A stretch of 64,000 bases of DNA from Candidatus Bathyarchaeota archaeon (GCA_026014735.1 JAOZHT010000001.1:372001-436000), one strand, 5' to 3'. Positions 1 to 64,000 are shown, counted from the first letter of the stretch. Numbers and translations are program-made. Notes: generated from the letters alone by a model not told the origin.

Positions 1-1
1 G

Positions 2-550
2 GTAGATGTCCAAAACGACTTTGTCACGGGTCCGCTTAAAACCCGACGCGCCCCCAACGTAATCGAGCCCCTAAAGCGGCTGGTGGTGGCTGCCCGCCTA
101 AACAGTGTGCCCGTCATATTCAGCATCGACGCACATTACCCGCAGGATGTGGAGGTGGTGGAGAAATGGGGGGTACACGCCATCAAGGGCACCGAGGGCG
201 CCAAGGTAATAGCTGAGTTGGCGCCTCAGGAAGACAGAGACTACATCGTGGAGAAACGCACCTACAGCGGCTTCTACGAGACGGGGCTTGATCCGCTTCT
301 GCGCAGCCTATATGGCGGCGACGGCGTTAGAACCGTGATTCTGGGTGGCTTGCATACTAACATGTGTATTCGACATACCTCGGCGGATGCGTTTTTCCGT
401 GGCTACCGCATAGTCGTCGCAAGCGATGGCGTGGAAGCCTTCACCGAAAAAGACCACATCGAGGGACTCAAGTATTTAGAATATGTCTACAATGCCAAGG
501 TCATGGCTGTTAACGAAATCATCAGGGAAATAGTTCGCCAGCCAAGCTAG
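2..550 (+). CDS. Nicotinamidase/isochorismatase-family cysteine hydrolase (5' truncated by window edge)
   Basis: The reading frame is open from the first bases of the window, so the true start lies upstream. The visible N-terminus carries the family's DVQNDF motif, whose Asp is part of the catalytic triad. A lysine follows in VEKRTYSGF, and the nucleophilic cysteine lies in GGLHTNMCIRHT, so all three triad residues (Asp, Lys, Cys) are present. The family hydrolyses amides such as nicotinamide to nicotinate (NAD salvage) or related substrates. The substrate cannot be settled from sequence alone because isochorismatases and other amidases share the fold. The gene overlaps the 3' end of the convergent downstream gene by 4 bp. 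Confidence 0.85.
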   Translation, partial: VDVQNDFVTGPLKTRRAPNVIEPLKRLVVAARLNSVPVIFSIDAHYPQDVEVVEKWGVHAIKGTEGAKVIAELAPQEDRDYIVEKRTYSGFYETGLDPLLRSLYGGDGVRTVILGGLHTNMCIRHTSADAFFRGYRIVVASDGVEAFTEKDHIEGLKYLEYVYNAKVMAVNEIIREIVRQPS

Positions 551-1674
551 GTTACTGTGCTGTTCCACAAATAAGTTTGGCTGTACTTGCCCGCGTAGCT
601 AAAATGGGGGTCCTCGTAGATCACGTCAAGCTTCAACCCGTACTTGTCTATCAGCGTATTTAGGTTAGATAGGATTTGGGGTGCCTTCTCATCTTCATCC
701 CAGAGCCCCCAGATGCGGTCGCTGGAGATGTACTCGTTACGCCTCATGCCCCAGCCATAGTCCCTTGGCAGAACCAGCGCCGCCTCCGCGTGCCCGCCAT
801 TTTTTCTTGGGGAAGCCTGTATGTCATTCCAGAATTGCTCCATAGCCTCGAAATGCTTCTCGGATAGGATGCCGTAGGGGTTGCCGGCGGGGGCAGTGGG
901 GTAGTTGAAGACAACCACGTATTTGGCGCCTGCCTGATACGACAGCTGCATTTCGCGGTAGATTTCCTGCGGGGCAGCCAGGTAAGGCTGCGTCGAGTAA
1001 GTCCACGTTATTATGGTGCCCCAGTCTTTGCCCTGCACGTTTGCGGCGCCCCGGCACAGCGCAATCTGCTGAACTGAACTGGCGTTCCAGCCTAACTCAG
1101 CAAACACCGTGTCGTATCCCGCCTGGTAATCCCACCAGTAAAGGGCAAAATCGGAGGTGAACAGATTGATCCCATGGGTTTTTGCATCTAGGGTGCTGTT
1201 GGTTGAGCTTATGTTTTCGATAAACTGGTTTGCGGCGTCGCTGTAGTCGGCGGCGGATGTTACGGTGTTGTTAACCATCTCGATTTGTTTTCCTCCCGGT
1301 TCATCTCGGAGGTGAATGCCTAAGAATTTGTCGCCCCATCGCTGATGCGCTGACTCTATCCACTCCTGATGCCAAGGGTAACGTATGCGGGAAATAAAAT
1401 CGAAGTAAACCACGAACTTGAGGTTAGCCCCCGCGGCGTAGTCGCAGACTTCAGTTAACGCTGTTTCGTTGGTGGTTAAATCAAACGAGTTGATTAGAAA
1501 AAAGTTCGTGTATGGTTTTACTTTGTCAATTAAGGCTTTGGCTTGCTCTGCGTCTTCGCCGCCGTAGGAGACGCCGAAGTAGAATTCGTCGCCTTTGACG
1601 CCTAGCTGCATGTAAACGACTGCTATCGCTGCAACGCCCACTATGGCTGCCAAAACTGCGGCTTTAAATTTCAT
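547..1674 (-). CDS. Secreted or membrane-anchored protein, TIM-barrel glycosidase-like
   Basis: This 375-residue protein starts with an uncleaved-looking signal/anchor helix (about residues 5-24, AAVLAAIVGVAAIAVVYMQ), so the bulk should be extracellular. The body alternates predicted beta strands and helices and contains FVVYFDF, GIHLRDEPGG and ITWTYSTQP segments. These resemble the strand ends of (beta/alpha)8 glycoside-hydrolase-like barrels, where an acidic residue in a DEP-type motif is often catalytic. That assignment is inference; I do not recognise a specific family. It is a single gene, tail-to-tail with the nicotinamidase and overlapping it by 4 bp. Confidence 0.7.
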   Translation of the reverse strand: MKFKAAVLAAIVGVAAIAVVYMQLGVKGDEFYFGVSYGGEDAEQAKALIDKVKPYTNFFLINSFDLTTNETALTEVCDYAAGANLKFVVYFDFISRIRYPWHQEWIESAHQRWGDKFLGIHLRDEPGGKQIEMVNNTVTSAADYSDAANQFIENISSTNSTLDAKTHGINLFTSDFALYWWDYQAGYDTVFAELGWNASSVQQIALCRGAANVQGKDWGTIITWTYSTQPYLAAPQEIYREMQLSYQAGAKYVVVFNYPTAPAGNPYGILSEKHFEAMEQFWNDIQASPRKNGGHAEAALVLPRDYGWGMRRNEYISSDRIWGLWDEDEKAPQILSNLNTLIDKYGLKLDVIYEDPHFSYAGKYSQTYLWNSTVT

Positions 1675-1808
1675 GAGTATCTAATTGGAAACCACGAATT
1701 GCACATAAAAACGTTAGCAAAATCCAAGGATGGTAACGATTACGCTCTTGAGTGGCCAAGACTGCTTTACTGCTACAGCGCAAACCAAACCCCTCGGCGG
1801 AGAGCATG

Positions 1809-2018
1809 CTAAGAGCTTCTGGTTCTGTCGGTTTCTGTCACCGCGGAGCCAATCAGCGCCCCCAGCCCCAACGCCACCGCGGCTATGGCGAAGGTTTCAT
1901 GATGCAAATCGCTGATTTGGAACCACACCCCAAAGCTCAGCTTCTGATCGAGCAGTATCAGAAACCCTAAAACGAAAAAGACGGCGGCGACTAAACCTGC
2001 GACCCAACGCTTAAACAC
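1809..2018 (-). CDS. Small two-helix membrane protein
   Basis: A 69-residue protein with two hydrophobic segments: residues about 5-24 (WVAGLVAAVFFVLGFLILL) and about 43-63 (TFAIAAVALGLGALIGSAV). A short charged C-terminus follows. Overlapping plus-strand frames lack this pattern and look like shadows. No function can be assigned. Confidence 0.5.
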   Translation of the reverse strand: MFKRWVAGLVAAVFFVLGFLILLDQKLSFGVWFQISDLHHETFAIAAVALGLGALIGSAVTETDRTRSS

Positions 2019-2165
2019 CTAAAATCTCCCCATATAACTTGGGGGCGGATGACTTTAAAGCTAACTGCCAAAACGATTATTGGGGTGTTCTTTTTGAGAA
2101 CGGCTTTGTTCTGAGGGGAGCATTATATGCCGCCTTGCCTGATAGGGTAGCGGTGAAAAACCAAA

Positions 2166-2945
2166 ATGAAAATCGAAAAAAAACTAATCCTATGCAGCAT
2201 ACTCGCCATAGCAATCGGAATAGCAACCGTCATACCATTAGCTTATCTGATGTCTCCTGCGCAAGCGCAAACAGACACCAACGACCAACCCCAATTCAAC
2301 TTTGACATGCCATACGCCTATGTCCGCGACGTCTGGGACAACAGTACTCTAACCCAGGATACCTACGGATGGGCATTCGCATTTACCTTTAAAACATCAC
2401 CCGCCTTCGAGCTGACCGACGACTCAGTTGCCTACTACGAAACCTACAGGGCCGAATTAACCTCAGAGAAAGGCTCAATAGCAAATATTAGCCTAAAAGC
2501 AATGGCTACCTCATATACCCCTCAATCAAACACAAACGGAAGCGTATCAGTATCTACCTCATATACCGGTGAAAACATCTCAGATGCCAGTGCGTTAAAC
2601 GACTTCGCACTATACTATGACCAAAGCTGGCATAACTTTACCTACGGCGATACAGAAGGAAGCGCAGGCGGCTACAACGACAGCGTAGCTACCAACTACA
2701 GAAACGGTTTCGGCGATAACTGGAACCTATCTTCTGGCTCACCAGAGTCCTTAACCCTAACGATTTACCGCGAAACTTGGATAATCCGAACTGTCAACTC
2801 AACTGAGATACATGTTGCAGGACCAGAAGCAATCCAGACGATTCAACTGCAGAGATACGGCAACGGCTTCATCTACAACACCGTTATCCCACAGGACGAA
2901 ATGGATGCGATCAATCCTCTGTTTCCAGCATATAAAATCAAGTAG
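2166..2945 (+). CDS. Secreted protein of unknown function
   Basis: 259 residues beginning with a classical signal peptide (MKIEKK followed by a long hydrophobic core ending in SPAQAQ, with a likely cleavage after residue 34). The mature part is rich in Thr, Ser, Asn and Tyr and predicted to be beta-rich, with several N-glycosylation sequons (NST, NIS, NFT, NLS), typical of archaeal surface proteins. A GGTGA ribosome-binding sequence lies a few bases upstream of the ATG. The stop is 13 bp from the start of the membrane-bound winged-helix gene, so the two are probably cotranscribed and may form a sensor/regulator pair. That pairing is inference. Confidence 0.75.
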   Translation: MKIEKKLILCSILAIAIGIATVIPLAYLMSPAQAQTDTNDQPQFNFDMPYAYVRDVWDNSTLTQDTYGWAFAFTFKTSPAFELTDDSVAYYETYRAELTSEKGSIANISLKAMATSYTPQSNTNGSVSVSTSYTGENISDASALNDFALYYDQSWHNFTYGDTEGSAGGYNDSVATNYRNGFGDNWNLSSGSPESLTLTIYRETWIIRTVNSTEIHVAGPEAIQTIQLQRYGNGFIYNTVIPQDEMDAINPLFPAYKIK

Positions 2946-2958
2946 TGAGGCTACATGC

Positions 2959-3435
2959 ATGGCGGGTGCGAACAGCGAGGAATTAGAAGGCAACACATTA
3001 AGCGTCTACGCATACATCGTTCGCGCAGCTAAACCAGTCGGCACCAGAGACGTAACCCGAGGCGCAGAACTCAGCAGTACCAGCGTCGCATTTCGGCACC
3101 TGCAGAAACTTGAAAGCATGGGGTTAATCGAGAAGAACAGCTACGGCGACTATATCCTTAAGGAAAAAGCAAACATCACTGGGCACGTGTGGGTCGGCAA
3201 AAACCTCGTACCCAGACTGATGTTTTACTCCTTCTTTTTTATGGGCGCATTCGCCGCAGAAGTAAGTATACTATTGCTCAGTTTAGTAATTAAGGGTTTA
3301 GTGATTCAGAGCAGCTTCCTTTTCCTCACTGGCATGACGGCGGTGGCGATGGCGCTGTTCTTTGCCGAGGGCATGGCGCTGTATCGCAAGAGCAGCCCAA
3401 GGGGCAACGGCGAATCCAAAAGCCCCCAGAGCTAA
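2959..3435 (+). CDS. Membrane-anchored winged-helix transcription regulator
   Basis: 158 residues. Residues about 12-70 form a winged helix-turn-helix (GTRDVTRGAELSSTSVAFRH recognition region, then LQKLESMGLIEK wing). Two transmembrane helices follow (about residues 88-112 and 115-138), then a short basic Ser-rich tail. I chose the ATG at 2959 because a GTGAGG ribosome-binding site sits 8 bp upstream, directly after the previous stop; longer in-frame extensions run through the upstream gene. One-component membrane-tethered HTH proteins are common in archaea and usually sense envelope or small-molecule signals. Here the likely partner is the secreted protein 13 bp upstream. Confidence 0.75.
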   Translation: MAGANSEELEGNTLSVYAYIVRAAKPVGTRDVTRGAELSSTSVAFRHLQKLESMGLIEKNSYGDYILKEKANITGHVWVGKNLVPRLMFYSFFFMGAFAAEVSILLLSLVIKGLVIQSSFLFLTGMTAVAMALFFAEGMALYRKSSPRGNGESKSPQS

Positions 3436-3497
3436 CCAAGAAACCGCACCATCCATAGCGTCACACGTACATAATAAACACTAAACCCGAACGAAAA

Positions 3498-3680
3498 AGC
3501 TTTAAACCTTAACAGCAAAATTGCTGCGCGGAGAAGACCTAAAACGAAGAGAATCCCGCTCTTCGAGTTCGAAGTACCAAACTACAAGAAACGGTCAATC
3601 GGACTCGCAGCAAAAAAACAAACACGATAAAGCCGCCACTTGAGGCGAATCAAACCTAAGTGTGCTTTACTTAGGGTTTT
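3498..3680 (+). ncRNA. Candidate small transcript (RNA or very short basic peptide)
   Basis: Between two convergent genes there is a good archaeal box A (AAGCTTTAAACC, about 3498-3508) with nothing annotated behind it. Downstream are a perfect 7-bp inverted repeat (CGAAGAG at 3545-3551, CTCTTCG at 3559-3565) and a terminator-like hairpin at 3655-3675. One frame here reads as a Lys/Arg-rich peptide ending at 3630 (containing RRPKTKRIPLFEFEVPNYKK), but it has no ATG, GTG or TTG start. The region could therefore be an sRNA, a tiny gene with a non-standard start, or a decayed gene. Confidence 0.25.
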
Positions 3681-3681
3681 T
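3655..3681 (+). terminator. Hairpin plus T-tract terminator
   Basis: CCTAAG (3655-3660) pairs with CTTAGG (3670-3675) and is followed by GTTTTTCC. The T run is on the plus strand, so it would end a plus-strand transcript coming from the 3500 promoter. It overlaps the 3' end of the minus-strand gene that stops at 3667. Confidence 0.4.
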
Positions 3682-4545
3682 CCTCGACTTATTAAATGAA
3701 CTCACCGCTTTTCGCTTCACTAAAATAGCCGCTGCCACCAAAACCACACCGACCACAACAGGAATCAGCCAAACCAAATCAGCGTCGCCGCCGGTCGGAG
3801 GCAAAGTGGCGCCGGGAACCTCGTCTACATCAGCGCCCGAGAAAACCACCGCTAAATCCCCCGGCAGCGCCTCGCCAAATTGAGAATGCATCTCCACCAA
3901 GACCACAGATACATTTTCCTCGGTGGTTTGGCTGAAGTTTTCGGGTTGCCACTGATTCGGGGCGGATTGCGGCGGTGCAGTGTAAACTTGGACCTCGCCT
4001 GGGGGTTTTTGGAAGTAGAAGGTAAAGTAGGCGGTGGATTGGGGGCTCTGCGCTGAGAGGTAGGGGCTTATGTTTAGGTCATAGAGGAAGATGGAGCTGC
4101 CGTTTATCTGCTCGATGGGGTGCTCGTAGTGGATGCTGAGCAGAAAACTTTCTTTTGCATTGTCGATGGTGCAGTAGATCATGGTCCAGTTGCCGATGGC
4201 TGTTTGATGCCGCTCTGAAGCGGGGTAATCAGACCAGCCGAGTTCATGGCCGTCAACGGAGACATGGATGTTGGTTGCGTTAGGCGGCATCGGATAGAGC
4301 ATCGGTAGAGCTGCGCTAAAGCCGCAGTCATTGCCTTTCAGGCTGATGGGGTAGGAACCGTCGATTTTTGCCCACCAAACCCCGTCTACATCGACGATGG
4401 TGTAGTTAACGTACTCAACAGGCATGCTCAGAGGGGGAAATCCGCCGCCTGGGTTAGCGGATGTGGATTCATAAAACGTTAGGCTGCCCAACGCTGAAGT
4501 TAACAGCGCCAAAACCAGAGCCGCCGCCAACGCATTTTGCTTCAT
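3667..4545 (-). CDS. Tail-anchored secreted surface protein
   Basis: 292 residues from the ATG at 4545 (two TTG codons lie just upstream). The signal peptide is residues about 1-22 (MKQNALAAALVLALLTSALG). A large extracellular beta-rich domain with several glycosylation sequons follows. A C-terminal transmembrane helix (LIPVVVGVVLVAAAILV) is followed by a Lys/Arg-rich cytoplasmic tail (KRKAVSSFNKSRKNPK). This signal-ectodomain-TM-basic-tail layout recurs in several genes of this window. I recognise no enzymatic motif. Confidence 0.75.
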   Translation of the reverse strand: MKQNALAAALVLALLTSALGSLTFYESTSANPGGGFPPLSMPVEYVNYTIVDVDGVWWAKIDGSYPISLKGNDCGFSAALPMLYPMPPNATNIHVSVDGHELGWSDYPASERHQTAIGNWTMIYCTIDNAKESFLLSIHYEHPIEQINGSSIFLYDLNISPYLSAQSPQSTAYFTFYFQKPPGEVQVYTAPPQSAPNQWQPENFSQTTEENVSVVLVEMHSQFGEALPGDLAVVFSGADVDEVPGATLPPTGGDADLVWLIPVVVGVVLVAAAILVKRKAVSSFNKSRKNPK

Positions 4546-4599
4546 AAGCAACAACGGATAGGAAGCGGTGGTTGCTTTTTATTCTTTTGCAAACTTGCC

Positions 4600-4998
4600 T
4601 TAGAGCAGCATAAACATGGATTTAACCTGTTCAATCCCATGCATGCCCCGCAAACGGTTTATAAGACTTAGAATTCGGCCGTTGTTTCCCTGTGTAATGA
4701 AGATTTCTAAGCAGTATCTCTCGCCGATGTGGCGATGCACATTCTCGATTACCACATCATCGAATTCGTGGCGTAACTCGGTTATTTTTAAATCAACGTC
4801 TTTTCGGGCATAATCACAGGTCACCATTATGGTGGCTGCGACATCGTCGGTCTGTAGCAGCGCTAATTCGGATTCGGAAATTAAGCCGCGTATGGCGTCC
4901 CGGAAGGCTTCTGAGCGGCTGTAGTAGCCTTTGGTTGCCATGAAGTCTTCAAATTTTCGCAGTAATTCGGGCGGTAAGGTTATGCTGATTACGGTCGT
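4600..4998 (-). CDS. nikR: NikR-type ribbon-helix-helix metal regulator, 5' end apparently frameshifted
   Basis: The frame reads TVISITLPPELLRKFEDFM (ribbon-helix-helix DNA-binding domain), then a helix SRSEAFRDAIRGL, then an ACT-like metal-sensing domain. The four nickel ligands of NikR can be aligned: His in ELRHEF, both His in ENVHRHIGE, and Cys in RYCLEIF. The only in-frame ATG (4941) would cut off the DNA-binding strand. The frame is open to 4998, where a TAA closes it. Two good ATG codons (5014 and 5011) lie in another frame, giving MMVDINDR, so one base too many near 4991-4996 would explain the break. Either the gene is frameshifted or the start is non-canonical. It is divergent from a heavy-metal ATPase, a probable target. 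Confidence 0.75.
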   Translation of the reverse strand, partial: TTVISITLPPELLRKFEDFMATKGYYSRSEAFRDAIRGLISESELALLQTDDVAATIMVTCDYARKDVDLKITELRHEFDDVVIENVHRHIGERYCLEIFITQGNNGRILSLINRLRGMHGIEQVKSMFMLL

Positions 4999-5020
4999 TT
5001 ATATCCACCATCATGTTTTT

Positions 5021-5065
5021 ATTAATATTTACATTAACTGTTAATAGCTAATTAATATTTTTACA
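5021..5065. promoter_or_regulatory. Direct-repeat operator candidate in the nikR/P-type ATPase divergent promoter
   Basis: ATTAATATTTACAT (5021-5034) recurs as ATTAATATTTTTACAT (5051-5066), 30 bp apart, about three helical turns. A TTAACTGTTAA palindrome lies between them. The spacing and position between a NikR-like gene and a metal ATPase suggest a regulator binding site. Because the DNA is AT-rich, part of the similarity could also be promoter TATA elements. Confidence 0.4.
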
Positions 5066-5111
5066 TAGCGGTTTAGCACTAACCTAATATAACCTGCTTA
5101 GTTATGGGAAA

Positions 5112-7094
5112 ATGATTAACATGGGAACCTGCGAAGAAAAACCTGAACCCGAACCAGTCATTATTGGCGAGGAAGAAGAAAACAGGCGGGTGCTGGTGGC
5201 ATTCGCAGTCTGGTTAGGCTTAACCATGCTCATCGCCGGCGCCTTGGACATCTTTTTAGGCGGCATCCCGCTGGGTTTCAGCTTGCCACTCCTAGGCGTC
5301 CCAGTTACCGTATCCATGATTCTCTACTACGGCGCCGTCTTAACAGTAGCCATCTACATCGGCGTAGTAGGCATAAAAGAACTCGCCATAGAACGCCGCT
5401 TCAGCGTCGAGTTCCTCATGGCAGTCGCAGGGTTAGGTGCGTTGGCGCTGGATTACCGCTTCGAAGCCGCCACGGTGCTGTTTCTGTACTGTATCGCGGA
5501 GTACTTTGAAGGCTACATCCAGACAAGGGCTAGACGGACAGTGGAGAAAATCAGCAAAGTCCTCCCCGAAAACGCACGTGCCATCCGCGGAGGCAAAGAA
5601 ACCAGCGTTAACGTAAAAGAAGTTGAAATAAACGAAATTATCCTCGTTAAGCCAGGGGAACGCATACCGCTCGACGGCAATGTAGTCGAGGGCTTCTCGC
5701 ATGTTGACCAGGCGTTGGTGACGGGCGAATCGGTTCCTGTGCCTAAAAGAGTCAACGACTGCGTCTATGCAGGCACCCTAAACAGCGGCGGCGTATTGAA
5801 GATTCAAATCACCAAAAAAGCCAGCGAAACCCTGGTTTCCCGCATCGTGCAGCTTGTGGTGGAATCCCAGAAGAGCAAAGCCTCCATCGAGCGTTTGGTA
5901 GACCGCTTCGCCAAGTTCTATGTCCCAATCGTGATTTTGCTGGCGGTTTTCACGGCGCTGGTTTTACCGTTTATTTTTCCGTTGCCTGAAAATAACTTTC
6001 AAGAATGGTTTTACCGCTCACTGATTCTGCTGGTGGTATCTTGCCCCAGCGCCTTCATCATTTCGGTGCCCGCCACCATCTTCGTCGCCATCACCGTTGC
6101 AGCTAAACGCGGAGTCATAATCAAAGGCGGAGTGTTCATCGAGAAACTAGCAAGGGTCAAACGTGTAGTCTTCGATAAAACCGGCACGCTCACGCTTGGG
6201 CGGCAAGCGGTGCATGAGGTGCGCCGAGTAGACATTTCCCGCGCGGAGGATGAGGCGGTGATGTATGCGGCGGCGCTTGACCAGTACAGTAACCACCCAA
6301 TCGCGCAGGCAATTGTGCGACGGGCCACCCAACGCGGCATCGACCTAAGCAAAGTTAAAGTCACAGACGTAGTGGAGGTGCCCGGTAAAGGCATCGTGGG
6401 CCAAGTCAACGATAAACACGTGGCCATCGGTAACCCAGAGTTTATGCGGGAGCTGGGCTGCGACTGCGCAGAGGCTTTCGAGATCACCGCTGGCGACATA
6501 CATACGGCAGTCTGCATTTCCGTGGGTAAAACGGGGCTGGCCACTGTGTGCGTGGTGGATGAGGTGCGGGAGGACGCGTTGGCCTCGGTAAGTCAACTTA
6601 AAGCGCAGGGCATCAAAACCGCCATGCTAACAGGTGACAAACAATCCATAGCCCAGGACACCGCCAATTCAGTCGGCATAGAAGAAGTGTATGCTGAGCT
6701 GTTTCCCGAGGACAAGCTGAGGTGCATACAGGACATGAAGGGCAAAGATGGCTTGGTGGCGATGGTGGGCGACGGCGTCAACGATGCACCTGCCCTGGCA
6801 TCGTCAGATGTAGGCATCGCGATGGGTGCCCGCGGAGTCGACGTGGCGCTGGAATCCGCCGACGTGGTGCTTGTGAGAGATGAACTTGCGCAGATTCCCT
6901 ATCTGCTAAGGCTCAGCGAGAAAGCCATGGTGGTGGCTAAACAGAACATCGCTGCCTCGCTGGTTATAAAATTCATTTTAGGCGGCTTGGGATTGTTGGG
7001 GCTTACGCCGCTGTGGTTCACGGTGGCGGCAGGAGACGACGGCGTCACGATGCTGCTGCTCCTAAACACGTTAAGGCTGGAACGAATCAAGTAG
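5112..7094 (+). CDS. Heavy-metal translocating P1B-type ATPase
   Basis: 660 residues, the usual length for a P1B ATPase without N-terminal metal-binding domains; only a single Cys (MGTCEEKPEPEP) is near the start. Motifs in order: TGES at about 204 (actuator domain), a CPS intramembrane metal motif at about 311 (SCPSAFIISVP), the phosphorylation site DKTGTLT at about 355, the HP motif (NHPIA) at about 395 and GDGVND at about 553. The last membrane segments contain a Lys (VIKFIL) and an Asp (AAGDDGVTML) at the places used by Zn/Cd/Pb exporters, but the usual CPC is CPS here. Substrate is therefore uncertain (zinc-group metals, or nickel given the neighbouring NikR). It should export metal across the membrane. 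Confidence 0.9.
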   Translation: MINMGTCEEKPEPEPVIIGEEEENRRVLVAFAVWLGLTMLIAGALDIFLGGIPLGFSLPLLGVPVTVSMILYYGAVLTVAIYIGVVGIKELAIERRFSVEFLMAVAGLGALALDYRFEAATVLFLYCIAEYFEGYIQTRARRTVEKISKVLPENARAIRGGKETSVNVKEVEINEIILVKPGERIPLDGNVVEGFSHVDQALVTGESVPVPKRVNDCVYAGTLNSGGVLKIQITKKASETLVSRIVQLVVESQKSKASIERLVDRFAKFYVPIVILLAVFTALVLPFIFPLPENNFQEWFYRSLILLVVSCPSAFIISVPATIFVAITVAAKRGVIIKGGVFIEKLARVKRVVFDKTGTLTLGRQAVHEVRRVDISRAEDEAVMYAAALDQYSNHPIAQAIVRRATQRGIDLSKVKVTDVVEVPGKGIVGQVNDKHVAIGNPEFMRELGCDCAEAFEITAGDIHTAVCISVGKTGLATVCVVDEVREDALASVSQLKAQGIKTAMLTGDKQSIAQDTANSVGIEEVYAELFPEDKLRCIQDMKGKDGLVAMVGDGVNDAPALASSDVGIAMGARGVDVALESADVVLVRDELAQIPYLLRLSEKAMVVAKQNIAASLVIKFILGGLGLLGLTPLWFTVAAGDDGVTMLLLLNTLRLERIK

Positions 7095-7143
7095 CCTCGT
7101 TTCTCAGCCAACCAATCCTCGCTACAATAGAAATCAAATATTT

Positions 7144-7270
7144 TGGTTCTGCTTGTGGCAGGCTCCACAACCAGCCTGCAATATGCCTAAACGCCCGACG
7201 CAGAAAAGCATTGTTTTAGGCAAACCACAGGTTGTTGTTGTGTAAAGAGTGGTCTCCCACAACAACAACT
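7144..7270 (-). repeat. Dispersed hairpin repeat, copy 1
   Basis: Read on the minus strand it begins AGTTGTTGTTGTGGG, has a mirrored ACAACAACAACC about 20 nt later, then a conserved body (CTGTGGTTTGCCTAAAACAA, ATTGCAGGCTGGTTGTG, GCCACAAGCAGAAC). It matches the intergenic copies at 11701 and 42285 over its whole length. It lies between the metal ATPase and the methyltransferase gene. Confidence 0.75.
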
Positions 7271-7410
7271 AAAGAAAAACTAACAGTCAACTGAAAAGTC
7301 GGCCGCCATCAGTCTTGGCTGCAAAACCATTTCTGGGCAACCTGGAAGGATTCAAATATAAAGCTGCATCTAGAAATATCGTAACTATTTTTAGTCGGGA
7401 GCGCCGGCAA

Positions 7411-8217
7411 ATGCAGAAAGCAAGCATTCTTTCAGTTTACATGAAGCAGCATGGAGTAGCTAAAACAGCCTCTTTAATCTATAACCTAACGGTTCACTCC
7501 AACAAAAAAAAGTTGCCTAACTACCAAAGTTACCTGCCGCTGTTTACAGAAAGGACGGGGCTGGAGATTGGTGGACCGAGCAGGTTCTTTGAAAATAGGC
7601 TACCCATATATGAGGTTGCGAAATCGGTGGACTGCGTGAATTTCTCGTCAGAAACAATCTGGCAGGGCAAGGTTTTGGAGGGTCAAAGCTACCGATACCA
7701 CAAAGACCAGGTGGGGCACCAATACATCTGTGACGCAGTTGACTTATCAGGTATTCAAGATAAAAAATACGATTTCTGCTTATCATCCAACGTGCTGGAG
7801 CATATCTGTAACCCCCTAAGGGCAGTTGAGGAATGGCTAAGAATCCTAAAAGACGACGGCTTACTTTTGCTTGTGCTGCCCCGAAAAGAATTCAACTTCG
7901 ACCACAACCGCCCCGTCACATCCCTTGAGCATCTGCAGAGCGACTACCACAACCGTGTCGGCGAAGACGATGCAAGCCATGTAGATGAGGTCCTTAACCT
8001 GCATGATTTAGCCCTAGATCCCCTGGGCGGCAGCTACGAGTCGTTTAAGCAGCGATGCATGAACAATTACCAGAACCGCGCAATCCATCAGCATGTTTTC
8101 GACTTAACGCTGCTCCATCAAATATTTAACCTCTATAAACTGCGCTGTTTGGAATCCACCACCGTTAGAGATTCCTACGTTATAGTCGGCAGAAAACAGG
8201 CTAATCAGGTATCTTGA
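7411..8217 (+). CDS. SAM-dependent methyltransferase (class I, Methyltransf_11-like)
   Basis: 268 residues from the ATG at 7411, which has a GGGAG ribosome-binding site 9 bp upstream; a TTG at 7315 would add 32 residues that look unlike the domain. A glycine-rich LEIGGPSRFF segment matches the SAM-binding motif I. DFCLSSNVLEHICNPLRAV is the typical post-I/IV stretch, and LKDDGLLLLVLPRKEF is the motif VI strand. The C-terminal part is His-rich (HQHVFDLTLLHQIF) and may form the substrate pocket. Substrate unknown; such proteins in archaea often sit in glycan or lipid modification clusters, but no such cluster is visible here. Confidence 0.8.
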   Translation: MQKASILSVYMKQHGVAKTASLIYNLTVHSNKKKLPNYQSYLPLFTERTGLEIGGPSRFFENRLPIYEVAKSVDCVNFSSETIWQGKVLEGQSYRYHKDQVGHQYICDAVDLSGIQDKKYDFCLSSNVLEHICNPLRAVEEWLRILKDDGLLLLVLPRKEFNFDHNRPVTSLEHLQSDYHNRVGEDDASHVDEVLNLHDLALDPLGGSYESFKQRCMNNYQNRAIHQHVFDLTLLHQIFNLYKLRCLESTTVRDSYVIVGRKQANQVS

Positions 8218-8282
8218 AGGCGCCTACTATCTGGGTCGCCGCTGTGAAATATTAATAAGGGCTGGTTCTGCATTACACCCTT

Positions 8283-8786
8283 ATGCCCAAGCAGCCCAAC
8301 AGCAAACCTAAATCCAAAGTGAAGCCTAAAGCAAAACAGAAACCCAAGGTCACTGAGGCTCCAGGGATAACAACCTCGAAAACCTACTGGATCGTGCTGG
8401 TCGTTATCATGGCTGTTTTTGTCTCTATTTTGGGTGCGGTGTCGGGTTTGGAACTGGCACAGATTGCGGCTTTGGACATCGCCGTTGCCGTCGCGATTGC
8501 GCTTGTAGGCTACCTCCGCGTGACGCCATCTAAGCTATCTATCAGCAAACGCGCCACCTTCATCTTCGCGGGCACCTCAATCATCGGCTTTGGCATATGG
8601 GCCCTCGTCTCGCTCTTAATAACAGCCGGCGGCGGGTTAATGCAGCTGGGAGAACTCCTTGGTGGACAACTCTTTATCGTAGCCAGCCTTGCCATTTGCC
8701 TCTCGCTGGGAGCCTTTGCAGGCGAATTAATTGGGCAGAACCGCAGGGTACAGGAGCGGCTTTTCCCGCCAAAAATGGATAACTAA
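8283..8786 (+). CDS. Integral membrane protein with Lys-rich N-terminus
   Basis: 167 residues. The first ~36 are a Lys/Pro-rich cytosolic tail (KPKSKVKPKAKQKPKV), followed by four predicted transmembrane helices (starting near residues 38, 58, 95 and 125). A TATA-like ATTAATAAG about 30 bp upstream of the ATG places the transcription start almost at the start codon, so the message may be leaderless. No family recognised. Confidence 0.65.
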   Translation: MPKQPNSKPKSKVKPKAKQKPKVTEAPGITTSKTYWIVLVVIMAVFVSILGAVSGLELAQIAALDIAVAVAIALVGYLRVTPSKLSISKRATFIFAGTSIIGFGIWALVSLLITAGGGLMQLGELLGGQLFIVASLAICLSLGAFAGELIGQNRRVQERLFPPKMDN

Positions 8787-8904
8787 GCCAGCAGCCAAGC
8801 GCAACTGCTTTTCCTTTGATGAAGCCCATAACTCGAAGCTTTGCCTCCGCGGAAGCTTTAAGAGCACAGCCATCAGCATTTCCTATCCATAAGGACCGAC
8901 CCCA

Positions 8905-9783
8905 ATGAAATTCGGCATCATGACACGCAACCCAGAAGCGTGGAGCAGCACACAGGTCCGCGAAGCCCTTACCCGCCGCGGAATCCCCTATGAATGCTTC
9001 ACGTTTCCCCGTTTAGTAGCGCGATTAGCCTACAAACCCTACTTCAAAATTAACAATACAAGCATCATTGATGACCTTGACGCCCTCATCATCCGCCCTA
9101 TCGGGCGAGGCAGCCTCGAGGAACTGGTTTTCCGCATGGATATGCTCTACAAGCTCGAGCGACAGGGCTTCTACATCGTGAACCCGCCCGCGGCGATTGA
9201 GCACTGCGTCGATAAATACGATATCCTCGCGTTGCTCGAAGACGTCGGCGTTCCTGTTCCCCGCACCCTCGCCACTGAAAGCGTCAATGAAGCCATCAGA
9301 GCCTTCAACGAACTCGGAGGCGACGTAGTCGTTAAACCCATCTTTGGCAGCCGAGGTCAAGGCGCAACACGCGTCAACGACATAGACATCGCAGACACAA
9401 TTTTTAAAGCAATAACCTTCCATCACGGCGTCATCTATATGCAGGAATTCGTCGAGCATGGCTTTAGCGACATCCGCGCCTTCGTCATCGGCGACCGCGT
9501 GGTAGCATCTATGCGTCGGGTGGCAACAGGCTGGAAAACCAACTATAGCCGAGGTGCGCGTCCTGCACCCGCAAAAATAAGCAAGGAATTCGAGGACCTC
9601 GCCGTCAAAGCCTCCAAGGCGGTAGGCTGCAAGATCGCTGGCGTAGACATCCTTGAGGGACCAAAAGGACCATGCATCGTGGATGTCAATAGCCAACCCG
9701 GCTGGAAGGGACTGCAGGTGGTAGCGGACATAAACATCGGTGACGAAATCGTCGAGTACGTGCTGGCTGAGCTTAAGAAGTAG
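8905..9783 (+). CDS. RimK-like ATP-grasp ligase (glutamate ligase family)
   Basis: 292 residues, normal for the RimK/MptN/LysX group. The N-terminal pre-ATP-grasp domain (MKFGIMTRNPEAWSSTQVRE) is followed by the ATP-grasp fold: VVKPIFGSRGQGATRV (nucleotide-binding loop), MQEFVEHGFSDIRAFVIGD, and the metal-binding end VDILEGPKGPCIVDVNSQPG. Family members join glutamate or a similar amino acid to a carboxylate, for example on tetrahydromethanopterin or F420 tails, the LysW carrier, or ribosomal protein S6. No lysW gene is nearby, so a coenzyme-modifying role is my preferred guess. A box A (GAAGCTTTAAGAG, about 8850) precedes it. It overlaps the convergent gene by 11 bp. Confidence 0.85.
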   Translation: MKFGIMTRNPEAWSSTQVREALTRRGIPYECFTFPRLVARLAYKPYFKINNTSIIDDLDALIIRPIGRGSLEELVFRMDMLYKLERQGFYIVNPPAAIEHCVDKYDILALLEDVGVPVPRTLATESVNEAIRAFNELGGDVVVKPIFGSRGQGATRVNDIDIADTIFKAITFHHGVIYMQEFVEHGFSDIRAFVIGDRVVASMRRVATGWKTNYSRGARPAPAKISKEFEDLAVKASKAVGCKIAGVDILEGPKGPCIVDVNSQPGWKGLQVVADINIGDEIVEYVLAELKK

Positions 9784-10774
9784 CGGCAAGCATCATGGTG
9801 TAGGGGTCGTCGGCGGCGGCTGGAAAAGGCCCCTGCAGGTTATCCCTATGCAGAACCCGCGCTTTTTTGTTTGTGAATTCGCCTATGAAATACGCAGTTA
9901 AGCCCAGTTGCTGCAGCGCCTTTGTTACACTCTGCTTTGCCTTTGGATGAATCGCCCCCAGAATCGTGCCGGTTGAAGAGAACGCCAGCACCTGCGCGTC
10001 GCTGAGCCCAAAATGCCCCTGCAGCGCCAACGCCTCAGATGGAACCGCAATTTCGTTCCAGTGAACTTCAAAGCCGACTTTTGATGCAGCCGCCAACTCG
10101 TTTAGCGCCGCCACAAAGCCGCCCTCCGTCGCGTCATGGAGGGCATGTACGCCTTCGATTTTCGCCAGCACCTGCGCCTCTTTAACGCAGCTTTGCATGG
10201 CGATAAGTTGGGCGTATTTTTTCTGTTTTTCTGCCCCGAAGAGCTTCTGCGCCATCTCTGGGTGGGCTAATGCATAGTTGGTGATGGTTTCGACGCCCAG
10301 GGGCTTGGTGCATAAAATTAGGTCGCCTGCTTCTGCATCCCCCGAGGTTTTCAAATGCTTTGGGTCAACTTCGCCGTAGACAGTGCAGACACCCAGCAAA
10401 TCGTTGAGGCTATCATACATGCCTGTGTGTCCGCGGACGATGGCTACGCCGAGTTCGTCGGCGGCGCGGCAGGTTTGCTCCATAACCCTCTGGAACCGCA
10501 AGGGGTCGGTTGGGCGGGGCCCCAGCAGCGTGATGGTGCAGAATTGGGGTTTAGCGCCTGACAGCGCCACGTCTGAGGCGGCGTAGTTTATCAGCAGCCA
10601 CCCGAACCATTCCTCAGGTACGCCCGTGCAGGGGTCAGCTGCAACCGCCACCATGAGGTCGCCGATGCGGTGTATGCCGGAGTCGTAGCCGATTTGGGGC
10701 GGCACCAGCACTCTTTGGTCGCATTGGATGCAGTTGAGCATTTTCTGTAGGTCTTTAGCTGCGAGTTTTCCCAT
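9773..10774 (-). CDS. AIR-synthase-related protein (ThiL/PurM/SelD-like), thiamine-linked
   Basis: 333 residues with the two-domain AIR-synthase layout. The N-terminal part has a Cys pair (CIQCDQRVLV) and the ATP-binding segments AADPCTGVPEEWFGWL and NYAASDVALSGAKP. The C-terminal half has ALHDATEGGFVAALNELA, a motif shared with HypE, SelD and ThiL. It follows the thiamine transporter with no spacing (stop TAA, then ATG), under the same TPP riboswitch, so a role in thiamine salvage or phosphorylation is likely. It is not an obvious ThiL orthologue, so the reaction is inferred from context only. Confidence 0.8.
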   Translation of the reverse strand: MGKLAAKDLQKMLNCIQCDQRVLVPPQIGYDSGIHRIGDLMVAVAADPCTGVPEEWFGWLLINYAASDVALSGAKPQFCTITLLGPRPTDPLRFQRVMEQTCRAADELGVAIVRGHTGMYDSLNDLLGVCTVYGEVDPKHLKTSGDAEAGDLILCTKPLGVETITNYALAHPEMAQKLFGAEKQKKYAQLIAMQSCVKEAQVLAKIEGVHALHDATEGGFVAALNELAAASKVGFEVHWNEIAVPSEALALQGHFGLSDAQVLAFSSTGTILGAIHPKAKQSVTKALQQLGLTAYFIGEFTNKKARVLHRDNLQGPFPAAADDPYTMMLAATS

Positions 10775-11323
10775 TTACATGTACGCCTTCAATGCTTTGC
10801 TTGCCTGCAGCAGGAAAACCGCAAAAACGGTGATTCCCAGCTCAGGCAGCATGTAGCTTCCATTGTAGACTGCCGAGTAAACGTAGGGGTCTATGTTTGG
10901 CGCATAGATGGGTGCCCAGTACACGACGCCCGAGATGAAACTTAGCATAAACCGCAGTGAAACAGCCACGGCGGCTCCGAGCGCGGGGTACTTTGGGAAG
11001 AAGCCAGCCAAGCCCAAGACGCCGAATGCAAGGGGATAATCCAGCAGCACCTGCACGGGGTCGATTGCATAGGGCAACAGGGCGAATTGGATAAGGCCGT
11101 AGATGACGGCGGTGACGACTCCTACTTTGGGTCCTCTGCGCAGCGAGAGCCAAATGATGGGCACCATCGACGCCAACGTTATGGAGCCACCCTGCGGCAT
11201 CACGTAGACCACTATGGTGCTAAGCGCCGTAGCCAACGCGGTGAAGATTGCGGCTTCAGCTAAAACTTTAGGGTTTCTAAAGGAATTTGGGTTCTTATAT
11301 TCACTTTTATACGGTGTGTCCAC
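10775..11323 (-). CDS. thiT: ThiT-like thiamine transporter (ECF S component)
   Basis: 182 residues with six predicted membrane helices, the standard size of ThiT. Family signatures are visible: an N-terminal EAAIFTALATALS helix, VPIIWLSLRRGPKVG after helix 2, and FISGVVYWAPIYAPN followed by YVYSAVYNGSYMLPE, the thiamine-pocket region. The start is GTG at 11323, directly after a TPP riboswitch whose conserved GGAGGG serves as the ribosome-binding site. No ECF ATPase or T component is in the window, so shared ECF modules elsewhere or solo transport must be assumed. Confidence 0.88.
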   Translation of the reverse strand: MDTPYKSEYKNPNSFRNPKVLAEAAIFTALATALSTIVVYVMPQGGSITLASMVPIIWLSLRRGPKVGVVTAVIYGLIQFALLPYAIDPVQVLLDYPLAFGVLGLAGFFPKYPALGAAVAVSLRFMLSFISGVVYWAPIYAPNIDPYVYSAVYNGSYMLPELGITVFAVFLLQASKALKAYM

Positions 11324-11422
11324 TTGTGTTTCCCTCCGCCAGTATTACCTGGTTCAGGTTCGTCGGGTCGACAGAAGGTACTGTCCTCTCAGCCGGATCA
11401 TTCACCAGCTCCCCAAGAACTA
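11324..11422 (-). promoter_or_regulatory. TPP (THI-box) riboswitch
   Basis: Read on the minus strand the aptamer consensus is nearly complete: GGGGAGC, CGGCTGAGAGGA, GACCCGACGAACCTGA, CAGGTAATACTGGCGGAGGG. The closing helix can form between CTTG near 11417 and CAAG next to the start codon. The conserved 3' segment GGAGGG lies 8 nt from the GTG start of thiT, so it doubles as the Shine-Dalgarno sequence. Thiamine pyrophosphate binding should hide it and stop translation. TPP riboswitches are known but uncommon in archaea. Confidence 0.93.
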
Positions 11423-12009
11423 AACAAACAATGCAGGCTTGAGCCATATAGGTTTTGCGTGATTAAGCGGGCGGGCTTTCAGGGGCAACCTGTCAGAGCT
11501 GACTCAGCCAAGAGCTCCGCAAAAACCAGCTTTTGCTCCCGCTCTGCTCGATTCTATGTTTTCTCCATGCCAACGATGAATATCCTTATACACAAAAACA
11601 CCGAAAAACAGCACACTCGGCGTCAATAGGGTTTTGTGGCTACAAACGGAGGCACCCGACGACAAAAGGCGTCTGCTCTTGCCAGCCCCATTTTTTGTAT
11701 AGTTGTTGTTGTGGGGGATCCCTCTTTATTCAACAACAACCCGCGGACTGAGCAAATCAATGCTTTTTGGCAGCAGGCGCTGGGGCCTATTGCAGGCTGG
11801 TTGTGCAATCAGCCACAAGCAGAACAGCACCCAATTATGGCGCTTCAAGCCGATTCTGCAAGAACCTTGGCTCTTTTGACTGTTAACGGTCCTGCAAAAA
11901 CATTACCGACAACGAGGCGCCTCCAACGTAGTTGCCCGCTGAGTTTTTCGGTTTTCCGACTCTATTACGCTGTTCCATTAGAGGCATAATGGGGTGATGT
12001 TGAAAAGGG
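11423..12009. other. Gene-free spacer between the TPP riboswitch and the OLD island
   Basis: I see no convincing coding sequence. It should contain the minus-strand promoter of the thiT transcript just above the riboswitch, and it holds dispersed repeat copy 2. Plus-strand open frames run across the repeat and lack domains or ribosome-binding sites. Confidence 0.5.
11701..11826 (+). repeat. Dispersed hairpin repeat, copy 2
   Basis: Begins AGTTGTTGTTGTGGGGGATC; GTTGTTGTTG at 11702-11711 is a perfect inverted match of CAACAACAAC at 11731-11740, giving a 10-bp stem. It continues with AATGCTTTTTGGC, ATTGCAGGCTGGTTGTGCAA and CAGCCACAAGCAGAACA. GGCTGGTTGTG and the nearby CAGCC can pair as a second small stem. 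Confidence 0.8.
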
Positions 12010-12056
12010 TGGTGCTAGGGGCAGGATTCGAACCTGCGAACCCCTGCGGGAAAGGA
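12010..12056 (-). repeat. Distal 47-bp direct repeat of the tRNA-Leu 3' exon (att-like site)
   Basis: Identical to 14109-14155 except one base (12018 G against 14117 C). It contains the CCA, acceptor 3' strand, T arm and variable arm of tRNA-Leu but no 5' half, so it is a displaced tRNA fragment, not a gene. It marks the far edge of the inserted OLD nuclease segment. Confidence 0.85.
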
Positions 12057-14108
12057 GTTGCTTTATGTGTTGTAAACTTTTCTGCCAATAATCCGAATAA
12101 TTACCTTTTGATTTGATACTTGGTAGATTTCCCTATAAACGCCAGTTTAGGCAACTCTTCCGCAACTACTTTTGAGTTTTATGTCTTGGCGTGTTTTTTC
12201 CACCAACCAATCGAGTTTTCCAGAACGAAAATGCCTTAAAATGCAGCATCTACCGATAGCTTGCGTATGTCTTGGCTTCTTCAAGGACGTTAAATATCAT
12301 AAAAAGAATTTAAATTATCAATAAAATTCATCTTTAGCTCATTCATGAACTCTTCGTCTTTTTCAATATCTTCCTTAAGAATTTTTTCGCAAATTGACTT
12401 AGCTATTGTGGTTTTACGTCCTCTTTCTTTAATTTTCTTGATTACTTCTTCGTCAGTTTTTTGTTCCAGTTCTTCTTTAGGGATATGCAGTACCTCGGAT
12501 AAGATGTCTCGAGGTATATAATTTTCAATCTCTTTTCTTTTTAAAACCCAAGTCTTGATTCCTGAAGCTTTACATTTATTCGTGAATGTCATCAGAAGCT
12601 CTTTGTTTTTATCTTTTTCAATGTTATCCAAGTCAATGATGAATAGGGATTTTCTGGCAATTTTTTTTATAGTTTCCGGTTCAAGGAATTCAAGATTTCC
12701 TTTTCCACCAAAATGTATTAAGCCAATATTCGTTGATGCCATCTTAATATCGTCTACAAAAAATTGTAACCACTTGCAAATGTATTCCTTGTCAGCCGGA
12801 CCCTCGTACCAAATTATTGCATCGTATAAGATTGCATCCAACCCGTTGCTTCCTATTTCTCTTAATGCTAAGTCGATTTCTTTTCCTGAGATATTTCTCA
12901 CCCTTTCATTCGTGTGAAGAAAGATAGTATCTACATAAGACGGATCGATAAAAATTGGAGAATGGGTAGCACAAATGATTTGAATATCATGTTTACGTTT
13001 GAAAAGAACTTCTCTGAGTGATTTTGCAGCGCCAGGATGTAGGTGCGATTCAGGCTCATCTATCGTCAGAATGTCGCCAGGACAACATGAACTTAATTGT
13101 AAAATAGTTTTTAGGCCAAAGAGCATTCCATCTGACAATTTTTCGAGAGGGAACCATTCTTCTCCGTCGCCAAGCTTAACAACAATATTGGTGTCATCCG
13201 GCTGGCTGCCTTTCCTTGGCTTCTTAATTTCTATTTTGCTTCTAAAAATCTCTTTAAACATCTCACTGACTGCAACCAACCTTTCGCTGCAGCACAACAA
13301 ACAATATTCTAAATGCTCTTCGAGGTTAGAACCATCTGACTCTAGTTTTGCCATTGACCAAATATTTTTCTCTTGTTTAAAAGATTGTAAACTTGATACT
13401 GATTTAATAAAAACAGATCCAATAACAAAAGCTAAAAAAATTGAGTCTACGCAGTCTGTTTTTTCTAACCACTCATAAAATAGTTCTTCCGAAGCAACAC
13501 CTCTTTTTTCTCATTATTTAACAAGGTAAATTTGAAGCGGGGCCCATCAGATAGACTGAGACTCATATCGATGCACAGGTATTTCGCCTGATCCAAAACG
13601 TCTCGGTACGTAAGCGTGCCATAGTTATTCCTTGATGTTTTGATTGCCGTATGTAGTGCATCAGTCATTATGTCTTTAAGAGGTTTTTTCTTTATTACTT
13701 CAATCTCCATTTTTATTTTTTTATCTATAAAATCATCCTGTTTACCACTAGTTCTTCTTAACGAATCTTCATATGACAAAAGTAACGTTTCTAATACTCT
13801 TTCGTCTGAGAATACGTCCAAGATGCTCGAAGTTAATCTAAAAGTATAGGCTGTCTCTATCGAAATTTCCCTTAGTGGTACTCTATTCGGCTTAAAATAT
13901 GCAGAAACGTCTTGAATGTCATGCATTCGATTTGAACCAAGTAGGGATAGAGCGCTAATAATGGTCGATTTTCCGCTGGAATTAGGTCCTGTTAAGGATG
14001 TCCATTTTGAGAATCCTTCGCTTGTATAGTTACTCAATCCTCTAAAGTTGCTAATCTCCAGTTTCTCGAGGAATACACCCAATTTTCCTTCCACCGAAAT
14101 AGTACTTG
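12057..14108. mobile_element. tRNA-Leu-integrated island carrying a single OLD nuclease gene
   Basis: About 2.05 kb between the two 47-bp copies of the tRNA-Leu 3' exon, the layout left when an element integrates into a tRNA gene and restores its 3' end. The interior is visibly more AT-rich than the neighbours and its cargo is a defence-type nuclease. No integrase or other mobility gene is visible in it. The stretch 12057-12289 between the distal repeat and the cargo gene holds nothing I can support. It may be a remnant or rely on an integrase supplied in trans. Confidence 0.7.
12290..14082 (-). pseudogene. OLD-family ATP-dependent nuclease (ATPase + TOPRIM), split by a -1 frameshift
   Basis: The N-terminal part (frame ending at 13465) has LEKLEISNFRGLSNYTSEGF and the Walker A loop GPNSSGKSTIISALSLLG. 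The C-terminal part (frame from above 13354) has the Walker B/D-loop LTIDEPESHLHPGA and a CATHSP switch, then a TOPRIM domain (YEGPADKEY, IIDLDN). Joining the frames by re-reading one A in the A6 run (T6 at 13504-13509) gives the smooth junction NEKKRGVASEELFYEWLEK and a protein of 597 residues, similar to OLD/GajA-type nucleases. Start is probably TTG at 14082 with GGAAGG upstream. No GajB-like helicase accompanies it. It may be a dead gene, a sequencing slip, or expressed by slippage. Confidence 0.8.
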
Positions 14109-14236
14109 TGGTGCTACGGGCAGGATTCGAACCTGCGAACCCCTGCGGGAAAGGATATCCCATCCGTGGGGCCAGACCTGCCGGCCAAACGTTGATCTTG
14201 AGTCCTTCACCTTTGACCTGGCTTGGTTACCGTAGC
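14109..14236 (-). tRNA. tRNA-Leu(CAA) with a 40-nt anticodon-loop intron
   Basis: Acceptor strands GCTACGG (5' end at 14236) and CCGTAGC (14119-14113) pair perfectly, and the CCA is encoded (14111-14109). The D arm reads ACCAAGCCAGGTCAAAGGT, typical of class II leucine tRNA. The anticodon stem AAGGA/TCCTT encloses CTCAAGA with anticodon CAA (14200-14198). A long variable arm (CCCGCAGGGG) precedes the T arm GCAGG-TTCGAAT-CCTGC. The intron spans about 14157-14196, at the canonical position after base 37, and should form a bulge-helix-bulge. Confidence 0.93.
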
Positions 14237-14311
14237 CCAGTGCAGTACAAAGGTTTGGGTTCTGGCTTATTAATCATTTCCCATCCCCCCAGTTGGCAAG
14301 CGTTGGGGTTT

Positions 14312-14351
14312 GTCAAGAAATGTAGACTAAGCCTTGTCAAGAAACCTATAC
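14312..14351 (+). promoter_or_regulatory. Tandem palindromic operator upstream of a secreted protein gene
   Basis: GTCAAGAAATGTAGAC (14312-14327) and a weaker GTCAAGAAACCTATAC (14336-14351), start-to-start 24 bp, end 39 bp before the ATG at 14391. The same motif in the same kind of arrangement precedes the genes starting at 25942, 32934 (minus) and 35573 (minus). Confidence 0.65.
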
Positions 14352-14390
14352 AAGAACCCATAAATCCAAAAGAAAACTCTGCCATTAACC

Positions 14391-15218
14391 ATGAAACACG
14401 CATGCAAAATCTTCACGGTTGCCCTTGTGCTTGTACTGGCAGCTTCCACCTCACTGCTGGCTGCCATGGCATCAGCTGAGGTATCGGTTCCTTCGGTTCC
14501 CCAGTTCAGCCTCCCCGTCGTCGACAACTCCCGCTATGTACCCGAAACCTTCACCACCGACTCCTACACCGGCCAAACCACCAGCCAAGGCGGCTACACC
14601 TTGGAGAACATAACGGTGCAGGTTACGATTAAAAATCAGCCTTTCACCTCCAGCCTCCTCCCAGACGGCAACGTAACCCAGCTCCGTTATGCGGTACGCT
14701 TCAAGGGCCACTTTGATGGCTGGTCGGGTTCCTCTGAGCAGGTTGCCTATGCAGTTCAGGTCTCCGGCAAGGGCGAAACGGTGGTTGAGTATTTCAAGGG
14801 CTGGAGCGGATATTCCAGTTCCGGCTATCAGCAGCTGCCCAACATAGACGGAGCCCAAGTTGACTTCCAAGTGAAAGCGCAGGTAGGCTACGACTACAGC
14901 TACAACTCAGGCGACGGCTACCCCTTCCCCCTCCACGACTTCAATGTTCTAGCCGAAAGCAGCTGGAGCGATATCCAAACAGTAATTCTCCCCGGCGCAG
15001 ATGACCCCGCCCCACAGCCGACCTCTACTCCCCTGCAGGTAACATCGCCGCAGTATCCCCAGCCCACCGAAAACGCCGCGTTGCCCCCTCAGCAATCTAA
15101 TCCAGAAGGGTTCGCTGAAATCAACCTTGACAGCGATGTGCTCCTTCAGGCAGCGGTGTTGGCCGTGGTGCTTGTTGTGGTCGCCGCCTTGATTGTTGTC
15201 ATGGTGCGTCCCCGCTAG
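14391..15218 (+). CDS. Secreted, C-terminally anchored surface protein
   Basis: 275 residues: a signal peptide (VALVLVLAASTSLLAAMASA, cleavage near residue 29), a beta-rich ectodomain, a Pro/Thr/Gln-rich stalk (PAPQPTSTPLQVTSPQYPQP), and a C-terminal transmembrane helix (LQAAVLAVVLVVVAALIVVM) ending in RPR. Function unknown. The paired 16-bp palindromes upstream suggest it is co-regulated with the two PQQ-propeller proteins and the secreted protein at 31921-32934. Confidence 0.8.
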   Translation: MKHACKIFTVALVLVLAASTSLLAAMASAEVSVPSVPQFSLPVVDNSRYVPETFTTDSYTGQTTSQGGYTLENITVQVTIKNQPFTSSLLPDGNVTQLRYAVRFKGHFDGWSGSSEQVAYAVQVSGKGETVVEYFKGWSGYSSSGYQQLPNIDGAQVDFQVKAQVGYDYSYNSGDGYPFPLHDFNVLAESSWSDIQTVILPGADDPAPQPTSTPLQVTSPQYPQPTENAALPPQQSNPEGFAEINLDSDVLLQAAVLAVVLVVVAALIVVMVRPR

Positions 15219-15272
15219 GCTGCCGGCTTTAACCGCAAAGGTAAAAACCTCATATGGCGATAGTTAAGCTGC

Positions 15273-16160
15273 ATGCCCACTGCGCACCGTATTATCTTAG
15301 GCAGCAGCCAAAACATGAGTGAACTCAGCAGCGGCTCCGTCGAGTTGATGGTGACTTCGCCGCCTTACCCCATGATTGCGATGTGGGACCAAATTTTCTG
15401 TCAAGCTGACCCCCAGATTGCCGCTCTTTGGCAAAAGCTGGAGGCGAACGGCAGCGATGGAGCGGTGCGGCAAATCTACGATGCCATGCACAGCTACCTG
15501 GGCAAAGTCTGGGCTGAAACCTACCGCGTCCTCGTCGAGGGCGGCATAGCAGCCATAAACATCGGCGACGCTACCCGCCGCATAAACGGCAGATTCCAGC
15601 TTTTCCCCAACCACAGCCGCATCATCGAGGTCTGCGAGCAAATCGGCTTCACCACCCTACCATATATACTCTGGAAGAAACCCACCACCAAACCAACCTA
15701 CAAGGGCAAAGGCGCCTTTCTAGGCTCAGGCTTTCTGCCACCCAACGCCTACGTTACTTTGGACTGCGAGTTTATTCTGCTGTTCCGCAAGGGGGCACTG
15801 CGCAAGTTCCCGCCTCACCATGAGTTGCGCTATGAGAGCCAATTCAGCAAGGCGCAGCGGGACGAGTGGTTTAGCCAGATTTGGGATTTTAAGGGTGCCC
15901 GGCAAACTGACTCTGAGCTGGAGCGGCGTACAGGGGCTTTTCCCGATGAGGTCGCAGAGCGGCTTATTCGGATGTTTAGTGTACGCGGCGAAACTGTGCT
16001 TGATCCCTTTTTGGGTTCGGGCACCACTATGAAGGCGGCGATGCAAACGGGGCGCTGCTGTGTGGGGTATGAGCTTGATGTGCGGCTTTTGAATGTGATT
16101 GAGGCAAAGATCGCTGGCTGCAGCGGTGGAGAAGCCAAAGTTACCGTTACACAGCGGTAG
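15273..16160 (+). CDS. DNA methyltransferase, N4-cytosine/N6-adenine type (beta class)
   Basis: 295 residues. The catalytic motif IV is TSPPYP near residue 30 (TSPPY favours N4-cytosine, though N6-adenine is possible). The SAM-binding motif I, DPFLGSGTTMKAA, is near residue 248, so the order IV then I marks a beta-class enzyme. WKKPTTKPTYKGKGAFLGSG may be part of target recognition. No restriction endonuclease overlaps it, but a small PD-(D/E)XK-like protein is encoded 0.7 kb downstream. It may be an orphan methyltransferase or part of a loose restriction-modification pair. Confidence 0.88.
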   Translation: MPTAHRIILGSSQNMSELSSGSVELMVTSPPYPMIAMWDQIFCQADPQIAALWQKLEANGSDGAVRQIYDAMHSYLGKVWAETYRVLVEGGIAAINIGDATRRINGRFQLFPNHSRIIEVCEQIGFTTLPYILWKKPTTKPTYKGKGAFLGSGFLPPNAYVTLDCEFILLFRKGALRKFPPHHELRYESQFSKAQRDEWFSQIWDFKGARQTDSELERRTGAFPDEVAERLIRMFSVRGETVLDPFLGSGTTMKAAMQTGRCCVGYELDVRLLNVIEAKIAGCSGGEAKVTVTQR

Positions 16161-16268
16161 ACGCGTGTCGGCGATTGCTGCAGGCCTGGTCAGGTTCCTT
16201 TATCGTTGATTGTGGTGTTGCTGGTGGGCACCAACACAGATTTATTAGCTGTTTTCCAGTGCCTTTGA

Positions 16269-16397
16269 ATGGTGAATACTTTGCGTTTAAAGAAAATACT
16301 GCTTGTCGCCGGCCTCGGCGCCGCCGTAGGCGTCGGTTTAGGGTTATTTGTTGCATCCGCTAAAAAAGAGAAGCACAAACGCAATTTTTTCTGCTAA
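16269..16397 (+). CDS. Small single-span membrane protein
   Basis: 42 residues: a short basic start (MVNTLRLKK), one hydrophobic, Gly-rich helix (ILLVAGLGAAVGVGLGLFVA) and a charged tail (KKEKHKRNFFC). The positive-outside-membrane pattern and the sharp hydrophobic core suggest a real short gene despite its size. Function unknown. Confidence 0.45.
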   Translation: MVNTLRLKKILLVAGLGAAVGVGLGLFVASAKKEKHKRNFFC

Positions 16398-16499
16398 GCT
16401 TCTCCTCAATGGCTCTTGGCGGAGCCTGCCTGTTGCTGCTTGCATGCACCCACATACGTTAATACCCCTAAAAGCCCCTGCATAGACTGAGGTTTTGGT

Positions 16500-16751
16500 T
16501 TGTCAGAAAACACATCGGACGATTTAGTCGGTTCAGAAGGCAAGGTGGGAGAACCCAAGCATACAACGGGCCACAGCACAGCGGTTGCCAAGATGGGCGA
16601 GGGCGAGTTCATGTGCCCAGAATGCGGCAAAACATTCACTGTCCAAGACGCCGCGGAGAAGCACCTGCATCTAGTCCACATGAAGCATCTGCGCAGTGAA
16701 CACAACGAATTCCACGATAGAGACGTCGACACAATGCATGTTGAGGCGTAG
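16500..16751 (+). CDS. C2H2 zinc-finger mini-protein
   Basis: 83 residues from a TTG start. After an acidic, disordered N-terminus there is one classical finger, FMCPECGKTFTVQDAAEKH followed by LHLVH, with Cys-X2-Cys and His-X4-His ligands. A His-rich tail follows (MKHLRSEHNEFHDRD). Archaeal mini-proteins of this kind are usually DNA- or protein-binding regulators. Two more single-finger genes are in this window (28084-28314 and 42576-42740). Confidence 0.75.
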   Translation: MSENTSDDLVGSEGKVGEPKHTTGHSTAVAKMGEGEFMCPECGKTFTVQDAAEKHLHLVHMKHLRSEHNEFHDRDVDTMHVEA

Positions 16752-16865
16752 CCTAAAAATCGGCAGATTCTGCAGGTTCAAAAAAAGCAATTTATGGAAA
16801 AAAAGAGCCGTTCGGCAAATTTTTAATATTCCCCCTACCTCTTTTAGGCGAAAGAGCCGCTAACC

Positions 16866-17174
16866 ATGGGCAAAGACCGCTCGGAGAACAAACCATACGG
16901 CTTTGGCAACACCAACCGCCGCTTCCCCAACCCCAAACGCCAAAAAGCCAGCGTAGCCAAGGACCGATTCGCATTTGATCAAGCGTTGGCGGGGCATGAT
17001 TGCCGGAAGCTGGGGCGGGGCGGCGACTTTGTGGTGCAGCGGCGCGATTTCTTGGGTGAGAAGGAAGGGGACCCGACGGTGGTGGAGGTTAAGTCGGGCG
17101 GTTCGAGGTTGACGGAGGCGCAGATGCAGCGTAAGAGGCAGCTGAGGGGTCGCTACAGAATCGTTCGGTACTGA
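16866..17174 (+). CDS. Small PD-(D/E)XK-like nuclease domain protein
   Basis: 102 residues. The second half reads GRGGDFVVQRRDFL...TVVEVKSGGSRLTEAQ: an Asp on a strand, then the E-X-K motif (EVK) and a following Gln-bearing helix, as in restriction-endonuclease-like and Holliday-junction-resolvase-like folds. The N-terminal 45 residues are basic and may contact nucleic acid. A TATA-like TTTTTAATATT lies about 45 bp upstream. It could be a stand-alone nuclease or a partner of the DNA methyltransferase 0.7 kb upstream; the fold call rests on motifs only. Confidence 0.55.
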   Translation: MGKDRSENKPYGFGNTNRRFPNPKRQKASVAKDRFAFDQALAGHDCRKLGRGGDFVVQRRDFLGEKEGDPTVVEVKSGGSRLTEAQMQRKRQLRGRYRIVRY

Positions 17175-17756
17175 GCCGGCGGGGCAGTTGACTGGAAAAC
17201 TTTTGTTTTTTCATGCGTCTGCTGGAGGGATGTCGCTGTTGCTTTGCATATGCAGTCCCCCTGCGTTTCCTGCTCATCAGTTGCCTATCTATAAATAAGG
17301 GGGGTAATGTCTGCAGATGCGCTTAACGTTTATCAAATAAGCGTATGCAGCATTTTTTCTCGTACCCCATGCTTTTCGGCTGCTGTTTGCGCCCTAAACT
17401 GCCCTGTTTCCCCGCGTCATCTTGTTAACCCGCCGCTTTTAGGCTGCATTTTTGGTTTCAGAGGCTTATGCTTTCTCTTTTAGCCTTTTTGTCCCTGCAA
17501 CGCGGGCGCCGCTGGTTTTTTTCTACTGAGTGCTCAAGGAAAGTTTAGGCGCCCTTTGCTTCTCGCGCATTGTGAACGACAAGGTTTATTAGTTAGCTAC
17601 GCAGCTTCTGTTTGTGCTCTTGAAAAACTTTAGTGAACCCTTTTGTCCGTTGGATGATTCCAGCATCGGGGGAACTGCAAGGTTGAAAAATATGCCAAGT
17701 TACAAATCTCAATCACAATTATCAACTTATTTTAACTGCATGGGAGAAAAAAGAAA
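17175..17756 (+). other. Gene-free leader region upstream of rpoB
   Basis: The rpoH gene that normally precedes rpoB in archaea is not here. I find no convincing ORF; a Cys-rich 60-codon frame from 17312 has no recognisable features. The region contains one copy of the recurring TATAAATA-GGGGGG promoter module (17288-17304), which could start a long leader or an unannotated RNA, and several T tracts (for example near 17480 and 17515). Confidence 0.5.
17288..17304 (+). promoter_or_regulatory. TATAAATA-G6 promoter module
   Basis: TCTATAAATAAGGGGGG. An archaeal TATA box directly followed by a G run; related copies are at 35911-35939 (+), 42177-42198 (-) and 56091-56119 (-). Transcription would begin near 17315, with no obvious gene until rpoB. 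Confidence 0.5.
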
Positions 17757-20700
17757 TTGACAACTCTTCAGAAAATCCAAAAAGAAGACCTTCAATACCT
17801 CCTCAAAACGTTCTTTAACGAAAAAGGGCTCGTCCGCCAGCACCTCGACAGCTACAACGAATTCATCGACCATGGACTCCAAGAAGTCGTTGACGAAGTA
17901 GCTGAAATCCCCATTGAAGTGCCCGAGAACCCCTACAAGGTTAAACTCGGCCAAATCTGGGTCATCGACCCCCAGAGCCGCATCACCGGTCCCTACGCCA
18001 CCGAAGTAGATGGCACAAAACATGAAATTTACCCTATGGAAGCACGCCTCAGAAACTTGGCGTACTCCGCCCCCATCGCGCTGGAGATGACCCCCGTCAT
18101 CGATGGCCGCGAACAGGACACAGAGTTAGTCTTCATCGGCAACATCCCCGTTATGCTGAAGAGCAAACTTTGCTTCCTCAGTCAGCTTAGCCGCGAGGAA
18201 CTTATCGCTGCAGGCGAAGACCCCGATGACCCCGGAGGATACTTCGTGGTAAACGGCTCAGAACGCGTCATCGTCGCCATGGAAGACCTTGCACCTAACC
18301 GCGTCATCGTCGACATAGACGACAAAGGCACCAGCCCCGTTTTCCAAGCCAAAATCTTCTCCACCACCGTGGGCTTCCGCGCACGCATCGAACTTAAACT
18401 CAAATCAGACGACGCAATCTACGTCACCATGCCCGGTGTCCCCACCGAAATCCCCTTCGTCGTCATCATGCGCGCACTCTCCATGGAGAAAGACAAAGAC
18501 ATCGCCGAAGCCGTCTCGCTGGACAACGAGCTCCAAACCCAACTGGGCGCATCATTCGAAAAAGCCATCGGCGTAGACACACCCCAAGACGCCATCTTAT
18601 TCATCGGCAACCGCGTTGCCCACGGCCAAGTTGAAGAATACCGCCTCCAGAAAGCCGAAACCGCCTTGGATAAGAACTTCTTGCCTCACCTGGGCAGAAG
18701 CGACAAGAACCGCAAAGAAAAAGCCATCTTCCTAGGCGAAATGGCATACCGCGTCATCCAACTTAAAACGGGCAGACGCCAACCAGACGACAAAGACCAC
18801 TTCAAAAACAAACGTCTCCGACTCGGCGGCCCACTCCTAGCTGACTTGTTCCGCGTATCCTTCCGCAACCTCACACGCGACATCAAATACCAGCTTGAAC
18901 GCATCGGCGTTAAAGGCCCCATCATCACTGTCTCCGCCGCAGTGCGCCCCGGCATCATCACAGAACGTTTCCAGCATGCGCTGGCAACGGGCAACTGGGG
19001 CAGAGGCAGAGTCGGCATCACCCAGCTTCTGGACCGAACCAACTACATCTCCACCTTAAGCCACCTTAGGCGTCTTCAGTCGCCGCTGAGCAGAAGCCAA
19101 CCTAACTTCGAAGCCAGAGACTTACACCCCACCCACTGGGGACGCTTATGCCCCAACGAGACCCCTGAAGGCTCAAACTGTGGCCTCGTAAAGAACCTCG
19201 CCTTATCCGCATCCATCGCCGTCGGCGTTAACCCCGACCGCATCCGCCAGCTACTCTTCGAAATGGGCACTGTCCCAGCATACGAAGCCTCAAACGAGCT
19301 GCGCATAAACGGCGCCAAAGTCTTCGTTGATGGCAACATCATCGGCTACTGCAACAATGCAGCGGCGATGGTGGCTTCTTTCCGCCAGAAACGCCGCTTA
19401 GGCGAAGTCTCAACGGAAGTCAACGTCACCTACTTCTCGAAGCAGCAAACCGAAACCGAGGAAGTCCATGCTAACTGCGACGAAGGCAGAGTCCGCCGCC
19501 CACTCATCATCGTGGAAAACGGGATGCCTAAGCTGCAGAGCAAACACTTCGAAAAAATCGGTTTGGGCGAATGGACATGGGACGACGTCGTCAAAAACGG
19601 CTTAGTCGAATACCTCGACGCTGAGGAAGAAGAAAATGCCTACATAGCCCTCGACTACGAAGCCGTCACACCCGAAACCACCCACTCAGAAATCGCCACC
19701 TTCACCATCCTTGGCATCTGCGCCTCCACCATCCCCTACCCTGAACATAACCAGTCGCCCCGCAACTCATACCAAGCCGCCATGGCAAAGCAGGCGCTGG
19801 GCGTCTACGGCACAAACTTCCATCACCGCGTCGACAGCCGCAGCCACATCCTCCACTACCCCCAGGTGCCGCTGGTGCAAACCGAAAACATGGATGTGAT
19901 GGGCTACAAGCAGCGCCCCACAGGCCAGAACTGCGTTGTTGCAGTGCTCAGCTTCGAGGGCTACAACATGGAAGACGCCATCATATTCAACAAAGCATCA
20001 ATAGAACGCGGATTGGCACGCAGCACCTTCTACCGCATCTACGAAGCCGAATGCCGCCAGTACCTGGGTGGCTTAAAGGACCAGTTCAGAATTCCCGAGC
20101 CGGGAACCCGCGGCTACAGAGGCGAACAATACTACCGCCTGCTGGAACCCGACGGAATCATCGGACTCGAATCACAAGTTGTCGGCGGAGACGTGCTTAT
20201 CGGAAGAATCAGCCCGCCAAGGTTCCTTGAGGAATACAAGGAATTCGAAGTTAAAGGCCCCAGCATGCGCGACACCTCCGTGGACATGCGTCCCAGCGAA
20301 ACAGGCATCGTCGACGGCATCTTCATCACCGAAAGCGGCGAAGGCAGCCAACTCGTCAAAGTCCGCGTACGCGACCAACGCATCCCTGAACTCGGCGACA
20401 AATTCGCCAGCCGCCACGGCCAGAAAGGCGTCATCGGACTCATCGTGCCACAGGAAGATTTACCCTTCACCGAAGACGGCATGGTCCCCGACCTCATCAT
20501 TAACCCGCACGCTATCCCCAGCCGTATGACCATCGGACAATTCATCGAATCCTTAGCCGGAAAAGCAGCCGCAGCCCGAGGCAAACCAGGCGACGGCACA
20601 CCCTTCGCTAACGAAGGCCCCGACGAAGTACGCAAAAACCTCACCAAACTCGGCTTCAGCCACACAGGCAGCGAAGTCTTCTACAACGGCACCAGCGGCG

Positions 20701-21131
20701 AAAAATTCGTCGCCGACGTCTTCGTGGGCATAGTTTACTACCAGAAACTCCACCATATGGTCGCTGACAAAATCCACGCTCGCGCCCGAGGTCAAGTGCA
20801 GATGCTTACACGGCAGCCAACTGAAGGTCGCGCTCGCGGTGGCGGTCTGAGATTCGGAGAAATGGAGCGAGACTGCCTCATCGGCCACGGCGCCGCTATG
20901 CTGCTGCGTGACAGGCTGCTGGAGGAATCCGACAAGTACACGCTCTACATCTGCGAGAACTGCGGACAAATCGCCTACTTTGACATGAAGCAGAGGCGTT
21001 ATGTCTGCAAGATCTGCGATGAGAAAGCAAAAATCGCCCCAGTTATCGTGTCATACGCTTTCAAGCTTCTTCTGCAGGAGCTTCAGAGCCTATGTATCAC
21101 ACCTAAACTAAGACTTAAGGAGAAGGCATAA
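17757..21131 (+). CDS. rpoB: DNA-directed RNA polymerase subunit B
   Basis: 1124 residues, a complete unsplit B subunit (some archaea have B' and B''). Start is TTG with a GGGAG ribosome-binding site. Seen in order: the protrusion/lobe region, TPEGSNCGLVKNLAL near residue 470, the conserved catalytic-side segment GDKFASRHGQKGVIGL near 880, the HARARGQVQMLTRQPTEGRA stretch near 1005-1025 with EMERDCLIGHGA following, and a C-terminal zinc site (CENCGQIAYF, CKICDEKA). It is the second largest subunit and forms the active-site wall. It is followed after one base by rpoA. Confidence 0.98.
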   Translation: MTTLQKIQKEDLQYLLKTFFNEKGLVRQHLDSYNEFIDHGLQEVVDEVAEIPIEVPENPYKVKLGQIWVIDPQSRITGPYATEVDGTKHEIYPMEARLRNLAYSAPIALEMTPVIDGREQDTELVFIGNIPVMLKSKLCFLSQLSREELIAAGEDPDDPGGYFVVNGSERVIVAMEDLAPNRVIVDIDDKGTSPVFQAKIFSTTVGFRARIELKLKSDDAIYVTMPGVPTEIPFVVIMRALSMEKDKDIAEAVSLDNELQTQLGASFEKAIGVDTPQDAILFIGNRVAHGQVEEYRLQKAETALDKNFLPHLGRSDKNRKEKAIFLGEMAYRVIQLKTGRRQPDDKDHFKNKRLRLGGPLLADLFRVSFRNLTRDIKYQLERIGVKGPIITVSAAVRPGIITERFQHALATGNWGRGRVGITQLLDRTNYISTLSHLRRLQSPLSRSQPNFEARDLHPTHWGRLCPNETPEGSNCGLVKNLALSASIAVGVNPDRIRQLLFEMGTVPAYEASNELRINGAKVFVDGNIIGYCNNAAAMVASFRQKRRLGEVSTEVNVTYFSKQQTETEEVHANCDEGRVRRPLIIVENGMPKLQSKHFEKIGLGEWTWDDVVKNGLVEYLDAEEEENAYIALDYEAVTPETTHSEIATFTILGICASTIPYPEHNQSPRNSYQAAMAKQALGVYGTNFHHRVDSRSHILHYPQVPLVQTENMDVMGYKQRPTGQNCVVAVLSFEGYNMEDAIIFNKASIERGLARSTFYRIYEAECRQYLGGLKDQFRIPEPGTRGYRGEQYYRLLEPDGIIGLESQVVGGDVLIGRISPPRFLEEYKEFEVKGPSMRDTSVDMRPSETGIVDGIFITESGEGSQLVKVRVRDQRIPELGDKFASRHGQKGVIGLIVPQEDLPFTEDGMVPDLIINPHAIPSRMTIGQFIESLAGKAAAARGKPGDGTPFANEGPDEVRKNLTKLGFSHTGSEVFYNGTSGEKFVADVFVGIVYYQKLHHMVADKIHARARGQVQMLTRQPTEGRARGGGLRFGEMERDCLIGHGAAMLLRDRLLEESDKYTLYICENCGQIAYFDMKQRRYVCKICDEKAKIAPVIVSYAFKLLLQELQSLCITPKLRLKEKA

Positions 21132-21132
21132 G

Positions 21133-24100
21133 ATGGCATCGGAAGAATTAATCCATAAAGTAGTAGATGAAATCTCATTCGGACTCATCTCACCAAAAGA
21201 TCTGCGTAAACAATCCGTCGTGGAAGTGCAAACCCCCGATACATACGACGAAGACGGCGCCCCCATCACCGCTGGCCTCATGGATGGACGATTAGGCACT
21301 CTTGAGCCGCGTCAACGCTGCAAAACCTGCGGCAACACCGCCATCAGATGCCCCGGACACTTCGGACACATCGAACTCGCCGTTCCCATCGTACACATTG
21401 AATTCACCAAAATCATCTTTGACATGCTTAAATCCACCTGCCGCACCTGCGGACGAATCCTGCTCAGCGAAGACGCAGCTAAAAAGGCTCGCCAGCGCAT
21501 TGAACGCTTCAATGAACTTTTGGGCAACATACCTGACGAAGTCTACAAGGAAATTATGACTGACATCAAAGCTAAACAGTGCCCCTACTGCGCTGCGCCC
21601 CAATTCAAAATCACCTTCGAGAAGCCAACTAAATTCATCGAGCAAACCGAAGCAGGCTCTGAGCCGCTTACCCCCAGCATGATCCGTGAAAGGCTCGAGC
21701 GTATCTCAGATGAGGACCTTGAAGTTTTAGGTTTCAACCCCAAAGTCGCCCGCCCCGAATGGATGGTTCTTCAGGTGCTGCCTGTGCCGCCAGTTTATGT
21801 GCGTCCATCCATCACATTGGAATCCGGCATCCGCAGCGAAGACGACTTAACCCACAAACTCGTGGACATCATCCGCATTAACCAGCGCCTCAAAGAAAAC
21901 ATGGAGGCAGGCGCCCCCACACTCATCATCCAAGACCTCAGCGAACTGCTGCAGTACCACGTTACCACCTACTTTAACAACGAAGCCTCCGGTATTCCGC
22001 CGGCACGCCACCGCAGCGGGCGCGCACTCAAAACCCTCAGCCAGCGTCTGAAGGGCAAAGAGGGCAGGTTCCGAAGCAACCTCAGCGGCAAACGCGTTGA
22101 CTTCTCCGCACGCACCGTCATCTCGCCCGACCCTAACCTTGACATTAACGAAGTCGGTGTCCCCCGCGACGTCGCCATGCGCCTCAGCGTTCCAGAGAAA
22201 GTTACTGCCTGGAACATCGAGGAGATGAAGCGGCTTGTGGTAAACGGGCCCGAACAGTACCCTGGCGCACTCTACATCATCCGCCCAGACGGCAAACGCA
22301 TCCGCCTCGAATTCGTCGTGGACCGCACAAAAATCGCGGAAGCAGTAGAATTGGGCTTTGTGGTTGAACGCCACCTCAAAAACGGCGACATAGCAATCTT
22401 TAACCGGCAGCCCTCGCTTCACCGCATGTCCATCATGGCTCACTACGTCAGAGTTTTGCCCTACAAGACTTTCCGTATGCACCTCTGTGTCTGCCCACCC
22501 TACAACGCAGACTTCGACGGCGACGAAATGAACCTCCACGTGCCCCAAAGTGAAGAAGCCCGAACAGAATCGCTTCTGCTTATGCAGGTGCAGGACCAAA
22601 TTCTCTCGCCCAGATTCGGCGGACCCATCATCGGCGCCATCAGAGACTTCATCACAAGCGCCTATTACTTCACCAAACGAGGCAACTACCTGACCCGCGG
22701 CCAAGTTGACCGTATCTTAACCACCACTAACTTCACCGGCGATTTACCTGAGCCTGAAATCAAAGAGCCAGTTCCCCTCTGGTCAGGCAAACAAATCTTC
22801 AGCCTCTTCCTACCCAAAACACTAAACTACATCCTGAAAGCCAACATCTGTCAAGGCTGCACTAAATGCGAAGAAGAACTCTGCAAATTCGATGCCTACG
22901 TGGTCGTCAGAAACGGGCAACTCGTCAGCGGCATCATCGACCGCCGAAGCATCGGCTCTGAACAATCTGAAAGTTTGCTTCACAGAATCATCAAAGACTA
23001 CGGCACACAGGCAGGCCGAGAATTCCTCAACAACATCACCCACATGCTTAAAACCTTCATTTCGCTACGCGGCTTCAGCTACACCTACGAGCAACTGGTA
23101 CTTTCGCCCCGCGCCCGCAGCCGAATGGCAAAAACTATGGAGCGCACCCAAAAGAAAATCGACGAACACATCGTTAACTTCCAAAACGGCACTCTTCCGC
23201 GTCTTCCTGGCCAAACCATGGAGGAATCTTTCGAAATCTATGTCATGCATGAGTTATCGATTGCCCGAGACGAATCAGGCAAGATTGCAGACGACGACTT
23301 CACGCTGGAGAACGCGGGCATCGTTATGACCCGAACCGGCGCGAGAGGCAGCAGCCTCAACATCGGCCAGATGGCGGCTTGTGTCGGTCAACAGTCAGTC
23401 CGAGGCAAACGTATCCTGAGAGGCTACGCGAACCGTGCGTTGCCCCACTTTAAACCCAACGATCCCCTGCCACGGGCCAGAGGCTTTGTCTACAACAGTT
23501 ACCAGACGGGTCTGGATGCAATCGAGTTCTTCTTCCACGCTATGGGTGGCAGAGAAGGTCTCGTCGACACAGCCGTCCGCACCCAGCAGAGCGGTTACAT
23601 GCAGCGCCGCCTCATCAACGCACTCGAGCACATCAGATTAGAATACGACTCAACAGTCCGCGACAGCGCCGGCGACATCATCCAGTTCCGCTACGGCGAA
23701 GACGGCGTGGACCCAGCAAAAAGCGACCACGGCAAAGCAGTCAACGTCAGCCGACTCATCGACCAGGTCCGTCTTGGCGAAGAGAAAGGCGCTGAACCAG
23801 CCTCCACAGACTTCATCAAGAAGCAGCTTAAAAGCGTCGAGGAACAGATCACCCCGATTCTTCTAGCACAGCTTAAACAGAACTTCAACAAAACCAAACT
23901 CAGCGAGAAAGCAGTGGAGAAAGCCGTCACCATAACCGCCCAGCAGTACAAACGTGCCTTGATGGAGCCAGGCGAAGCAGTCGGCATAGTCGCAGCGCAG
24001 TCAATCGGGGAACCCGGTACACAGATGACTCTTAGAACCTTCCACTATGCAGGTGTCAAAGAACAAAACGTCACCTTAGGCTTGCCGCGGCTCATCGAAA

Positions 24101-24969
24101 TCGTGGATGCACGCAGAATCCCATCTACCCCCATTCAGACCATCTATCTGATGGGTGAACACGGCAAGAGCAAAGAAGCCGCAGTTGAAGTTGCACGCCA
24201 CATCATCTACACATCCGTCGAGAACCTGGCTTCAGCTATCTATGAGGACCCTGTACGCGAGGAAATCATCATTGAACTTAACAAGCAGATGATGGCTGAC
24301 CGCAACATCACCATGGAAGAACTCCAGAATCGGCTTGAGCTGCAGAACGCCACCGTCACAGTCACCGACACCACCGTGGAAATCAAGCCCAAGAAGGCTG
24401 AGCAGATAAAACGTATGCTGACAAAGATCCCCGGATTCCAAGTTAAAGGTGTGCCAGACATTAAACGTGTCCTAGTCACTGAGGAAAGCGGCGAATGGGT
24501 CATCCGAACCGACGGCTCCAACCTTGCAAAGGTGCTGGAGGTCGAAGGAGTCGACACCTCACGCACAACCACCAACAACATCCACGAAATCGCCAAGACA
24601 TTGGGCGTTGAAGCCTCACGTAACGCATTAGTCCACGAAGCCAAGGGTGTCCTGGAAGACCAGGGCCTTGACGTTGACGTCCGCCACGTTATGCTCGTTG
24701 CAGACATGATGACTACCACTGGAGATGTGCAGCAGATCGGTCGCCATGGCATCAGCGGCAAAAAAGCCAGTGTGCTCGCGCGCGCCGCATTCGAAATTAC
24801 CGTTCCTAACATCGTTGAAGCCGCCGTGAAAGGTGAAAGTGATCCTTTGGCTGGCGTGACAGAAAACGTTATAGTTGGGCAATCCATACCAATCGGGACG
24901 GGCTTAGTTGAACTGTACATGTCAACGTTTGAGCGTCAAAGTAAAGATGGAGGAAAAACAGAAGCATGA
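21133..24969 (+). CDS. rpoA: DNA-directed RNA polymerase subunit A, fused A'-A''
   Basis: 1278 residues containing both halves that are separate genes (A1 and A2) in many archaea. The N-terminus has the clamp zinc motifs CKTCGNTAIRCPGHFGH and CRTCG...CPYC. The catalytic loop NADFDGDEMN, which binds the active-site magnesium, is at about residue 458. The A'' part begins near residue 920 (ALMEPGEAVGIVAAQSIGEP) and includes the trigger-loop region GTQMTLRTFHYAG and the C-terminal KASVLARAAFEIT. The last codons overlap the L30e start by 4 bp. Fused A subunits are known in Thaumarchaeota-like and Korarchaeota-like lineages. Confidence 0.98.
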   Translation: MASEELIHKVVDEISFGLISPKDLRKQSVVEVQTPDTYDEDGAPITAGLMDGRLGTLEPRQRCKTCGNTAIRCPGHFGHIELAVPIVHIEFTKIIFDMLKSTCRTCGRILLSEDAAKKARQRIERFNELLGNIPDEVYKEIMTDIKAKQCPYCAAPQFKITFEKPTKFIEQTEAGSEPLTPSMIRERLERISDEDLEVLGFNPKVARPEWMVLQVLPVPPVYVRPSITLESGIRSEDDLTHKLVDIIRINQRLKENMEAGAPTLIIQDLSELLQYHVTTYFNNEASGIPPARHRSGRALKTLSQRLKGKEGRFRSNLSGKRVDFSARTVISPDPNLDINEVGVPRDVAMRLSVPEKVTAWNIEEMKRLVVNGPEQYPGALYIIRPDGKRIRLEFVVDRTKIAEAVELGFVVERHLKNGDIAIFNRQPSLHRMSIMAHYVRVLPYKTFRMHLCVCPPYNADFDGDEMNLHVPQSEEARTESLLLMQVQDQILSPRFGGPIIGAIRDFITSAYYFTKRGNYLTRGQVDRILTTTNFTGDLPEPEIKEPVPLWSGKQIFSLFLPKTLNYILKANICQGCTKCEEELCKFDAYVVVRNGQLVSGIIDRRSIGSEQSESLLHRIIKDYGTQAGREFLNNITHMLKTFISLRGFSYTYEQLVLSPRARSRMAKTMERTQKKIDEHIVNFQNGTLPRLPGQTMEESFEIYVMHELSIARDESGKIADDDFTLENAGIVMTRTGARGSSLNIGQMAACVGQQSVRGKRILRGYANRALPHFKPNDPLPRARGFVYNSYQTGLDAIEFFFHAMGGREGLVDTAVRTQQSGYMQRRLINALEHIRLEYDSTVRDSAGDIIQFRYGEDGVDPAKSDHGKAVNVSRLIDQVRLGEEKGAEPASTDFIKKQLKSVEEQITPILLAQLKQNFNKTKLSEKAVEKAVTITAQQYKRALMEPGEAVGIVAAQSIGEPGTQMTLRTFHYAGVKEQNVTLGLPRLIEIVDARRIPSTPIQTIYLMGEHGKSKEAAVEVARHIIYTSVENLASAIYEDPVREEIIIELNKQMMADRNITMEELQNRLELQNATVTVTDTTVEIKPKKAEQIKRMLTKIPGFQVKGVPDIKRVLVTEESGEWVIRTDGSNLAKVLEVEGVDTSRTTTNNIHEIAKTLGVEASRNALVHEAKGVLEDQGLDVDVRHVMLVADMMTTTGDVQQIGRHGISGKKASVLARAAFEITVPNIVEAAVKGESDPLAGVTENVIVGQSIPIGTGLVELYMSTFERQSKDGGKTEA

Positions 24970-25268
24970 TAGACATAGATAAAGCGTTAGCGTCCGCAGT
25001 TAAAACAGGTAAGGTATCCTTCGGAGCCAACACCGCCCTGCAAAACGCCAAAACCGGCAAAGCTAAGATGATTGTTTTAGCCGCAAACTGCCCAAAAGAC
25101 ATAAAAGAACAGATAGAATACTATGGAGAAATCTCGAAGGTTCCCGTTGTAACCTACAAGGGCAGTTCGATGGATTTGGCTGAAGTCTGCAAGAAGCTAT
25201 TCATAATCTCTGCGATGAGCATACGCGAAACCGGGGACTCAGATATTCTCAAAGTAATCGAACAGTAA
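24966..25268 (+). CDS. rpl30e: Ribosomal protein L30e
   Basis: 100 residues with the L7Ae/L30e RNA-binding fold: KTGKVSFGANTALQNAKTGK, AKMIVLAANCPKD, and the C-terminal strand VPVVTYKGSSMDLAEVCKK. It overlaps the rpoA stop (ATGA), the standard archaeal gene order rpoA-rpl30e-nusA, so it is translated from the polymerase operon. Confidence 0.96.
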   Translation: MIDIDKALASAVKTGKVSFGANTALQNAKTGKAKMIVLAANCPKDIKEQIEYYGEISKVPVVTYKGSSMDLAEVCKKLFIISAMSIRETGDSDILKVIEQ

Positions 25269-25290
25269 TATAAATAATGGAGGAAAAAAA

Positions 25291-25728
25291 CTGACAACTG
25301 GCATAAAGATCACCTGCGACGAAATGCGCTACATAGCTCTCTTTGAAAGCATCAGCGGCGCCAGCGTGAAAGACTGCATCATCGACGAAGAACAGGAACG
25401 CGCCATCTTCATCGTTAACCAAGGCCAAGTGGGCGTCGCCATCGGCAAAGGCGGACGCAACATCCACACCCTGGAACGCATGACCGGCAAAAAACACGAA
25501 ATCATCGAGTACAGCGAAGACCCCGTTACATTCATGAAGAATGCCCTTAAACCCGCAGCAGTCCGCGAAATCCGCGTAACCGAACGCACCGACGGCAAAA
25601 AGATGGCAGTCATCACAGTTAACCCTAAAGATAAGGGCGTCGCGATAGGTAAAAACGGCAAGAACGCTGAACGTTTGCGCTTTTTGGCAAAACGGTACTT
25701 TGACATCCAGAACGTAAGCATCACCTAA
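25291..25728 (+). CDS. nusA: Archaeal NusA (two KH domains), CTG start
   Basis: 145 residues. A strong GGAGG (25279-25283) lies 7 nt upstream of a CTG at 25291 that opens the frame LTTGIKITCDEMRY; the first ATG (25324) is within the conserved N-terminal helix, so the CTG fits the family better. Two KH RNA-binding motifs are visible, VGVAIGKGGRNIHTLE and KGVAIGKNGKNAERLR. The protein lacks the N-terminal polymerase-binding and S1 domains of bacterial NusA, as usual in archaea. It closes the operon; rpsL and rpsG, normally next, are absent. Confidence 0.93.
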   Translation: MTTGIKITCDEMRYIALFESISGASVKDCIIDEEQERAIFIVNQGQVGVAIGKGGRNIHTLERMTGKKHEIIEYSEDPVTFMKNALKPAAVREIRVTERTDGKKMAVITVNPKDKGVAIGKNGKNAERLRFLAKRYFDIQNVSIT

Positions 25729-25851
25729 GCTCAGACCGCAAAATCGGCTGGCTAGGCGATGAAACGCTGCTGGCTACCTTGGGTATTGTTAAACCTAAAT
25801 GGCATGGCTGGTGCACTTCTTTCGCTTAGTCTATAGGGTGGGTTCTGTTTA

Positions 25852-25891
25852 GTCCAGAAATGTTGACTAAGTTTTGTCTATAAATCTTGAC
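25852..25891 (+). promoter_or_regulatory. Tandem palindromic operator upstream of the PQQ-propeller gene
   Basis: GTCCAGAAATGTTGAC (25852-25867) and GTCTATAAATCTTGAC (25876-25891), start-to-start 24 bp, exactly the spacing seen at 14312-14351. The second is followed by AAGAAACC. The gene starts 50 bp downstream. Confidence 0.7.
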
Positions 25892-25941
25892 AAGAAACCT
25901 TTTATCTAAAACGCTGATTCAGCGGCTAGTGGTGATAACCC

Positions 25942-28026
25942 ATGAAATGTGCCCTATCAGCTTCAGTTTTAATTCTTTCCTGTTTAATGCTGATTAGTTT
26001 TTCAGCCTCAACCTTTTCTCTGCCAACCGCAAAAGCAGACTCCTCAAACACAAAAACCCTGGAGCTCTGCTCTTTCAGTGCTGCCACGGCTTCGCTGGTC
26101 ACCAGTCCCAGCCACGCCAGCGGCTGCGCTGCTAAGCTATTGATTCCTCAAGGTGCCCCTCAGGGTTCAGGCTGCATGGCACTTTACCCCTGTAACCTCA
26201 CGCTGTATTCTCTGCTGTCCTTCCAAGTTATGACCTCCTATAGCAGTGCCCTACCCCGATTCGTAATCCTCCTCGACAACAACAGCGACGCCAGCGCAGA
26301 CATCCTTTTACTTAGCGATTATCAATCCGCCAGCAACGGAGCATGGGTGTCCTCTCAGGGAGGCGAGCGATGGGGCTGGACAGAAGCAAACCAAAACTTA
26401 ACAGCTTATGGCTCAACGTGGAGTGAACTGGGCTACTGGAAACTGCGTTATGGGAACGCCACCGTGGTCTATGTCGGGGTTGCTTTGGAGTACTGGGCGG
26501 TTGCAGACGCAAACGGTTTAGGTCAACCTCTCTATGCCGACGAGCTTACCCTAAACGGCGTGACCTACCGCATCGCAAACGGCGCCTCTGCCCAGCCAGA
26601 TGATTGGGCTATGTATCGCCATGACCTCCAGCGCACGGGGGCTTCAAGTTCAGCTGTTTCCACTGGGCAGCTTGCCTGGAGATTCTTCACAGGTAACTCT
26701 CCGGCTTCGCCATCGCTTGCTGATCGGCTCCGAGCTTCCCCCACAGTGGCTGATGGAGTCCTCTATATGGGTTCAAACAGCAGCCGCTTCTATGCCCTAA
26801 ACGCGTCGTCTGGCAGTCAAATCTGGGCTGTTAACGTCGGCGTAAACATAGATTCCTCCGCTGCGGTTGCTAACGGCGTGGTTTATGTTGGGCTACTCTG
26901 GGATGGACACCATGGCTACGTTGATGCCTTTAACGCCACCAATGGCGCGCTTATCTGGCAGTATGTGACTAGCGGCGGCGTCGAGTCTTCCCCGGCGGTT
27001 GTCGATGGCGTGGTTTATGTGGGCACGGTAGCGGGTTATGTGCATGCGCTTAACGCTTCCAGCGGCGCTCAAATGTGGTCTTACCGAACAGGCGGCCAAG
27101 TGTTTTCTTCGCCCAACTTCGTTGACGGCGTCCTCTATGTGGGGTCACTTGATGGCTGCGTCTACGCTTTAAACGCGGCAAATGGCGACTGTATCTGGGC
27201 TTCTTATTTCGGTAGCCAAGTTTACTCTTCCCCCGTCGTGGTTGATGGCGTCATCTACGTCTGCACCGACACGGGAAACGTCTATGCGCTAAGCGCGGTG
27301 GATGGAAGCGTGATCTGGCAAGCCTACGTTGGCAGCGGCAACGACCACACTGATTCCTCACCTGCAGTTGCTCACGGCATCGTCTACGTCGGCGCCCGCA
27401 ACGGATTCTACGCATTCAACGCCACTTCTGGTCAGCAACTTTGGTTCTTCAACTCGCCCTACACCGCTCGCCACTACACAGGCTACTTCTATTCTTCCCC
27501 AACCGTGGCTGGCGACGTTGTCTACTGCGGCTATGAAGACAGCCGTCTATTCGCCCTAAACGCCTACAACGGCTCCATAGTCTGGAGCTACCTCACCGGC
27601 GGCTTTCTGTTTTCTTCGCCAGTCATCGTGGACGGCGTCGTCTACATTGGCTCCTACGACGGATACATCTATGCATTAGGCTACACTGGAGCAGCCCACC
27701 TGCAGACAATCATCCCCGAATCCACGCCTTCCTCCTCCGCTACGCCAGCCCCCTCCTCTACAGCTTCCCAGTCAAATTCGCCAACAGCTACCCCCACCCC
27801 TGCTGCTGTATCTGAGCCAGCTCAAAACGAGCCGCAAACAATTGAGCAGACCCAACCGGACTTAATTTCTCAGAGTCAACCTCTGCAGCCCCAAGCCACA
27901 GTTGCCCCCTCAAACCCTGTCTGGATTAACTGGTACATACTTGCCGGAATAGTCGCTGCAGCCCTGGCAGCGCTGATATCGCTTCTAATCGTTTTTAAAC
28001 CCTCTGCCGCACAGAAAAACCTCTAG
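25942..28026 (+). CDS. Secreted PQQ-like beta-propeller surface protein
   Basis: 694 residues. The signal peptide (LILSCLMLISFSASTFSLPT) is followed by an N-terminal beta domain of about 200 residues. Then come at least seven PQQ-like blades, each with a YALNA-type strand, an IW or MW tryptophan and a VDGVVYVG repeat. A Ser/Thr/Pro-rich stalk (about residues 590-660) leads to a C-terminal transmembrane helix (YILAGIVAAALAALISLLIV). The blades lack the Ca/PQQ ligand cluster of alcohol dehydrogenases as far as I can see, so binding rather than catalysis is more likely. A related propeller lies at 33696-35573 and shares the same operator type. Confidence 0.88.
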   Translation: MKCALSASVLILSCLMLISFSASTFSLPTAKADSSNTKTLELCSFSAATASLVTSPSHASGCAAKLLIPQGAPQGSGCMALYPCNLTLYSLLSFQVMTSYSSALPRFVILLDNNSDASADILLLSDYQSASNGAWVSSQGGERWGWTEANQNLTAYGSTWSELGYWKLRYGNATVVYVGVALEYWAVADANGLGQPLYADELTLNGVTYRIANGASAQPDDWAMYRHDLQRTGASSSAVSTGQLAWRFFTGNSPASPSLADRLRASPTVADGVLYMGSNSSRFYALNASSGSQIWAVNVGVNIDSSAAVANGVVYVGLLWDGHHGYVDAFNATNGALIWQYVTSGGVESSPAVVDGVVYVGTVAGYVHALNASSGAQMWSYRTGGQVFSSPNFVDGVLYVGSLDGCVYALNAANGDCIWASYFGSQVYSSPVVVDGVIYVCTDTGNVYALSAVDGSVIWQAYVGSGNDHTDSSPAVAHGIVYVGARNGFYAFNATSGQQLWFFNSPYTARHYTGYFYSSPTVAGDVVYCGYEDSRLFALNAYNGSIVWSYLTGGFLFSSPVIVDGVVYIGSYDGYIYALGYTGAAHLQTIIPESTPSSSATPAPSSTASQSNSPTATPTPAAVSEPAQNEPQTIEQTQPDLISQSQPLQPQATVAPSNPVWINWYILAGIVAAALAALISLLIVFKPSAAQKNL

Positions 28027-28035
28027 CTCCATCTT

Positions 28036-28079
28036 TAGATTTTTTTCTGCACTCTGGGAGAAGGCATCTTTAGGTTTTT
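28036..28079 (+). terminator. Double T-tract terminator
   Basis: Two near-identical blocks, CATCTTTAGATTTTTTTC and CATCTTTAGGTTTTTCC, follow the stop codon of the propeller gene. T-rich tracts of this kind terminate archaeal RNA polymerase. Confidence 0.4.
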
Positions 28080-28083
28080 CCAT

Positions 28084-28314
28084 TTAAACTTGCTTTTTGG
28101 GGCTCTGATGCGTCGTCTGCGTATGCAGCGTTAACTCTTCTCGGGTGTTGAAGGCTTTGCCGCATAGTGAGCAGCTAAACCTTGTGGGTATGGGGATGGT
28201 TTCGGGTGGCGGCGGGCTTGGCGGCGGCTCAGGAGGCATCGGCGGCAGATTGTCCGATACGTTTTCTATGGGTTCGATTGGCCTTTTGGGGTAGGGATAG
28301 TCGGGTTCACTCAT
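28084..28314 (-). CDS. C2H2 zinc-finger mini-protein with Pro-rich linker
   Basis: 76 residues from the ATG at 28314. A Pro-rich, flexible N-terminal half (PPMPPEPPPSPPPPETIP) precedes one C2H2 finger, FSCSLCGKAFNTREELTLH followed by TQTTH, with Cys-X2-Cys and His-X4-His ligands and the hydrophobic core residues of classical fingers. Likely a small nucleic-acid- or protein-binding factor. Confidence 0.75.
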   Translation of the reverse strand: MSEPDYPYPKRPIEPIENVSDNLPPMPPEPPPSPPPPETIPIPTRFSCSLCGKAFNTREELTLHTQTTHQSPKKQV

Positions 28315-28528
28315 TTTTTTTACCACGATAGGGGAGAATGGGGGTTTTGATAAGGCTTTGTGGGTGCTCCGCGGCGGCTACATCGCGATGCATTTTGCCT
28401 GCGGAATGTGTAAACCCTCCAGTATTCAGGTTTCTTGTTGCCTGAATTTCGCTTCGGTTTTGCCTAATTAGTTAAATAAGAGAGGCTTGCACTATCTATT
28501 TTCCAACAGTAGAGGCAAAGTATCAGTT

Positions 28529-30448
28529 ATGCTTATTCGTGAACTTATCGTTGAAAACTTCATGAGCTACGAATACGCCCGCGTCCCCTTCAAACAGGGC
28601 GTTAACGTAATCGGGGGACCCAACGGCGCAGGCAAATCCAGCCTGCTGCTAGCCATATCTGTTGGGCTAGGGCAAACCTACACTGAACGCAGCCGCAAAC
28701 TCAGCGACCTCATCCGCTGGGGCCAAGACCAAGCGCGGGTAACCTTGATTCTGGATAACAGCAAACAGGGCAGCCGACGCCCCGAACCCAAATACCAAAA
28801 AGACCAGCTTTTCCTCACCCGCATCCTACGACGCGACGGCAAATACTGGTTTGAACTCGAAAACCGCGCCGCCTCAAAACAGGACGTTGAGCGGCTGCTG
28901 GGCAAATTCGGCGTGGACCCCGACAACATGCTCATCATCATGCATCAGAACATGGTGGAGCAGTTCAGCGTACAAAGCAACATCGACAAGCTCCGCATGG
29001 TCGAGGACGCCGTGGGGCTTGCGCCCTTCCGCAACAACGTGGTGGAAGCCAAAACCAAACTCACCCGCATCCTCAGCCAAGAAGAATCCGTGGGCAAACT
29101 GCTTGAGCAAGCCGAGCAAACCCTTCATTACTGGCGGGAGCAGTACGAGCGGTTCCAGGAGAAAAAGCAGCTGCAGCTCAAACGGAGCTTTCTGGATCGC
29201 GAGTTGCTGTGGGCGGAGGTGGAGCGCCGCGAGGACATCGCAAAGAGCCTGCAGGCAAGCTTTAACAAGGCTCAGCAGGCACTGGGCAAAATCGAGGATC
29301 AACGCCAAGCCATAATCGGCGAACTCGACGGGCAAACCGAGGAGCAGCAGACGCTGAAAACCCAAATCAGGGGCGTGTTTGATGAGCGATTGGAGCTTGA
29401 ACGCAAAATCGCCCAGAACCAAAGCAGCCTCAGCCTCATAGAGCAGCTGCTAAGTGAAGTGCAGCTCATTGAATCCCTCGCTGACCCTGGCCAGTTTAAG
29501 CTGCTGCGCGCCGAGAGCCTGCGTGAGATGCTGGATGTATCCCAGCAGCAAATAAAGAAAGCCGCCGCGCAAGTTGAGGTTAACCAGAAAAAGCAGCTTA
29601 GCCTCGAGAATTCCGCTGACAAAATCGGCACCGCAGCGCTGGATAGGCGCGTTAATTTGGCGCTTTTGGATTTTAAGCGTGACCGCGCCGTCAACGAGCA
29701 GAAAGCCGTCGAGAAGTCGCTGCGTGAAGCCCAGGAGAACCTCGCTGAGGCAGTGGCTAAAGCCCAACTGAGCGGTGAACGCATCGCCGTGCTTAAATCC
29801 CCCAGCGAAATCCAAGAGGAGATGGGGCAAACCAACGGGCACCTCGCCGCGCTTGCCTCGGTTTCGGAGGAGATTGAGCGGCAATACGAATCCTACTCAA
29901 AACTTTACCTTGAACTAAAAGAGAAGGCGCAGCTGGTGGCTGAGAACAGAGAGAAAACCCTACAGGAAGTCAAGACGCGGCTGCAGGCTTGGCGAAGCGT
30001 CATCGAGGAGTTGCTTGACCGCGTTAACATAGAGTACCAGCGTATCATGAGCCAAACCCTCGCCACCGGGGAAGTGCAGCTTTCCAACAGAGAGGAAATC
30101 GAAACGGCGGGGCTGGAGATTTATGTGGGCTTTAAAGGCAGCAAACCCGTTGCTTTGGATGCTTACACGCAGAGCGGCGGCGAACGCACCACCGCAACCA
30201 TGGGCTTTCTGCTGGCGCTTCAGCAGCATGTCCGCAGCCCCTTCCGCGCCGTCGACGAATACGACATCCACATGGACCCCAAAAACCGCGAAATGATCGC
30301 CAAAGTGCTTGTCGCCATAATTAAGGATGCGGCGGCGCAGTACGTGGTGATTACGCCCAGCCAAATTACCTTTGCCCAAAAGGACGCCAACGTCATCACC
30401 GTGCAGAACCTTGAGGGAAAAAGCCTCGTGCGTGAGGTCGCTGCCTGA
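28529..30448 (+). CDS. SMC5/6-like short-armed SMC ATPase
   Basis: 639 residues from the ATG at 28529 (upstream in-frame codons look like leader). The head has IRELIVENFMSYEYARV, Walker A GPNGAGKSS (about 30-38), then LIRWGQDQARVTLILDN and MLIIMHQNMVEQFSV, all matching the Smc6/Smc5 N-terminal head pattern. About 175-500 is coiled coil, with no obvious globular hinge. The C-terminal head has GEVQLS, an ABC signature QSGGERTTATMGFLLALQ (about 548) and Walker B/D-loop FRAVDEYDIHMDPKNR (about 572), very close to Smc5/6 (SGGERS...FR-DE-D---MD--NR). The arms are much shorter than in eukaryotic Smc5/6 (about 1000-1100 residues). First gene of a three-gene operon. Confidence 0.85.
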   Translation: MLIRELIVENFMSYEYARVPFKQGVNVIGGPNGAGKSSLLLAISVGLGQTYTERSRKLSDLIRWGQDQARVTLILDNSKQGSRRPEPKYQKDQLFLTRILRRDGKYWFELENRAASKQDVERLLGKFGVDPDNMLIIMHQNMVEQFSVQSNIDKLRMVEDAVGLAPFRNNVVEAKTKLTRILSQEESVGKLLEQAEQTLHYWREQYERFQEKKQLQLKRSFLDRELLWAEVERREDIAKSLQASFNKAQQALGKIEDQRQAIIGELDGQTEEQQTLKTQIRGVFDERLELERKIAQNQSSLSLIEQLLSEVQLIESLADPGQFKLLRAESLREMLDVSQQQIKKAAAQVEVNQKKQLSLENSADKIGTAALDRRVNLALLDFKRDRAVNEQKAVEKSLREAQENLAEAVAKAQLSGERIAVLKSPSEIQEEMGQTNGHLAALASVSEEIERQYESYSKLYLELKEKAQLVAENREKTLQEVKTRLQAWRSVIEELLDRVNIEYQRIMSQTLATGEVQLSNREEIETAGLEIYVGFKGSKPVALDAYTQSGGERTTATMGFLLALQQHVRSPFRAVDEYDIHMDPKNREMIAKVLVAIIKDAAAQYVVITPSQITFAQKDANVITVQNLEGKSLVREVAA

Positions 30449-31266
30449 TGCCGCAGGAAATAGCGGAGAAGCGGCTGGGCAAGGAGCGGCTGCAGCGCAT
30501 CATCGAAATGTGCTTGGCTATCGAGAGCCGCCAAGTTGACCCCTTCACGCTGGAAGTCGATGAGATAGTTAAGGTGGTGCATGCGTATTTTCCGCATTGG
30601 CAGCACCCCGACGAACTGCGTCTCGACGCCGAAGCCCTCCATCACCTCGCCACCGTCATCAAAATGCAGAGCGAATGGGTCAAACAGCGCTCCTCCGCCC
30701 TATACACTGACCCTTTTCTTATGGAGGAGAAAATCCGCCAAACCAGCCGCGAGGCAATGGTGGATGTTTTCCTGTCAGCTTGGTCGCCGATTGTGGATTC
30801 CGAGCAGCTTAGCCTCCACGCCCTCGCGCAGGGACTGCTCTACTGGGATGCGCTGCCGCCGCTGGGCGACCGCTGGAAAAGCATCGATGTCTCCGCGGTG
30901 GAGATGGGCTCTGTGAGCCGCGAGGAGATGGTGAAAGCCCGCGTTTTGGGCGACCGCGAATTCGGCGAGGAACTCACCTGCTACTGGCAGGAACTTAAAG
31001 CCAAAGCAGCGCCAAACGGCAAAATACCGTATTGGGACTTCATCGGCGCCGACACCTACGAGCAAACCGTGCAACGCGCATTCCTCACAGCGTTTCTAGT
31101 CACTTACGGCTACGCCACCTTGGAAATCGACCGCCTCGAAGAAACCGTAGCCATCATCCCCTACGAGGAGCCCCATGAAGCCGCGCTAACAGTGCAGTCC
31201 ACATCGGTGCCCATCGCGGTGCCATTTGAGGACTGGCAAAAATGGAAGGAAGGCAAACAGCCATGA
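30448..31266 (+). CDS. Kleisin-like partner of the SMC ATPase
   Basis: 272 residues; the start overlaps the SMC stop (TGATG). The N-terminal region has the ScpA/kleisin layout. A segment QVDPFTLEVDEIVKVVHAYF precedes LRLDAEALHHLATVIKMQSE and WVKQRSSAL, comparable with the helical SMC-neck-binding domain and its LxxKS signature. A middle linker follows, and the C-terminus (FLTAFLVTYGYATLEIDRL...VAIIPYEEP) could be the winged helix that binds the second SMC head. Assignment rests on pattern and gene order, not on a confident family match. It is probably the bridge between SMC heads and the KITE subunit. Confidence 0.6.
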   Translation: MPQEIAEKRLGKERLQRIIEMCLAIESRQVDPFTLEVDEIVKVVHAYFPHWQHPDELRLDAEALHHLATVIKMQSEWVKQRSSALYTDPFLMEEKIRQTSREAMVDVFLSAWSPIVDSEQLSLHALAQGLLYWDALPPLGDRWKSIDVSAVEMGSVSREEMVKARVLGDREFGEELTCYWQELKAKAAPNGKIPYWDFIGADTYEQTVQRAFLTAFLVTYGYATLEIDRLEETVAIIPYEEPHEAALTVQSTSVPIAVPFEDWQKWKEGKQP

Positions 31267-31895
31267 GTCAACGCAAAAAAGGCATATACGCAGGCAAAAT
31301 CAAAAAAGCAGCGCAGCTGCTCCTCTACAAACGCCACGCTAAACCCGGCGTAAAAGGCTGGGAGCTACATAAGGCAGTGGGCGCGGATTACCCTAAGGTT
31401 CTTGAGGTGCTGGAGGATTATTTGGCGCCTCTGGATTTGCAGGTTAAAACCGTGTTTGAGGAAGAAAAAACCCCCGATAAGCCCAGCCTTGAGGAGCTGG
31501 ATAAGGCACGGTTTTTTGTGGTGCTGCGTGACGTAGCTACCAAGGATAAGCTGATGGGCTGGCGCATCGACGATTTGGCAGGTTTAGCGGTGACAATCAG
31601 CTTTATCATCAGCAAAAAAGGGCAGGTGCCCCGCAAAGACGTCGAGGCATTGCTCTCCGAGAAGATCCCGAACTGGAAAGTGGGCCTCAACCTTGACCGG
31701 TACATCCGCAGCGGCTACTTATCGCAGGATGAGCATGGGATGCTGTTTCTGGATTGGCGCACCCGCGCGGAAGTGGATGAGAAGAAGCTGATTGAGATGC
31801 TGCTGAGCGCGGAGAAACAGAAAGCGCTCGCAGAGTTGCCTGTGCAGGATAGCGAGGCTGAAGAGGCTTCTGGCACAGAAGAAGATAAAGAATAA
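31263..31895 (+). CDS. KITE/MAGE-like winged-helix subunit of the SMC complex
   Basis: 210 residues; the ATG at 31263 overlaps the kleisin stop by 4 bp. Two winged-helix units are suggested: WELHKAVGADYPKVLEVLED and an extended second one, LAVTISFIISKKGQVPRKDVEALLSEKIP. The segment LDRYIRSGYLSQDEHGMLFL and then DWRTRAEVDEKKLIEMLL parallels the end of MAGE/Nse3 domains, where a YL-containing hairpin leads into a WGPRA-E helix. KITE proteins (ScpB, MukE, Nse1, Nse3) bind kleisins. The C-terminus is an acidic tail (EAEEASGTEEDKE). A decayed copy of its 3' end lies at 33017-33199. Confidence 0.6.
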   Translation: MSQRKKGIYAGKIKKAAQLLLYKRHAKPGVKGWELHKAVGADYPKVLEVLEDYLAPLDLQVKTVFEEEKTPDKPSLEELDKARFFVVLRDVATKDKLMGWRIDDLAGLAVTISFIISKKGQVPRKDVEALLSEKIPNWKVGLNLDRYIRSGYLSQDEHGMLFLDWRTRAEVDEKKLIEMLLSAEKQKALAELPVQDSEAEEASGTEEDKE

Positions 31896-31920
31896 CCCTT
31901 CTGTTTGCCCAACTGTTATC

Positions 31921-32934
31921 TTAGGTTAATGCCCATTTGGGGTTTAGCTGCGCGTATGCTTGGTGATGCACACGGTATACGTCTCCGTTGCCAGCCCAGA
32001 TTATGACTAAAAGCTCTGTGACGCTGCCGGGCCATGTTCCGTTAAGGGGCAGTGTAACGCTCCAAGCGGGACACAAAACATTGCCTTCCCTTACAGTGGG
32101 CCCCAAACTTGCGGTGATCTTGTTTTCTGTGACGTTAAAGCCCGATACCACCCAATCATCTGACATACGATAAGAATAGTTTTTTATGGCTTCCATCGCG
32201 ATTGCTACGGCTTGCTCTTTCGAAACGTTCACCGTTGTGTCACCTATCTTGTCGCCTCGGCGGTCAATAAAGCCAGAAAATACGCCGTCAGTGAAGGCTG
32301 CGTTTATGACAAGGTATTCGCATCCGTTGATGACGCGGACCCAACGGAAGCCTACGGAGTCGCCGAACGCTGTGCCTGTGAGGTCTTTATGGGTAACGGT
32401 GAGTTTTAGGTCCCCTGCGGTTATGGTTGGATTCTGGGTTGGATCCACGTTTGCTAGCATGGCTATCATTTCTTTTGAATCTAAGTTAGAGTATGCTTGG
32501 TATTTTTCTAGGAAGCTTTGGGCTGCTTGGGTTATGTTGGGATACGTTTGGTCAGTTATGATTGAACCCTTGATGTCTAATTGGCAATGATAAACTACTC
32601 CGTTATCGAGCGTTAAAATGCAGGTTAAGGTGGAGTCTTTTGCTTCCAGAAGATATGTTTCTATCCCTGGATCGGAATCGGCGCCTATGACTCCGCCTAA
32701 GCTCTTGTTTGAGGAGAACGGAGGCTTAAACGTTATGTTATACTGTGAACTGTCGATTGGCAATACGTTTTCTATGAAAGCCAACGCTTCGCTATGCTCG
32801 ATCGGAGCGGCTGATTGAACAGGGGACCTTTCGAACGAAAAAATTAAAGTGGCCACTAGGGTGCAAAGAGCCACTAAAGCCAAGAGTAATACAATAGCTC
32901 GTCTCACTCTAATTCGCCAATTTTGTATGAGCAT
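31921..32934 (-). CDS. Secreted or anchored protein with PepSY-like region
   Basis: 337 residues. The N-terminal signal anchor is IVLLLALVALCTLVATLIF (about 14-32). The ectodomain contains a PepSY-like unit, VSKEQAVAIAMEAIKNY, and the hydrophobic strand pattern expected with it, plus sequons (NVS, NYS, NVT, NGT). PepSY-type domains are often protease-inhibitory or signalling modules. It lies between the KITE gene and the decayed KITE copy, on the opposite strand, and carries paired palindromic operators upstream. Confidence 0.75.
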   Translation of the reverse strand: MLIQNWRIRVRRAIVLLLALVALCTLVATLIFSFERSPVQSAAPIEHSEALAFIENVLPIDSSQYNITFKPPFSSNKSLGGVIGADSDPGIETYLLEAKDSTLTCILTLDNGVVYHCQLDIKGSIITDQTYPNITQAAQSFLEKYQAYSNLDSKEMIAMLANVDPTQNPTITAGDLKLTVTHKDLTGTAFGDSVGFRWVRVINGCEYLVINAAFTDGVFSGFIDRRGDKIGDTTVNVSKEQAVAIAMEAIKNYSYRMSDDWVVSGFNVTENKITASLGPTVREGNVLCPAWSVTLPLNGTWPGSVTELLVIIWAGNGDVYRVHHQAYAQLNPKWALT

Positions 32935-32957
32935 AAATTTATGATAAAAGCGTTTTC

Positions 32958-33007
32958 GTCAAACTTTCTTGACTAACCCCGAAACCTTCAAGTCAAGATT
33001 TCTTGAC
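32958..33007 (-). promoter_or_regulatory. Tandem palindromic operator upstream of the secreted PepSY-like gene
   Basis: GTCAAACTTTCTTGAC (32958-32973) and the perfect GTCAAGATTTCTTGAC (32992-33007, palindromic arms GTCAAGA/TCTTGAC), start-to-start 34 bp, 10 bp more than the other pairs, about one helical turn. The gene starts at 32934 on the minus strand, 24 bp from the nearer site. Confidence 0.75.
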
Positions 33008-33016
33008 CAGCAAAAT

Positions 33017-33199
33017 CAGAAGCGACTACTTCAGACCGAATGAGCATGCATGCTGGGATTGGCGCAGCGCGTGGAAGTGGATGAGAAAAAACTGATTGAT
33101 CGGCTGCTGTCGGCGGAGAAACAGAAGGCTGAAGCCGCTGCTGAGGCGATTGAACCCAAAGAAGAGGAATCTGAAACCAGTCAAGAAGAAAAAGATTAG
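33017..33199 (+). pseudogene. Decayed partial copy of the KITE-like gene 3' end
   Basis: From about 33017 the DNA parallels the end of the KITE gene at 31700-31895: AATGAGCATG, a GATTGGCGCA block and then GTGGATGAGAAAAAACTGAT. In the recoverable frame it reads VEVDEKKLIDRLLSAEKQK against AEVDEKKLIEMLLSAEKQK in the intact gene, ending in a similar acidic tail and TAG (33197-33199). The 5' two-thirds of the gene are missing and small deletions are visible (TTTCT absent), so it is non-functional debris or at best a 49-codon ORF from 33050. Confidence 0.8.
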
Positions 33200-33222
33200 C
33201 CTTAGTAGAAACTGCGGGGTTA

Positions 33223-33699
33223 CTATTTTTCTTGTCTCTTGTTTGACCCAATCGTTAACCCGAAGAATCCGACAAAAAACATGTACAGCGACCAAAGCGA
33301 CATTGCAAGGCACGGAAAAAGCAGTTGGGAAACGAAAACCTCTGGACTAGAAATATACCAGCCTAAATCGTAAGGGTAGATTAACTTGTGATATAGCAGA
33401 ACAGACCCCATAACTCCCAGAAGGTAACCCACATACGTTACACCTATCCACAAGGCGATAAATCGCTTATGTTCCATGCTTATTTTTTTATTTTTTCCAA
33501 TCCAGTAGAAATAGACAAGCGGAGTTACCGTTGAAAGCAAAATGGTAACTATTATTTCTGAAAAAAAGTATCCGTAGGTAACACCCCAAACGACCGTGTT
33601 GAGCCCCAATAAATCGATTATAAATTGCCAGTTTGCAGTAAACCCAACGGCAAACGAAACCAAAAAAGCAACTGATAAGATTTTTAGGTGCAGCTTCAT
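33223..33699 (-). CDS. Four/five-helix membrane protein, paralogous to the upstream propeller's membrane domain
   Basis: 158 residues from the ATG at 33699, which overlaps the stop of the upstream PQQ gene (ATGA). Predicted helices lie near residues 5-27, 40-65, 85-110 and 120-150. Segments such as ILSVAFLVSFAVGFTAN, YFYWIGKNKK, YVGYLLGVMGSVLLYHKL and SLWSLYMFFVGFFGLTIG line up in order with the C-terminal membrane domain of the upstream protein, so the two probably arose by duplication. Presumably they work together in the membrane. Confidence 0.75.
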   Translation of the reverse strand: MKLHLKILSVAFLVSFAVGFTANWQFIIDLLGLNTVVWGVTYGYFFSEIIVTILLSTVTPLVYFYWIGKNKKISMEHKRFIALWIGVTYVGYLLGVMGSVLLYHKLIYPYDLGWYISSPEVFVSQLLFPCLAMSLWSLYMFFVGFFGLTIGSNKRQEK

Positions 33700-35573
33700 G
33701 TTTTTTCTTCCTCGTTTGCAAATGTGTGAGTTTGCGAGGTTTGTTTGCGTTTTTTTCTTTGGGCGCCTAATACTAGGGCGCACATTCCGGCAAAGAACAG
33801 GTAGAGAAACGGCAGATAAAGAAACACATCTGGGAATACCTGCATGGGTGTAAATGATAACAAGCCGAGCGCAAAAGAATTGAGGGGTTCAGAAAAGAAG
33901 TACTCGTACAAAACTGCGGATAATGCTTCCCCAATAAAGTAACCTGCTATAGTGGCTAAGAAGAAACCCATCGCTACCGCCTTGAGTTGAGGCAAAGCAT
34001 TCGACTTCCAGCCGATAAGATAGAAAACGCTGAATGCAACAAAATTGTTAACTGCAAAAATTACCAATCCCCCCGTTATCCAGCTACCTGAAAGGGCATT
34101 ACTAATTAGCAGAGTATTAGAGAATAACCCTGCAATAAAGGAGAGTGACAGCCCAACAATCGCTGCTTTCACTGAGGTGCTTAACGCCAAACACCTGCTG
34201 TTCTTTATGGTTTTTGTTGGAAGCGCAATAACTACAACCAACAATGCCCCTATAGAAGCAAATATGCCTATTACCGCGATTTGAAATCTGGTTAAACCAA
34301 ATAGAAGAATAACTGTGGGGTCAGATGGCGCTGGCGTCGGAGTGGGATTCTGCGGCGGCGGAGTAGGCGCGCTAAATTCGGGGTTACCTATTGCATAGAG
34401 TCCATCCGAAGTACCGATGTATAGTACTCCATAAGCCACCACAGGGTTTGAAGTTATGCCCCATTCCGTGTCAGCTAGCAGGGTGTAATTCCAGATTTTT
34501 GCACCGTTGGCTGCGTTCAAAGCATAAATGCTGCCGTCTCGCCCCCCGCAATAGATGATGTTGCCTAAGGCTGCGGGACTTGAAGTTAACCAACCATCGG
34601 CAGCAGCCCAAATTACTTCGCCATTACCCGCGTTTAAGGCATAGAAGGTCCCGTTTCTTGCGCATATATAGACTATTCCGCCAGAAACCGTCGGTGATAT
34701 GATTGCCGAATACTCACTTCGATAGTCAACCGCGATCAAACTCCAAAGCGGCGCACCGTTATGCGCATTTAACGCATAAAACCCCTTCTCAAAGGCAATA
34801 TATACCACCCCGTTAGCTACCGCCGGGTCGCCTGCAAACACTAGAATGTTGGACTCAAACATTTCATTAACCGTGTAGCTCCAAACAAGCGCTCCGGTAT
34901 CCGCGTTTAGGGCGTAAACTCTGCCGTCGTCAGAGCCAATGAAGAGAATTCCTTCCACTACCGCTGGCGACGACTCAATCGTGTTCTCTGTACTGTACAT
35001 CCAAACTCTTTCGCCCGTTGTTGCATTAAGTGCATAAACGTTCCCGTTTTTTGAGCCAACATACACAATGCCGTTAACCACAGCCGGCGAGGAATCTATT
35101 GCTTCAGAAAAGCCTTCCCCTTCATCTTTATATGATTGATAATCCCAAAGCAAAACTCCATTAGTTGCATCTACAGCCAAAACGTCGCCGATATAGGTGC
35201 CAACGTAAACAACCCCTTTTACTACCGCGGGCGAGGCAGGAAAGAATGAGTCTGTCCAGTAACTCCAAAGTAGCGATCCGTTAAGGGCGTTAAAAGCAGT
35301 CAAGTTCTCATTATCACAGATTACATAAACTACTCCATCGGCTACTACAGCAGAAGATGCTCCCTCAAGCATGGTATAATTCCAGATTAGGTTTGGCGAG
35401 ATTGGGTCACCGCTTCCAAGCCCTGTTCGGGCGCTATTTTGATGAAACATAGGCCACTCGTTGGAGGATTCTTCTGCTTGAGCAGGCATGGTTTGGGTGA
35501 TAAGTATAGCGGAAGTTAAAACTGATAGAATTAAAGTAAACACTATCAGGTTAGCCATTGTTGGCTTCATCAA
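33696..35573 (-). CDS. Secreted PQQ-like beta-propeller fused to a multi-helix membrane domain
   Basis: 625 residues. The signal peptide (LIVFTLILSVLTSAILITQT) precedes a propeller of about seven or eight blades (residues 40-400), each with an ALNA or AVDA strand and a WSY/WNY/WDY tryptophan; a Pro/Thr linker (PTPPPQNPTPTPAPSDPT) follows. Unlike the other propeller gene here, it then has about six transmembrane helices (430-605) and a basic C-terminus. Propeller outside plus membrane domain suggests a surface receptor or assembly factor. It is cotranscribed with the small membrane paralogue downstream. Confidence 0.87.
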   Translation of the reverse strand: MMKPTMANLIVFTLILSVLTSAILITQTMPAQAEESSNEWPMFHQNSARTGLGSGDPISPNLIWNYTMLEGASSAVVADGVVYVICDNENLTAFNALNGSLLWSYWTDSFFPASPAVVKGVVYVGTYIGDVLAVDATNGVLLWDYQSYKDEGEGFSEAIDSSPAVVNGIVYVGSKNGNVYALNATTGERVWMYSTENTIESSPAVVEGILFIGSDDGRVYALNADTGALVWSYTVNEMFESNILVFAGDPAVANGVVYIAFEKGFYALNAHNGAPLWSLIAVDYRSEYSAIISPTVSGGIVYICARNGTFYALNAGNGEVIWAAADGWLTSSPAALGNIIYCGGRDGSIYALNAANGAKIWNYTLLADTEWGITSNPVVAYGVLYIGTSDGLYAIGNPEFSAPTPPPQNPTPTPAPSDPTVILLFGLTRFQIAVIGIFASIGALLVVVIALPTKTIKNSRCLALSTSVKAAIVGLSLSFIAGLFSNTLLISNALSGSWITGGLVIFAVNNFVAFSVFYLIGWKSNALPQLKAVAMGFFLATIAGYFIGEALSAVLYEYFFSEPLNSFALGLLSFTPMQVFPDVFLYLPFLYLFFAGMCALVLGAQRKKRKQTSQTHTFANEEEKT

Positions 35574-35737
35574 CTGATATTTTGCCGAGGCGGATATATA
35601 ATTTTGTGAAAATGCGTTAGGCGGCTTTTTCTAGTGCATGGGAATGGTCTTGGCAAAACAAAGGTATACGGCGGGTGATGTTTTGGCTTGATGTGTCCTC
35701 AACAAACTGCATATTTAGTTGCCCTTATAGCGTTTCC

Positions 35738-35753
35738 GTCAATGTTTCTTGAC
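35738..35753 (-). promoter_or_regulatory. Palindromic operator, PQQ-propeller promoter region
   Basis: GTCAATGTTTCTTGAC. Its flank (CTAACTCTGAGCCTTCAA) matches the flank of the 32958 site (CTAACCCCGAAACCTTCAA). A degraded second copy, TTCAA followed by T9 and GAC, lies about 34 bp away, the same spacing as at 32958-33007. It is about 165 bp from the propeller start, further than at the other loci. Confidence 0.6.
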
Positions 35754-35910
35754 TAACTCTGAGCCTTCAAATTTTTTTTTGACTTCGCCCGGGACTGCAA
35801 ACCCGCCTGCGGCAAACATGCAGCCAAATCAAGCCGCAGCCAACAGTTTCCTAGAGAAGCGCGCCTCTGCTCTGCAGTTGTATATGGGGTTTGGCCTGTG
35901 GGCGGCAGAT

Positions 35911-35939
35911 GTTGAGTCTATAAATAGAGGGGGGGTAGA
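35911..35939 (+). promoter_or_regulatory. TATAAATA-G7 promoter module
   Basis: GTTGAGTCTATAAATAGAGG followed by five more G and TAGA. It matches the minus-strand copy at 56091-56119 over almost the entire 29 bp. Transcription would begin near 35950, 60 bp before the membrane protein start at 36011. Confidence 0.6.
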
Positions 35940-36010
35940 TTGGCGCAAGCAACAGACACTCGCCAAGGATATGGCAAACCTTAAAGCCTCAGAGCAGCAA
36001 CTAAGCAAGC

Positions 36011-36436
36011 ATGACCCAGAGCACGCCTAGAAAACGTGATAAGGCCTTAACTTTCTGGCTTATCCTAATTTTGGCTGGGAACATCCTGTTCTTGGTTTCT
36101 CAACTCGAGTATGTCTGGGAAGACTTCAGCTTCTTTTTTTGGCCCCTAAAACTAATTCTTTTTCCGTTCTCTGGGGTCTCCCCAAGTATCCCTATTTGGG
36201 GCACCGCACTCTTCCTCGTTTACTCATCAGTCAGCGTCGGCGCCGTTGCCGCGCTTTTCAGCTGGCGCAAATGGGGCTTTTACGTGCTTTCTGCGGTGGC
36301 GCTTGCCGCTTTAGTCACATGCCTTTTCATCGGCGTTTTAGACTTAGCCGTACTGGTTAACTTGGGCGGCATGCTTTTCCTTGGTTTTCTGCTGTACACA
36401 AGCGTCAATTCAAAAAACCCCTCCCAGACAAATTAG
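36011..36436 (+). CDS. Four-helix integral membrane protein
   Basis: 141 residues with four predicted transmembrane helices (about 11-30, 55-80, 85-105, 108-130), short loops and a hydrophilic C-terminus (NSKNPSQTN). The ATG at 36011 is about 60 bp downstream of the TATAAATA-G7 promoter. No family recognised. Confidence 0.7.
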   Translation: MTQSTPRKRDKALTFWLILILAGNILFLVSQLEYVWEDFSFFFWPLKLILFPFSGVSPSIPIWGTALFLVYSSVSVGAVAALFSWRKWGFYVLSAVALAALVTCLFIGVLDLAVLVNLGGMLFLGFLLYTSVNSKNPSQTN

Positions 36437-36501
36437 CGCCCTAAGAATGGTTATTACTAAGAGGTAAAGCCGCATAATCGGTATCTGAAAAAAGGGAAGG
36501 G

Positions 36502-36984
36502 TTAGGGTCGTTTTATGGGGGCAAAGCTGATTTCGATTTCGCCCCATCCTGCTTCTGATGCAGACTGAGTTGCTGTTTGGGCTCCACTTGTGTCTGTGGC
36601 TGTAGTTGGGGTTTTGGTTGTTGCTGCGGCTTCTTCTTGGGGGTTGAATGCAACGCGGACTTTGCTGGTTATGCTGAAGTTCTTGGGCAAATCCCGCTCG
36701 ATCACAAAGCCTGTGCGGGTGGTGAGTGCTTTACGAATCTGCGTTTCAGTCAGTGGGGTTGTGGGCAGGGCTGTGAGTTTCTTTTTGTCTGCTTCTATGC
36801 TGACTTTGATGGGTAACTTTACACGGAGATGCTCGATGCTTAGCAGCGCGCTGCTTTTGCCCAGATCGGTGCCTTCGGTGCTTGCGACGCTGGTGATGTA
36901 GTCGAGTGCGCTCTGCACTTCGTTGTGGATGGCAAGTATGGCTTCGGTGAGGTAACTGGCGTTTTTCTCAGTTGCTTGACTCAT
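36502..36984 (-). CDS. Unknown-function protein, third gene of a three-gene cassette
   Basis: 160 residues, soluble. A helical N-terminus (SYLTEAILAIHNEVQSALDYI) is followed by beta-rich segments (HLRVKLPIKVSIEADKK), a Thr/Ala-rich low-complexity linker (about 115-140) and a final strand GWGEIEISFAPIKRP. The last strand resembles the C-terminal VEITFKT / VQIDFKT strands of the two genes upstream, suggesting the three products share an assembly interface. Start overlaps the preceding stop by 4 bp. Confidence 0.7.
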   Translation of the reverse strand: MSQATEKNASYLTEAILAIHNEVQSALDYITSVASTEGTDLGKSSALLSIEHLRVKLPIKVSIEADKKKLTALPTTPLTETQIRKALTTRTGFVIERDLPKNFSITSKVRVAFNPQEEAAATTKTPTTATDTSGAQTATQSASEAGWGEIEISFAPIKRP

Positions 36985-37667
36985 GGAACCACCGTCTTGA
37001 AGGTTATTTCAACCTCGCTTAAAACGTCGGCTTTAAGCGTTAGAAACTCTGGTTTGCTGGCGCTTATGGGCTGAGCAAACACTCGTCTGATGCCTAACCC
37101 CGCGATTTTGGAGCCTGTTGTTGATGATGCTGTTTGGGTGCCTGCTTCAAAGCGTAGGTTTAGTTTTGATTTTATGTGGCCGTTGTCAACGTAGACGCGT
37201 GGAATGCCCCGAGCAACTACGGTTTTAATTATGTCAAGGTGCTGCTGCGCCAGTGTCAAACGGGTGGCAGCCAATATGTTGGCGTAGCCAGCGGTGCTGA
37301 TGACTGTTTTGCCTTGGCTCAGCGTCAAGTCCCCTCGAGTCATTCGGTAGCCGACTGCGCTGAAAACCGCAGGTGACTCTACGCCTTCTTTGGTTCTGCT
37401 GTAGGCTTCACCTGCATCCACTGCGCTCTTCTCTGTGTTGTCGGCGCTGGCAGGGAAAAGCCTGATTACTTCTTGGCGGACAAGGTCGTCAGTGAGGTTT
37501 TCTTTGGCATACTGCTCTGCGGATTGCTGGGCCTGCTGCTGCATTTGTGCAGCCTGTTTTTCCTGTGTCAGGATGGATGTTACGACTGCGTTTAGGGTTT
37601 CGGAAATAAGGGTGGAGGCGAACTCAGCAAAGCCAAGTTCGGTGGAGGTAGCGTTGCTGGCTGCCAT
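36981..37667 (-). CDS. Unknown-function protein, paralogue of the adjacent upstream gene
   Basis: 228 residues, soluble. The N-terminal helical region (LGFAEFASTLISETLNAVV, then a Gln-rich coiled segment QAAQMQQQAQQSAEQ) and the middle part (LDIIKTVVARGIPRVYVDNG, HIKSKLNLRFEAG) align with the same regions of the protein encoded at 37678-38451. It ends in a beta strand VEITFKTVVP. The family is not known to me; the helix-then-beta design with no catalytic motif suggests a structural or assembly role. It lies 10 bp from the preceding gene and overlaps the next by 4 bp. Confidence 0.7.
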   Translation of the reverse strand: MAASNATSTELGFAEFASTLISETLNAVVTSILTQEKQAAQMQQQAQQSAEQYAKENLTDDLVRQEVIRLFPASADNTEKSAVDAGEAYSRTKEGVESPAVFSAVGYRMTRGDLTLSQGKTVISTAGYANILAATRLTLAQQHLDIIKTVVARGIPRVYVDNGHIKSKLNLRFEAGTQTASSTTGSKIAGLGIRRVFAQPISASKPEFLTLKADVLSEVEITFKTVVP

Positions 37668-37677
37668 ATCGATGCGC

Positions 37678-38451
37678 CTAGGAGGTCATGGGTTGATAGT
37701 CGGTTTTGAAGTCGATTTGGACGTGACCGTAGATTTGGACGCTGCTGCCGGAGATGTCGCGGTTGCTTTCTTTAGCCGTGGAGACATTAAGCGATGTAAA
37801 GCTTGTCGACGCAGACGCCTTAACCCAGAGACTGGCTAAGCCGCCTGTTTTCGCGGATGCACGGACTGAGAAGGCTTTGCTGTTGTAGTTGCTTTTGGTG
37901 GATTCATAGAAAGTTGAGCCGTAGGTGGTGAAGGTCAGCTTGGTTTCTATGACGCCATGCTCGACCACTAATCGAAGCACGCCCATTTTAACCATCTCTT
38001 TAAGCAGCGTGTACTTGTCCGCCGCGATTCTTTTAGCTACAGCCATAAGGATTGCATCTAAAGCGGTTTGGTCGCTGATGGCGGCTGCTGCTATGCCTGG
38101 GCTTTCCTGGACTTCGGGGACAGTTAAGGCTTTGTTTAGGGTTTCCGCTTCGGTTGAGGAAAGTGTTGCGCCGACACGTACCTTGGTTCCGCTTTTATCC
38201 TCAGCGTCGGGGAGGACTTTTGAGAGGAACTGAAGAATCATCTCGCCGCTGATGTCATCTTTGGTTTCGTTAACATATTCAGAGACCGATTTGGAGACCG
38301 CCTGTAGAAGCTCCACATATGCCTGTGTCTGGCGTATGTTGGCAGATATGAGTGCATCGAAGACGTCGGTGATGAGTTTGGCTGTGAATTCGGGGAATTG
38401 TATTTCGCCCAGTCTTGTGGCTTCGCTGACTGCAACTGAGGTGCCGCTCAT
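37678..38451 (-). CDS. Unknown-function protein, first gene of a three-gene cassette
   Basis: 257 residues, soluble. It starts with FPEFTAKLITDVFDALISAN and QTQAYVELLQAVSKSVSEYV, a helical module matching its neighbour's FAEFASTLISETLNAVVTSI. The middle YTLLKEMVKMGVLRLVVEHG, VIETKLTFTTYG also matches the neighbour, and it ends in VQIDFKTDYQPM. Three phased TGTTG-N-ACA repeats upstream probably control the cassette. I do not recognise the family. Confidence 0.7.
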   Translation of the reverse strand: MSGTSVAVSEATRLGEIQFPEFTAKLITDVFDALISANIRQTQAYVELLQAVSKSVSEYVNETKDDISGEMILQFLSKVLPDAEDKSGTKVRVGATLSSTEAETLNKALTVPEVQESPGIAAAAISDQTALDAILMAVAKRIAADKYTLLKEMVKMGVLRLVVEHGVIETKLTFTTYGSTFYESTKSNYNSKAFSVRASAKTGGLASLWVKASASTSFTSLNVSTAKESNRDISGSSVQIYGHVQIDFKTDYQPMTS

Positions 38452-38609
38452 TTAGTTCTCCTCCGGGCGATTGCTGTTTTTGCTGTCTGGATGGTGTTGA
38501 TGATGCATGTTTTCTTTGATTGGGGAATATTTTTCATAATGAAGTCACTGTGCGCTTCTAAGGATTTTCGGTTAATAAGACTTGCTAAATAGCGTGGATT
38601 AAGGGGAAT

Positions 38610-38660
38610 TGTTGGACAAATGGCGATCTGTTGCACAGTTAACTGTTCTGTTGTACAGTT
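38610..38660 (-). promoter_or_regulatory. Three phased TGTTGnACA repeats upstream of the three-gene cassette
   Basis: TTGTTGGACAAA (38609-38620), CTGTTGCACAGTT (38628-38640) and CTGTTGTACAGTT (38648-38660), spaced about 20 bp, i.e. on one face of the helix. They lie 160-210 bp upstream of the minus-strand start at 38451 and about 90 bp from the plus-strand start at 38745, so they could act on either. Confidence 0.5.
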
Positions 38661-38744
38661 CATCAGCAACGCCTCTGGAGCGAAGGGTCACTTGCCAAAA
38701 TAACTCTTATGTACTTGTTTACGTCATACTGCAAAGCGATAACC

Positions 38745-39125
38745 ATGTCAACTGAAGCTGAAGCCAAAATAAAACAGGACCTCCTCGCTGAGATCCAAGT
38801 ACTGGAACAGAACTACCGCCTAATCAACCAGTTCGTAGCTGGAAAGGACTATGACCCCGCCACAGTCGGCAACAGCATCCAAGTCTTCAAAGACAGCCTC
38901 AGCCGCGCCAGCGCCTATGTGCTTGCCCTCTATAACCTCAAGGGCAAACGCGTCAACATACCCTGGGAGCCACTCTTCACCAGCCTAGACTATGCGTTGG
39001 CGACGCTGTCGGTCTCAGCTTCCGTTAAGCAGCGGGATGCAGTGCGCACGATTCTGGCGATGTCACATGAGCAGATGGGACAGGTCCTCTCTTATTTCGA
39101 GGCGCTCAAGGAATCCCTTAAGTAA
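38745..39125 (+). CDS. All-helical cytosolic protein of unknown function
   Basis: 126 residues from the ATG at 38745 (an earlier ATG at 38709 would add a hydrophobic stretch that looks like untranslated DNA). Predicted to be almost entirely alpha-helical, with a coiled-coil-like start (AEAKIKQDLLAEIQVLEQNY). It is divergent from the three-gene cassette and may share its regulation. Confidence 0.65.
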   Translation: MSTEAEAKIKQDLLAEIQVLEQNYRLINQFVAGKDYDPATVGNSIQVFKDSLSRASAYVLALYNLKGKRVNIPWEPLFTSLDYALATLSVSASVKQRDAVRTILAMSHEQMGQVLSYFEALKESLK

Positions 39126-39230
39126 ACAGTTCACTCCTCTTTTTCTTGGTTAGCTCTGAAGAGCATTTTTTTATCTGACTAGACGTTATTGATACATGTT
39201 TTTCTCAATCTAATTTCTGGGTGAAAAGGT

Positions 39231-39761
39231 TTGAAGCGAAAAGTTCTTGCTTACGAGTTAGTAGGCATAGCCTTCATTGTTATCCTCGGAAGCCTCCTGC
39301 ACTTCACCTACGAGTTGTCAAGTGACAACCTTTTAGTCGGGGTTTTCTCCGCGGTTAACGAAAGCGTCTGGGAACACCTTAAACTTGCGTTTTGGCCCGC
39401 TGTGCTCTTTTCCCTAATCGAGTTAGCGCCGCTTCGAGGTACCGCTAACAATTTCGTTTTAGCCAAAACCGTCGCAGTCTACGTCATGGTGGCGCTTATC
39501 CCCGCTATCTTCTATGCCTACACTGCATTTACAGGCGAGAGCATCTTTGCAGTGGATGTAGCATCCTTCGTGGTTGCGGTTATAGTTGGGCAACTGATAA
39601 GTTATAGGCTGTTGGTTTATCGACAGTTGTCTTCCAAATTGATGTGGCTTAGCTTGGTTTTTTTGGTTGCCTTAGCTGTTTTGTTTGCTATTTTCACATT
39701 TATGCCGCCGCAGACTGGATTATTTCAGGATTCCATCACTGGAAAATATGGGGCTGCCTGA
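39231..39761 (+). CDS. DUF6512-like integral membrane protein
   Basis: 176 residues from a TTG with GGTGAAAAGG upstream. Five to six predicted helices. The conserved block GSLLHFTYELSSDN followed by AVNESVWEHLKLAFWP, with paired acidic and aromatic residues, is characteristic of a small membrane family widespread in Firmicutes and archaea (DUF6512). Function unknown. Confidence 0.75.
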   Translation: MKRKVLAYELVGIAFIVILGSLLHFTYELSSDNLLVGVFSAVNESVWEHLKLAFWPAVLFSLIELAPLRGTANNFVLAKTVAVYVMVALIPAIFYAYTAFTGESIFAVDVASFVVAVIVGQLISYRLLVYRQLSSKLMWLSLVFLVALAVLFAIFTFMPPQTGLFQDSITGKYGAA

Positions 39762-39808
39762 GCCTTTAATAAAAAGAACGCAATCATTTGAATTTGCGTG
39801 TTAGACAT

Positions 39809-40165
39809 ATGGCGTATCTGCGTGATGAAAGCGACAAATTCGAGATCGATTATCCTTTGGAGAAGGTTTGGGCAGCCATACCTGGCGCCTTAAAGATGCT
39901 TGAGTGGACCATCGAGGAAAAAGACGATGCCGCCTACAAGCTCAAGTTCAAAACTAAAGGCGCCTTTCTTTCCTACAGCACCATGATGTTTGTGGAGGCT
40001 GAATTGGTAGATGAAAAAACCACGCGCCTCAAAGTTAAGGCTGAGACACCCGTAACCACCATAACATCCATGATTGATTTCGGCAGAACCCGCGACCGCG
40101 TCGACACCTTCCTCGAAGCTATAGCTAAACAGATGGAGAAAGGCAAAAAAACTAAGCCCAAGTAG
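39809..40165 (+). CDS. SRPBCC/START-like small protein
   Basis: 118 residues from the ATG at 39809 (a TTG at 39788 would add seven). The pattern FEIDYPLEKVWAAIPGALKM, then AAYKLKFKTKGAFL, LVDEKTTRLKVKAE and a long C-terminal helix (RDRVDTFLEAIAKQMEK) fits a helix-grip ligand-binding fold. Ligand unknown. It converges on the ABC exporter genes, with 1 bp between stops. Confidence 0.6.
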   Translation: MAYLRDESDKFEIDYPLEKVWAAIPGALKMLEWTIEEKDDAAYKLKFKTKGAFLSYSTMMFVEAELVDEKTTRLKVKAETPVTTITSMIDFGRTRDRVDTFLEAIAKQMEKGKKTKPK

Positions 40166-40166
40166 C

Positions 40167-41105
40167 CTACTCGGAGATTTCCCAGCGCTTAAACATGATG
40201 AGCGCCACCATTAATAAAACCTCGATGTAGAGCACCGCCACCACTATGGAGCGCAGGGCAATGTTACCTATGGTTTCGGTGTATAGCAACTCTGGCATCG
40301 CGGTTAAGTTGAAGAGGTCTCGGTGGTAGAAGCTCACTGTTGAGTTGGGGTAGAGGATGGCTCGTATGATGTTGCCGCCTATGCCGTCGGTTCCCGTGGA
40401 AACCGAAGAGAACGTGTTCACGGTTACGTTGGCGATGGTTATGTTAGTTCCCCCCGCGATGTTCATGGTTCCGCTGGCGCCGCTGCCTGGAATATAGCTC
40501 AATCCCGCGGGGTTGGTGGAAAGCTGCGAGACAACTCCGCCGCCCACCAGCAGAGCAGCAAATAAGCCGAAGGCAATGATGATGGAGAGTATCGAGTTTT
40601 TTGTGATCGCGCTAGCTGCCAAAACCACACCGACCCAGATGAAGGTTGCCAGCAAATCGCCGATTAAGGATAGCGGCGCAAGGTAGAGGTCGTTTTGGGG
40701 TCCATAGACGAGTATGCCGCCGACGACGGTGTAGGTGAACAGTACCGTATAGGTGATTAGAAGCACCAAAAATATGGCGAAGAGTTTGCCTAGGAAAACC
40801 ATTGTTCTTGAAACAGGTTTTGTTAGGAGGGGAACAAGTGTGCCTTTCTCGTATTCGCCTGAGAGACTATACATTGAGGTCACGATGGCGAAGAGCAGAA
40901 AAGTTATGCTTCCCGCGCTGAATGTCACGGCGAAGTAGGGGTTCTCTTGGACGCCTAGCGCGGCGGGCAAGGCAAGGTTCACTGTGGCAAGGATGAAGGC
41001 GATGACTAGCGCGCCTATGAACATTTTTTTGCGGATGTTCCAGAGCATCTCGTAGCGGACGACCGCCCAGAACCTTGTCAGCCAGCTTGGACGTTGGGTA
41101 ACCAT
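40167..41105 (-). CDS. ABC-2 type transporter permease
   Basis: 312 residues with six predicted transmembrane helices. The N-terminal cytosolic elbow (FWAVVRYEMLWNIRKKMFIG) is typical of ABC-2 exporters, and SGEYEKGTLVPLLTKPVSR is the conserved coupling segment. A large extracellular loop (about residues 210-260) lies between helices 5 and 6. The start codon shares one base with the stop of the ATPase gene upstream (TAATG), so the pair forms one exporter. Substrate unknown. Confidence 0.88.
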   Translation of the reverse strand: MVTQRPSWLTRFWAVVRYEMLWNIRKKMFIGALVIAFILATVNLALPAALGVQENPYFAVTFSAGSITFLLFAIVTSMYSLSGEYEKGTLVPLLTKPVSRTMVFLGKLFAIFLVLLITYTVLFTYTVVGGILVYGPQNDLYLAPLSLIGDLLATFIWVGVVLAASAITKNSILSIIIAFGLFAALLVGGGVVSQLSTNPAGLSYIPGSGASGTMNIAGGTNITIANVTVNTFSSVSTGTDGIGGNIIRAILYPNSTVSFYHRDLFNLTAMPELLYTETIGNIALRSIVVAVLYIEVLLMVALIMFKRWEISE

Positions 41106-42061
41106 TACTGTTGGCCTCCTTGGGTTTGATTTTGGGGATTATTGATTAATTGGATAAACACGTCCTCGAGGCTATGGCCCTTCTGGCTCATGCCCACGAT
41201 GACTCCTCCCGCCGATGTTATCGCCTGCGAAACCTCCGCTCGGACATCCTGGGGGGTTGCAACGGTAATGTTTAATGTGTTGCCGCTTTTGGTGGCTGAC
41301 TTAAAGAAACTTAACCCCTTAACCGCAGCTATCACTTTATCGGTGAGTTTTGCAACTTCGACTTGGATGGTGGCTGGACCAGAAATCATGCCGGAGACCG
41401 CTTCAAGCGTGTCGGAGACGAGGGCTTGTCCCCGGTTCATGATGGTGACGTGGCTGCAGATTTGCTCGACCTCATAGAGCAGATGCGAAGACACAAGGAC
41501 AGTCATGCCTTCTTTTGAGATGGCTTTAACGAGTTCGCGAACCTCCACCATACCCACGGGGTCTAACCCGATGCTTGGCTCATCGAGCACCACCAACTCG
41601 GGGGTGCCCAAAAGCGCCTGCGCGATGCCGATGCGTTGCTGCATGCCCTTACTGTATTTTCCAACTAAATCTTGTTCCCTGCCCTTTAAGCCCACAAGCT
41701 CGATAAGTCTGGGAATCTGCAGGGCCAAGTCCTCTTTGGATATGCCGTACATTCTGCCATAGACGTCGAGGAGCTCGGCGCCTTTAAGATGCTTAGGAAA
41801 CCTTGGCAACTCGGGCATGTAACCGATTTTCAGGCGGGCATCTGCATCGTCCACGTGGACTTCTTGCCCCAAAACTTTAGCGGTGCCCTCAGTGGCTTTA
41901 AGCAGCCCCACGAGGATTTTGATGGTGGTGGATTTGCCTGCGCCGTTAGGACCCAGAAAACCATGGATGCTGCCCCGTTTAACTTGGATGTTAAGTTTGT
42001 TGACGGCAACCAATGAGCCGTACCGCTTGGTTAAGTCGATTGTCTCAACAGCATACTCCAC
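41105..42061 (-). CDS. ABC transporter ATP-binding protein (ABC-2 exporter)
   Basis: 318 residues. Walker A GPNGAGKSTTIKIL (about 38), signature YSKGMQQRIGIAQALL (about 138), Walker B LVVLDEPSIGLDP (about 158) and the switch His in VLVSSHLLYEVEQ are all intact. The C-terminal ~90 residues form the regulatory domain seen in DrrA/NatA-like exporters. Expressed from the TATAAATA-G6 promoter at 42177-42198 with a leader of about 90 nt. Confidence 0.93.
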   Translation of the reverse strand: MEYAVETIDLTKRYGSLVAVNKLNIQVKRGSIHGFLGPNGAGKSTTIKILVGLLKATEGTAKVLGQEVHVDDADARLKIGYMPELPRFPKHLKGAELLDVYGRMYGISKEDLALQIPRLIELVGLKGREQDLVGKYSKGMQQRIGIAQALLGTPELVVLDEPSIGLDPVGMVEVRELVKAISKEGMTVLVSSHLLYEVEQICSHVTIMNRGQALVSDTLEAVSGMISGPATIQVEVAKLTDKVIAAVKGLSFFKSATKSGNTLNITVATPQDVRAEVSQAITSAGGVIVGMSQKGHSLEDVFIQLINNPQNQTQGGQQ

Positions 42062-42176
42062 GGTTAAGCGCCTCCCTGAGTGTTAGGGCGCGTTTTAATA
42101 TAAGTTAATCGGCTTTCCGCCTGCAACCTCTGGCGCATAAATCTGGGAAGGAACCGTTGCTGCTGCATCCAACCAC

Positions 42177-42198
42177 CTATCCCCCCTCTATTTATAGG
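42177..42198 (-). promoter_or_regulatory. TATAAATA-G6 promoter of the ABC exporter
   Basis: Minus-strand reading CCTATAAATAGAGGGGGGAT. TATA box followed by the G run, as at 35911 and 56091; expected start near 42155. Confidence 0.6.
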
Positions 42199-42284
42199 AA
42201 CACAGCATGGGCTTCTGCTGCTCAGAGCGACTCTCCCCTCCCTTATGTCAGTAAATCAAAAATTCTGCAGAACGGTTTTTGTGT

Positions 42285-42395
42285 AGTTGTTGCTGTGGGG
42301 ACCCCTCTTTATTCAACAACAACCTGTGGTTTGCCTAAAACAACGATTTTTGGCGCATTGCAGACGGGTTGTGCAATCTGCAACAAGCCAAACAG
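42285..42395 (+). repeat. Dispersed hairpin repeat, copy 3
   Basis: Begins AGTTGTTGCTGTGGGGACCC, then CTCTTTATTCAACAACAACC, CTGTGGTTTGCCTAAAACAA, CGATTTTTGGC, ATTGCAGACGGGTTGTGCAA and a CAACAAGCCAAACAGA end. It matches copies 1 and 2 in the same order and is preceded by the same TTTTTGTGTAG flank as copy 2. The 514-bp stretch 42062-42575 otherwise contains only the ABC promoter. Confidence 0.75.
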
Positions 42396-42575
42396 ACAAA
42401 AATTGACGTAACTGACAAGAACGGTGGCTGTAAACGGCTGCTTTGGGTTTGATTTTTTCTTTGCCTAGGGGGTGTGGAAGCGATTTTCTTTCAATTTACC
42501 CTGCACATGCCTTCATGCACTGGGATCCCGGCGGTGCTGGTGTGGATATAATAAAAGGGTGAAGCGGAAAAGAAG

Positions 42576-42740
42576 CTACTGCAGCCTTATTAGCTGTGTT
42601 TTTGAGATTCGGGCTCTGGCAACCTTATCGTTGCTATGATGCTTTTCTGCATGCAGCGTTAGGTGCAGTTTCGCATCTTCTTCTCCAAAGGGCGTTTTAA
42701 CGGTAAAACCGCAAACAGGGCAGGTAACTGAAACGCTCAT
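42576..42740 (-). CDS. C2H2-type zinc-finger mini-protein
   Basis: 54 residues: MSVSVTCPVCGFTVKTPFGE followed by EDAKLHLTLHAEKHH. Cys-X2-Cys is spaced 15 residues from His-X3-His, with further His residues close by, so it is a short finger variant. The C-terminus is basic. No gene overlaps it on either strand, which supports it being real. Third single-finger gene in the window. Confidence 0.6.
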   Translation of the reverse strand: MSVSVTCPVCGFTVKTPFGEEDAKLHLTLHAEKHHSNDKVARARISKTQLIRLQ

Positions 42741-42866
42741 AGTATCAACCGCCCTTAGTTCGCAGTTTCCATCTAATATCGTTTATCCCTCAGACCCGTC
42801 AGCTTTGACTTGTAGATCAACTATACATCCAACTAGGCCACGGTTTGACGCTGATATGGTTTTTAT

Positions 42867-44090
42867 TTGGGCTCGCCATCACCTTATAGCTACAGAGAGG
42901 CGTACTTTGGCTTGAATGGTAAACCACTGGTCAGCATAATCGGCGCTGGCATGAGCAAATTCGGCAAACAAGACGGTCTGCTTGGCAGAGAAATCTTCGG
43001 TCAAGCCGCCGCGGAAGCGTTTAGCCGCTGCCCCAAACTTGACCCCAAAACCGACGTTAAAGCCATGTTCATCGGGCACATGGGTGAATCCTACGAGCAT
43101 CAAGGCCACATGGGCGCAACCATCGCTGACTGGATTGGCCTGCGAGGCATCGCCGCTACCCGCGTTGAAGCAGCATGCGGCAGCTCAGGCGCCGCGCTTC
43201 GCACAGGCATCTACGCGGTACTATCAGGCTTAACTGACGTGGTCATCGTGGGCGGCGTGGAGAAGATGACGCACCGCACCACCGCAGAAGTCACCGAGTA
43301 CCTTGCCATGGCAGCGGATTACCCCTTTGAGCAATTCAACGGCATCACCTTCCCCGGCTTATTCGCCATGATGGCAACCGCACACATGAACGCCTACGGC
43401 ACCACCGAGGCGCAGTTCGGCAAAGTAGCCGTCAAAAACCACCACCACGGCACATTAAACCCTAAAGCCCACATGCAAAAAGAGGTGCCTCTGGAAACCG
43501 TTTTGGGCTCAAAGTATGTGGCGTGGCCCCTGAAACTCTACGATTGCTCACTGATCACCGACGGCGCAAGCTGCATCATACTTACCACGCCTGAACTTGC
43601 CAAAAAATACACTGACCAACCAGTACACATAGTTGGAAGCGGTCAAGCTACCGATGCCATCGGGCTCTATGAACGCGACAGCTTTACTTCACTTAAATCC
43701 ACAAAGATAGCGTCCAAAGCTGCCTACGAAATGGCAAACATCAAACCCGAACAGGTCAATCTGGCAGAAGTCCATGACTGCTTCACCATCGCCGAATTAA
43801 TCGCTTACGAGGACCTTGGCTTCTGCAAAGCCGGCGAAGCAGGCAAACTCATAGACAGCGGCGCCACCACGCTGGGCGGATGCATCCCCGTTAACACCAG
43901 CGGCGGCTTGAAAGCCAAGGGGCACCCCGTCGGCGCAACAGGCACCGCTCAGGCATACGAGATGTATCTGCAACTCACCGACCAAGCTGACAGGCGCCAA
44001 GTTAAGGATGCGCAGGTCGGGTTAACCCATAACATCGGTGGCAGCGGCGCAACCGCGGCTGTGCACATCTACAGGAGAGACCAACCATGA
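42867..44090 (+). CDS. Thiolase-superfamily protein (SCP-x/acetoacetyl-CoA thiolase-like)
   Basis: About 390-407 residues; the start is TTG at 42867 or a TTG at 42912 nearer the conserved VSIIGAGMSKFGK. The nucleophilic Cys is in VEAACGSSGAALRTG. The active-site His region is EVHDCFTIAELIAYEDL, and GGLKAKGHPVGATGTAQ is the second conserved block, matching archaeal thiolases that lack the second Cys (NIGGSGAT instead). Such proteins make acetoacetyl-CoA with a DUF35 partner for the mevalonate pathway, and that partner gene follows with a 4-bp overlap. No HMG-CoA synthase is adjacent. Confidence 0.88.
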   Translation: MGSPSPYSYREAYFGLNGKPLVSIIGAGMSKFGKQDGLLGREIFGQAAAEAFSRCPKLDPKTDVKAMFIGHMGESYEHQGHMGATIADWIGLRGIAATRVEAACGSSGAALRTGIYAVLSGLTDVVIVGGVEKMTHRTTAEVTEYLAMAADYPFEQFNGITFPGLFAMMATAHMNAYGTTEAQFGKVAVKNHHHGTLNPKAHMQKEVPLETVLGSKYVAWPLKLYDCSLITDGASCIILTTPELAKKYTDQPVHIVGSGQATDAIGLYERDSFTSLKSTKIASKAAYEMANIKPEQVNLAEVHDCFTIAELIAYEDLGFCKAGEAGKLIDSGATTLGGCIPVNTSGGLKAKGHPVGATGTAQAYEMYLQLTDQADRRQVKDAQVGLTHNIGGSGATAAVHIYRRDQP

Positions 44091-44485
44091 GCACCCCACA
44101 ACCATTCACTATCGAGCAATTCTACAAGTATCTATCACAGGGCAAACTGATGGGCGGCAAATGCGTAAAATGCGGCAAAATCCATCTTCCACCCCGCCCG
44201 CTATGCGATAACTGCTACTCCCAAGAGTTCAGCTGGGTTGAGGTTTCGGGCAAAGGCAAACTGCTCACCTACACCGTCATCAACGTGGCGCCCGCGCAAT
44301 TCCAAAACCTCGCACCCTACGCTGTAGGAATCGTTGAATTCGAGGGTGGGTTGAAGATCCCCGGGATGATTCAGGCATCGCAGGAGCAACTGAAAATCGG
44401 CATGGAGCTAAAGCTGGATTTCGGCACATGCAGTGCGCCGCAGCAGTGGCCGGCTTGGCCAAGATACTGCTTTAAGCCCTCGTAG
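44087..44485 (+). CDS. DUF35 OB-fold protein, thiolase partner
   Basis: 132 residues. An N-terminal rubredoxin-like zinc ribbon (CVKCGKIHLPPRPLCDNC, Cys-X2-Cys...Cys-X2-Cys) precedes an OB fold (WVEVSGKGKLLTYTVINVAP). Proteins of this family bind CoA thioesters and channel acetoacetyl-CoA between thiolase and HMG-CoA synthase. The 4-bp overlap with the thiolase supports a stoichiometric complex. Confidence 0.88.
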   Translation: MSTPQPFTIEQFYKYLSQGKLMGGKCVKCGKIHLPPRPLCDNCYSQEFSWVEVSGKGKLLTYTVINVAPAQFQNLAPYAVGIVEFEGGLKIPGMIQASQEQLKIGMELKLDFGTCSAPQQWPAWPRYCFKPS

Positions 44486-44547
44486 TTTTGCAGCTGTTCT
44501 CTTTTTTTATCTGCCCTTCTTTTTGGTGGTACCGAATGGTGAAGTTA

Positions 44548-45438
44548 CTATGTGGTTTCATAGAAGCAGTATTCGTATGTCATGTCGCCTGAGAAGGTAG
44601 CTGTACCATACATGCCCTTTGACGCGTTGGTTCTAAGCGCCATTTCGTAGGTGCCGGGGTCAAGTGTTATCGTTACTCTGTTTGCTTGCTCACGTGCCTT
44701 CATTATACCCAGTAAATCATTTGGGTTTAGAATGTTTATCGAAGAATTCGGTGAAGCATCAATCACTACCATCTTTGTGACGGACCCCTTCAAATAAACT
44801 GTGAGCGGGTGAGGCGAGTCATTTATCACCGTAACCTGCGTCTTCCCATTCAGCTGCGTCGGAATAGTATGATATGCCGAGGAAGAAAAATCTATGAATT
44901 TTCCCTGCTGAGAAATCTTTTCCAATTCTAGATTTATTATCGTTGTTTCAGCCTCTGAAGTGTACTGGCTGTCGGGGTAGTATTTCACGAGCGCTCCATA
45001 CACTCTTATTGATAAAGTTGCGTTTTGCGTCTCAAGGGTTTTTGCCCAAGCGTACAGGACCTCGGGGGGCATATCCTTAAGGACAATGTCTCGCTCCACT
45101 GTAGCTACGGCCACCGAGTAGCTGCTTAAAAGTTGTGTGTACTGTTGCTGGGCAGCGTCATAGTTTTTGTCGCTTATCGAACTTGAAATACAGAGGTAGC
45201 GGCAGTTAAGCACCTCATCATAAGAAATCACTGCATAGTAGCTGCTGGGGTAGTTGCTTTGGAGACTCTGATACTTCGTTAGGGCTTCGCTGTATTTGCC
45301 TTCGCTTTGCAGACGTTTGGCTTCATTGTAGAGGGTTTGGTCCGGATTTAGAAAGTAAGGCTCAATGACAAAAACAACGCCCACAAATACTATCGCTGCT
45401 ACGAGGACTATAGTAACTATAGTGTACCTTTTTTTCAC
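44548..45438 (-). CDS. Membrane-anchored TPR-like protein
   Basis: 296 residues. The N-terminal anchor is YTIVTIVLVAAIVFVGVVF. Helical TPR-like repeats follow (YNEAKRLQSEGKYSEALTKY, NYDAAQQQYTQLLSSYSVAV, STLSIRVYGALVKYYPDSQ with the SQYTSEAETTI helix), then a C-terminal beta domain (about 205-296) with sequons. Probably an extracytoplasmic scaffold. A TATA-like element lies just upstream near 45445. Confidence 0.7.
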   Translation of the reverse strand: MKKRYTIVTIVLVAAIVFVGVVFVIEPYFLNPDQTLYNEAKRLQSEGKYSEALTKYQSLQSNYPSSYYAVISYDEVLNCRYLCISSSISDKNYDAAQQQYTQLLSSYSVAVATVERDIVLKDMPPEVLYAWAKTLETQNATLSIRVYGALVKYYPDSQYTSEAETTIINLELEKISQQGKFIDFSSSAYHTIPTQLNGKTQVTVINDSPHPLTVYLKGSVTKMVVIDASPNSSINILNPNDLLGIMKAREQANRVTITLDPGTYEMALRTNASKGMYGTATFSGDMTYEYCFYETT

Positions 45439-45449
45439 CTATATATCCT

Positions 45450-45537
45450 CAATAAATAGGGGGTCAAAGCAGCACTTTAGGTGTATGTGGGTGGCTCAAT
45501 CCAGTCACGAAGAAACATAACATGCAGCCACCTAAAG
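45450..45537 (+). ncRNA. Candidate structured transcript downstream of a TATA-G module
   Basis: AATAAATAGGGGG (45451-45463) resembles the recurring TATA-G module. Directly downstream, CTTTAGGTG (45475-45483) pairs perfectly with CACCTAAAG (45529-45537), and GGTGGCT/AGCCACC offers an overlapping alternative pairing. It could be a leader or small RNA for the gene starting at 45799. The spacer 45439-45798 holds no convincing coding sequence. Confidence 0.3.
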
Positions 45538-45798
45538 AGACAAACCAAGTTTTGATTCACAGAACATCAAAACGCTCTATAAACGCAAAGGTGGTGAGGC
45601 TCAGCGTAACATGGAAAAAAACCTCTTATTCAGGAAGAGAGGAATCCTACATGAAACGCTGGAGCCGTCACCATCGAGTAATTGCTAGCTTGGTTGATTT
45701 AAGTTTTGGGTATGTACACTGCTTTGCTCGGCGGTTTTGGATGTTTGTCCAGAAAAAGCTATCTACTATCGTGGACACTTTTTTGGGTGTTGACGGCT

Positions 45799-46422
45799 AT
45801 GGCGGCTCAAAAAACCAAGGTTTGCCTTATCAGCTGCAGTGTGCTTAAACGGGAGCTTAAAAAACTCAAAGCGGAGGGCAAACTTGACGCTGAACTGGTT
45901 TTGGTAAGCAAAAACTTCCATGTGGACTACAATCAGCTAGAGAATAACCTGCGCAAAGTTCTAGAACACACCAAAAAAAGGTTCAGGGGCAAAATCGTGT
46001 TGGTCTACGGCGACCTCTGCCTTGGACAAAGCGGCGAAATGAAGCAGTTGGCCGACGAATATGGCGTTGTAAAGGTGGATGCACTCAACTGCATCGACTG
46101 CCACCTCGGAGGAGGCGGCAAATCAGAAAGCGCCGACCCAGACCACAACCTGATGTTTATGGGTCCAGGCATGATAGAGTTCTTCGCTGACATGCGGGAA
46201 CACCTGCGCCGCGAAGGCATCGATGAGGCGGCGTATGCTGGCATGTTCAGCGGAATCAAGGGATTTGTGGTTTTAGATACCTGCGGCGAGAAAGAGCGGC
46301 TTGTCGAGGCCCTAAAGCAACTGCAGATGGGTGTGGAGGTGCTGGAGACCCGCGAAATCGGCGTCGACAATGTGCTGCGGGTAGTTTTGGATGCAATCGA
46401 GCGCGCTGAGGGGTCGACTTAG
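45799..46422 (+). CDS. DUF1638-like protein
   Basis: 207 residues from the ATG at 45799 (earlier in-frame TTG starts add an unconvincing hydrophobic leader). Conserved parts include VCLISCSVLKRELKKLKAEG, FHVDYNQLENNLRKVL, VLVYGDLCLGQ and ALNCIDCHLGGGG, with the Cys residues placed as in DUF1638 proteins. Family members occur near corrinoid methyltransferases in methylotrophic archaea, but no such genes are adjacent. Function unknown. Confidence 0.75.
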   Translation: MAAQKTKVCLISCSVLKRELKKLKAEGKLDAELVLVSKNFHVDYNQLENNLRKVLEHTKKRFRGKIVLVYGDLCLGQSGEMKQLADEYGVVKVDALNCIDCHLGGGGKSESADPDHNLMFMGPGMIEFFADMREHLRREGIDEAAYAGMFSGIKGFVVLDTCGEKERLVEALKQLQMGVEVLETREIGVDNVLRVVLDAIERAEGST

Positions 46423-46539
46423 CCTGTTTTGGTTTATTTGCTTGTGTATTTGATTGGTGAGTTTTTGGGGGCTTTACCGTAAGTATTAAAGAAGCAGACA
46501 GACAATAAGCTAAACGAACCTGATGCGGATGTGCCTTCG

Positions 46540-49500
46540 ATGACTGAACAATATGAACCTACCCCTCCCTCCTCACCTATGAAGCGCGTGGACGATTGGA
46601 AATCGCGCCTCATCGATTTATCCAGAAAAAACAACCTGCTCTACTTCAAGAAAGCCAAACGCGGCAACCTCGCCATCACGGCGCCCGAGCCGCAGAGGAT
46701 CTTTGAGCAGCTAGTCAACAAAAAGAACCGCCTCGAATTCTTCTCGCCCCCACAGGAACCCAAAGCGGAAGCCGAGGAACCCGCGGGTCAGGCGAAGGCT
46801 AAAGCCAAGGGCAAAAGCAAAGCCAAAGCCAAAACGGCTAAAACCGCCAAAGCCCCCCTCCAAACCGCAAAGGTGGAAGAACCCAAAACCCCCACCGCGA
46901 ACCAGCTGGTCTGCGGCAAACTTACCCATGCGGAGCTGGAACGTAACCTAAAAGCGCTGGAGCGGCGTTCGCTGCTTGATTACCGCGAGCGGGGTGTGCG
47001 TATTCTCTACGCGGCGTTTGGCACCCTTAACTGGGTAGACTGGGAAACCAAGGAGGCCGTGCAGTCGCCGCTGGTGCTTGTGCCGCTGGAGCTTGGACGC
47101 GAAACGATTCGATCGCCATATGGCATCGAGGTGCCGCCTGTGGAGGATGAGGCGGTTCTGAATCCTGCCCTGCAGGCAAAGCTGCATAACGACTTCAAAA
47201 TCAATCTTCCCGACTTGCCCGAGGATTGGGAGGAACATACCCTCGCCGAATACTACGGCCAAGTTGAAGAAGCCGTGGCGGAGATGGGCTGGAAAACGCA
47301 ATCCACCGCTGATTTAGGCTTGTTTTCTTTCCAGAAGCTGGTTATCTACAAGGACCTTGAAGCCAACGCGCCGCTGGTCACCCAGCACTCCATAATCAAA
47401 GCCATCGCGGGCATCCGCGACGAAAACCTCATTGTTCCAAGCTTGCCTGAAGAAAAAGACGTTGACAAAGTCGAGTCACCCGCGAAAACCTATCAGGTGC
47501 TCGACGCCGACAGCAGCCAGCGCCTCAGCATCGAGTATGCGCTGCGTGGACAAAGCTTTGTGATGAAGGGTCCGCCGGGCACAGGCAAAAGCCAAACAAT
47601 CGCCAACATAGTTGCGGAATGCATCGCTAACGGCAAATCCGTGCTTTTCGTCAGCGACAAAATGGCTGCACTCGAAGTCGTGTATAAGCGGCTAAGCGAA
47701 GTGGGGCTGGCGCATTTCTGCCTTGAATTACACAGCAGCAAAGCCAACAAGCAGCAGGTCGTGGCGGAGCTTAAACGCAGTTTAGACGAGAACATGGTGC
47801 CTCGCAAGTTACCCTCGACGCATGAGTTTGAGCGGCTAACTGAGTACCGCGATGGCTTAAACGGCTACGTCAATGCCCTCCATCAGAAGCGCCCCTATCT
47901 GCAGCGCAGCGTCTATGAGGTGCTCAGCATCATCTCGAGCCTTGAGCGGGTGCCTTTTGTGCCCGTGGGCTTAGCGGATGTGGGCACGCTTACGCCCCAG
48001 AAGATGCGGGAACTCGAAGAGCTTGTTTCGCATCTGAGCAAGGTCTGGATGGTTGTGGAGGAACCTGATTTTCCCTGGCTGGGCTACCGCGCAGACAAAT
48101 ACAACCTCGAAATCCGCAGTGAACTCCTCACCGCACTCGAAGGCATCAGCACAGCGCTGCGTGAACTGGAGAGGGAAAACGAGGATTTCTCCGCCCGACT
48201 CGGCGTGTTTCCCCCTGAGAACTTCACACGCATCCAGTGGCTGCTGGATGTAAGCGGCTTCCTATTTGAGAGTCCCATGCCCGAGCAGGCCTGGCTAACA
48301 AGCCCAAGCCTTGACAAGCTGCTAGCCGAAGCCAAGGCATACCTGGAGACTACCCAGTGGATAGAGCGGACCCGCAAGAGCCTTATGGAACGCTACCAGC
48401 CCGCCATTTTCGAGTTAGTTTTAACCCGCTCACAGGAGCTCAAGGAGGCATTAAACAGCCTCTCAAAAATCGTCGGAGAAGTCAACGTTTCCGAGGGCGA
48501 ATTGCTCTCCAAACGCGAAAAATACCTGGCATACATCAAAGCAACGCAGCTTAACGCAAGGAAATGGGTGGAAACCTCTCAGGCGCTTGCGCCAATGCTG
48601 GGTTTGGATGGCCACGACTTAACTGTGACGCAGCTCCGTCAACTCTTGCGGATGGCGCTGCTTTGTTTTGCGGAGGATAAGCCTGAGCCGCAGTGGTTTG
48701 AAGCCAACTACCTAGAGCAGGTGAAGGAAACCGCCAGCAAAGCCAAGCAGCAATACCTCGACTACAACCTGCTAAAGAGCCGCCTAGACGAGACCTACAG
48801 CGACGAGTTCTTCCTGCTGCCCGACCTCGACGAGCTCATCGCCAACTACAGCGGACCCTACCAGAACGGCATAAAACTCTTCAACAGCAACTACCGCAGC
48901 GACCAAAAACGCCTCGCGAAACTAACCAACAACGGCAAAGTCCCCGACAGCATCCTCCAAGACCTCATCGACGCCCGCAAAGTAAACAAGCTTAAAGCCA
49001 AAATCGATGTCTCAGCCGAAACCGTCCGCACCCTGCTGGGCCACTACTACCATAAGAGCCGAACTGACTTTTCCGGGGCAGAAAAAGCCCTCTCCATAAC
49101 TGAGGAAATCAAGAAGCTCTCGTGGGCAACTCAGGTTCCTGAGCAACTCATAAAGCTCCTCACGGCATCAGCCAGTCCCTCGCCGATGATAAAGAACCTC
49201 GGAGAGGAACTAAAAGGCAATGTGGAGAAATGGATAGGTCAAACAAGCGAGCTCGGAGCGCTTATCCCGGCGGCTATGCCTAAATCCGGCGAATCCATCC
49301 TATCGACGCCTCTTTTGCTGCTTGAGGAATGGGCCGCCGAAGTGGAGAAGCAGCTAACGCCCCTCTACAACCTCACCAAAGACACCCTCACAGTCGCCAA
49401 AACCGAGCCGCAGAACTACACGCAACTCATCGGCGACCTCAAAGACGCAGAGGAAATCCGCAAAAAAGAAGCCCAAATCGTCGGCGAAAAAGCCCTGCTG

Positions 49501-52218
49501 GCCGAGAAATATGGTCGACGCTTCGTGGAGTTGCAGACGGATTGGCAAGACATCGTGTCTGTGCTGGAGTGGACCCAAAAGGTGCAGCTTGCCTTCGGCG
49601 ACATCCCCGTGCCCGAGGCCTTCGCGGAAATCGCATCTCAAGGCCCAGCTGCAGCGCCTCCTAACAGGGAACTGGTGGCAAAACGCGACATGGCCTTGAC
49701 GGTTCTGTCTGGTTTGCAGACGCGTTTTGAATCAGAGATGCGCTACCAAAACCAGAAACTCGTCGACTTAGACATCCAAATCATCGACGAACGAATCTTG
49801 GCGCTGCGTGACCGCGTGGATGACTTGCAGGTGTGGATTGACTTTAAAGACGCTAAAAACCGCTTCACGCTGCGGGGACTCGACCCCTTCTTTGGGCGCC
49901 TAGTTGAGGCGAAGTTGCCTGCGGCGGATCTGGTGCCGCTGTTCCGCAAAAGCGTCTACCAGGAATGGATAAACAACCTCTACACTGAAGACATGCAGCT
50001 TGGCCGCTTCCGCCGAGAAAACCATGAGCAACTCATCGTGGACTTCCGCAGACTCGACCAGGACCTTATCCGCTTAACCTCCGGCATGGTTATCGACGCC
50101 GCGAACAGCCGCAAACCCCAAGACATCCTTATCCAAGCCGCCGACGCCGAAGCCGGTATCCTCAGCAAAGAAGCCGCTAAAAAACGGCGTCTCATGCCGC
50201 TACGGATGCTTTTCCAGAAAATCCCCAATTTGCTGGTTAAACTCAAGCCCTGCCTGCTCATGAGTCCCCTCTCTGTTAGCCAGTTTCTGCCGCCTGACAC
50301 CAAGTTCGATCTGGTGCTCTTCGATGAAGCCTCACAGCTTGTGCCCGAGGATGCAATCGGAGCAATTTACCGGGGCAGAACCATCGTGGTTGCAGGAGAC
50401 AACAAGCAGCTGCCGCCCACCTCGTTTTTCCAGAAGAACCTGCTCGATGACACCGACTGGGATGAACTCGCAGACGAGGACGTGGAGGTCTTCGACAGCA
50501 TCCTTGACGAGTGCCTCGGCATAGGCTTGCCCGTTAAGACGCTGAAGTGGCATTACCGAAGCAAACACGAAGCATTGATTGCATTCTCAAACAAGCAGTT
50601 CTACGATGGCACCATGATTACGTTTCCCTCAGCCAAAGCCGACACCGACAGCTTAGGCGTCAAACTAGTCCATGTCCCCGACGCCATCTATGACCGAGGA
50701 GGCAAACGTGACAATCCCCTGGAAGCCGAAAAAGTCGCCGACCTCGTCTTTGAGCACTTCAAAAACTACCCCAAAAAAACCCTCGGCGTGGTCACCTTCA
50801 GCATCGCCCAGATGGACGCGGTGGAGGAAGCCATCGATCGCCGTCTTGAAGAGCACCCTGAATTCGACCAGTTCTTCAAAGAAGACCGCCTTGAAGGCTT
50901 CTTCGTCAAGAACCTTGAGAACGTCCAGGGTGACGAACGCGACGTCATATTCTTCAGCGTCGGCTACGGCTACGATGCACAGGGCCAAATCGCCATGAAT
51001 TTTGGTCCCCTCAACAAACCCGGAGGCGAACGGCGCCTAAACGTGGCTGTGACGCGTGCCCGCGAAAAAGTTGTGCTTATCACCTCGATTAAGGGCTCAG
51101 ACATTGACCCCGCCGCCCAAGCCCTAGGCGTTCAGACTCTTCGCACATACCTCGACTACGCTGAACACGGCACCGACTGGCTGAAAGGCAAATGCAAAGA
51201 CGGCGGCGGCTTCGAATCCGCCCTAGACGAGGACGTGGCTAACGAAATCCGCAAACTCGGCTACCAAATCGTTCCGGAAGTTGGATGCAGCGGCTACAAA
51301 ATCGACATAGGCGTTGTGGACCCAGTTAGCAAGGGCTGTTTCCTACTAGGCGTGGAATGCGACGGCGCCACCTATCAGTCCAGCAGCAGCGCACGCGACC
51401 GGGATAGACTCCGCGAGCAGGTGTTGCGGCAGCTGGGCTGGCGTATCCACCGCATCTGGGCGCCCGCGTGGGTTGCAAGACGCGACAGCGAAATCCGCCG
51501 CCTAAAAGACGCCCTTGAGCAAGCCAGCAAACAGCAAATCGAAAAGGACTCCCAAAAACCCCTCGCCGCCCCCGCCGCCGACGTCCAGAAGAACCAGTAT
51601 GGCGGCATCGAGAAGATCGGTGTCCCCTACAAGGTCTATCCGCTACGCGCAACATATAACCCATACATCAAAGTTGCCACTGCCCGCGCCACCGTGGACT
51701 CGAAGCAGAAAAACGAGTTCCATTTCCCAGAGAACCGCGAAAACCAAACCAAACTGCTTGCTGACCTAATCGAAAACGAGGGGCCCGTCCACTTTGACTA
51801 CGCCGTGGAACGCCTCGCTGCCACATGGGGCATAAAGACGGTTACGCCTAAAATCAGCCATGCCGTTAAAGAAGCCCTCAATAATCTTCTCCGGGAACAG
51901 AAAGTCGCCATAAAAGGAAGCTTCCTGTGGCCAACCGGACTTAAGCAGACCCCGATTCGAATCCCCACGCAGGGCGTACCCGAATCCAAACGCAAAGCCA
52001 AATACATCGCTCCTGAAGAAGCCGAAGCCGCCATGACTCAGGTGGCGCAGTACGCGCTTGGCATAAGTGATGAGTCCCTGATTTCTGAGACCGCCCGGGT
52101 GTTTGGCATAAATCATGGTGGAGAAGACGCAAAAGCGGTGTTCGCTGAAGTGCTCAAGCGATTAATTCGCGAGCGGAAGCTGGTCTGCAAAGACGACGGT
52201 GTAGTTACCGCCGCTTAA
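46540..52218 (+). CDS. Giant DUF4011 - SF1 helicase - Vsr/DUF559-like nuclease - DUF3320 protein
   Basis: 1892 residues. The N-terminus (VDDWKSRLIDLSRKNNLLYF) is the DUF4011 domain, followed by a Lys/Ala-rich linker (about 75-125). The SF1 helicase core has Walker A GPPGTGKSQTIAN (about 343), a long insertion, motif II FDEASQLVPED (about 1258), GDNKQLPPTSF, and motif VI GERRLNVAVTRAREKVVL. Then a PD-(D/E)XK nuclease, YKIDIGVVD / GVECDGATY with RDRDRLREQVLRQLGWRIHR, and finally a DUF3320-like winged region (FDYAVERLAATWGIKTVTPK). Single proteins with this order have been linked to phage defence in bacteria. Here it sits alone, between a DUF1638 gene and a HAD gene. Confidence 0.9.
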   Translation: MTEQYEPTPPSSPMKRVDDWKSRLIDLSRKNNLLYFKKAKRGNLAITAPEPQRIFEQLVNKKNRLEFFSPPQEPKAEAEEPAGQAKAKAKGKSKAKAKTAKTAKAPLQTAKVEEPKTPTANQLVCGKLTHAELERNLKALERRSLLDYRERGVRILYAAFGTLNWVDWETKEAVQSPLVLVPLELGRETIRSPYGIEVPPVEDEAVLNPALQAKLHNDFKINLPDLPEDWEEHTLAEYYGQVEEAVAEMGWKTQSTADLGLFSFQKLVIYKDLEANAPLVTQHSIIKAIAGIRDENLIVPSLPEEKDVDKVESPAKTYQVLDADSSQRLSIEYALRGQSFVMKGPPGTGKSQTIANIVAECIANGKSVLFVSDKMAALEVVYKRLSEVGLAHFCLELHSSKANKQQVVAELKRSLDENMVPRKLPSTHEFERLTEYRDGLNGYVNALHQKRPYLQRSVYEVLSIISSLERVPFVPVGLADVGTLTPQKMRELEELVSHLSKVWMVVEEPDFPWLGYRADKYNLEIRSELLTALEGISTALRELERENEDFSARLGVFPPENFTRIQWLLDVSGFLFESPMPEQAWLTSPSLDKLLAEAKAYLETTQWIERTRKSLMERYQPAIFELVLTRSQELKEALNSLSKIVGEVNVSEGELLSKREKYLAYIKATQLNARKWVETSQALAPMLGLDGHDLTVTQLRQLLRMALLCFAEDKPEPQWFEANYLEQVKETASKAKQQYLDYNLLKSRLDETYSDEFFLLPDLDELIANYSGPYQNGIKLFNSNYRSDQKRLAKLTNNGKVPDSILQDLIDARKVNKLKAKIDVSAETVRTLLGHYYHKSRTDFSGAEKALSITEEIKKLSWATQVPEQLIKLLTASASPSPMIKNLGEELKGNVEKWIGQTSELGALIPAAMPKSGESILSTPLLLLEEWAAEVEKQLTPLYNLTKDTLTVAKTEPQNYTQLIGDLKDAEEIRKKEAQIVGEKALLAEKYGRRFVELQTDWQDIVSVLEWTQKVQLAFGDIPVPEAFAEIASQGPAAAPPNRELVAKRDMALTVLSGLQTRFESEMRYQNQKLVDLDIQIIDERILALRDRVDDLQVWIDFKDAKNRFTLRGLDPFFGRLVEAKLPAADLVPLFRKSVYQEWINNLYTEDMQLGRFRRENHEQLIVDFRRLDQDLIRLTSGMVIDAANSRKPQDILIQAADAEAGILSKEAAKKRRLMPLRMLFQKIPNLLVKLKPCLLMSPLSVSQFLPPDTKFDLVLFDEASQLVPEDAIGAIYRGRTIVVAGDNKQLPPTSFFQKNLLDDTDWDELADEDVEVFDSILDECLGIGLPVKTLKWHYRSKHEALIAFSNKQFYDGTMITFPSAKADTDSLGVKLVHVPDAIYDRGGKRDNPLEAEKVADLVFEHFKNYPKKTLGVVTFSIAQMDAVEEAIDRRLEEHPEFDQFFKEDRLEGFFVKNLENVQGDERDVIFFSVGYGYDAQGQIAMNFGPLNKPGGERRLNVAVTRAREKVVLITSIKGSDIDPAAQALGVQTLRTYLDYAEHGTDWLKGKCKDGGGFESALDEDVANEIRKLGYQIVPEVGCSGYKIDIGVVDPVSKGCFLLGVECDGATYQSSSSARDRDRLREQVLRQLGWRIHRIWAPAWVARRDSEIRRLKDALEQASKQQIEKDSQKPLAAPAADVQKNQYGGIEKIGVPYKVYPLRATYNPYIKVATARATVDSKQKNEFHFPENRENQTKLLADLIENEGPVHFDYAVERLAATWGIKTVTPKISHAVKEALNNLLREQKVAIKGSFLWPTGLKQTPIRIPTQGVPESKRKAKYIAPEEAEAAMTQVAQYALGISDESLISETARVFGINHGGEDAKAVFAEVLKRLIRERKLVCKDDGVVTAA

Positions 52219-52904
52219 GCTTCCTCTTTGTTTTCTTTCTTTATCAAAACGGGCAAATCAACAAGCGATGTTATGAGGTAGTTGGCGCCGTGGCTCATCA
52301 GCTGCTTGGGCACAGAGAAACCTGTGGGTAACCCGACTGCGACGGCTTTTAGCTCCTTAGCGGATTCCATATCTACGGTGCTGTCGCCCACAATAACCGT
52401 GTTTTCCGCGTGGACACCCAATGTTTTGAGCGCCAGCATAAACTGTTCTGTGTCAGGTTTCACCCGTTTAACCTGCTCGCGAGGCACCACAACCCCAAAG
52501 TACTCGGCGATTTTGAAGCGTTCCAGAATATAATTCGCCGCCTTCTGGCTGCTGGTGGTGCATAACCCCAGCTTCAGGTCCATTTTTTTGAGTTCCTTTA
52601 GGGTTTCAACTGCACCGGGCAAAAGGCCTGTGGCTTGAGCTGCTTCCAACTCGTACTTCTCCGCGATTGACAAGGTGCGCTGGCGGATTTCGCTGAAGGT
52701 GCGTCCGGCTGGTTTGCTGCTTTTTTTGAAGTACAGCTCGGCTTTTGAGAGCATGTCAAAGATGCTTTCGTTGACTTTCAGAACTGAGGCGGGGACGCCG
52801 CTTTGCATGAGGTACTCTCGGACTTCAGAGCGCAGGGCTTTGTAGTCTAAGTTAAAGGTGGCTAGGGTTCCGTCTAAATCGAAGAGGACTGCTTCAATGG
52901 GCAC
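52215..52904 (-). CDS. HAD-family phosphatase (phosphoglycolate phosphatase-like)
   Basis: 229 residues. Motif I FDLDGTL (nucleophile Asp), a helical cap, motif II LCTTSSQ, the motif III Lys in VKPDTEQFML and motif IV VGDSTVDMESAKEL are all present. Likely dephosphorylates a small metabolite such as phosphoglycolate or a sugar phosphate; the substrate is not readable from sequence. It overlaps the helicase stop by 4 bp, tail to tail. Confidence 0.88.
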   Translation of the reverse strand: MPIEAVLFDLDGTLATFNLDYKALRSEVREYLMQSGVPASVLKVNESIFDMLSKAELYFKKSSKPAGRTFSEIRQRTLSIAEKYELEAAQATGLLPGAVETLKELKKMDLKLGLCTTSSQKAANYILERFKIAEYFGVVVPREQVKRVKPDTEQFMLALKTLGVHAENTVIVGDSTVDMESAKELKAVAVGLPTGFSVPKQLMSHGANYLITSLVDLPVLIKKENKEEA

Positions 52905-52984
52905 AGTGATGGCTCCTTGTGAGTTTGGGGGTTTACACCTCGCGAGTAGAAATATACTTTGCGGTAAAAGCCGAATCTTAGCGC

Positions 52985-53956
52985 TTATGACGTTATTACC
53001 ACTTTGAGTGTCCTCTCCGCGGGGTCTTCAATCGCCTCAAGCGCCTTCTCGAACTCACCAAATCTGAAGCGATGCGTAATCAGCCCTTTCACATCCACCA
53101 GTCCTCGGGCGATAAGCTCCACCGCCGACGGATACTCCACAGGCGAAATATACATCGTGAAAAACAGTGCTTCATCAGCATCCTCCAAATTCAAAAAGCC
53201 CTTCGATTCGCCCACGAGCGCCACTTTGCCGGCTTTACGCACCAGAAAAGGCGTCTGCTCCACCGTTGCCTGTGTCCCTGCGGCTTCAATCACGAAATCT
53301 GAGCCGTGTCTTGTGAGTTTGCGGACAGTTTTGGCTGCGTCCTCCTTTTTGGCGTTGATGGCGGCGTCGGCGCCGTATTTCTCGGAGAGCTCCAAGCGAT
53401 AGTCTTCGATGTCGACGGCTATGACTCTGCAGCCCTTTAACTTGGCTACCTGCGTCATGAGCAAGCCGATGGCGCCTTGCCCCACCACGGTAACCCAGTC
53501 GCCCAAACTGGGCTGCAGCTGATCCAGCACACGCAGGGCAAGGGCCACAGGTTCCACTACTGCGGCTTCTTCATCACTCATGTTTGGCGGCACGGGAATG
53601 AGGCTGCGGGGCAGCATGGCTTTGCGTTCTGCAAAGAAGCCATCGCGGGTTAACCCGAAGAATTTGCCTCGGATACAGTAGGTTGGCAATCCACGCTGGC
53701 AGAAGTAGCAGTGGCCGCAGTTAACGAGGGGAACCATAACCACGCGTTCGCCAGTGTCATGTCGGATGCCGCAGGCGTCATGCCCGATGATTCTGCCCTT
53801 GCGCATCCATCGCCAGTCGCCACGGTAGAAGTGCATGTCGGTTCCGCAGATGCTGCCTGCCCTGAAGTCAACTATGGTTTGGCCTGGTTTAATTTTGGGT
53901 TCAGGGGCATCTTCGACTTTGATGCTGTGGGGTCCATGGTAGATGGCGGCTGTCAA
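52985..53956 (-). CDS. Zinc-containing medium-chain dehydrogenase
   Basis: 323 residues. Catalytic zinc ligands are in SICGTDMHFYRGD and GHDACG. A structural zinc loop NCGHCYFCQRGLPTYC supplies four Cys. The Rossmann NAD(P) site is VVGQGAIGLLMTQVAK with VDIEDYRLEL. This matches threonine/sorbitol/alcohol dehydrogenase-like MDR enzymes; the substrate is unclear. Acts in the cytosol on an alcohol or polyol. Confidence 0.9.
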   Translation of the reverse strand: MTAAIYHGPHSIKVEDAPEPKIKPGQTIVDFRAGSICGTDMHFYRGDWRWMRKGRIIGHDACGIRHDTGERVVMVPLVNCGHCYFCQRGLPTYCIRGKFFGLTRDGFFAERKAMLPRSLIPVPPNMSDEEAAVVEPVALALRVLDQLQPSLGDWVTVVGQGAIGLLMTQVAKLKGCRVIAVDIEDYRLELSEKYGADAAINAKKEDAAKTVRKLTRHGSDFVIEAAGTQATVEQTPFLVRKAGKVALVGESKGFLNLEDADEALFFTMYISPVEYPSAVELIARGLVDVKGLITHRFRFGEFEKALEAIEDPAERTLKVVITS

Positions 53957-54043
53957 AAAGGGTTCCTCAGCCTTTAGGTGAGCTGCTGGGCAGATTTATC
54001 TTTACTGTTTTTATCCAAGCGTGCAGTAAATAGGTGGCTGTCG

Positions 54044-54277
54044 GTGTTTGGAGTGAACCTGGAGGAATACAGTAAAGAAAGGCTTTGGCAGCTGCTGGTT
54101 GAGGCTGTCCACGTATCGGTTATGTATCCAACTCATAAAGCCTACACCCGAGATACCCTGCTGGCGGAGAAACCTGAGCTTTCAGCTGCTGAGCTTGCGG
54201 AGAGGCTGGGGCTGCCGCTGGGCGAAGCATTGGTTATCCTTGATGAGTTGGCAGAGGCAAAAAAGAACTCAGTTTAA
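54044..54277 (+). CDS. Small winged-helix-like protein
   Basis: 77 residues from a GTG (54044; another GTG at 54053). ELSAAELAERLGLPLGEALV, then ILDELAEAKK, is a helix-turn-helix followed by a wing-like end, typical of archaeal DNA-binding wHTH proteins. A TATA-like AGTAAATAGG lies just upstream. The palindromic AT-rich sites at 54323-54360 are directly downstream and may be its own target, though being behind the gene this is only a guess. Confidence 0.6.
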   Translation: MFGVNLEEYSKERLWQLLVEAVHVSVMYPTHKAYTRDTLLAEKPELSAAELAERLGLPLGEALVILDELAEAKKNSV

Positions 54278-54322
54278 GCTTGTTTTCCGTTTTTAGCTAA
54301 GTAGCAGGCTGTTACGGTTGCG

Positions 54323-54360
54323 CATATACAATTTTGTATATATATACATTTTTGTATATG
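54323..54360. promoter_or_regulatory. Tandem AT-rich palindromes between convergent genes
   Basis: TATACAATTTTGTATA and TATACATTTTTGTATA occur back to back, framed by CATATACAA and TTGTATATG, so the whole 38 bp is itself a near-palindrome. The TATACAA/TTGTATA arms are operator-like. The location between two convergent 3' ends is odd for an operator; a bidirectional terminator is the alternative. Confidence 0.4.
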
Positions 54361-54403
54361 CCAGCTTTTATGCCGCCCAAATCGGCGGGAAAAGAGAAGA
54401 AAT

Positions 54404-54427
54404 TAAAAAATAGCCTAAAAATAGGCT
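54404..54427 (-). terminator. Intrinsic-type terminator of the Rpb5-like gene
   Basis: On the minus strand AGCCTA-TTTT-TAGGCT (54427-54412) forms a 6-bp stem and is followed by ATTTTTT. The stem begins at the stop codon, so the transcript ends immediately after the coding region. Confidence 0.6.
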
Positions 54428-54966
54428 TATTCGACAACGTATCGGTAAGTGACGTGTTCGCCTGCAGTCTGGCTCTTGCGCGTAATCTTGAGAATATCGC
54501 CTGGCTGCGCACCGATGGCTTTCACTGCGGGGTCACCGGATTTGATCTGGGGCATCTGATACGGCTTGACCTTAAACGCTGCGAGCAGTTCCTTCTTTTC
54601 TTTCTCGGTTAAAATCTCGTGGAAGGGCACTAGGGCATGCTCGAAGATGTTGAAGACGGGGAAGGATTTTGGCAGCAACTCGACGTTCTTCTTTTTTGCG
54701 CCCAGCTTCACGGCGTGGGTGTAGCGTCCCTCGGTGACAACGATGGCGCGTTCGAGTTCTTTCTCTTTCATGATTTTGTAGAGGGTATTCATGGCTGCAA
54801 TGCCCACGGTTGCTTCGCCTAAAATGCACCAGACGATGGCGCGTTCTTTATCCTGTGGAATATCAATGATGAATGCGTATGCGCCTTCATACTTCTGTTT
54901 TTCCACAAGCTTGTATTTTCTTAGTTTAATGAGGACTTCTGCTTTACGTTCTTCAATCGTTAACAT
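54427..54966 (-). CDS. rpoH: RNA polymerase subunit H / Rpb5-like with N-terminal jaw-like domain
   Basis: 179 residues from the ATG at 54966 (TTG at 54978 adds four). The C-terminal ~80 residues are archaeal RpoH/eukaryotic Rpb5: HALVPFHEILTEKEKKELL, PYQMPQIKSGDPAVKAIGAQ and GDILKITRKSQTAGEHVTYR. Archaeal H subunits normally consist only of this part. Here ~100 residues precede it, and they align in order with the eukaryotic Rpb5 jaw: VWCILGEATVGIAAMNTLYK matches yeast FCDEPSVGVKTMKTF, and IMKEKELERAIVVTEGRYT matches IQEKNFQTGIFVYQNNIT. It is 29 kb from rpoB, instead of directly upstream. Part of the polymerase jaw, touching downstream DNA in eukaryotes. Confidence 0.88.
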   Translation of the reverse strand: MLTIEERKAEVLIKLRKYKLVEKQKYEGAYAFIIDIPQDKERAIVWCILGEATVGIAAMNTLYKIMKEKELERAIVVTEGRYTHAVKLGAKKKNVELLPKSFPVFNIFEHALVPFHEILTEKEKKELLAAFKVKPYQMPQIKSGDPAVKAIGAQPGDILKITRKSQTAGEHVTYRYVVE

Positions 54967-55157
54967 GTTAGTGCTCAAACCACAAACCCCGAATATACGG
55001 TACTCGCAACCCTAAAAATAATCATTCGCCCTTAAACTTTTCTCTTAAAAAAAGGGGCAAGCCAAAAGAAAAATGGCTTTCGCTACAAAAAACAAGTGCT
55101 AAAGCGAGGTTTCCTTAAAAATCCGTTGCTGAAAGATGTTTTTCGGGGTGGGGCTGC

Positions 55158-55346
55158 TTATAATTTCAGTTTTTTCTTAAGCTTACCCATTTCCTCTTCA
55201 GTTTTCCCTGCAGCCTGCTCCATTTTGCCCTTCGCCTGAGTTCCCGTGTCGCCAGTGACTTTGCCGCCTGTTTCCTGCATTTTTCCTTTGGCCTGTTTTG
55301 CTTTTCCTTCAATTTCCTCTTTTGTCATAGGATGGTTATGGTTCAT
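55158..55346 (-). CDS. CsbD-family stress protein
   Basis: 62 residues, highly charged and glycine/lysine-rich, with the repeated pattern EGKAKQAKGKMQETGGKVTG and KGKMEQAAGKTEEEMGKLKK typical of CsbD proteins. These are abundant small stress-induced proteins of unknown biochemical role in bacteria and some archaea. Confidence 0.85.
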   Translation of the reverse strand: MNHNHPMTKEEIEGKAKQAKGKMQETGGKVTGDTGTQAKGKMEQAAGKTEEEMGKLKKKLKL

Positions 55347-55385
55347 GTAATATAGAAGATTAATGGCGGCTTAACGCAGGGCTTT

Positions 55386-55967
55386 TCAGGTGCCCAGCAG
55401 CCTGTAGCCGATGTTTGTGCCCCTGCCGAACTTGTAGGCAAGGTTAATGATGAGTATTCCCATTGCTTCAAGGTACCTTGCGGACTTCAATGAGCCACAG
55501 TCAACGGGGTCAAAACCCATGTCGCGGGTTAACTGCATCACGGTCTGTTTGGCTTGGGCGTCGTCGCCTGCGATGAAGGCGGTTAGCTGTTGGTTTCCTA
55601 TTTTGGCGGTGGCTTGGTTGGGTGCAAACACGGTGTTGAAGGCTTTCACTACATGCGCCTTGGGCAGTTGCTTTTGGGTTTCTTCTGCGGTTGAGGTTGT
55701 GCAGCTGATGCCTAGGTCCATGTTCTCGCCGATTGCATTCATCACGTCGATAACTACTTTGCCGTCAACATAGGGTTTTATGGTTTCTCTTGCCTGCTCT
55801 GCGCTGCCGTGGGGGACGGCTAGGATGATGACTTCGCCCCATTCTGCTGCTTGCTCAACTGGCTCTTGGGGGTCTCGGTGACCAAATTTGGTTTGGTGCC
55901 CTGCACGGCTAAGTCCCTTCTGGAGCGCAGTGCCCACATGTCCTTTCCCGATGATTCCGACCTTCAT
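55386..55967 (-). CDS. F420-dependent NADP reductase-like protein
   Basis: 193 residues. The N-terminal Rossmann motif is MKVGIIGKGHVGTALQKGL, with a following NADP-type GHRDPQE. VVKAFNTVF and AGDDAQAKQTVMQLTRDMGF are conserved in the FNO/NADPH:F420 oxidoreductase group, which moves hydride between F420 and NADP. Expressed from a TATAAATA-G promoter at 56091-56119 with a leader of about 100 nt. Confidence 0.82.
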   Translation of the reverse strand: MKVGIIGKGHVGTALQKGLSRAGHQTKFGHRDPQEPVEQAAEWGEVIILAVPHGSAEQARETIKPYVDGKVVIDVMNAIGENMDLGISCTTSTAEETQKQLPKAHVVKAFNTVFAPNQATAKIGNQQLTAFIAGDDAQAKQTVMQLTRDMGFDPVDCGSLKSARYLEAMGILIINLAYKFGRGTNIGYRLLGT

Positions 55968-56090
55968 GGTTTATCCTCAGGAGGGGAGTTTTTGGGAGGC
56001 TTTTATGGCGTTGTTGTTGTATATTGCCTACAACATGGGCTTCTATGGGAAGCATAGGGGTCAACGGGGTCTCTGACGTGCGATTCTTAC

Positions 56091-56119
56091 TCTACCCCCC
56101 CTCTATTTATAGGCTCAAC
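56091..56119 (-). promoter_or_regulatory. TATAAATA-G8 promoter of the F420 reductase-like gene
   Basis: Minus strand: GTTGAGCCTATAAATAGAGG followed by further G and TAGA, nearly identical to 35911-35939. Expected transcription start near 56075. Confidence 0.6.
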
Positions 56120-56242
56120 ACCTGTTTAGTCCCGACGCATCTACGTAGGCGTTTGCTGGGTTTATCCGTACTGTTTGGCTGGTTGTAGGGGAACTCTTTT
56201 TTCTGCTGGGCGTTTGCCGCTTGAAAACGCTTATTTGCCCAG

Positions 56243-57466
56243 TTGCCTTTAGCTCTATGTGATATTTTGGTAGATGACAAACCTGGCGACAGCGCCCTCT
56301 CCGCCAGCAAATCCGCCCTATCCGTGCTTTTCTCCGTGGTTTTCCTCGATAACTTAGGCTACGCCATAGTGGTCCCCTACCTCTACTTCTACGTGCAGGC
56401 CCTGGGCGGCGACACCTTCCTCTACGGCATACTGCTGGGCGCCTACAGTCTGATGTCCTTTATCTTTACGCCTCTAGTCGCGAGGCTAAGTGACCGCTAT
56501 GGCAGAAGAAAAATTCTCCTCGCCGCCTTGGCAGTGGCATGCTTTAGCTACTTCATCTTTGGCGTCGCCTCCTCGATTTGGGTGCTGTTTTTAGGCAGAA
56601 TGCTTTCGGGAACCACCGCCGCCACCGTACCCGTCGCGCAAGCCTACGTTGCAGACGTAACCTCCAAGACGGCGCGGCTGCGTTACCTGGGCTTGCTGGG
56701 CGCCGCGGCGGGCATCGCGTTTGTCTTCGGCCCAGCCATCGGCGGAACCCTTAGCGCACTCTACGGGTATGGGGTGCCCTCGTTTTTGGCTTCTGGTCTC
56801 GCCCTCGGCAACTTGGTTTCTGCATATTTTCTGCTGCCTGAACCCACCAGCTTCAGCATAAAAAGAACCGTCGTCACCTCCAAAGCACTCCTCGACGCTC
56901 TAAAGCAACGCCGCATAGTGCTGCTTCTCTCGGTTTACTTTCTGTTCTTTGTAGCCTTCGTGTTTATGCAGTCGACGCTTTCGCCTTGGTTGCAGCTGGT
57001 TTTCGGTTTTGGCGCCTTCCAAACGGGCCTTGTCTTCTTTTTCTTCGGAGGCATCAGCGTCTTAACGCAGGGTGTGCTTTTGCCTGTTTTTAACAGAAAA
57101 CTGGGTCAACTTGCCTTAACACTTCTGGGAGTAGCTATCTTTGTTGGGGGGATGCTGGTTTTGTCGGCTACATCTGATTTAGCGGTGCTTTTAGCCCTCG
57201 CCGCCGTTTTGTCAGTGGGTTTTGGAATCCAGTTCGCCAGCATTAACACTCTGATTTCGGTGAATACGCCTGAGGATGCGCAGGGCGGCGCGTTGGGGGT
57301 GGCTTGGGCGATTGCGGGGGCAGCGCAGACGGTGGCGCCCGTTTTGGCGGCGAGTGCCTTCACGTTTGGGGCTTCCGTGGGGTTTGCGGGGTTGGCTTTT
57401 CTGGTGTCGGGGCTGGTTTCGGCGGTGACGCTGCCGCTGCTCTGGGCATTTAAAAAATCTGCTTAG
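56243..57466 (+). CDS. Major facilitator superfamily transporter
   Basis: About 400 residues and 12 predicted transmembrane helices. The loop 2-3 motif ARLSDRYGRRKILLA is the MFS signature, and the helix 4-5 region GRMLSGTTAATVPVAQAYVAD and GLLGAAAGIAFVFGPAIGG resemble drug/H+ antiporters of the TetA-like group. The start is a TTG at 56243 or 56267. Substrate unknown; efflux is more likely than uptake. Confidence 0.88.
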   Translation: MPLALCDILVDDKPGDSALSASKSALSVLFSVVFLDNLGYAIVVPYLYFYVQALGGDTFLYGILLGAYSLMSFIFTPLVARLSDRYGRRKILLAALAVACFSYFIFGVASSIWVLFLGRMLSGTTAATVPVAQAYVADVTSKTARLRYLGLLGAAAGIAFVFGPAIGGTLSALYGYGVPSFLASGLALGNLVSAYFLLPEPTSFSIKRTVVTSKALLDALKQRRIVLLLSVYFLFFVAFVFMQSTLSPWLQLVFGFGAFQTGLVFFFFGGISVLTQGVLLPVFNRKLGQLALTLLGVAIFVGGMLVLSATSDLAVLLALAAVLSVGFGIQFASINTLISVNTPEDAQGGALGVAWAIAGAAQTVAPVLAASAFTFGASVGFAGLAFLVSGLVSAVTLPLLWAFKKSA

Positions 57467-57588
57467 CTCTACCCAGAACCTTCTCTCGCTGAATTTTTTT
57501 GAGTAGTAAGAGGTACCCTGCTTTCTCCATTTCTTTGGGAAATAGGTGTTAGCTTTTTTGTGTAAGACGCGAATCAGGATTGATACGT

Positions 57589-57810
57589 TTAAAAACGCTC
57601 ATTTCGTTCAAAATTCTGTTTTCGCTTTTGCATTTCAGAATATCTGATGAGATTTGCGATAATTATTATGATGAATCCGATTGTGTGAATAGGTATAAAC
57701 AAGAAATAGCCTTGGCGTATATTCAAAAAAATGGTCATTCCCCAAAGTGACCATCCAACGATTAAAACTATTAGACCCATAATAATTATTTTCGTGTGCT
57801 TTGTCACCAT
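57589..57810 (-). CDS. Small two-helix membrane protein
   Basis: 73 residues with helices at about 8-30 (IIIMGLIVLIVGWSLWGMTI) and 36-57 (FLFIPIHTIGFIIIIIANLI) and a charged C-terminal tail (RYSEMQKRKQNFERNERF). The surrounding 57467-58088 holds no other convincing gene. Function unknown. Confidence 0.6.
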   Translation of the reverse strand: MVTKHTKIIIMGLIVLIVGWSLWGMTIFLNIRQGYFLFIPIHTIGFIIIIIANLIRYSEMQKRKQNFERNERF

Positions 57811-58088
57811 ATTGATCGCCCAATATGTGTTTGGCTGACCTAACTTTTAACCTTTTTGCATTTAAGGTAAATTTATGTTCAAATTGAATCGTTAACTTAT
57901 ATGTAATACCAAAAAGCGGGGTGGTTGCAAAAAGAAATAGGCTGTCCAAAGACGGAATAAAATTTATTCTTTTACCTCAGTCGGAGAAGATTCGGACGCT
58001 TCTTTTCAAGATATTGCTGAATTGTTGTAATTTATCGCCCTCTATAGCTATGAAAAAATGTCCGTGCAATTACCTTTAGAAGCGCGAG

Positions 58089-58598
58089 CTATGGCTGCTT
58101 GTATGTTACGTGGAAGTTTGCTGGTCCCCCTGGGGGCAGCACGAAGAATACTGTGTAGCTCTGCTGGGTTTCTTCGCCAAATGTTGCGGTGTAGGGTTGG
58201 CCGGCTTTTATGGCGAAGTCCGCGCTTTCGATTTCGGGCAATATCGTGTAGATGTCGCCTGCTTTGCAGGTGTGGTTTGCTCCGCCGTTCCAGTAGCCGC
58301 GGTAGAGGTAGACGTCGGTCCAGCCGTTGGCGCCGCCGGGCATCTTGGTGGCGTTGATGGTTAGCTGGCACTGCTCCCCTGCGGCGACTGTGAAGGGTAC
58401 ATAGACGGTTTGCACGGAGCTGTTGAGAAAGCGCAGGCAGTCGCTGGCGCCGCCGACGGTGAAGTCAAATTCGCCGGTGGGCGTCTGGGGCGTTTCTTCC
58501 TGTGGCAGTGGAGCCATAATTGAAGCTACTGCGAAAACGATGAGTGCACAGACAAAAACGGCGGTTACGATTAAACCTGCTAGTTTTGATTTATTCAT
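58089..58598 (-). CDS. Secreted or anchored beta-sandwich-like protein
   Basis: 169 residues. An N-terminal signal/anchor (LIVTAVFVCALIVFAVASIM) is followed by a beta-rich domain with two Cys (DCLRFL, GEQCQL) and a third in NHTCKAGD, so a disulfide is possible. The C-terminal strands (QSYTVFFVLPPGGPANFHVT) suggest a jelly-roll-like extracellular domain. No family assigned. Confidence 0.7.
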   Translation of the reverse strand: MNKSKLAGLIVTAVFVCALIVFAVASIMAPLPQEETPQTPTGEFDFTVGGASDCLRFLNSSVQTVYVPFTVAAGEQCQLTINATKMPGGANGWTDVYLYRGYWNGGANHTCKAGDIYTILPEIESADFAIKAGQPYTATFGEETQQSYTVFFVLPPGGPANFHVTYKQP

Positions 58599-58740
58599 CT
58601 GCCCCTTCCTCTGTCCTGATTGTTGATTGCGATGTGACTGCTAAGGCTATTATAGTTTACTGCAAATCACCTGTTTGGAACAGAAAACCTTCAATATCAG
58701 CCATCGAAAATTTAAAAAGCACACTAAGAAGTGTAGATGT

Positions 58741-59811
58741 ATGAGGTATTCTTTCAAGATAGGGTCAGCATGGGGAATACCCATCGAGCTGCACTTCACC
58801 TTCCTGCTTCTCATAGTGGCGGTGCTGGCTCTCTCCATCTACAGCCTCAGCTTCTACACCTTCTTCATCGTGCTGTTCCTCTTCATATTCGTGTTTTTCC
58901 ATGAACTAGCCCACTCAATCGTCGCCCGCCGCTACGGCATCAAAGTCCGCAAAATCGTCCTCTACCCCATCGGCGGCGTCTCGGAAATCGAGGAGATCCC
59001 CGATAATCCCTCGCAGGAATGGCGTATGGCAATAGCTGGGCCCCTGACTAGCCTGCTTCTCGGCTTAGCCCTGCTGACGGCTGCCCTGATTTTATCGCCT
59101 CAGCTTCTTCCCTACGTCGTCACTTTAAGGGTCACCGGCAGCTTCCTCTTTGACCTCGCCATCCTAAACGTGCTCTTGGGGCTATTCAACCTGATTCCAG
59201 CGTTCCCCATGGATGGCGGCAGGGTTTTCCGCGCGTTGCTGGCGGGGCGCATGAAGTACTCTGATGCTACCCGCTGGGCCGTCAACTTGGGCAGGGTGCT
59301 GGGAATCGCCATGGTTGTTGTCGGCTTCATCTTTCCCGATTACTTCCTGTTAATCATCGTTGGCTTATTCGTCTACATCGGCGCCAGCGAGGAAGGCGAA
59401 CAAACCATCATATCCACCAAGCTGGCAGGCATCCGAGTGAAAGATGTTATGCAATCCGAAGTAGGCTACGTCTACCCCGAGCAAAGCATAGCTGAAGCCT
59501 TAGAAGTCATGTTTAAAAACCGCTACCACGACGTCCCCGTCATGAAAGACGGCGTCTTCATTGGCCTCGTCACATGGACCGAGCTTATGAAGGTGCAGAC
59601 TCAGCAGCGGGAAAGCCTAAAAGTGGCGCAGATGCCGCTGATGAAAATCCATGTTTACCTTGACGACTCGATTCTGGAAGCCAACAAAATCATCATCCGC
59701 GAAAAAATCGACCTTATACCCGTCGTGGAGAGGGAGAACCCTGAGAAAGTGGTGGGTGCCCTGACAAGCGAAGCCATCGCCAACGCCTACGAGCAAGCCC
59801 GAAACCGCTAG
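58741..59811 (+). CDS. Site-2 protease (M50 family) with two CBS domains
   Basis: 356 residues from the ATG at 58741, where the conserved MRYSFKIGSAWGIPIELHFT begins. Zinc-binding HELAH is at about residues 54-58 and the second catalytic motif NLIPAFPMDGGRVFRALL at about 158-175; six membrane helices are predicted. Two CBS domains follow (VKDVMQSEVGYVYPEQSIAE and later DDSILEANKIIIREKIDLIP), which usually bind adenine nucleotides. This SpoIVFB-like layout cuts substrates within the membrane. Substrate unknown. Confidence 0.9.
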   Translation: MRYSFKIGSAWGIPIELHFTFLLLIVAVLALSIYSLSFYTFFIVLFLFIFVFFHELAHSIVARRYGIKVRKIVLYPIGGVSEIEEIPDNPSQEWRMAIAGPLTSLLLGLALLTAALILSPQLLPYVVTLRVTGSFLFDLAILNVLLGLFNLIPAFPMDGGRVFRALLAGRMKYSDATRWAVNLGRVLGIAMVVVGFIFPDYFLLIIVGLFVYIGASEEGEQTIISTKLAGIRVKDVMQSEVGYVYPEQSIAEALEVMFKNRYHDVPVMKDGVFIGLVTWTELMKVQTQQRESLKVAQMPLMKIHVYLDDSILEANKIIIREKIDLIPVVERENPEKVVGALTSEAIANAYEQARNR

Positions 59812-59938
59812 GGCTTAGGCGCTTTAGCTGGAGTGCGTCACTTCTGCAATAGACAAACCCTCTTATCCGAAAAAGCCGCATCTCTATTCGTTCACGCGTT
59901 TAAGGTAACTAGTGATTATTCATCGAGGGACTGAGAAA

Positions 59939-60520
59939 TTGGGAACTGAAATACGCACCTTCACATCCATCAAGGACATCGCCGAGTTCGTAGCGGGCCA
60001 AACCGTACAGTACAAGGCACTCTACGAGGATTACAGCCAATGGTTAGGCACCGTGCTAAGAGACTTCGAAAGCAAACATAAAGCAGAAGAATGGTTCCAG
60101 AAATCAGCTGCGCTCCAGAAAACCCTTAAAGCCCAAGCTAAAAAGCCCCCTGAACCCGACAAATCCAAAAAAGGCGGCAAGGGCGCTAAGGGAAAGCAGG
60201 AGGAGACCCCGTGGATTCAGACCGGTGATGTTTCGATTTCCTTCACCGAGCAGGGGGAAACCGAGATTCTTTTTGAAGCCATCGAGAAGATTCGAATCAA
60301 AATCTCCGAGTTCGACAAATTCAAGCTTACCGTCGCGCAGCTTACTCGGCTGGGTCTGGGTCAAACCGTCAACTACATCGTTTATCTCGAAGAGGATATT
60401 CCTAAGAAAATCGTGCTGAAACAGAAAGCCGACGCTAAGGGAGATGGTTCATTCAAGTTTAACACGGAGCTTTCGGTGCCTGCGTACTTCATGAGCCCCG
60501 AGACTCCGCTTCCACCGTAA
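59939..60520 (+). CDS. Unknown protein with possible SecB-like partner downstream
   Basis: 193 residues from a TTG at 59939 with GAGGGA upstream; a GTG at 59912 is also in frame. A Lys/Pro/Gly-rich linker (PEPDKSKKGGKGAKGKQEET) separates a helical N-terminal half from a beta-rich C-terminal half (WIQTGDVSISFTEQGETEIL). A box A GCGTTTAAGGTAAC lies about 25 bp before the expected transcript start. The SecB-like gene follows 75 bp downstream. Confidence 0.7.
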   Translation: MGTEIRTFTSIKDIAEFVAGQTVQYKALYEDYSQWLGTVLRDFESKHKAEEWFQKSAALQKTLKAQAKKPPEPDKSKKGGKGAKGKQEETPWIQTGDVSISFTEQGETEILFEAIEKIRIKISEFDKFKLTVAQLTRLGLGQTVNYIVYLEEDIPKKIVLKQKADAKGDGSFKFNTELSVPAYFMSPETPLPP

Positions 60521-60595
60521 ACCGCCGTGGTCACATGATGGTTAGCTGTGGGGGATGCAATACAAAAGTTAAATATGAAATAACACTAAACACAC

Positions 60596-61129
60596 ATGAT
60601 TAGAGAGGGATTAGCCGTCAACCCGCAGTATTCTGTTTCAGGAGTCAGCGTTTCGATAAGCCTAAACAGCCTGCAGGCTGAACGCAGCGGCATAATCGTT
60701 GCAGCCGACGACCTTTTCTTTGATGTGAACGCTAAAATTGAGGAGCAGAAAAAAGAAGCCAACCAGGTCACCTTGAGTTTTCAGCTGGCAATCTCCACTA
60801 AACCCAACGTCGTCAAATACGCCACGTCGGGAACCGTTGTTTTAGCAGGTAAAAGCGACGACATCAAAAAGAAGCTGGAGGTTAACCCTAAAACAAAGAT
60901 ACCCCAGATTCTCTTCACCATCTACCAGCATGTGTTCAGCTCCATCTACATGCTTTCCTCCAATCTAGGCACGCCCTATCCGCCGCCTGACCTGCTTCAT
61001 CCGATGGCTGAGAAAATCCAGATACTGGCCAGCACCGCCGCCTCGGAGCAGGAGAAAGACCCGGCTGCACCTGAGGCCGCCCCCGCTCAGCCTGCATCTG
61101 GGCAGGGAACCGCTGAAAAGAAGGCTTAG
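60596..61129 (+). CDS. SecB-like beta-structured protein
   Basis: 177 residues. The middle FDVNAKIEEQKKEANQVTLS, FQLAISTKPN and YATSGTVVLAG, followed by IPQILFTIYQHVFSSIYMLS and NLGTPYPPPDLLHP, follows the SecB pattern (paired beta strands, then a helix, then a G-X-PP-L end). An Ala/Pro-rich, probably disordered tail (about 145-177) follows. SecB-type chaperones are rare in archaea; the assignment is by pattern only, so export chaperone, toxin-antitoxin chaperone or another small-protein binder are all possible. Confidence 0.55.
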   Translation: MIREGLAVNPQYSVSGVSVSISLNSLQAERSGIIVAADDLFFDVNAKIEEQKKEANQVTLSFQLAISTKPNVVKYATSGTVVLAGKSDDIKKKLEVNPKTKIPQILFTIYQHVFSSIYMLSSNLGTPYPPPDLLHPMAEKIQILASTAASEQEKDPAAPEAAPAQPASGQGTAEKKA

Positions 61130-61253
61130 GCAGTAGCGCATCGATAGGTTTTTTTGGGGACATGTGTCCAAGCCCGTAACGTTTCCTCCGCTGGAACTAA
61201 CCACTTATACATTCCCGGCTATATGATGTCTCGAGAAAGAAGGAGGAATTTTT

Positions 61254-61496
61254 TTGCAATCAAGTGTAGCCGCGCTACTTTTAGTAACTTCAGCAGTTGT
61301 ATTGTCATGTGTTACGGTCACCTACTCGGTGGAGTTGATGCAGCAGTCAATATCCGCTGACACCGCCCAGATGGATCTGTTAAACACCCTTCAGGATAGC
61401 CTCCTGAATCAAACCTCAATCATAAACGGCACCGTCCCCGGCTTACCCAGTGAACCCGCGCCAACGCCGCTGCCCGATGAGTTGCCTGATCAGTAA
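61254..61496 (+). CDS. Small exported or pilin-like protein
   Basis: 80 residues from a TTG 7 nt after a strong GGAGG (61242-61246). An N-terminal hydrophobic helix (AALLLVTSAVVLSCVTVTYS) is followed by a short soluble part with sequons (NQT, NGT) and a Pro-rich end. It lacks the charged cleavage motif of typical archaeal pilins, so it may be a simple membrane-anchored protein. Confidence 0.6.
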   Translation: MQSSVAALLLVTSAVVLSCVTVTYSVELMQQSISADTAQMDLLNTLQDSLLNQTSIINGTVPGLPSEPAPTPLPDELPDQ

Positions 61497-61614
61497 CCTT
61501 CCCCTTTAATCGAGCGTCTGCTCTCTTGCGTTTTTAGGATTGTATACTGGTAATCTATTTTTTGGCTTCATAACCCCTAATAAGCATTTAAGCATCAATT
61601 CTGAGTGAAGATTC

Positions 61615-61950
61615 ATGTCCCTGAGTGCCCCTGAGGTTTCACCAGAAATTTCACGCTTCGACGCGGAGAATGCGACCGCTTTGACAGCGGACTTCCTCAA
61701 GCGCCTAGGCTACAAGGGAACATGGCTGCCGATGAAGGTCTCACTAGACGGCGAAGTCTACGTGGTGGAGATGTCGATGCAGCGGAAAATGGCGAAGGTG
61801 CAGATTAACTCCTCCACCAAAGAGATCCGCGAGTACGAGTTTGAGGAAGAAGAGAAATCAGGCGGCGGAGTGCCGAAGGGCAAACTGGTGTTTTTGGTGG
61901 CGGCTATCTCGGTAGGTATCCTATTAACTAAGCTGATGGGCGTCTTTTAG
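61615..61950 (+). CDS. Small PepSY-like protein with C-terminal membrane anchor
   Basis: 111 residues. The soluble part (RFDAENATALTADFLKRLGY, then YVVEMSMQRKMAKVQINSST, KEIREYEFEEEEKS) has a PepSY-type helix-strand-strand arrangement. A C-terminal helix (GKLVFLVAAISVGILLTKLM) anchors it. Function unknown. Confidence 0.65.
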   Translation: MSLSAPEVSPEISRFDAENATALTADFLKRLGYKGTWLPMKVSLDGEVYVVEMSMQRKMAKVQINSSTKEIREYEFEEEEKSGGGVPKGKLVFLVAAISVGILLTKLMGVF

Positions 61951-61973
61951 GTATCCCTGGGCTCTGGGCCTCC

Positions 61974-62888
61974 TTAGAAGGGCAAGGGCAGGGCGAAGCT
62001 TGCAATTATGGTTATAGCGTAGATCAGCATGGAAAGATGCAGCATCGGCAACGCTTTAAGAGCAGACGCAGCGTCCTTGCCCCTTAAAACCAAAATGTTA
62101 GCCACCGTAAGCAAACCGAAACTTATTGCAAACCCGCCGACTGCAAGATAACTGCCCAAAAAGTAGAGGAAAACCACCGCGAAGGCAAAGTGGACCACGG
62201 TGAAGCCTAAAACCCAGTAGGCAGTCGCGTTCATGCCGTAGAGGGTAGGCGGCGTATTCATGCCTTTGGCTTTATCGTTGGCTACGTCGACGAGGTCGTT
62301 AACTCCCAGATGAGCCAGCGCCAGCGGATAGAAGAAGAGGAACAGCGCCAGCGCATAGACGTCGGGGGTGCCTACGACCAGGTAGCCTGCGACGAGGAAA
62401 AGCGCAAAATCCACGCGTCCAAGCAGCTGCGCAAAGGGGAACTGCTCGTTTCGCTTCTTTACCTGATAGAAAACCTCCAGTCCATAACAAGCTGCCATCA
62501 GGGCAAACACGTAGAGGCTATGCGGATAGGGCAAGGTGACTATGACGGCTATGGTGGCGGCGACGAGCACAAAGAAGAGCAACGCGGCGTTGCGGGGCGA
62601 AATCAATCCTTGAGCCAGCGGGCGCTCGCCGAAGGGACGCCAATACTTAGTTAACCGCTTATCCTCAGGCAACTCTTTCTTGTCAAGGTTAGCGTCTACG
62701 ATGTCGTTGAGGACCAGCCCGGCTTCGAAGCCTAAGAAGGCAATCAGAACCGCCTGCAGAATCAGCGTCCAGCTAAAACCGCCATTAAAGGTGAAGCCCA
62801 CAAAGAGCCCCGCTGAGAAGAGCACTGGCCAAACGAAAAAGAAGTGGAGCCGCAGCAAATCCACGTAAGCCCTGATTTTTTCGCTCAT
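61974..62888 (-). CDS. UbiA-family prenyltransferase
   Basis: 304 residues, nine predicted membrane helices. The two Asp-rich prenyl-diphosphate-binding motifs of UbiA enzymes are NDIVDANLD (first) and NDLVDVANDKAKG (second). Family members transfer an isoprenoid to an aromatic or glycerol acceptor (menaquinone, ubiquinone, heme, archaeal lipid). The acceptor here is not readable. Divergent from a second UbiA-type gene. Confidence 0.9.
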   Translation of the reverse strand: MSEKIRAYVDLLRLHFFFVWPVLFSAGLFVGFTFNGGFSWTLILQAVLIAFLGFEAGLVLNDIVDANLDKKELPEDKRLTKYWRPFGERPLAQGLISPRNAALLFFVLVAATIAVIVTLPYPHSLYVFALMAACYGLEVFYQVKKRNEQFPFAQLLGRVDFALFLVAGYLVVGTPDVYALALFLFFYPLALAHLGVNDLVDVANDKAKGMNTPPTLYGMNATAYWVLGFTVVHFAFAVVFLYFLGSYLAVGGFAISFGLLTVANILVLRGKDAASALKALPMLHLSMLIYAITIIASFALPLPF

Positions 62889-62966
62889 ACTTCCACGCTT
62901 GTTTTATTTCGGCCATTTAAATAAATAAGCTTATGCGCCATAGAATAGCGATGAGAAGATAATTGT

Positions 62967-63881
62967 ATGAGCCAAAATGCAGCTTTAAACCTGCTTAGGG
63001 TTATTCGGCTACATATCGTGGCGGGCGGAGCTTTAGCCTTCACGTTAGGGGCGCTTTTGGGGCTTGCAGGCGGAGGAAGCTTCAACCCCTATGTGGCGGT
63101 GCTCTTCTACTTGATGGTGCTTCTGGGGGATTTATCGACGCATTACAGCAACGACTACTTCGACGTCGAACAGGACAGAGCGGTCGAATCAAAAAAGTTT
63201 TTCATGGGAAAACGAATCCTCGTCAAACATCCCAGCCTGCTGCGTCAAGCACGCCAAATAGCCCTGGTTCTGCTTGCCGCCTCAATCCTGCTGGCTGCCC
63301 TCGCCTACGCCTTTAAAGTAGCCTCCGCGGAGCTGCTGCTTATCGTGGTTGCCGCGAATTTGTTGGGCTGGTTTTACTCTGCCACGCCGCTTAGGCTGGT
63401 CTGCAGGGGGTTAGGTGAAGCCGCGATTGCCCTAGCGGCGGGGTTTGCCATACCCGCCACCGGTTACCTTGCGACGCGGGGACAACTGGATGGGCTGTTC
63501 TGGCTCTTTGCGCTGCCCTTTGTGCTCTACGGATTCATGCTTGCCCTAAGCCTTGAAGCCCCCGATATAGAGGTTGACCGAAAAAACCATAGACGCAGCC
63601 TAGGCGCCCGAAGAGGCATACGCGTGGTTTACCTTGCGGTTTTAGCTGCTGCCGCCGGCGCGTTTCTGTGGCTGCTCTTCTGCGGCTACCTGCTGGGGGA
63701 CGTGCAGCTTTGGTTTTGGGTGGCTGCGGCTCTTGCAGCTGTGCCCTTGGCCGCGGCGGCTATGGGATATTATGTTGGAATTAAAGCCAACAAACCAGAT
63801 GCCTTTAGCGCAGTGTGCATCTTTTCGCTGTTCATCTTCAATGCATTGATGGTTGCTTATTTTGCCCTGGTTAGCTTGTAA
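62967..63881 (+). CDS. UbiA-family prenyltransferase (MenA-like)
   Basis: 304 residues, about nine membrane helices. The first motif is HYSNDYFDVEQDRA, the second SLEAPDIEVDRKNHRRSL; the latter differs from the usual second motif and is closest to MenA-like proteins. 78 bp separate it from the divergent UbiA gene, and a shared AT-rich promoter (ATTTAAATAAATAAGC) lies between them. A probable ubiX start follows 80 bp downstream. Confidence 0.88.
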   Translation: MSQNAALNLLRVIRLHIVAGGALAFTLGALLGLAGGGSFNPYVAVLFYLMVLLGDLSTHYSNDYFDVEQDRAVESKKFFMGKRILVKHPSLLRQARQIALVLLAASILLAALAYAFKVASAELLLIVVAANLLGWFYSATPLRLVCRGLGEAAIALAAGFAIPATGYLATRGQLDGLFWLFALPFVLYGFMLALSLEAPDIEVDRKNHRRSLGARRGIRVVYLAVLAAAAGAFLWLLFCGYLLGDVQLWFWVAAALAAVPLAAAAMGYYVGIKANKPDAFSAVCIFSLFIFNALMVAYFALVSL

Positions 63882-63961
63882 ACCCGGCGGCTTCTGGTGC
63901 AAAAATATGGATTGAAAGATAATACAGTTTAAAACGAATTTGCACCTGATTCAACACGGGT

Positions 63962-64000
63962 ATGGCATATCCAAAACGGTGGGTCATGGGCATAACTGGA
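63962..64000 (+). CDS. ubiX: Probable UbiX flavin prenyltransferase (3' end beyond window)
   Basis: Only 13 codons are visible: MAYPKRWVMGITG. The strand and loop K-R-x-V-x-GITG is the beginning of the UbiX/Pad1 flavoprotein fold (typically KRIVVGITGASG). Placed after a UbiA prenyltransferase, this would supply prenylated FMN to UbiD-type decarboxylases of quinone synthesis. Confidence 0.55.
   Translation, partial: MAYPKRWVMGITG

Follow-up and report, generated by a model that had tools for sequence, protein, structure and literature searches.

The window analysed here is a stretch of 64,000 nucleotides from a Candidatus Bathyarchaeota archaeon (GCA_026014735.1, JAOZHT010000001.1:372001-436000), whose genome has 2.9 Mb and is 99% complete. 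It carries three overlapping open reading frames on the same strand, which code for an SMC ATPase, a kleisin and a KITE protein (Table 1). The nearest named relatives of gene 1 belong to Bathyarchaeia MAGs. Gene 3 counts 217 amino acids from its first ATG; the ATG at 31263, which is likely its true start, yields a 4-bp overlap with gene 2. The layout described in the first-pass annotation, three genes overlapping by 1 bp and by 4 bp, is confirmed by the reading frames, in the second case with initiation at this ATG. Upstream of the operon, positions 21133-24969 read as an archaeal RNA polymerase subunit.

Table 1. Genes, motifs and domains of the archaeal operon, in coordinates of the window.
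Feature	Coordinates	Strand	Evidence
Gene 1, SMC ATPase of Smc5/6 type, apparently hinge-less, 639 aa (P0001)	28529..30448	+	PDB sequence and profile searches, head tree
Walker A GPNGAGKSS, residues 30-38	28616..28642	+	Sequence; position in 39 relatives
Predicted coiled-coil arms and apex without hinge, ~residues 235-435	29231..29833	+	Composition, variability, Pfam, no CxxC
ABC signature SGGER within TQSGGER, as in Smc5	30173..30187	+	Sequence, profile alignment, relatives
Walker B FRAVDEYDIHMDPKNR, Smc5/6 type	30242..30289	+	Alignments with Smc5, Smc6 and own canonical SMC
Gene 2, Nse4-like kleisin, 272 aa (P0002)	30448..31266	+	Pfam Nse4_C, PDB profile, Foldseek
Kleisin N-terminal helical domain, long helix	30451..30741	+	AlphaFold2 model
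Kleisin C-terminal winged-helix domain, ~residues 172-238	30961..31161	+	AlphaFold2 model, fold matches
Gene 3, KITE protein with tandem winged helices, Nse3/MAGE- and Nse1-like (P0003)	31242..31895	+	Foldseek, Pfam of relatives
KITE first winged-helix domain, ~residues 10-95	31269..31526	+	AlphaFold2 model
KITE second winged-helix domain and MAGE-like motif, residues 109-179, ending WRTRAEVD	31566..31778	+	AlphaFold2 model, conservation

P0001 features the Walker A, signature and Walker B motifs of SMC ATPases (GPNGAGKSS at residue 30, TQSGGER at about 547 and FRAVDEYDIHMDPKNR at 572). Smc5/6-type head sequences had been reported at both ends of the ATPase, and every motif then quoted was found. 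The Walker B region reads FRVVDEINQGMD in Smc5, FRCLDEFDVYMD in Smc6 and FYILDEVDAHLD in the canonical SMC of the same genome; judged from these alignments, FRAVDEYDIHMDPKNR and TQSGGER resemble Smc5/6, unlike the FYILDEVDAHLD of the genome's own canonical SMC. A sequence search of the PDB with P0001 ranked Smc5 first (5e-28), followed by Smc6 (3e-26) and prokaryotic Smc (1e-22), with Smc1 (2e-18), Smc3 (7e-18) and Rad50 (2e-8) lower, while a profile built from 28 relatives of gene 1 had Smc6 (7e-51) and Smc5 (2e-48) as its first two matches. The canonical SMC of the genome, used as a control, matches prokaryotic Smc with 342 bits, Smc2 with 172, Smc4 with 165, Smc3 with 152 and Smc5 with 33, so that it favours prokaryotic Smc and Smc1-4. 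Gene 1 scores 102 bits against yeast Smc5 and 96 bits against Smc6, and head-only queries of Smc5 and Smc6 score at most 70 bits against each other. This would place gene 1 nearer to the two yeast proteins than their heads are to each other, a comparison that is only suggestive because the query lengths differ.

The head tree (33 sequences and 383 columns, with Smc5 and Smc6 as its eukaryotic SMCs and with non-Asgard archaeal sequences) places the short SMCs of archaea together with both Smc5 and Smc6 (SH-aLRT/UFBoot 99.4/100); canonical SMC and Rad50 lie apart from them. With Rad50 as the root, the short archaeal SMCs form a monophyletic group (98/97) that is sister to Smc5 plus Smc6, the latter two being joined weakly (69.5/61). 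This grouping agrees with a clade of archaeal 'SMC5/6-related' SMC, SMC5 and SMC6 described in PMC9389158. In AU tests, canonical SMC (p = 0.007) and Rad50 (p = 0.033) are both rejected as partners of Smc5/6; canonical SMC as partner of the archaeal group is just unrejected (p = 0.057). PDB searches, tree and motifs concur on heads of Smc5/6 type, with this one alternative narrowly surviving. The ancestor-like standing first put forward as a candidate for the system is only partly supported, the best tree favouring it and the AU test narrowly leaving the grouping with canonical SMC open.

Neither P0001 nor 28 of its relatives has an SMC_hinge or zinc-hook family among the Pfam families listed. 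In 39 gene 1 sequences, distant families included, the CxxC zinc-hook motif is absent and the span from Walker A to the signature takes only 441-563 residues. The middle part of P0001 is rich in helix by composition, low in G/P and highly variable. Length, composition and family searches thus point to an SMC without a hinge, as already noted in the first-pass annotation, and gene 1 appears devoid of the hinge domain and long arms of the Smc5/6 complex.

Gene 2 is a Nse4-type kleisin by the Pfam matches of its relatives, by the PDB profile search and by its fold. The Nse4_C family matches P0002 itself below the cut-off (1.2e-4), 52 of 55 close kleisin relatives (best 1.8e-6) and 22 of 40 kleisins that are for the most part distant (best 1e-6), and Nse4 orthologues take the first four places among the PDB matches of the kleisin profile, although weakly (E 0.02-0.3). 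The AlphaFold2 model of P0002 (pLDDT 76) has a helical amino-terminal part, with helices at residues 2-26, 37-50, 54-86 and 89-98, and a carboxyl-terminal winged helix; its pTM of 0.38 makes the placement of the domains uncertain. Block pLDDT is mostly 73-87 in the N-domain, falling to 55 at residues 81-90, and mostly 82-91 in the winged helix. Foldseek ranks Nse4 first and second, from two different Smc5/6 structures, and the C-domain matches those of Nse4, ScpA and Scc1 (TM by target 0.62-0.76). The C-domain, and this domain only, also weakly resembles ScpA (hhalign probability 69%), so that the Nse4 signal may in part be one common to kleisins in general. Neither ScpA (PF02616) nor ScpB (PF04079) is listed for P0002 or P0003. 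Gene 2, whose amino terminus was initially described as ScpA-like, is not especially so; its diagnostic similarity is to the carboxyl terminus of Nse4.

The product of gene 3 is a tandem winged-helix KITE protein with kinship to Nse1 as well as to Nse3. P0003 itself gave no significant sequence match, and PDB searches by sequence alone, run with the KITE protein or with its alignments, returned no KITE match. The fold is informative: the AlphaFold2 model (pLDDT 79) shows two winged helices in tandem, with block pLDDT mostly above 80 in the second, and the eight Foldseek hits with E <= 0.001 are without exception KITE/MAGE proteins (MAGE-G1/NSE1 complex, Nse1-Nse3-Nse4 complex, JetB and MAGE-A), followed by MukE. 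MAGE (15 proteins, best 2.8e-4) and SMC_Nse1 (10, best 1.2e-4) are the two commonest Pfam families among 41 KITE relatives; these sequence matches stem from relatives of P0003 and reach about 1e-4 at best. Residues W172, R173 and E177 of the MAGE-like motif are invariant across the 41 relatives. Fold search and Pfam of relatives agree with the MAGE/Nse3-like winged helix originally seen at the end of gene 3, and add a similarity to Nse1.

The same genome encodes in a separate, intact operon an SMC of 1183 amino acids followed by ScpA-like and ScpB genes. The genome-wide Pfam search for ScpA missed this ScpA, the gene beside the SMC being a sub-threshold match, and its negative outcome was disregarded. 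The three genes in the window could be a shortened duplicate of such a canonical Smc-ScpA-ScpB operon, in which the hinge was lost and motifs like those of Smc5/6 arose by convergence. Their SMC-kleisin-KITE order equals that of the resident operon, and both the weak ScpA similarity of the kleisin and the AU result for the SMC with canonical SMC lean the same way. Such an origin is nevertheless very unlikely, as gene 1 scores Smc5 and Smc6 above prokaryotic Smc, gene 3 has no similarity to ScpB yet matches MAGE and Nse1, and the best tree opposes it with the support given above. The canonical complex differs further in its full-length SMC with hinge matches, its ScpA and ScpB families and its other head subfamily.

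Relatives of gene 1 with at least 49% identity were found at about 80 loci, nearly all of which, where sufficiently long, also contain genes 2 and 3, and a further 40 more distant loci add to these. The conservation of the three genes is far beyond chance. In the distant set gene 3 is present in 40/40 loci, and most have gene 1 directly before the kleisin and on its strand; the gene order that the first-pass annotation proposed to look for in other archaeal genomes is kept in most of these loci. In a few lineages gene 1 is displaced, and it was located elsewhere in those of their genomes that were tested. Of 300 genomes sampled across the phylum, 127 contain the kleisin. The short SMC was present in every one of the 34 kleisin carriers tested, while 20 genomes without kleisin have no KITE gene (0/20) and yielded one clear SMC match, in an open frame of only 438 amino acids, and one weak match inside a frame of 1180. 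In many archaea the three genes are thus inherited together and lost together, and the lack of all three in two single-contig genomes shows that some lineages can do without the set. With at most 15 candidates scored in each genome, no full-length canonical SMC was detected in 11 of the 34 carriers, several of them at least 95% complete, so that its absence there is likely rather than proven.

This joint inheritance also bears on whether gene 1 is an archaea-specific SMC-related protein (coalescin/Sph) or a Rad50-type protein placed beside two unrelated genes. Its length is similar to that of the ASRP model, which it matches with 49 bits. This score lies far below the NF045487 cut-off of 300, the CxxC zinc hook is missing and Rad50 falls outside the short archaeal SMC group in the tree; the neighbours, moreover, co-occur with gene 1 and resemble a kleisin and a KITE protein. 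Both identities were set aside as extremely improbable. The outcome is the opposite of the one named at the start as contrary to the proposed complex, namely a head grouping with Rad50 or RecN and no kleisin or KITE fold match for genes 2 and 3. The Rad50 of the genome is a separate protein, whose adjoining phosphoesterase-like gene looks, by its sequence, like Mre11.

MukBEF and Wadjet JetABC also combine an SMC, a kleisin and a KITE subunit, and MukE and JetB are among the fold matches of gene 3. A defence system against plasmids or phages, Wadjet- or Lamassu-like, has thus to be considered: Wadjet shares the three subunit types (PMC10586767), and gene 1 has hits among the SMC-like defence ATPases modelled in PADLOC (mad3 5e-26, LmuB 1e-15). 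Against this, no JetD, the Toprim nuclease of Wadjet, and no other effector was seen among the conserved neighbours at about 120 loci, genes 2 and 3 have no convincing match to the PADLOC defence models, and the best SMC and kleisin matches lie elsewhere. The system furthermore spans many families and includes the sole SMC detected in some. A defence identity was set aside as very improbable.

The archaeal 'SMC5/6-related' SMC proteins (Yoshinaga and Inagaki 2021), which group with Smc5/6, are described in PMC9389158, and gene 1 very probably belongs to them. The passages on them there deal with the SMC alone, with no mention of a kleisin, a KITE protein, an operon or an absent hinge. In PMC7055376 archaeal SMC complexes were argued to be generally Smc-ScpA without KITE, with smc undetected in Crenarchaeota; the operon described here, in contrast, probably codes for a different, KITE-bearing complex. 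That some archaeal SMCs resemble Smc5/6 is already published. What stands out here is the full set of three subunits, the apparent absence of the hinge and the single proteins in place of eukaryotic pairs. Work by van Hooff et al. from 2025, by its title on archaeal ancestors of SMC complexes, may describe these subunits, and priority for the archaeal Smc5/6-type subunit set may belong to it.

Because three independent subunits match one eukaryotic complex, we consider it highly probable that the operon encodes a minimal SMC-kleisin-KITE complex of Smc5/6 type. The compact system closer to Smc5/6 than to Smc-ScpAB that the first-pass annotation had put forward stands well in this respect, each gene leading separately to its Smc5/6 counterpart. 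With eukaryotic Smc5/6 (Smc5, Smc6, Nse4, Nse1 and Nse3) the operon has in common the head motifs, the Nse4-type C-domain of the kleisin and a tandem winged-helix KITE protein similar to MAGE and Nse1. It differs in having one KITE gene instead of the distinct Nse1 and Nse3, and a short-armed, apparently hinge-less SMC, the only one of Smc5/6 type found in the genome, instead of Smc5 and Smc6. Nse2 SUMO ligase, Nse5 and Nse6 did not stand out among conserved neighbours of the operon.

By analogy with Smc5/6, the proteins would form a 2:1:2 SMC:kleisin:KITE assembly acting as an ATP-dependent DNA clamp. Two SMC copies would engage their heads around ATP, the amino-terminal helices of the kleisin would bind the head-neck of one SMC and its carboxyl-terminal winged helix the other head, and two KITE copies would attach to the central part of the kleisin, closing over DNA; the arm tips are perhaps in contact with each other. 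The heads and necks of Smc5/6 together with Nse1-3-4 encircle or clamp DNA (PMC9191643). Arms lacking a hinge could not close the usual hinge-to-kleisin ring, so that clamping or gripping of DNA is favoured over full-length, long-range loop extrusion and is most likely how the complex works. Its role is likely in chromosome maintenance or DNA repair, beside Smc-ScpAB or, in some lineages, replacing it.

SMC complexes are explained as rings closed at one end by the hinge and at the other by the kleisin, and Smc5/6 has been studied mostly in eukaryotes. A conserved complex that has heads, kleisin and KITE and lacks the hinge would uncouple DNA clamping from loop extrusion and from the formation of a ring. 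The origin of Smc5/6 would gain a concrete prokaryotic relative, with one SMC and one KITE compared with two of each in eukaryotes, and the archaeal operon would represent a simpler form of this DNA-maintenance machine. We suggest tentatively that the complex is a surviving line of the Smc5/6 stock from before the doubling of the SMC into Smc5 and Smc6 and of the KITE into Nse1 and Nse3, and that, as its example shows, a machine of SMC, kleisin and KITE needs no hinge to work on DNA. For several archaeal families this may be the sole SMC-kleisin complex, which bears on how chromosome order is achieved in archaea without canonical SMC.

Two further genes recur around the operon in other genomes. 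An uncharacterised protein of about 235 amino acids is encoded near it in 42 loci of relatives, mostly upstream and on the opposite strand, and has no match elsewhere in the genome studied here. In this window neither this gene nor that of an Lhr helicase adjoins the operon, and the two proteins were not retained as extra subunits. An Lhr-type helicase gene lies convergent downstream of the operon in 23 of the 40 distant loci, in 16 of them overlapping or within about 25 bp, and a relative of this helicase is encoded elsewhere in the present genome. As an association, the helicase neighbour hints at DNA repair.

Downstream of the KITE gene, 23 of the 40 distant operon loci encode an Lhr-type SF2 helicase, convergent to the operon, whose gene often overlaps it or sits a few bases away. 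On the other side, a conserved protein of ~235 amino acids and unknown family, with relatives in 42 loci, is coded on the opposite strand upstream of the SMC gene in most of its loci. In the window the SMC gene has a divergent neighbour coding for a small zinc-finger protein (see table).

The operon is found twice in one genome bin, on separate contigs, in two cases (L063/L064 and L021/L024). The SMCs of L063 and L064 are 69% identical, and both pairs could be paralogues or the product of mixed bins.

The canonical SMC of three distant genomes (L169, L170, L177) has its P-loop broken directly after GK by a large insertion. Its position in Walker A, together with a first residue Cys and last residues HN followed by Ser, gives this sequence the look of an intein.

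Among the RNA elements of the window, a tRNA may contain an intron, as suggested by its span and because ARAGORN misses it.

Coordinates of the window features and of a representative neighbour gene
Feature	Location	Strand	Remark
TPP riboswitch	window 11314-11425	-	score above gathering score
tRNA, 125 bases	window 14112-14236	-	Rfam match
80-aa small protein, C2H2 zinc finger	window 28084-28326	-	
~235-aa conserved protein	L124:7002-7697
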